DNA from: a virus
DNA length: 20,138 nucleotides
IMG/VR virus record: IMGVR_UViG_3300025127_000381
Coordinates: 1 to 20,138 of that record
Strand: one strand, 5' to 3'
Positions 1 to 20,138 of this stretch are shown piece by piece. The translations under genes and the position numbers were made by a program. The first letter of the stretch is position 1; the number at the start of each line of letters is the position of its first letter. The notes under the pieces were generated by a model. The model was not told the DNA's origin. It made no database searches and worked only from the letters and a program-made list of their open reading frames with translations.

Positions 1-34
1 AGCCCTTTGTTCTTAACAAAGGGCTTTTTATTTT
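1..34 (+). terminator. Rho-independent terminator of an upstream gene
   Basis: Bases 1-11 and 15-25 form a perfect 11-bp inverted repeat (AGCCCTTTGTT / AACAAAGGGCT) around a 3-base loop CTT, followed by a T-rich tract to about base 34. This is the classical intrinsic terminator shape for plus-strand transcription. It would end the unit left of the window, just before the promoter-like motif at 39-49. The stem could also act on minus-strand transcripts, but the sequence needed to judge that lies outside the window. Confidence 0.9.
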
Positions 35-38
35 ATAT

Positions 39-49
39 ACTATTTATAT
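39..49 (+). promoter_or_regulatory. Putative late promoter motif, copy 1 (ACTATTTATAT)
   Basis: This is one of five intergenic matches to ACTANTTATWA. It lies between the terminator at 1-34 and the Shine-Dalgarno GGAGG (60-64) of the first gene, with 20 bases between motif and start codon. T4 late promoters carry a single -10 element, TATAAATA, at about this distance from the gene, so a diverged late-promoter role is inferred. The last position of this copy is T instead of A. Confidence 0.5.
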
Positions 50-69
50 TAGTAACTTAGGAGGCCCTC

Positions 70-480
70 ATGGGTAAAAGAAGAAAGAGACTAACAATGG
101 CCAAATACGCCAAAAAGTATGCTGCTATTAGAGCAAGGATGGGCCAACAGGAGGCCACAACTGATGAGCCGACCACACCACAGACAAAGACGGAAAAAGT
201 ACTCCAAGCGGTGGCTGAGACTGTACCTGTGGTCGCTGAAATCAAACAAGCAACTACTAAGCAAGCTATTAAAGAAGTTTCTGTAGAGCCTATAAAAGCA
301 GAGAAAGAACAACCACAGCCGCCTGAAGTTGTTGAAGATATTGCTTTAGAAACAATTAAAACTGCAAAAGTAGAAAAAACAGTTAGCAAAAAGACTGCCA
401 CCAGAAAACGTAATCCTTCCAACCGAGTAAAGTCTGGTACCAGAGTTGCAAAATCAAAGCAAACCAAAGCAAAAGGCTAA
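70..480 (+). CDS. Basic Lys/Ala-rich hypothetical phage protein
   Basis: The product is 136 residues. The start is set by a strong GGAGG five bases before ATG; a second ATG ten codons in (base 97) has no such site. The N-terminus (MGKRRKR, then AKYAKKYAAIRARMG at 11-25) and the C-terminus (several KK/RK runs) are strongly basic. The middle (about 27-105) is rich in Glu, Lys, Ala, Val and Thr and looks extended or helical, with no catalytic motif, cysteine pair or membrane segment. It stands first in the unit, before the neck genes, under promoter motif copy 1. I do not recognise a family. A DNA-binding or internal-head protein would fit the charge pattern but is only a guess. The antisense frame is also open over the same length, which I attribute to base composition. 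Confidence 0.75.
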   Translation: MGKRRKRLTMAKYAKKYAAIRARMGQQEATTDEPTTPQTKTEKVLQAVAETVPVVAEIKQATTKQAIKEVSVEPIKAEKEQPQPPEVVEDIALETIKTAKVEKTVSKKTATRKRNPSNRVKSGTRVAKSKQTKAKG

Positions 481-494
481 TTAGCATCTAGTCA

Positions 495-505
495 ACTAAT
501 TATAA
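495..505 (+). promoter_or_regulatory. Putative late promoter motif, copy 2 (ACTAATTATAA)
   Basis: A match to ACTANTTATWA in the 43-base gap before the 429-residue neck-type gene. It ends 18 bases before the ATG at 524 and is followed by the Shine-Dalgarno GGAGG at 511-515. It shows the same arrangement as copies 1, 4 and 5. Confidence 0.5.
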
Positions 506-523
506 TGATAGGAGGCTATATGC

Positions 524-1813
524 ATGTCAGCACCAACTTTAACACCCCGCCAGCAGACTTCAGTCGTTGTTTTGCCAGCAACAGGCACACTAGGAACGGG
601 CACTGATGGTGCTGGTGCTTTAACTCATTACCCTTTTGGTGTTTATGTCGATACAGAGTCTGATTTGTTTGACAGAAATTTTGTCACTGGCGCATCAGAC
701 CAAGTAGCATATACTTTTAAAAAGCTTGGTGGAGATATTCTAGATATTGAGCTAACTGTAGGCAATATATACTCTGCTTATGAAGAAGCAACTTTAGAGT
801 ATTCATATATTGTTAACGTACACCAATCTAAAAATATACTTCATAGTTCACTAGGCGCAACAACTGGCACGTTTGATTCAGATGGACAAAGAACTGATTC
901 TTTAAGCGGCTCAAACGTCGAACTTAAATACCCTAAATTCAAGTTTACATATGCCAGAAAGGCAATGGAGAACACAATCAGTGAAACGGGCTTAGGGGGC
1001 ACTTTACCGGTATACTCAGCGTCTGTCAACTTAACGTCTTCCGTTCAAGATTATGATTTGCAAACAATTGTGTCATCGTCGGGAATAGATGCAGCTTCTT
1101 TGTTTTATAATCAAGTTAATGATAAGAAGATTGTTGTAAGAAGAGTTTACTACAAGACACCGCATGCAATGTGGAGATTTTATGGTTATTATGGTGGCTT
1201 GAATGCAGTTGGCAACCTTTCTACATATGGCATGTATGCTGATGATTCAACATACGAAGTCATTCCACCATATCAAAACAAAATGCAGGCCATGGCATAT
1301 GAAGATGCAATATATACTAGAAACTCTCACTATTCATATGAGATAAGAAATAACAAATTGCGCATATATCCTATGCCAACTGGCGTTTCACCAAGAAAGC
1401 TTTATTTTGATTTCAGTGTAGAAACTGACATTTGGGAAGATCAAGCAGATAGAAAATCTGGTGTTAATGGTGTTAATAATATGAGCACACTGCCTTTGGC
1501 TAACGTGCCTTTCGCTAATATCAACTCTGTTGGCAAGCAGTGGATCCGTCGATTCGCGTTATCTTTAGCTAAAGAAACGTTGGGCCAAGTTCGTTCAAAG
1601 TTCGGGGCGATACCTATCCCAGGTCAAAATGTTAATTTGAATGGCGATAAATTAATTTCTCAAGCCAGAGAAGAACAAAAAGGTCTACGTGATGAATTGC
1701 AAAAAGTCCTAGATGAGCTAACTTATCAAAAAATTACAGAGATACAAAAAACTATATCTAAGAACTCTCTTGAGACAGCTCAGGTGGTGCCTTATTTCAT
1801 ATATGTAGGTTGA
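524..1813 (+). CDS. Putative neck / head-tail connector protein (gp13 position)
   Basis: The product is 429 residues. GGAGG (511-515) sits eight bases before ATG 524; the out-of-frame ATG at 520 leads only to a short frame. The protein is soluble in appearance, with an aromatic and beta-rich body and a Lys/Glu-rich helical stretch near 375-410. It has no enzyme motif. Segments such as FKKLGGDILDIELT (66-79) and KETLGQVRSKF near residue 350 resemble structural proteins I recall next to neck genes in marine T4-like phages, but this is memory of pattern, not an alignment. Gene order (this gene, a 164-residue protein, a gp15-like protein, then sheath and tube) places it where T4-type phages carry gp13. 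The role as a neck or head-completion component is therefore inferred mainly from synteny. Confidence 0.6.
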   Translation: MSAPTLTPRQQTSVVVLPATGTLGTGTDGAGALTHYPFGVYVDTESDLFDRNFVTGASDQVAYTFKKLGGDILDIELTVGNIYSAYEEATLEYSYIVNVHQSKNILHSSLGATTGTFDSDGQRTDSLSGSNVELKYPKFKFTYARKAMENTISETGLGGTLPVYSASVNLTSSVQDYDLQTIVSSSGIDAASLFYNQVNDKKIVVRRVYYKTPHAMWRFYGYYGGLNAVGNLSTYGMYADDSTYEVIPPYQNKMQAMAYEDAIYTRNSHYSYEIRNNKLRIYPMPTGVSPRKLYFDFSVETDIWEDQADRKSGVNGVNNMSTLPLANVPFANINSVGKQWIRRFALSLAKETLGQVRSKFGAIPIPGQNVNLNGDKLISQAREEQKGLRDELQKVLDELTYQKITEIQKTISKNSLETAQVVPYFIYVG

Positions 1814-1819
1814 TATTAA

Positions 1820-2314
1820 ATGGCAGATGAAGAAAACAAATGGACACAACCAACGAATCCTCCTCCACCGTTATTCTTAGGTGAGAAAGAGCGCGATTTA
1901 GTAAAGCAAGTCAATGATGAACTTATTGAGAGAGTTATTGGGCAGACTGTGGCTTATTATGCGATTGATTTAGAGCACACTAACTATCATCCATTGTACA
2001 ACGAGGCTGTTAAAAAGACATTTTTGCCGCCTATTAGAGTACATGCTTTAGTTGAGTTTGCAGGCGAGCAGACGTCGACCAACAAATATGGTGTAGATAA
2101 GACAATAAAGATAACAGTTCATTTTCATAAGCGAAGATTGACAGAGGATCAAAATTTGTTTGTTCGCGAAGGTGATTTTGTGTCATATGGCGAAAATTTT
2201 TATGAGATTGTTACTTTAAAAGAGCCAAAAGAGCTTTTTGGTCAAGTCGATCGTAGAATAGAGGTCGTAGCAGAGTGCATTAAGTCGCGGGAGGGCTTCT
2301 TCAATGGCGAATGA
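1820..2314 (+). CDS. Putative neck / head-closure protein (gp14 position)
   Basis: The product is 164 residues, shorter than T4 gp14 (about 256). It starts six bases after the previous stop with only a weak upstream site, so it is probably translated by coupling. It has a helical segment at about 20-45 (LGEKERDLVKQVNDELIERV) and a beta-rich core containing HFHKRRLTEDQNLFVREGDF near 100-120 and YEIVTLKEPKELFGQ near 128-142. No catalytic motif is visible. The compact beta-barrel look and position between a gp13-like and a gp15-like gene suit a head-closure or neck ring protein. The 3' end overlaps the next gene by 11 bases. Family assignment by eye is weak; the virion role rests on gene order. 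Confidence 0.6.
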   Translation: MADEENKWTQPTNPPPPLFLGEKERDLVKQVNDELIERVIGQTVAYYAIDLEHTNYHPLYNEAVKKTFLPPIRVHALVEFAGEQTSTNKYGVDKTIKITVHFHKRRLTEDQNLFVREGDFVSYGENFYEIVTLKEPKELFGQVDRRIEVVAECIKSREGFFNGE

Positions 2315-3152
2315 AAAAGAAACAAATGAAGATGTACAGCGTGATGTACCATTTTACAAATCTGACTTAGAAGACATAGATTTTGCAATTTATAATTTTT
2401 TAAATGACACTATGGCTGTGAACGTGAAGACCAATAAGGGTTTTAAAAAAGTTCCTATTATATGGTCAGGATCTGAACGCTCACAAAACATAAAAACTAG
2501 CAACATTGAGAGAGACAGCACTGGTCAGGTTGTTTTGCCTGTGATATCAGTTGAGCGCACAGGCATGAAAAAAGATCCGTCCAAAAATTTAATTCCTGCG
2601 TCAGTGGTTGACCCAGTTGGTGATTTGAAAGGTGGGTTTCTAAGAGTCAATAAGGTAATTCAACAAGATAAAACAAGAAATTTTCTTAATGCTGATTCTT
2701 ACAGAAGAAAAAAAGATGAAAACTACCCTTTGAAGAGGTTTGAGAAGAATGATAAGATTGTTTATGAAACAATTACGATTCCAATACCAGTATATGTTGA
2801 TGTGTCTTACGATGTTATCATGAGGGCTGAATATCAAGAACAAATGAACGATATGTTAACTCCCTATATAAGAATAACAAATGGCCATCATAGAGTGATT
2901 ATAAATCATAATGAAAACAGATATGAGGCATTTATTGATGGTAGCTACGCAATTGGTAATAATATATCAAACTATACAAACGTTGAGCGTAAGTATGAAA
3001 CAACTTTAAAAATTAACGTTGCTGGGTATCTAATAGGCGATACTATCAACCAAGAGCAGCCAAGAGTCGTTCGTAGAGAAAATGCTGTGCAGATCAGATT
3101 TGCCAATGAAAGAATCATAATACAGGACGATGACGGCGAATTTAGATTTTAA
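2304..3152 (+). CDS. Tail terminator / proximal sheath stabiliser, gp15-like
   Basis: The product is 282 residues, close to T4 gp15 (272). GGAGGG (2290-2295) lies eight bases before ATG, inside the end of the upstream gene. Features typical of the family are an early KKVPIIWSGSERSQ (48-61) and PVISVERTG (about 80-88), the stretch IPIPVYVDVSYDVIMRAEYQEQ near 158-180 followed by MNDMLTPYIRI, and a terminal beta segment KINVAGYLIGDTI near 232-244. In T4, gp15 caps the finished tail tube and sheath and joins the tail to the head. The gene is immediately followed by the sheath gene, as expected. No odd features apart from an Asp-rich C-terminus. Confidence 0.72.
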   Translation: MANEKETNEDVQRDVPFYKSDLEDIDFAIYNFLNDTMAVNVKTNKGFKKVPIIWSGSERSQNIKTSNIERDSTGQVVLPVISVERTGMKKDPSKNLIPASVVDPVGDLKGGFLRVNKVIQQDKTRNFLNADSYRRKKDENYPLKRFEKNDKIVYETITIPIPVYVDVSYDVIMRAEYQEQMNDMLTPYIRITNGHHRVIINHNENRYEAFIDGSYAIGNNISNYTNVERKYETTLKINVAGYLIGDTINQEQPRVVRRENAVQIRFANERIIIQDDDGEFRF

Positions 3153-3173
3153 AGGGTTTTGTGTGCAACTGAG

Positions 3174-3184
3174 ACTATTTATTA
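3174..3184 (+). promoter_or_regulatory. Putative late promoter motif, copy 3 (ACTATTTATTA)
   Basis: An exact ACTATTTATTA in the 84-base gap before the sheath gene, identical to the copy before the tape measure. It is 52 bases from the start codon, farther than the other copies, leaving a longer untranslated leader. That leader holds a small hairpin (AGTTC 3192-3196 with GAACT 3208-3212) and a Shine-Dalgarno AAGGAG (3222-3227). Confidence 0.55.
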
Positions 3185-3191
3185 GAGAAAA

Positions 3192-3212
3192 AGTTCACCA
3201 AAATTTTGAACT
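3192..3212 (+). other. Small inverted repeat in the sheath leader
   Basis: AGTTC and GAACT can form a 5-bp stem around an 11-base AT-rich loop that includes the palindrome AAAATTTT. It lies between promoter motif copy 3 and the sheath ribosome-binding site. It could protect the 5' end of an abundant message, but a 5-bp stem in AT-rich DNA may be chance. Confidence 0.3.
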
Positions 3213-3236
3213 ACCCTAATTAAGGAGCGTTTTAAC

Positions 3237-6200
3237 ATGGCAGTTGATAAGTTTAAGTTTGTTTCACCAGGAGTTTTCATCGATGAAGTTGATGAATCCG
3301 CCATCCCAGAATTGCCTGAGAGAATGGGGCCTCTCATTATTGGCCGGTTTCAGAAAGGACCAGCCCATCGACCGGTTCAGGTCAACTCTTTCAAAGAGTT
3401 TGTAGCTACATTTGGCAACCCATCAGATGGTAACGCATCAGGCGACATATTTCGCTCAGGTGTTCAAAAAGCTCCAACTTATGCAGCATATGCAGCTCAA
3501 GCTTGGTTGCGCAATAACTCACCTTGTACAGTTTACAGAGTTTTAGGGCAGCAACATCGCGATGCGGATGCAACAACTGGCGTCGCCGGCTGGACAACAG
3601 CAAATACACCTGACGACGACATCTTAATCGCAGGCGGCGCATATGGCATGTTCCTCATTCCATCTCACTCCGCGGGCCAGCCGGTCACAGGAACTCTGGC
3701 TGCTGTTTGGTATGTTGAAGACGGAGGTATTGTCTTATCAGGTGTCCATCGAACAGGCAGCTCTCACACCACCGACGTTGTTGCGAACAATGATGGTAGT
3801 TCATTTGACGCTGCCGGAAGCTTTGTTAAATCAACTAATGGTGATTTTACAGCTAAGCTAATCAGAGGCGACGGCAGCGTCGCTCAAGGCGTAGCTGGAA
3901 CGGGTATTACAGATGAGACAATTACGTTTAACTTTAATAGAGATAGTAAGAACTTTATTAGAAAAGCGTTTAATACAGACCCAACACGAACGAATAGTGC
4001 CATCACATATACTGCTGGTGGAACATATTCAACAAAAAATTATTGGCTAGGCGAGACTTTCGAGTCAGCAACTCCAGCTGGCGGCGACTCGCAGCTATCT
4101 AGCGGCTCAACAAAAACAAGTGCCGGCGACGCATTATTTGGCGTTATAGTGCAGCTTACAAATGGCGACACTGCTGGCATTAAATGGCACAATCATCAGC
4201 AAAATGCACGTGCCGCATCAACTGGCTGGTTTATTTCTCAAGACAGAAGAGGCTCAACAACAGCTGGCTTTGATCCTGTGGTGCACACAGAAAAATTGTT
4301 TAAGATTCACGCTCTAGGCGGCGCTCAAGCTGGAGATGGAACTGATCCAGGCACTGGCGAGGCAGGAAACAGAGATATCAAAATTTCTCTTACCGACATT
4401 AAAGTATCACCTAATAATTTTAATGATTATGCTACATTTAGTGTGTTGGTTAGAGATGCTAAAGACACAGACAATAATCCGATTATTTTGGAGAGATTTT
4501 CAAGTGTTAATCTTAACCCAGCTTCTGTTAACTACATTGCAAGAGTTATTGGTGATAGAAAATATCGTTATGACGCAACTAGTAAAACAATTGACTTTCT
4601 TGGAACATACCCTAACAACTCTAAACTAATCAGAGTTGAGGTTAGTCCGATTGTTGACGCAGCCGGCGCTAGAGAATTAGTACCATTTGGAGTTTTTGGT
4701 CCACACGTACCAAGAGATCTTAATTTTGGCACTGGATCAACCGACACTGATCTTGATACAGGCGCTGATCCACACATTTGGATCCAAGGATCTGGCTCTC
4801 TTCCATCTGGCTCCCTTATGCCTGGCCATGGTGCCGATGTACCAGGCGGCATCGGTGGCGCGGCTTCAATATTCCATACAGGCTCCAACCCTCTCGGCAC
4901 CGACCACATGCCACTAAGACTTACATTCCCAAGAACTAGAGTTAGGGTTTCTTCTTCTGAAGGTTCCTTGGTTGTTTCTAGTAGAGCATTCTTTGGATAT
5001 CAATCAAATATCCCTGGCAGCAAGCGCTATGAGCCTACAAACATTGACTTGCATAGAGGCAAGCCTCTTAACCTAGATCCACAAGTTTCAAGCTCACAAA
5101 CACAGCTTTCTTGGGTGTTTACACTCGATGATGTGTTGCCAGCTCACAATGTTGAGGGGCATGCTATATACATCTCGGGATCCCGAGCAGCTAATACTTC
5201 TTATACCGCAATTAGTGGTACAGTTTCAGGCGCACTTGATCAAGGATACAATAAGTTTACGTCTCCAATGTTTGGTGGCTTTGACGGATTTAATATCAAA
5301 GAAGCAGAGCCACTCAGAAACAGCCTAATAAATGCTGGCACAACATCTGAAACAAACAGCTACGTGTTTAACAGCATCAAGAAGGCGATTGACGTCACGA
5401 CTGACCCCGAGTATGTAGAGTTTGACTTAGCTACCATTCCTGGTTGCACAAACGACTCTCTTAACACACAACTAATTTCATCGTGTGAAGAAAGAGCTGA
5501 TGCTTTGGCTATTGTTGACCTTAGAAATAATTATCAGCCGCCTCATGAGCACAATGATGAGCCTAATGCTACGACTAGGCTTGGCCAAGTTGATGGTGGC
5601 TCCGGTGTGGTTGACACTCTTAAGAGCTTAAATGTAAATTCTAGTTATGGCTGCACTTTCTACCCATTCGTTCAGATTAGAGACACCATTAACGACTCTG
5701 TTCTGTACGTGCCGCCGTCTGTCGTTGCCCTTGGAACAATGTCTTCCTCGCAGCGCAGATCTGCAGTATGGTTTGCACCAGCAGGCTTTACTAGAGGCGG
5801 CTTAAGCGAAGGATCAGCCGGCTTACCAGTGATTGGTGTTCGTGAGCGCTTAACATCTGAAAAGCGTGATAAGCTCTACGAGGCTAACATTAACCCAATT
5901 GCATCATTCCCAGCAGAGGGTATCGTGGTGTTTGGCCAAAAGACCTTGCAGCTTACACCATCTGCCCTGGATAGAATCAACGTTAGAAGACTTCTTATCT
6001 TTGTTAAGAAAGAAATCTCTAGAATTGCATCTACACTTCTCTTTGAGCAAAATGTCCAAAATACTTGGAACAGATTCAAGGGAAGAGTGGAGCCATTCTT
6101 AAGCGGTGTTCAGGCAGGCTTGGGTCTTACAGACTTCCGTGTTGTTCTTGACGATACAACAACAACACCTGATTTGGTTGATAGAAATGTTTTATACGCT

Positions 6201-6287
6201 AAGATTTTCTTAAGACCAGCAAGATCAATTGAATTTATCGCTCTTGACTTTATCGTCAGCAAAAGCGGTGCTTCTTTTGATGATTAA
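3237..6287 (+). CDS. gp18: Contractile tail sheath protein (gp18-like), oversized
   Basis: The product is 1016 residues against 659 for T4 gp18. The N-terminus is typical of sheath proteins: VSPGVFIDEVDESAIP (9-24) followed by GPLIIGRFQKGP (31-42) and a segment ending in SFKEFVATFGNP. The C-terminal domain is also clear: VVFGQKTL near 896-903, INVRRLLIFVKKEIS near 915-930, then WNRFKGRVEPFL and the closing ARSIEFIALDFIVSKSG. The region from about 110 to 640, rich in Gly, Ser, Thr and Asp, is much longer than in T4 and probably forms extra surface-exposed domains. The protein polymerises around the tail tube and contracts to drive it through the envelope. Preceded by AAGGAG and promoter motif copy 3; followed by the tube gene. 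Confidence 0.95.
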   Translation: MAVDKFKFVSPGVFIDEVDESAIPELPERMGPLIIGRFQKGPAHRPVQVNSFKEFVATFGNPSDGNASGDIFRSGVQKAPTYAAYAAQAWLRNNSPCTVYRVLGQQHRDADATTGVAGWTTANTPDDDILIAGGAYGMFLIPSHSAGQPVTGTLAAVWYVEDGGIVLSGVHRTGSSHTTDVVANNDGSSFDAAGSFVKSTNGDFTAKLIRGDGSVAQGVAGTGITDETITFNFNRDSKNFIRKAFNTDPTRTNSAITYTAGGTYSTKNYWLGETFESATPAGGDSQLSSGSTKTSAGDALFGVIVQLTNGDTAGIKWHNHQQNARAASTGWFISQDRRGSTTAGFDPVVHTEKLFKIHALGGAQAGDGTDPGTGEAGNRDIKISLTDIKVSPNNFNDYATFSVLVRDAKDTDNNPIILERFSSVNLNPASVNYIARVIGDRKYRYDATSKTIDFLGTYPNNSKLIRVEVSPIVDAAGARELVPFGVFGPHVPRDLNFGTGSTDTDLDTGADPHIWIQGSGSLPSGSLMPGHGADVPGGIGGAASIFHTGSNPLGTDHMPLRLTFPRTRVRVSSSEGSLVVSSRAFFGYQSNIPGSKRYEPTNIDLHRGKPLNLDPQVSSSQTQLSWVFTLDDVLPAHNVEGHAIYISGSRAANTSYTAISGTVSGALDQGYNKFTSPMFGGFDGFNIKEAEPLRNSLINAGTTSETNSYVFNSIKKAIDVTTDPEYVEFDLATIPGCTNDSLNTQLISSCEERADALAIVDLRNNYQPPHEHNDEPNATTRLGQVDGGSGVVDTLKSLNVNSSYGCTFYPFVQIRDTINDSVLYVPPSVVALGTMSSSQRRSAVWFAPAGFTRGGLSEGSAGLPVIGVRERLTSEKRDKLYEANINPIASFPAEGIVVFGQKTLQLTPSALDRINVRRLLIFVKKEISRIASTLLFEQNVQNTWNRFKGRVEPFLSGVQAGLGLTDFRVVLDDTTTTPDLVDRNVLYAKIFLRPARSIEFIALDFIVSKSGASFDD

Positions 6288-6297
6288 TATTTAAAAA

Positions 6298-6308
6298 ACT
6301 ACTTATAA
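6298..6308 (+). promoter_or_regulatory. Putative late promoter motif, copy 4 (ACTACTTATAA)
   Basis: A match to ACTANTTATWA in the 43-base gap between the sheath and tube genes, ending 22 bases before the tube ATG. A separate promoter for the tube would fit the high copy number of that protein. Confidence 0.45.
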
Positions 6309-6330
6309 GAGAATTAGGAGAAAATAAAAC

Positions 6331-6927
6331 ATGGCTTTTTTTAACCAAAGTACATTCCAGCCCAAGCGTCAGTTTAGATTTTTAATTAACTTTTCACAGA
6401 TTGCTGATATTGATTTTATGTGCACAAAAGCGGCTAAGCCTACATATAATTTAGGTGATGGTGTTAGTCATAAAGTTTTAAATCACACGTTTAAGTTCCC
6501 TGGCACTGTAACTTGGACAGATATCGAAGTGGGCTTTATTGACGCTATCGAGCCGAATGTTGGATCCAAATTCTATAATATGCTTGTAAATGCTGGCTAT
6601 GTCGCACCCGAGCGCTCTGAAAACCTACTTCAAGGCATTACAAAAGCATCTTCCGTTGGAAGCCTCGGCACAGTTAAGATTTTGCAATTAGACGGTGGTA
6701 CCATTGCTACGCCTGCTGATCCAGGAGCTGCTCAAGGCGCAGCTGGTCCTGTGAACATAATCGAAGAATGGACACTCACAAACGCATATCTTAAGCAAGT
6801 TAGTTTTGGTAATAACTTAGCTTACGCTGAGCAAGGAATCGTTAATATTGGTGCAACTATCGTATACGATTGGGCTCAATACAACGGAACACCACAAATA
6901 TATGCAGGATCTGCTGCTATTACCTAA
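6331..6927 (+). CDS. gp19: Tail tube protein (gp19-like)
   Basis: The product is 198 residues against 163 for T4 gp19. The start follows TTAGGAG with good spacing. The family pattern is visible: an N-terminal FNQSTFQPKRQFRFLINF (4-21), CTKAAKPTYNLGDGVSHKVLNHTFKFPG (31-58, positions given with key residues only) leading to WTDIEVGFID, and a C-terminal part with EEWTLTNAYLKQVSFG (143-158) and an ending NIGATIVYDWAQY. An Ala/Gly/Pro-rich insertion at about 127-140 accounts for part of the extra length. It stacks as rings inside the sheath, with length set by the tape measure encoded downstream. It sits between the sheath and the gp26-family gene. Confidence 0.93.
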   Translation: MAFFNQSTFQPKRQFRFLINFSQIADIDFMCTKAAKPTYNLGDGVSHKVLNHTFKFPGTVTWTDIEVGFIDAIEPNVGSKFYNMLVNAGYVAPERSENLLQGITKASSVGSLGTVKILQLDGGTIATPADPGAAQGAAGPVNIIEEWTLTNAYLKQVSFGNNLAYAEQGIVNIGATIVYDWAQYNGTPQIYAGSAAIT

Positions 6928-6939
6928 TAAGAGGTTAAA

Positions 6940-7779
6940 ATGAGAAACAATCAGCGTCGTGTGCACCACGCGCCGAATCGCCCTACCCCGAAAGCTAAAA
7001 GGGCTAGCTCGCGTTCAATTCTTCATTATGAAGTTCCAACAGAATTTGTTGATTTGCCGTCACGCGGTATTTTTTATGATGAGAACCATCCATTCCATCA
7101 AAAAGAGTCAATTGAAATACGCATGATGACTGCAAAAGAAGAAGACATACTATCTTCTCAGTCTTTAATAACAAAAGGTATTGCACTTGATCGTTTTTTT
7201 GAAAGTATAATAGTTGAAGATGTCGACACAAAGACACTTCTAAATGGTGATCGCTCTGCAATAATGATAGCAGCTAGAATATCTGGATATGGCTTTGCTT
7301 ACGAAGCAAACATAACTTGTCCAAATTGTGGCAACAAAAGCAAAATGGTTTTTAATTTGCAGGATAAAACAGTTAATGATGCATTCTCTGACAAACAGTA
7401 TATGTCCGATAATAATATTGTTATTAATTCTGAGGGCTTAATTGAGCTTGATTTACCAATTAGTAAATTTGTAGTTTTTTTAAAAATGCTGAACAGCTAT
7501 GATCAAGAGGAGTATCTATCTATTCTTGCAGACGATACTGACACAACTATTACCACGTCACTCAATTCAATAATTCACAGAATTAACGATTGTGAAGACA
7601 GAGAACAAATCGCAACTGCCTTGCAAAACTTACCAGCTAAAGATTCCAAATATATTCGTGATATATTTTCCAGCTTAACACCAAAAGTAGAGCTAAAAAG
7701 AGATTTTGCATGCGGAAATTGCTTTCATAAACAGTCTATGGAGGTGCCGCTTTCTGCGGCGTTTTTTTGGCCTAAGTGA
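6940..7779 (+). CDS. gp26-family baseplate hub assembly / tail assembly chaperone-like protein
   Basis: The product is 279 residues. AAGAGG stands just before the start, which lies 12 bases after the tube stop. Residues 1-25 are basic and disordered. From 29 the T4 baseplate-assembly (gp26) pattern begins: HYEVPTEFVDLPSRG (29-43), RMMTAKEEDIL (61-71), then ISGYGFAYEANITCPNC (114-130). Two CxxC pairs, C127/C130 and C258/C261, suggest a zinc ribbon. T4 gp26 is about 208 residues and helps assemble the baseplate hub without remaining in it in large amounts. The position between tube and tape measure is the usual place of tail assembly chaperones. The last codons contain a GC hairpin and seven T's (7746-7768), and a +1/-2 shift there would append 56 residues from the frame ending at 7939. 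Confidence 0.82.
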   Translation: MRNNQRRVHHAPNRPTPKAKRASSRSILHYEVPTEFVDLPSRGIFYDENHPFHQKESIEIRMMTAKEEDILSSQSLITKGIALDRFFESIIVEDVDTKTLLNGDRSAIMIAARISGYGFAYEANITCPNCGNKSKMVFNLQDKTVNDAFSDKQYMSDNNIVINSEGLIELDLPISKFVVFLKMLNSYDQEEYLSILADDTDTTITTSLNSIIHRINDCEDREQIATALQNLPAKDSKYIRDIFSSLTPKVELKRDFACGNCFHKQSMEVPLSAAFFWPK

Positions 7780-7939
7780 AGAGTATTTAGAGTCTGTTTA
7801 TAACGAGATATTTTCACTGCAGTATTATGGCATCTTCAGCTTCTCAGAGGCGTATTGTCTTCCAGTTGGTCTTCGCCAGTGGTATTTAAGCAGGCTCAAG
7901 CAGCAGTTTGAAAAAGAATCTGAGGCCATGAGAAGATAG
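7706..7939 (+). CDS. Overlapping downstream frame, probable frameshift extension of the gp26-like protein
   Basis: As an independent frame it would begin at ATG 7706, inside the upstream gene, giving 77 residues with only a weak AGAG-type site. The first 21 residues merely overlap the zinc-ribbon codons. The protein-like part starts after the T run: 56 residues from GLSEEYLESVYNEIF (codon 7769) through EAYCLPVGLRQWYLSRLKQQ to the stop at 7937-7939. There is no ATG, GTG or TTG start between 7709 and the end of the T run in this frame. The simplest reading is that it is made as a fusion of 276+56=332 residues after a +1 (or -2) shift on TTTTTTT, as gpG-T style tail chaperones are in other phages. 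An alternative is a homopolymer sequencing error in one continuous gene. Confidence 0.6.
   Translation: MHAEIAFINSLWRCRFLRRFFGLSEEYLESVYNEIFSLQYYGIFSFSEAYCLPVGLRQWYLSRLKQQFEKESEAMRR
7746..7768 (+). other. Hairpin plus T7 run: candidate frameshift/slippage site, terminator-like
   Basis: GCCGC (7746-7750) and GCGGC (7756-7760) form a perfect 5-bp stem with loop TTTCT, then one G and seven T's (7762-7768). By shape this is an intrinsic terminator, but it lies inside the last codons of the gp26-like gene. Reading is gcg gcg ttt ttt tgg in the zero frame. Moving one base forward, or two back, enters the downstream frame at GGC 7769; a -1 shift meets TAA at 7773. A GC hairpin followed by a homopolymer is also the arrangement that favours RNA polymerase slippage. 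Confidence 0.55.
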
Positions 7940-7981
7940 GGCTTAATTTATATTTTTTTTAAATACTATTTATTAAGTCCC
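7939..7981 (+). repeat. Imperfect inverted repeat around promoter motif copy 5
   Basis: GGGCTTAAT (7939-7947) pairs with ATTAAGTCCC (7972-7981) with a single bulged base. The loop region holds eight T's (7953-7960) and the promoter-like ACTATTTATTA. The structure would form in DNA or in a read-through RNA from the gp26 region. Its meaning is unknown; it could end upstream transcripts or modulate the promoter. Confidence 0.4.
7965..7975 (+). promoter_or_regulatory. Putative late promoter motif, copy 5 (ACTATTTATTA)
   Basis: Identical to the copy before the sheath. It ends 19 bases before the tape-measure ATG, and is followed by the Shine-Dalgarno GAGGG (7982-7986). No further match was seen in any gap between here and 17621, so the tape measure and everything up to the tubulin-like gene may be read from this site. 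Confidence 0.55.
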
Positions 7982-7994
7982 GAGGGTAAACTTT

Positions 7995-10100
7995 ATGGAT
8001 GAAGATGAAGAGACAACATTAGAAGAGAAATTTGAAAGGGCTCAAGAAGTCATTCGAAAGCTAAGCGAGGCCAAAGAAGCGCTAAACGATGAGCAGCGTA
8101 CACAGCTAAACTTAGCAAAAGAATTTCTTGGCGATCTGGCAGAGGCTGACGTAAAATTACAAGATCTTGATATAAAGCTTCAACAATATACACAAAATCG
8201 TACCGAAGGCTTGAGAGTCAAAGCAGCAGAGATCGAGAAAACAAAAGAAGATATTAAAGAAATGGAAAAGCTCGCTAATTTTTCTAAAACCATAGAAAGC
8301 GAGATACAAAATGCACTTGTAAAAGCCAATCAGATGGTAGAAAATGTTGCGCGCATTCAAGGGGAAACCGTTCAAGCAGCAGCTAATACGACGCAAAGCA
8401 CAACTACAGCGTCTGGCGAGGCTGTAAAGACTTTTGGCCGCAGCGTCGAGGCCACCGGCATAGCTGCCAAAGAAATTCTAAAACAATTTGGAGACATCAA
8501 TGACAAAATTCCCTTGCTTGCTGCTGCTTTTGCAGGCGGTATTAATTTAGAAAAACCTCTCAGATTAATTAAAGATTCAGCAGCCGAGTTTGATAAATTT
8601 GACGCTTCAATTAACAGAATAATTTTAACACAAGAAGGATTTGCTAGCAATCTTGTTGCTAGTTCTGCAAATATAGAAGAATTTAAAAAGAAATTTCCTG
8701 ATGCTGCTAAAGAGCTAGAGTCTCTTGGTGGTTTATTGCAGGGCGCTGGTTTAAGATCTGAAGATTTTAAAGATGTGCTCAGCAGTTTATTAGATGAAGG
8801 TGTTTTGTTTAATGCTGCTTTGGTTTCTGGTAATGAGGCTTCAACAGCTTCAACAGTAAATTTGTTTGCAGCCTTAAAACAGCTTGGTGTACCTTCAAAA
8901 ACTTTAGCTGAATTGTCAACTACACTTGGCGCTGGCTTAGGATTCACAGCTCAAGAGTCGAACAATTTTACAAGAGAAATTCTTAAGCTCTCTCAAGAAA
9001 CTGGCCTTGGAATCAAAGCGTTCAAAAATGCAGAATCTAGCTTAGGCATGCTCCAGGGTGAGAGCGATAATGTAGCTGAATCATTCAAGGAACTGTTGAT
9101 AGTACAGGCCGCAACTGGCATTGAAACTGAAAAACTTATTAACAAATTTGGCAAATTTAAAAATGTCGATGAAGCTGCGCAAATAACTCAAAAACTTAAT
9201 GCTCTCTTAGGTGATACTGTATTTGACTTTCAAGAAATAGTTGATACACCTATTGAGGATAGATTTAAAGTGCTCAGTGAGCAGCTGCGCAGCGCGAATA
9301 TGGACTTCAACGATCTTGGTTTTCAAACAAGGTCTGCAATCGCAGAAATACTTGGATTTGAAGTTGGAGAAACTGCAATCCTTCTAGGCGATCGCGCCCT
9401 AGAAAATTATGGAAAAATAAGTGAAGGCGTAACTGGTCTAGCAGCAAGCAATAAGGAATTAGAAGTAATTCTTGAACAGGGTAAAGATCTTAATCAAAAG
9501 ATCACCGACGGCATTCAAGAAAAAGCTATCCCCGCTGGCGTTCAGCTTAGTGATAAAATCCGCATCGCCGGAACAGACTTGAAAAACATTCTCGGATCAG
9601 CGTTTGAAATGCTTGAGGGAAAACGTGAATTCAGAGACGATCCCTTGGCTTTGTTAATGGGCGGTGTAGGCGGCGCTGAATTTTTAATGAAAAATCTTAC
9701 TAAGATTGAAAAATTTGCTAAAGAACGCACCACCGCTGCGGCCACCGATCTCGTCGCGTCCCTCGCCGGTACAGCGCTATTGTCGGAAACTGAGATTGTC
9801 GAGACGGCTGGCGGAGCTATACAGGTAGTTGGCCAGACGCTCAAAGACGTCGATGACCCGACCACAGCGGCAGGTAAAGCTGCAGCATTGGTCGAAGCAG
9901 CCGACCTCTCCGGTTTCATGGGCCAGTTTGGAGAATCCTTTGTTGATGCTTTTGAAAGCATAAAAAACATCGTTAATGTCGATGTCAACGTCGATGCTGA
10001 AATCGATGGCACAAAGCTTGATGTGAAAACAAGAAATATTGCTAAAGACGTTTATGAGGAATTAAAAAAGAAAGAACAGCGCGCACAGAGTACAAGATAA
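7995..10100 (+). CDS. Tail tape measure protein
   Basis: The product is 701 residues, against 590 for T4 gp29. Start at ATG 7995 with GAGGG eight bases upstream. Residues about 5-120 are a highly charged, heptad-like coiled coil. Residues 160-500 are Ala/Leu-rich helices with several short hydrophobic patches (for example IPLLAAAFAGG near 172-182). A Gly-rich hydrophobic segment LALLMGGVGGAEFLM lies near 550-565. The C-terminus alternates VDVNVDAEIDG and ends in a basic helix. Length, helix content and position after tube and chaperone-like genes identify it as the ruler around which the tube assembles. With the usual rule of about 0.15 nm per residue, 701 residues imply a tail near 105 nm. 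No lysozyme or peptidase motif was seen. Confidence 0.85.
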   Translation: MDEDEETTLEEKFERAQEVIRKLSEAKEALNDEQRTQLNLAKEFLGDLAEADVKLQDLDIKLQQYTQNRTEGLRVKAAEIEKTKEDIKEMEKLANFSKTIESEIQNALVKANQMVENVARIQGETVQAAANTTQSTTTASGEAVKTFGRSVEATGIAAKEILKQFGDINDKIPLLAAAFAGGINLEKPLRLIKDSAAEFDKFDASINRIILTQEGFASNLVASSANIEEFKKKFPDAAKELESLGGLLQGAGLRSEDFKDVLSSLLDEGVLFNAALVSGNEASTASTVNLFAALKQLGVPSKTLAELSTTLGAGLGFTAQESNNFTREILKLSQETGLGIKAFKNAESSLGMLQGESDNVAESFKELLIVQAATGIETEKLINKFGKFKNVDEAAQITQKLNALLGDTVFDFQEIVDTPIEDRFKVLSEQLRSANMDFNDLGFQTRSAIAEILGFEVGETAILLGDRALENYGKISEGVTGLAASNKELEVILEQGKDLNQKITDGIQEKAIPAGVQLSDKIRIAGTDLKNILGSAFEMLEGKREFRDDPLALLMGGVGGAEFLMKNLTKIEKFAKERTTAAATDLVASLAGTALLSETEIVETAGGAIQVVGQTLKDVDDPTTAAGKAAALVEAADLSGFMGQFGESFVDAFESIKNIVNVDVNVDAEIDGTKLDVKTRNIAKDVYEELKKKEQRAQSTR

Positions 10101-10113
10101 GGATAAAATATGA

Positions 10114-11013
10114 ATGAGTAAATTTTTTCAAAATGAGATCGCTGCATATGCAGGTGAAAAAATGGGTTTGCGAAATGTAAATTTTAAGAAACGCAATCTT
10201 GAAAATGGCTTAGGCGCAGAGCAAGGCACTCTATTAGAGATAATACCCATACACATAAAAAATCCACCAGTTATTCAATTCATTGCATATCTAGAGTCTA
10301 TGTCAGATAATTTTAAGCTAGAAACAGAGAAGAAAACGCCTTTTGGTAGAACTGATCCTTATTATGTTTGGAAGGGCAATGACAGAACCATCATGATGAC
10401 GGTAAATATAGCAAACTCTTCAGAGGATATTGCTTTAGACAATCTTAATAATATGAGTTGGCTAGCCGCATGCTTATACCCAACTTATAAAGAACGAATG
10501 TCAGCTAATTCTATAGCTGCTTCTCCTTTGTTCAGAGTTAGATACGCCAATCTTGTAGCTTCGGTGGCCGGCGGAGGCCAAGGTGTTTTATGTACATTAG
10601 GAGGCGTAGAGTATACTCACAACACAAAAGAAGGTTTCATTTCAATTGATGCGACTGGACGCTCTGCAGCTATAATAAAAAATGCTGGTTTTGATTTTGT
10701 AAATCGCTCAAGTGACAAATTGCTGGTGCCTAAATCAATATCTTTCAAGTTAGTTATAAACGTTATTAATGACCATGCAGTTGGTTGGGATTTTGAAACT
10801 GGCAATTGGCGCGGTGGACTTGCAGCTCCTGGATATCCATATGGCTTTGGCTTGACTAGAGACACTAAAGACCTACCAAATTCTGGCGGTGGTGTATCTA
10901 GCGTGAGTGGCGACGCTGCTAGTGCTGGCTCACCTGACGCTGTACCTGGGGGTGCCCAGAATGTGGTTGATGAAAAGACTGTTGACGAATTATTCGATCC
11001 AGATTCAAAATAG
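10114..11013 (+). CDS. Baseplate tube-initiator / tail tube cap protein (gp48/gp54-like)
   Basis: The product is 299 residues, near T4 gp54 (320) and gp48 (364). AAGGA (10099-10103) overlaps the tape-measure stop, ten bases from ATG 10114. An ATG at 10110 in another frame gives only three codons. Typical elements are FIAYLESMSDNF (56-67), PFGRTDPYYVWKG (76-88), a helix with ALDNLNNMSWLAACLYPTY (107-125) and the following SPLFRVRYANL, a pattern shared by proteins joining baseplate hub to tail tube. The C-terminal 50 residues are Gly/Ser/Ala/Pro-rich and acidic, probably disordered. It follows the tape measure as gp48 and gp54 follow gp29 in T4. Which of the two it matches cannot be decided by eye. 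Confidence 0.68.
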   Translation: MSKFFQNEIAAYAGEKMGLRNVNFKKRNLENGLGAEQGTLLEIIPIHIKNPPVIQFIAYLESMSDNFKLETEKKTPFGRTDPYYVWKGNDRTIMMTVNIANSSEDIALDNLNNMSWLAACLYPTYKERMSANSIAASPLFRVRYANLVASVAGGGQGVLCTLGGVEYTHNTKEGFISIDATGRSAAIIKNAGFDFVNRSSDKLLVPKSISFKLVINVINDHAVGWDFETGNWRGGLAAPGYPYGFGLTRDTKDLPNSGGGVSSVSGDAASAGSPDAVPGGAQNVVDEKTVDELFDPDSK

Positions 11014-11024
11014 GATAAATTAAA

Positions 11025-11360
11025 ATGAGATATAAAAATCAATCAATATTTATTAATGATCAAGAAGCGTACAAAACTTATTTAAAAAAGACTCGCGGCA
11101 TGAAAAATATTAGACAGTTTTCAACTCCAAAAATGTTTTATCCAACTAGTTTACAAGCCAGAGATTTTGAAACTATTAAAAGAATTTGGGGAGCAGGCGA
11201 TCATTATTTTAAAATGGCAGAGGAATATTATGGCGATCCAGAAATGTGGTGGGTGATAGCTTTTTTTAATCAAAAGCCTACTGAGTTTCATGTTAGCCCT
11301 GGCGATGTTATATATATACCTGTGCCCCTTGAGGCTATATTGTACAGTATAGGGTATTAA
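11025..11360 (+). CDS. gp53: Baseplate wedge protein, gp53-like (LysM-like fold)
   Basis: The product is 111 residues, shorter than T4 gp53 (196), so it corresponds to the N-terminal or core part. AGGA overlaps the preceding stop codon, nine bases before ATG. The diagnostic stretch is GAGDHYFKMAEEYYGDPEMW (56-75) followed by WVIAFFNQKP and PGDVIYIPVP (92-101), the pattern of gp53 and of small LysM-type baseplate proteins. In contractile tails such proteins clamp neighbouring wedges around the hub. The next gene begins one base after its stop codon, so the two are probably translated in a coupled way. Confidence 0.8.
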   Translation: MRYKNQSIFINDQEAYKTYLKKTRGMKNIRQFSTPKMFYPTSLQARDFETIKRIWGAGDHYFKMAEEYYGDPEMWWVIAFFNQKPTEFHVSPGDVIYIPVPLEAILYSIGY

Positions 11361-11361
11361 A

Positions 11362-14268
11362 ATGAGTTCAAGAAAAGACATTACTAGTGCAGGCGGGACC
11401 GCTGACGTAAAAAGTAAGCCAAAAAATGTTAATTTACGAAATAAAAAGTTTATCACTAATGATAATAGAACTTTTGATAATTTAGAGCAGGCAATTCTAA
11501 GTCAGAATATAACAAAAGCAGCACAATTTTTTGATTCTAAAAAAGAACTATTCAATTATAAATGCTTTAGGCAAGTTAATGGTAATGGTACGCAAATAAT
11601 TAACAAGCTTAAAGGCATTGACCAATTTAATGGTTTTTACAATATAAAAAATTCTGTTTTATCTTTAATGCAACCAAAAGTTAGATTATATAAAGTTGTA
11701 TACGAGCAGTTTGGTACAGATGCGACAGGGCTAAATGATCCTGAAACGACATCGCCTTTGCCGTACCCAGTATTTAAAGAATTTAGGTTTGCTGATAATT
11801 TTGGTAGAGAAAATGTTGCTTCTGTGCAAGATTATTTAAATTATGAAAGCACAAAGCCATCTTTCCGAAACGTTGGAATGGAGTCTTTTGAGATATCTCA
11901 CCAGGGCATAGCTAAAGCTATGGTTGACAAAAATATACAGTGCACATTAAAACTCAGCTTTAAATCTTTAAAGGACTTAGCTGCTCAGCCACCCGGCGAG
12001 CCTAGCCCTGATCAGGGAGGCCTCCGCTATTCTGATTTAATTGTGTATCCACCAAAGAAAATCGACGTCGACGCTGAATCAATCAACCCAAAACATTTTG
12101 ACATAAGAGTATTCTTAGGTTATACTGCTCCAGATGCCCAGGCCCTTGACGGCCTTAACTTAAGTAGGGAAGATATTAAAGGTTTAAAATCTATAGAAAA
12201 CTTAAACACTGTTTTTAGCTTAAGATTGGTAACATATGATATTGAAATTAACAATGATGGCACTGTGCTGCTTTCGATTGATTATATTGGCTCTATGGAG
12301 ACAATGATTTCTGCGAATCATGTTAACGTTTTTCAAGACACAATACGCCACACTGCAGGTCGAGGCTTTATATCGCAAAGAGTCGATCCAAAATTTAATC
12401 CCTCAAAGATATTTGCACTTGAAACAATGGTTAATAATATTAACAGAGGGCTAAAAAAGAAAAGGTGTAGAGATGATACTTGCACTGCGATGAGAGCTTT
12501 TAAAAAATTACTGTTGAAAGACGAGGCTTTTTATGAATTATATACTGAAGCTGGAGGAGTTGGCACCACTAAAAGCAATAAAGGTGTTATAAGCTTAAAA
12601 AATAATGGTGATGCAGCAGTTGAGTGGATGAAAAAATCAAGAAATTCAGCTAGAATGATTGCTATAATCAGAAGAAGAATAGGAACGTTTAAAAAAGATG
12701 TATATAAAACGTTTATTGATCAGCTGATAAAAGGCAATGAACAGAGAGGCAATGAGCACCCTGAAACTAGGCTGTTTTGTGTTTCTGTGCCTCACGAGGA
12801 TATATTGTCTTACATGGGCGCTATCCCAGAGTCTGAAGAAACAGAAAGTGTTGACGAAGCTTTGAGTTCTGAGGCTAAAAAGCTGGCTGATTTATCAGGT
12901 GTAAGCTATGAAGCTGCTTTGGAAGCTCTAAGCGGCGGCTCATTAGCTGTTGGGCGTGGAAAAAGTAGCATTCGTTTTGACCGCTGTAACAAGCTAGTGC
13001 AACAGGACGCATCATTAGCAAATGAATCTGCCCAAGCAGCTGTTGGCGACATCGAGGCACAAAGTGAATCAAATGACAAAAAAACCGGAGAAAAGAAAAA
13101 AGACCCCAGTCGCGTTTCAACTTTGTCGTCAGATGATGATAGTTATAAGTTTTACTATGTTTATTTCGGCGATATAATTGAGTTAGCTTGCAAAAATGCT
13201 GGCATAAAGGCAATGGATCTAATAAGCGTTGATGATCTTGGCCAAGAAGAAAGGCAAGATTTTCAACATCCAGTTTTTTCACCAGAAACTTACTATGGCC
13301 TGGGTAAAGATCAGGGTCAATTAGCGCAAGAAGCGGGTGAAGAGTATGGCTTGTCAATGGCCAAAATATTGCTTGGTCCAGTTGAGTATATTGATGCAGA
13401 AACAGGTGAAGTGAGAACAATTAACTTTGCTAAATATCCAATATCATTTAATTATTTTAGAACTTGGTTTTTTAATGAGATAACCAATAAGCAACGTAGG
13501 TTTATGCCTCTTGGTGCGTTTATAGGAAAGTGCATCAGAAATCTAATAATACCATCTATGGGTATTGGCATGCCTTCATCTATAAAGCCTAGACGCACTC
13601 AGCCGACAGTAACATCACTAACTTTGCCAGGCAAACAAACTAACCAAGCTCCAGTAAAAATTGGTAATAGGCATGTGGGCAAGATGGAAGAGATGGTTCC
13701 AAAACATCGAGAGATTAATGTTGATAGTCCAGTTTTCAAAACAACCTATTTTGATAAAGTTAGGAGCGCTATGTCAATTGACTCTGCGGTTAAAACTAGC
13801 TTTGACTATTTGTTAGTGTATGGCACTACTTCTATACATGTAGCTGAAAGAAATGGTAACCCCGTGCAAGATTTAAAAGATGGCATATACCATTTTAATA
13901 TTGGCTCTGATAAAGGATTGGTAAAAACTTTAAAGTTCAATAGAATTGACGTGCCATCAATAAAATCTCAAAGGTTTCAAGAATCTTTAGATGACGGCAA
14001 AGATAGTTTGGAGCAATTAAGACAGCCATTTAATACTACTGTAGAATTAATTGGCTGCTCAATGTTTGCACCCGGCATGTTGTTTTATGCTAATCCATCA
14101 TTTTCAGGCTTAGGAAATTTTGAAGATGCTAGATCAATATCGTATCAACTAAGTCTTGGTGGTTATCATTACATAAAAAAAGTTACCAGCACAATATCTA
14201 GAGGTGTATATAAAACGGTTTTAGAGGGCCAGCAAACCACCCAAGGCAATCCTGGAGCACAAAGATAG
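11362..14268 (+). CDS. Large virion protein, probable baseplate hub
   Basis: The product is 968 residues. Only one base separates it from the previous stop. Residues 1-45 are polar and likely flexible. A segment LMQPKVRLYKVVYEQFG (102-118) followed later by GMESFEISHQGI near 172-183 and beta-rich stretches around 245-315 suggest hub-type beta domains. A charged low-complexity linker lies near 565-595. The last 120 residues, including FNTTVELIGCSMFAPGMLFY and LGGYHYIKKVTSTI, resemble the C-terminal part of large hub proteins I recall from marine T4-like phages. No lysozyme, peptidase or receptor-binding motif was seen. T4 builds the hub from gp27 and gp5; this single long protein may combine hub functions, but that is inference from size, place and a loosely remembered pattern. 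Confidence 0.6.
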   Translation: MSSRKDITSAGGTADVKSKPKNVNLRNKKFITNDNRTFDNLEQAILSQNITKAAQFFDSKKELFNYKCFRQVNGNGTQIINKLKGIDQFNGFYNIKNSVLSLMQPKVRLYKVVYEQFGTDATGLNDPETTSPLPYPVFKEFRFADNFGRENVASVQDYLNYESTKPSFRNVGMESFEISHQGIAKAMVDKNIQCTLKLSFKSLKDLAAQPPGEPSPDQGGLRYSDLIVYPPKKIDVDAESINPKHFDIRVFLGYTAPDAQALDGLNLSREDIKGLKSIENLNTVFSLRLVTYDIEINNDGTVLLSIDYIGSMETMISANHVNVFQDTIRHTAGRGFISQRVDPKFNPSKIFALETMVNNINRGLKKKRCRDDTCTAMRAFKKLLLKDEAFYELYTEAGGVGTTKSNKGVISLKNNGDAAVEWMKKSRNSARMIAIIRRRIGTFKKDVYKTFIDQLIKGNEQRGNEHPETRLFCVSVPHEDILSYMGAIPESEETESVDEALSSEAKKLADLSGVSYEAALEALSGGSLAVGRGKSSIRFDRCNKLVQQDASLANESAQAAVGDIEAQSESNDKKTGEKKKDPSRVSTLSSDDDSYKFYYVYFGDIIELACKNAGIKAMDLISVDDLGQEERQDFQHPVFSPETYYGLGKDQGQLAQEAGEEYGLSMAKILLGPVEYIDAETGEVRTINFAKYPISFNYFRTWFFNEITNKQRRFMPLGAFIGKCIRNLIIPSMGIGMPSSIKPRRTQPTVTSLTLPGKQTNQAPVKIGNRHVGKMEEMVPKHREINVDSPVFKTTYFDKVRSAMSIDSAVKTSFDYLLVYGTTSIHVAERNGNPVQDLKDGIYHFNIGSDKGLVKTLKFNRIDVPSIKSQRFQESLDDGKDSLEQLRQPFNTTVELIGCSMFAPGMLFYANPSFSGLGNFEDARSISYQLSLGGYHYIKKVTSTISRGVYKTVLEGQQTTQGNPGAQR

Positions 14269-15605
14269 TGGCAAAGAATGTTACAGAAGCCATATTCAAT
14301 TCTAGAGTTAATCTATATGAAGATTTTCCCCAGATAAATGGCATAAAATATTTTGATTTGCAAAGAAAGCACAGACACTATGGTCGTATTGACTTAGATG
14401 GCGACGCAGTAATCCTTGATGTAGAAAGCAATATAAAGCAAATATTCAGTGGCCCTACAGCAGGTGATCAATTTGCAATAAATTTTGTGTCTGATGCATT
14501 TTCTGCAATGAGAAGAAATGTTCTAAAAGTGAAAAATTCTAATTTTATGATTAATAACGGGTATTTTCCCTCTAACTTGTTAGTAAAAAAATCACAGACT
14601 TTTGATGATCTTATAGCATCATATAACTCTTACTTGAATAACATATATACAAACTTTGTTAATAATTACTTATCTATAGACCGCCGCGCTGAGAAAATAA
14701 AGAACTATCAAGACTTTGTGGTTAGCTTCATGGAATATATGCTTCCTAACTTAAAGTATTTTCCTATAACTAAAACCGGTTTTATAACATCTATTCATTG
14801 CAGTCCTTTTGTTAGTGGGTTGATGTTTGAAATTGCTGATGAAACTCACGGTTTAGGCAACGATCAGAAAATACTTAATTATGCTGTCGATGATTTTACT
14901 AATTTTCGTTTTTATGCAAAAGAATTAAAAAAGTTTGGCTTCTTGATGGATAGAAACGCACCATGGCGCTTTGTCTTTAATTTAGCATCAGGTATGACTA
15001 GCTTCCGAAAAGACCAAGAGGACATTCGCGGCGCTCAAATATTTATGTCTCAATATGGTGTCAATTACGACAATGTATTCCCATTTTACTTTCGCAAGGC
15101 ACATCGTGAAGAGTTAGTAAATATGAAAAATCAACTTCAAAGCTTATATCAGTCATTTTACTTACAATTTCCAACTTTTGAGCAGGCTAAATTTACAGTT
15201 AGCGACTCACAAAGGTGTAACGCGCTCAAATACTCTACAGAAAGAAGCAATAGGCCATCGATCGATCAAACTTTCATACCAGAAAAGCAGCATGATGAAA
15301 TGATATTGAAAGTTATATTAAAGGCTAGACTGAAAGAAGCCGGCATTGATCATAGTTCAATCGAGTTTGGCACTTTTACTAAAGAAATGCTATCGAATAA
15401 ACGCTTGTTTAGCACAGAGGCTGCATTAAATTATATAAATGACTTGACAAAAGGCTTCCTTGTTACTAAATTTAATGTAAAGGGTGATTATTGGTATGGT
15501 AAGTCGGCTGCAGAATATGAAGATATTAAAAAAGTTTCCTATGAAAATGCAGCAGATGCGTTTGACAGTCCTATGCAAATTAAAGGCTCTAAGAATATTC
15601 AATAA
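14268..15605 (+). CDS. Unrecognised conserved-looking protein of the baseplate region
   Basis: The product is 445 residues, starting with GTG that shares its first base with the hub stop codon (TAGTG). GGAG at 14254-14257 is ten bases upstream. The composition is aromatic-rich (many Phe, Tyr, Asn) and helical, with segments such as DQFAINFVSDAFSAMRRNVL (66-85), TGFITSIHCSPFVSGLMFEI (168-187) and DRNAPWRFVFNLASGM (228-243). There is no membrane helix, signal peptide or recognisable active site. I recall similar uncharacterised proteins in baseplate clusters of marine T4-like phages, but can name no function. The overlap with the hub gene and the place at the end of the tail genes point to a virion or tail assembly part. 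Confidence 0.7.
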   Translation: MAKNVTEAIFNSRVNLYEDFPQINGIKYFDLQRKHRHYGRIDLDGDAVILDVESNIKQIFSGPTAGDQFAINFVSDAFSAMRRNVLKVKNSNFMINNGYFPSNLLVKKSQTFDDLIASYNSYLNNIYTNFVNNYLSIDRRAEKIKNYQDFVVSFMEYMLPNLKYFPITKTGFITSIHCSPFVSGLMFEIADETHGLGNDQKILNYAVDDFTNFRFYAKELKKFGFLMDRNAPWRFVFNLASGMTSFRKDQEDIRGAQIFMSQYGVNYDNVFPFYFRKAHREELVNMKNQLQSLYQSFYLQFPTFEQAKFTVSDSQRCNALKYSTERSNRPSIDQTFIPEKQHDEMILKVILKARLKEAGIDHSSIEFGTFTKEMLSNKRLFSTEAALNYINDLTKGFLVTKFNVKGDYWYGKSAAEYEDIKKVSYENAADAFDSPMQIKGSKNIQ

Positions 15606-15614
15606 AGGGGCTGC

Positions 15615-16793
15615 GTGACTTTTCAACTTATGGATACTAAACATGAGTGTATTGCTGTCTATAAGGATGGTAAGATACATTCTGATATTGATTCTGTAGA
15701 TCTTGATAGAACTTGGAGCCCTTCGGCAAACTTACCCAACGCACAAGCACAGTATGCTAGTATCTACGCTCTTGGTAAAGGTTTGGATAAGGTTTGTCCA
15801 GAGAACCTGCAAGACAGGTGGATTAAGTGCAGTAACAAGGCACAAGCATTTTTTAAGTCTTTTCATAACGCAAAAGTAGATTTAAACGATGTTTGTTTCT
15901 ATGATTTGGTGCCTAAAAAATTTTTATTGGATTACTATGGTATCAAAAGTGATATTACCGATTATGTATTTGAGAACTTTGAAAAACCTCAAAATTACGA
16001 TTTTCTCGTAAGCTTACATTTGTTAACACAAAAAATTAAAAAACAGCCTCTAAAAATAAACATTAAAAACTTAAAGTTTAGCGACTCTAAGGTTCGCAAC
16101 AGCTTAAGTAAAGTAAAGCATGCTAGCCGTTTTATAGATTACAATATGTGGGGGACAGTGACCGGTCGTTTGGCTACCAATCCAAGCAGTTTTCCTATCT
16201 TGACACTTAACAAGGAACTTCGTGGCTGTATTGAGCCTAATAACGACTGCTTTGTTGAGCTAGATTTCAACTCTGCTGAATTAAGGGTTTTATTGGCCCT
16301 TTTAGGGCAGGAGCAGCCCAAAGAAGACATTCACTCCTGGATCGCACGTAACGTGTTTATGGGCAAGTATACTAGGGCTGAGAGCAAAGTCAAGACATTT
16401 GCTTGGCTATACAACCCAAAGGCTCGCAATAAGAAACTAAACGAGAAGTTTGACAGAGATAGTCTGCTAGAAAAGCATTACGACGTTGAGACGATCACAA
16501 CTCCTTTTGGCCGCTCAATCAGCTGCACCAAAGATAAAGCGCTTAACTACTTAATACAAAGTACAACAAGCGATATGTTCTTAACAAATGCCTTTAAAAT
16601 TGATACAATATTAAGAAATAGAAAGTCGTATATTGCTTTTTGCATTCACGACAGTCTAGTGTTGGATTTTTCAAAAGAAGATAAAGATCTTCTCAACTCT
16701 ATTATCAAAGAGTTTTCAGGCACCAAGTTTGGTGAGTTTAGGTCCAACCTAGGTTTAGGCAAGAACTTTGGCGATATGAGAGAAATAAAATGA
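15615..16793 (+). CDS. Compact family-A DNA polymerase-like protein
   Basis: The product is 392 residues, far shorter than Pol I (about 930) or T7 polymerase (about 700). GTG 15615 is preceded by AAAGGGG; the alternative ATG at 15630 has no site. The polymerase signatures are in order: TGRLATNP (183-190) with R203; motif A LDFNSAELRV with D217, E222 and R224; DIHSWIA (238-244); finger motif B with R254, K258, F262 and Y266; TPFGRS (296-301); NYLIQSTTSD with Q315; and motif C HDS with D346. Both catalytic aspartates are present. Motif B ends YN, not YG, and motif C reads HDS, not HDE. Residues 1-175 show no 3'-5' exonuclease motifs. It probably extends DNA in repair or replication without proofreading. 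T4 itself uses a family-B polymerase. Confidence 0.88.
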   Translation: MTFQLMDTKHECIAVYKDGKIHSDIDSVDLDRTWSPSANLPNAQAQYASIYALGKGLDKVCPENLQDRWIKCSNKAQAFFKSFHNAKVDLNDVCFYDLVPKKFLLDYYGIKSDITDYVFENFEKPQNYDFLVSLHLLTQKIKKQPLKINIKNLKFSDSKVRNSLSKVKHASRFIDYNMWGTVTGRLATNPSSFPILTLNKELRGCIEPNNDCFVELDFNSAELRVLLALLGQEQPKEDIHSWIARNVFMGKYTRAESKVKTFAWLYNPKARNKKLNEKFDRDSLLEKHYDVETITTPFGRSISCTKDKALNYLIQSTTSDMFLTNAFKIDTILRNRKSYIAFCIHDSLVLDFSKEDKDLLNSIIKEFSGTKFGEFRSNLGLGKNFGDMREIK

Positions 16794-17620
16794 ACATTGT
16801 TGGTTTAGGAAACGCTGGTTGTCAAATAGCAAAAAACTTTGATGAGTATGGGATGTATAAGACATTTTGTATTGATACTGAGAACAAAGATTACAAAAAC
16901 TACGTAGCTATAAAACCGCAATCTTCGCATGAGGATTATGAATCAAAATATAAGCGACTCGCACTAGCAAAATGCAAAGGTGACACCATGTTTATATTGT
17001 CTGGCGCTGGTGATGTGAGCGGCGCTGCCCTGCGTGTGCTTGACCAACTAAAAACAAACAATATTGAAATTGTATATGTAAAGCCAGATATTGGACAGCT
17101 CTCAGAAGAACAAATATTAAAGGAAAGACTTTGTTTCGGAGTGCTGCAACAATACACTCGTTCTGCTCTTTTTAGTAATATGTTTATTATTGATAATGTG
17201 TGTGTAGAACAAGTGCTAGGCTCTGTGTCCTTAAAAAACTATTGGAAAGACATTAATAACGTAATATCCAGCACAATTCATATGTCTAACGTTTTTAAGC
17301 ACACAGAGCCGCTTTTAACAACCATGTCACGCAAGAGAGAAACTGTGCGGATAGGAACTTATGGTGTTGTAAATAGTGAGACTGGAAAAGAAAAGTTATT
17401 TTATGACTTGCAGAATACTAGACTAAAAAGTTACTTTTATAGCTTAACAGAAGATGCGCTTGATAAGAAAGATTCTCTTTCTAATATTAGGTTGTTTGTG
17501 GAGCAGCAAAAGCAAGATAAATTAGATGTGTGTTTTTCTATTTTTCCAACCTCTTACAATAAAGATTATGTGTATTCTCAGCACTTTGCGTCTTTCATTC
17601 AAGAACAAACCATGATTTAG
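16790..17620 (+). CDS. Divergent tubulin/FtsZ-superfamily-like protein
   Basis: The product is 276 residues, shorter than PhuZ (about 315) and FtsZ (about 380). Its ATG overlaps the polymerase stop (ATGA), so translation is coupled. The N-terminus MNIVGLGNAGCQIAKNF has the glycine loop of the superfamily (5-11), and FILSGAGDVSGAALRVLDQL (68-87) corresponds to the tubulin signature GGGTGTG before its helix. Here the signature reads SGAGDVSG, with fewer glycines. The T7-loop region is probably KNYWKDINNVIS (149-160), where an Asn and an Asp are kept. Phage tubulins form filaments that centre or move replicating DNA. Whether this one binds GTP or polymerises cannot be told; the changed loop may mean altered nucleotide use. 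Confidence 0.65.
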   Translation: MNIVGLGNAGCQIAKNFDEYGMYKTFCIDTENKDYKNYVAIKPQSSHEDYESKYKRLALAKCKGDTMFILSGAGDVSGAALRVLDQLKTNNIEIVYVKPDIGQLSEEQILKERLCFGVLQQYTRSALFSNMFIIDNVCVEQVLGSVSLKNYWKDINNVISSTIHMSNVFKHTEPLLTTMSRKRETVRIGTYGVVNSETGKEKLFYDLQNTRLKSYFYSLTEDALDKKDSLSNIRLFVEQQKQDKLDVCFSIFPTSYNKDYVYSQHFASFIQEQTMI

Positions 17621-17648
17621 TTTACCCTCTGTATAGGGTGCTTATATT
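17621..17648 (+). promoter_or_regulatory. Putative sigma70-type promoter of the gp32 unit
   Basis: TTTACC (17621-17626) and TATATT (17643-17648) are separated by 16 bases, an acceptable sigma70 -35/-10 pair, directly after the tubulin-like stop codon. A 5-bp inverted repeat ACCCT/AGGGT (17624-17628 and 17635-17639) overlaps the -35 side and could be a weak terminator stem or an operator. There is no ACTANTTATWA match here, so the unit may be read early by host polymerase. Expected start of the RNA is near 17655. Confidence 0.45.
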
Positions 17649-17655
17649 ATATGAG

Positions 17656-17679
17656 AGCCAGTCAGAAGATTTGCTGGCT
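17656..17679 (+). promoter_or_regulatory. Hairpin in the gp32 mRNA leader
   Basis: AGCCAG (17656-17661) and CTGGCT (17674-17679) form a 6-bp stem, with a possible extra T-G pair, around a loop of 12 bases. It begins where the predicted promoter would start the RNA and ends 32 bases before the ATG. T4 gene 32 represses its own translation through a folded leader pseudoknot; this hairpin is in the right place for a similar role. I found no convincing second stem (only a 4-base AGTC/GACT match), so a pseudoknot is not shown. Confidence 0.4.
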
Positions 17680-17711
17680 GGACTATAGCTTAAAGCAAAA
17701 AGGAGTTTATA

Positions 17712-18455
17712 ATGGCTATTAATTTAGATAAAATGAAGGCAAAACTTGATGCCTTAGAGAATGGTGGTAAACAAAAGAATAATGTTTTTTGGCGTCCAGA
17801 AGATGGCGAGCAAACAGTTCGTATTGTTCCAACCGCTGATGGTGATCCTTTCAAAGAGTACTGGTTTCACTATAACCTTGGCAAGAACGCAGGTTTCTTG
17901 AGTCCAAAGAAAAACTTTGGGGAGGATGATCCACTTAATGATTTCGTCCGCCAGCTTTACAATGAGGGTTCTGATGAGTCTATTAAGATGGCGAAAAACC
18001 TTTCTGCACGCCAGCGCTTCTTCGCGCCAGTTGTTGTGCGAGGAGAGGAGGACAAAGGTGTTCGCCTTTGGGGCTTTGGCAAGATGGCATACAAAGAGCT
18101 GCTTAATCTTGTGCTAAATCCAGAGTATGGCGACATCACCGATGTCAACGAGGGCACTGACCTTGTAATTCAGTATGGAAAGCCTGCAGGTGCTCAGTTC
18201 CCGCAGACTAGCATTACACCTCGTCGTCGTTCTAGCGCGCTAGCTGATGATGAAAATGCAATTGCTGGATTTTTAGATCAAATTCCTAATTTTGATGACG
18301 TTTTCGAACGAAAGACCCCTGAGCAAGTACAAGTCATGCTTGATGAATTCTTGCTCACTGAGAGCGATGCAGAAGATGTCTCTTCTGAAAGTAATCGCTA
18401 TAGCAGTGACAAGCCGCAATCATCTATTGATAAGGCTTTCTCGGACTTACTCTAA
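17712..18455 (+). CDS. gp32: Single-stranded DNA-binding protein, gp32-like, without the zinc cysteines
   Basis: The product is 247 residues (T4 gp32 has 301). AAAGGAG is six bases before ATG. The family core is clear: NVFWRPEDGEQTVRIVP (24-40), PFKEYWFHYNLGKNAGFL (46-63), KNFGEDDP (67-74), ARQRFFAPVVVRGEE (99-113) and GFGKMAYKELL (121-131). In T4 gp32 zinc is held by one His and three Cys. Here H53 remains, but the positions of the usual CP...DCPVC pattern read S64, D73 and N76, and I see no Cys elsewhere in the protein. The C-terminus is acidic and Ser-rich and ends KAFSDLL, like the protein-interaction tail of the family. It coats ssDNA in replication and recombination and is encoded in one unit with UvsX. 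Confidence 0.92.
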   Translation: MAINLDKMKAKLDALENGGKQKNNVFWRPEDGEQTVRIVPTADGDPFKEYWFHYNLGKNAGFLSPKKNFGEDDPLNDFVRQLYNEGSDESIKMAKNLSARQRFFAPVVVRGEEDKGVRLWGFGKMAYKELLNLVLNPEYGDITDVNEGTDLVIQYGKPAGAQFPQTSITPRRRSSALADDENAIAGFLDQIPNFDDVFERKTPEQVQVMLDEFLLTESDAEDVSSESNRYSSDKPQSSIDKAFSDLL

Positions 18456-18458
18456 GTT

Positions 18459-18495
18459 CCTCCACCGCAGGGGGGCCTGGGTTTACAGAGGCCCC
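18459..18495 (+). ncRNA. Structured mRNA element, copy A (before the lipoprotein gene)
   Basis: After the gp32 stop codon come CCTCC (18459-18463), ACCGCAGG (18464-18471), a 7-bp stem GGGGCCT/AGGCCCC (18472-18478 and 18489-18495) and loop GGGTTTACAG. Copy B before uvsX has the same order and spacing with a different but complementary stem, so the folded RNA rather than the sequence appears conserved. CCTCC can pair with the G-rich arm (GGGGG 18471-18475) or, through TCCT, with the Shine-Dalgarno AGGA of the next gene. ATTTTACT follows the stem, so a weak terminator is an alternative reading for this copy only. Confidence 0.6.
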
Positions 18496-18519
18496 ATTTT
18501 ACTAAAAAAGGATTTTATT

Positions 18520-18864
18520 ATGTATTTTATGAAGAATTTGATGATTTTTACGGTTTGTTTAGCAATTGTGATCGCTTGTAACGCTACACCTGGTACTATT
18601 ACTGAGGCGAACACTACCACTACAACTAATGTAGAGGCTAGTACTGTCAGCAATACTGCTGCTACGACTGGCACAACAGCCACAACGGAGGGCGCAACTT
18701 CTAATAGCGCTTGTGACTGCTCTGCTTGCCCCGGCACAATTGGTAATATTGATAACACAACCACAACAGGTACAACTACCACAACTACTGGTACGTCTAA
18801 TACTACTAATACAGTGACAGGCACAACCAATACAACTGGTACAACTGCCACAACAACAAACTAA
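18520..18864 (+). CDS. Small threonine-rich lipoprotein
   Basis: The product is 114 residues from ATG 18520, which has AAGGA seven bases upstream; the frame is open farther upstream, but that part overlaps gp32. ATG 18529 is a second possible start. Residues 1-19 form a signal peptide (Lys, then a hydrophobic stretch) and IVIAC (16-20) is a lipobox with Cys20 as the lipidated residue. The mature part is about 45% Thr, otherwise mainly Asn, Gly, Ala and Ser, with a single cysteine cluster CDCSAC (65-70). It has no other domain. It should be attached to an outer or inner membrane of the host cell. Phage lipoproteins are often superinfection-exclusion factors, so that is a possible role, not a shown one. 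It is placed between two DNA-recombination genes. Confidence 0.75.
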   Translation: MYFMKNLMIFTVCLAIVIACNATPGTITEANTTTTTNVEASTVSNTAATTGTTATTEGATSNSACDCSACPGTIGNIDNTTTTGTTTTTTGTSNTTNTVTGTTNTTGTTATTTN

Positions 18865-18865
18865 A

Positions 18866-18912
18866 CCTCCTTGTTTGTTATACCGCAGGGAGGCACGGGT
18901 TACAGGTGTCTC
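18866..18912 (+). ncRNA. Structured mRNA element, copy B (before uvsX)
   Basis: CCTCC (18866-18870) follows the lipoprotein stop codon by one base. ACCGCAGG (18882-18889) leads into the 7-bp stem GAGGCAC/GTGTCTC (18890-18896 and 18906-18912, one G-U pair) with loop GGGTTACAG. Compared with copy A, three stem pairs change on both sides (G-C to A-U, C-G to A-U, U-A to C-G). There is no T run after the stem, so it is not a terminator. CCTCC can pair with GGAGG in the hairpin arm (18889-18893). Alternatively TAAACCTC (18862-18869) pairs perfectly over 8 bases with GAGGTTTA (18926-18933), the uvsX ribosome-binding site. Confidence 0.65.
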
Positions 18913-18925
18913 ACATTCACAAAGA

Positions 18926-18933
18926 GAGGTTTA
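18926..18933 (+). promoter_or_regulatory. uvsX ribosome-binding site, complementary to the upstream stop region
   Basis: GAGGTTTA contains the Shine-Dalgarno GAGG and ends just before the ATG at 18935. It is the exact reverse complement of TAAACCTC at 18862-18869, which includes the lipoprotein stop codon. Pairing would hide the site in a stem enclosing RNA element copy B. A ribosome reaching the lipoprotein stop codon would open it, giving translational coupling. Confidence 0.5.
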
Positions 18934-18934
18934 A

Positions 18935-20050
18935 ATGGCTAGAAAACAAGCAAAGAAACTTGGCAGATTAAATCTTGCCGAGATGAGAAATTTAATTAAT
19001 AAAAAAGTGGGCATGGAAGTTGCTCATGATCTTTCCAACGATAATCCAACAGAGGTTAAGGAATGGATTTCTACCGGTTCAAGATGGCTTGATTCGGTTA
19101 TTTGTCGTGGTAGATTGGCTGGTGTGCCGGTTGGCAAGATTGTAGAAATCGCTGGCCTTGAAGGATCTGGTAAATCTTACATGGCAGCGCAGGTCGCTGC
19201 AAATGCTCAGAAGATGGGCATTGATGTTATTTATTTTGACTCAGAGTCCGCTATCGACCCTGAGTTTTTGGCTCGTGCTGGTTGTGACTTAAATACATTG
19301 TTGTACGTACAAGCACAATCTGTTGAGTTTGTTTTGGAGACTATTGAGGAGTTGTTGGGTTCTAATGAAAATCGTATGCTTTTCATTTGGGATAGCTTGG
19401 CTTTGACGCCTTCTATTAGCGACTTGGATGGCGACTTCAATCCTCAATCCTCTATGGCTGTTAAGCCGCGTATTCTTGCAAAGGGTATGTCGAAACTAAC
19501 TGTGCCTATTGCTAACTCACAGTCAACATTCTTGGTGCTTAATCAGTTAAAAACTAACATCACTAGTAATGTAGCAGAGGCCATGACAACACCATATGTT
19601 ACACCGGGCGGTAAGGCGATGCACTATGCTTACTCGCTACGCATTTGGCTTACAAAGCGCAAGGCAAAAGCTGCTTTCATTATGGATGATAATGGCTTCC
19701 GTGTTGGCTCTGAGGTTAAGGTCACTCTTAAGAAAAGTCGTTTTGGCACAGAGGGCAGACAATGCACCTTTAAGATTTTGTGGGGTGGTGATGTTGGCAT
19801 CCAAGATGAAGAGAGTTGGTTTGAGGCTGTAAAAGTTTCTGACAACGTTAAACAAGCAGGTGCTTGGTACAATCTACTTTATGAAGATGGTACATCAGAG
19901 AAGTTTCAAGCTTCAAAGTGGAAAGAGAAATTACAAAGTGATAAGTTCCGCGCTAGAATTTTACAAATTATGGATGACGAAATTATTATGCGCTTTGAGA
20001 AGAAAGAAGGCAAAGCCGACGATTTTTATGATATTGACACAGAAGAATAA
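18935..20050 (+). CDS. uvsX: UvsX/RecA-type recombinase
   Basis: The product is 371 residues (T4 UvsX has 391). Motifs: an N-terminal basic helix, then STGSRWLDSVICRGRLAG (46-63), Walker A GLEGSGKS (74-81), the FDSESA region with the catalytic Glu104, Walker B MLFIWD ending in D153, the QLKTNI segment of the L2 region and PGGKAMHYAYSLRIWLTK typical of phage recombinases. The C-terminus is acidic (DDFYDIDTEE). It forms filaments on ssDNA coated by gp32 and carries out strand exchange, which in T4 starts recombination-dependent replication. Being two genes downstream of gp32 fits joint expression. Translation is probably governed by RNA element copy B and the masked ribosome-binding site. Confidence 0.95.
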   Translation: MARKQAKKLGRLNLAEMRNLINKKVGMEVAHDLSNDNPTEVKEWISTGSRWLDSVICRGRLAGVPVGKIVEIAGLEGSGKSYMAAQVAANAQKMGIDVIYFDSESAIDPEFLARAGCDLNTLLYVQAQSVEFVLETIEELLGSNENRMLFIWDSLALTPSISDLDGDFNPQSSMAVKPRILAKGMSKLTVPIANSQSTFLVLNQLKTNITSNVAEAMTTPYVTPGGKAMHYAYSLRIWLTKRKAKAAFIMDDNGFRVGSEVKVTLKKSRFGTEGRQCTFKILWGGDVGIQDEESWFEAVKVSDNVKQAGAWYNLLYEDGTSEKFQASKWKEKLQSDKFRARILQIMDDEIIMRFEKKEGKADDFYDIDTEE

Positions 20051-20111
20051 GTTGTTATATTAATATAGAAATGTCTGCTAACTAGACTAATTACCATATG
20101 GAGATCTCTTT

Positions 20112-20138
20112 ATGGACGACCTAAAATCTCTGATAAAA
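20112..20138 (+). CDS. Start of a further gene, cut by the window end
   Basis: ATG at 20112 is preceded by GGAG (20100-20103) with eight bases of spacing and opens a frame beginning MDDLKSLIK that runs to the window edge. In T4, helicase and primase-loading genes follow uvsX, so a replication gene would not surprise, but nine residues allow no identification. The 61-base gap before it holds a 12-base palindrome TATATTAATATA (20056-20067) and a partial promoter-motif match, ACTAATTACCA (20086-20096). Confidence 0.55.

Follow-up and report, generated by a model that had tools for sequence, protein, structure and literature searches.

A conserved slip site in gp26-family genes of T4-type phages suggests two forms of a tail assembly chaperone made by +1 ribosomal frameshifting

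We consider it likely, with a probability of about 0.8, that the gp26-family gene of an environmental phage encodes a tail assembly chaperone in two forms by +1 ribosomal frameshifting on UUU-U before UGG. The gene was analysed in the window, i.e., the whole stretch of 20,138 nucleotides of viral DNA taken from an IMG/VR record, and in its relatives. The original prediction of a programmed shift into a second frame, giving the long form of the chaperone, is strongly supported by the sequence comparison, in which the relatives conserve the extension, keep the seven T's and have no start of their own for the second frame. Frameshifting in tail assembly chaperones is already known; what appears to be new is a +1 shift in the gp26 family, at a UUU-UGG that distant relatives have conserved, with a covarying hairpin upstream and a direction of shift that changes within the family.

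Two reading frames at the end of the gp26-family gene

The short form, encoded at 6940-7779 on the plus strand, like the hairpin, the slip site, the extension and the two neighbouring genes, has 279 amino acids ending in ...FFWPK*, and its zero frame closes with GCG GCG TTT TTT TGG CCT AAG TGA (stop at 7777-7779). The hairpin at 7746-7760, a putative upstream stimulator, is built from the stem halves GCCGC (7746-7750) and GCGGC (7756-7760) around the loop TTTCT (7751-7755) and stands 1 nt before the T run, a single G (7761) preceding the seven T's (7762-7768). At the putative slip site TTT TTT TGG (7762-7770) the P-site UUU could re-pair with UUU in the +1 frame while the zero-frame UGG is in the A site. 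From GGC at 7769 onwards the +1 frame has no stop before TAG at 7937-7939, and this C-terminal extension of 56 codons (7769-7939 with its stop) would, together with the upstream part, give a long form of 332 amino acids. The -1 frame meets a stop after one codon; it is open, as a lambda-type -1 heptamer would need, only in the metagenomic contigs L032 and LR756511 and in Agrobacterium phage Atu_ph07. The sole start codon of any kind in the nearby +1 frame is a TTG at 7706, inside the gp26-family gene. Every element of the predicted sequence layout is confirmed by these positions, namely the GC hairpin and seven T's at the 3' end of the gene, the 56 open codons (7769-7936) with no plausible start and the immediate stop after a -1 shift.

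Gene identity, context and protein models

The product belongs to the T4_baseplate family PF12322, which it matches at E 6e-17 with 62.5 bits (curated cut-off 24.5) over profile positions 13-218 of 219, and it matches phrog_150 at E 1.6e-18 over positions 10-233 of 282. The window, a fragment of an environmental virus, carries a T4-type contractile-tail module that comprises a large sheath protein, a tail tube protein, the gp26-family gene and a probable tape measure gene. The tail tube protein (6331-6927; phrog_4542 tail tube, E 1.7e-15) is encoded immediately upstream. The open reading frame immediately downstream (7995-10100), which has no family match of its own in PHROG and Pfam profile searches, is assigned by position as the probable tape measure protein, and a tape measure is annotated at the corresponding place in Flavobacterium phage immuto, Bacillus phage SP-15 and Listeria phage LIS04. 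The gene thus holds the position of a tail assembly chaperone between the major tail tube and tape measure genes, as had been foreseen.

The short form and the extension were modelled separately. The AlphaFold2 model of the short form, based on 29 sequences, reached a pLDDT of 85.7, and its top hit among solved structures in VIA-align was the HK97 tail assembly chaperone 2ob9, with Z 6.0 over 85 residues (next hit 2.9), a Z below 8 not being conclusive alone. Foldseek gave E 4.6, and among viral models the short form matched T4-like baseplate hub proteins, including that of SP-15. The extension modelled alone consists of three helices (pLDDT 94.9), and Foldseek found no significant match for it among viral models.

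Several other genes of the window deserve mention. The tail sheath protein (3237-6287) has 1016 amino acids, roughly double the length of the sheath profile phrog_23, and probably carries a large inserted domain, since the profile match covers both ends of the protein. A family A DNA polymerase (15615-16793) of only 392 amino acids starts with GTG, and the polymerase part alone was matched. A 276-residue product (16790-17620) starting MNIVGLGNAGCQIAKNF... resembles, on visual inspection, a nucleotide-binding protein of the FtsZ/tubulin type or another type and had no Pfam match at E 0.1. A small threonine-rich protein (18520-18864) with a signal-peptide-like start and a lipobox-like Cys (MKNLMIFTVCLAIVIACNATPG) lies inside a longer TTG-start frame and hit no Pfam family above the cut-off.

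Conservation of the extension and of the slip codons

A scan of IMG/VR yielded 80 environmental loci with 31-42% amino acid identity to the window's protein. In 79 of them a homologous +1 extension of 61-81 codons opens at the same two Phe codons, the exception being L032, so that the second frame is more than the product of chance. The slip site is likewise kept in 79 of the 80, down to 31% identity and with a few TTC TTT TGG variants among them, and the request to look for both frames and the T run in related phages was therefore answered in the affirmative. The 3' end of the gene is TTTTTTTGGCCT in nearly all relatives; it is TTCTTTTGGCCT in L035, L036, L063, L065 and L066, TTTTTTTGGTCT in L009 and L010, and different again in L032. 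A second frame with its own start, which would have spoken against a shift, was looked for and not found in the relatives, many of which have a +1 frame that is open merely 3-5 codons above the site and holds no usable start codon.

The extension begins with about G-L-[ST]-x-[ED]-[YD] in the relatives and carries the conserved motif G-L...Y..P...R; the aligned fusion proteins keep F275, F276, G277 and L278, and Y305, P308 and R312 are invariant. Differences between the extensions fall on positions 1, 2 and 3 of the +1-frame codons in 24, 14 and 61% of cases (40 independent pairs), a pattern that indicates protein-level selection on this frame. The codons of the site are conserved beyond codon usage: the first Phe is TTT in 66 of 67 non-redundant relatives (47 expected from the codon usage of the same genes), and the second is TTT in all 54 relatives with Phe there (38.6 expected; p about 10^-8.5). 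Throughout the +1 members the P-site codon can re-pair in the +1 frame, as UUU-U, UUU-C or CUU-U. At the level of sequence, a short form and a C-terminally extended long form are thus encoded across a conserved shift site.

Known phages gave no match in a nucleotide search with the window sequence. A scan of bacterial and archaeal genomes found a single match, a 4-kb contig in a Thaumarchaeota bin (JACAFS010000073.1), which is probably a mis-binned phage contig.

Distant phages and the direction of the shift

The same arrangement was found in isolated phages. Microcystis phage Mel-JY01 and Rhodothermus phage RM378 have a +1 extension after the short form at TTT TTT TGG, RM378 at only 21% identity (site TTTTTTTGG), and Flavobacterium phage immuto has one at TTT CTT TGG. 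The branch of immuto uses TTTCTTTGG in 30 loci, TTTCTATGG in 4 and TTTCTTTAC in 1, and the +1 extension is read through there too. Bacillus phage SP-15, Listeria phage LIS04 and Streptococcus phage GXN1 also have a +1 extension, their exact slip codon being less certain. Members with the extension in the -1 frame, at T TTT TTC, are Agrobacterium phage Atu_ph07 and the metagenomic contigs L032 and LR756511.

A profile of the extension, for which sequences of the window and immuto branches alone were used, was run on 1,162 six-frame open reading frames from the loci of other phages and T4-like phages. All eight matches above the inclusion threshold were the frame directly after gp26, two of them in the -1 frame (L032 and LR756511). 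The E values were 1.6e-27 for Mel-JY01, 4e-23 for immuto, 6e-17 for LR756508 and 4e-9 for L032, and weaker for LIS04 (7e-6), SP-15 (1e-4), GXN1 (1e-4) and LR756511 (8e-4); in this set of 1,162 frames Atu_ph07 scored below significance and RM378 was absent from the list of matches. Since the profile matches frames after gp26 in both the +1 and the -1 register, the sequences indicate one homologous extension reached by shifts of differing direction, the point of the shift in every case coinciding with the same Phe-Phe position or adjoining it. The isolate-phage records that we checked annotate no frameshift; some list fragments of the extension as hypothetical proteins, e.g., at 3309-3428 of the SP-15 locus (L084), 3177-3353 of the RM378 locus (L086) and 3234-3470 of the Mel-JY01 locus (L082).

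The upstream hairpin

Against randomisation of synonymous codons the hairpin of the window scores z -3.0; against plain dinucleotide shuffles it is unremarkable (z -1.34). Across the wider clade (42 non-redundant members), the 30 nt that precede the site form a more stable structure than their synonymous versions (mean z -2.0), compared with -0.26 and -0.10 in two control windows further upstream and -0.62 in the same test on the immuto branch. The slip site follows the 3' base of the stem at a distance of 0-2 nt in 34 of 41 cases, and the pairing register varies between sub-clades. In one sub-clade a pair of two synonymous third positions is G-C in 7, U-A in 4 and C-G in 3 of 15 sequences; in another, one pair is G-C in 10, A-U in 9 and G-U in 8 of 29. 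In both sets, none of 500 shuffles reached the covariation score, a comparison inflated by the relatedness of the sequences, and slid controls scored lower. Two conserved frames, a conserved site and a hairpin independent of codon choice form the basis of our reading at the sequence level.

The hairpin is predicted to stimulate the shift and probably does so in the window's clade. It looks like a clade-specific addition, since RM378 keeps the seven T's without a clear hairpin; RM378 and the immuto branch have little or none. A terminator scan of the window did not list 7746-7760, although RNA folding finds the hairpin, and Rfam returned nothing above the gathering score. No stimulator is evident directly downstream of the site: over the first 40 nt, folding is not convincingly stronger than that of synonymous codons (mean z -0.5). 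Further on, 51-110 nt downstream of the site, the mean fold z against synonymous randomisation is -1.27 in 42 relatives of the window clade, where a second RNA element within the extension is possible.

Proposed mechanism and alternatives

We infer the shift itself, its direction in the window, the role of the hairpin and the functions of the proteins along the following lines. Most ribosomes would stop at 7777-7779 and release the 279-residue short form. In a fraction of ribosomes, the tRNA-Phe paired with the second UUU would slip one base forward from UUU-U to UUU while UGG in the A site is yet to be decoded; GGC would be read next, and translation would continue for 56 codons to the 332-residue long form. 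In the window's clade, the hairpin re-forming just behind the ribosome, its stem 0-2 nt upstream, would probably push the ribosome forward. By analogy with lambda gpG/gpGT, both forms would coat the tape measure protein and the extension would recruit tail tube subunits; binding to the tape measure and tube proteins and absence from mature virions are expected on the same analogy. Two points sit less easily with this scheme. As a rule, +1 shifting depends on a codon that is decoded slowly in the A site, and UGG is not evidently rare. Moreover, a hairpin 0-2 nt from the slip site is within the ribosome footprint.

The layout of hairpin and T run also suits an intrinsic terminator or slippage of RNA polymerase, the latter having been suggested together with a +1 or -2 ribosomal shift. 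In transcriptional slippage the polymerase, helped by the hairpin, would drop one U or add two at U7, and the edited mRNA would encode the long form. Consistent with this, the hairpin of the window's clade adjoins U7 and is more stable than synonymous randomisation predicts, and hairpin-assisted slippage has been described (Penno et al. 2015, as cited in PMC5009743). A long homopolymer would then be expected wherever the second frame is used, but it is broken in relatives that keep the extension: TTCTTTTGG occurs in three lineages (L035; L036; L063, L065 and L066), of which two or more have the hairpin; TTTCTTTGG or TTTCTATGG stands at the site in the immuto branch; and other family members use canonical -1 sites. 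We therefore regard transcriptional slippage as an unlikely source of the long form, though it could operate or contribute in the members with seven T's; in the window's clade the terminator-like layout keeps it in consideration.

A ribosomal shift of -2 at U7, as in phage Mu, would reach the same frame and produce FFF-GLS, and seven T's permit re-pairing two bases back. Re-pairing would be poor on TTC TTT T, TTT CTT T and TTT CTA T, all of which keep the extension, which makes a -2 shift decidedly improbable. The TTCTTTTGG members of the window clade and the variants of the immuto branch show that a long homopolymer is no requirement; the sites left in the TTCTTTTGG, TTTCTTTGG and TTTCTATGG variants are UUU-Y or CUU-U and remain competent for +1. 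Of the mechanisms put forward, the +1 ribosomal shift is thus the most likely, because these relatives keep the extension, and they speak against both -2 shifting and slippage dependent on seven T's as a mechanism shared by the family. Ribosomal frameshifting offers a common explanation, since -2 shifting and polymerase slippage need the T run, +1 shifting needs only UUU-Y or CUU-U, and the -1 members carry U UUU UUC.

Still less probable is that the second frame is a separate small gene or leftover non-coding sequence. Isolated-phage records do annotate extension fragments as separate hypothetical proteins, and there is the TTG at 7706, but a stop closes the +1 frame 3-5 codons above the slip site in many relatives, leaving it no start codon, and the second frame changes like a coding frame and is homologous even between phages whose shifts into it differ. 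An independent gene was rejected on the lack of usable starts in many relatives. Least probable of all is a sequencing or assembly error splitting a continuous gene, for although homopolymers are error-prone, the same seven T's recur in dozens of independent metagenomes and in the isolated phages Mel-JY01 and RM378, and variants without the homopolymer keep the same frame relation.

Relation to T4 gp26 and gp51

T4 gp26 and gp51 belong to the same Pfam family and match the same phrog_150 profile. The match of gp26 ends at position 235, where the short form of the window ends at 233, and that of gp51 runs about 45 positions further to 280, where the +1 fusion of Mel-JY01 ends at 274. Because these end points correspond, gp26 and gp51 appear to be counterparts of the short and long forms, an assignment that rests on the shared profile. 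An HMM comparison of the extension with the C-terminus of gp51 found no significant similarity; a profile comparison with the gp51 tail gave a weak collinear match (P 0.007). In the phage collection, gp51 matched 1,339 records, mostly of enterobacterial T4-like phages.

According to citing papers, gp26 and gp51 were identified as the tail assembly chaperones of T4-like phages by Vladimirov et al. (2022), who are quoted as finding a short and a long gene instead of frameshifting in some T4-like phages (via PMC10885494); another citing paper implies that slippery sites of the polyT type have been noted in short-form chaperone genes of T4-like phages (PMC12846349). In T4-like phages two genes, as reported in PMC10885494, stand against one gene with a shift site in the window. 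The idea that the chaperone system would here be extended to T4-type tails therefore holds insofar as the gp26 family carries the shift, but not as regards the chaperones themselves, already identified as gp26 and gp51 and encoded by two genes in T4.

Shift sites occur within the gp26 family itself, in isolated and environmental phages whose hosts include Microcystis, Flavobacterium, Rhodothermus, Bacillus, Listeria and Agrobacterium. Since they are so widespread, the two-gene arrangement of T4 seems either to have replaced frameshifting or to be one solution among several. We see about an even chance that a natural hairpin re-forming behind the ribosome 0-2 nt upstream drives +1 shifting at UUU-UGG in a large T4-type clade, and that in the course of evolution the chaperone family has moved between +1 shifting, -1 shifting and the use of two genes. 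The shift would explain why small hypothetical proteins, or gaps in the annotation, stand ahead of tape measure genes, and annotators could seek FFWP encoded by TTTTTTTGGCCT at the end of gp26.

Comparison with known frameshift systems

The closest likeness in the slip itself is to E. coli prfB (RF2) and Listeria phage PSA, where a single P-site tRNA slips by +1 onto the overlapping codon. The slip codon of prfB is CUU-U, which is also found in the immuto branch. The window differs in having the sense codon UGG rather than a stop in the A site, and the upstream hairpin instead of a close Shine-Dalgarno stimulator, none of which was seen. According to a 2016 review of recoding, chaperone frameshifting is widely conserved in long-tailed phages 'except T4', with -1, -2 and +1 cases (PMC5009743). 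Like the lambda gpG/gpGT type, which includes P2 E/E', Mu 41/42 and HSTV-2, the gene of the window stands before the tape measure gene and would make two forms by a shift near its 3' end, and the direction of the shift varies among phages in that type as well (PMC5009743); the model of the short form matches the fold of the HK97 member with Z 6.0. Unlike that type, the gene belongs to another sequence family, has a putative +1 site at UUU-UGG instead of the usual -1 heptamer, and carries its hairpin upstream rather than downstream of the slip site. The chaperones of Vandenendeviridae and Andersonviridae likewise have a T-rich site where the short form ends, a conserved second frame and a mis-annotated downstream frame, but shift by -1 at GTTTTT, compared with +1 in the window (PMC12846349). 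For the hairpin, the counterparts are upstream refolding hairpins, namely the SARS-CoV attenuator and that of a yeast reporter, where an upstream hairpin stimulated +1 frameshifting at CUU-CGG-C (PMC3639245). There as in the window the hairpin lies directly 5' of the slip site and is expected to push the ribosome forward, but the one in yeast is an engineered stimulator, whereas that of the window is a natural, covarying, putative phage element and thus a natural candidate for an upstream hairpin acting as a +1 stimulator.
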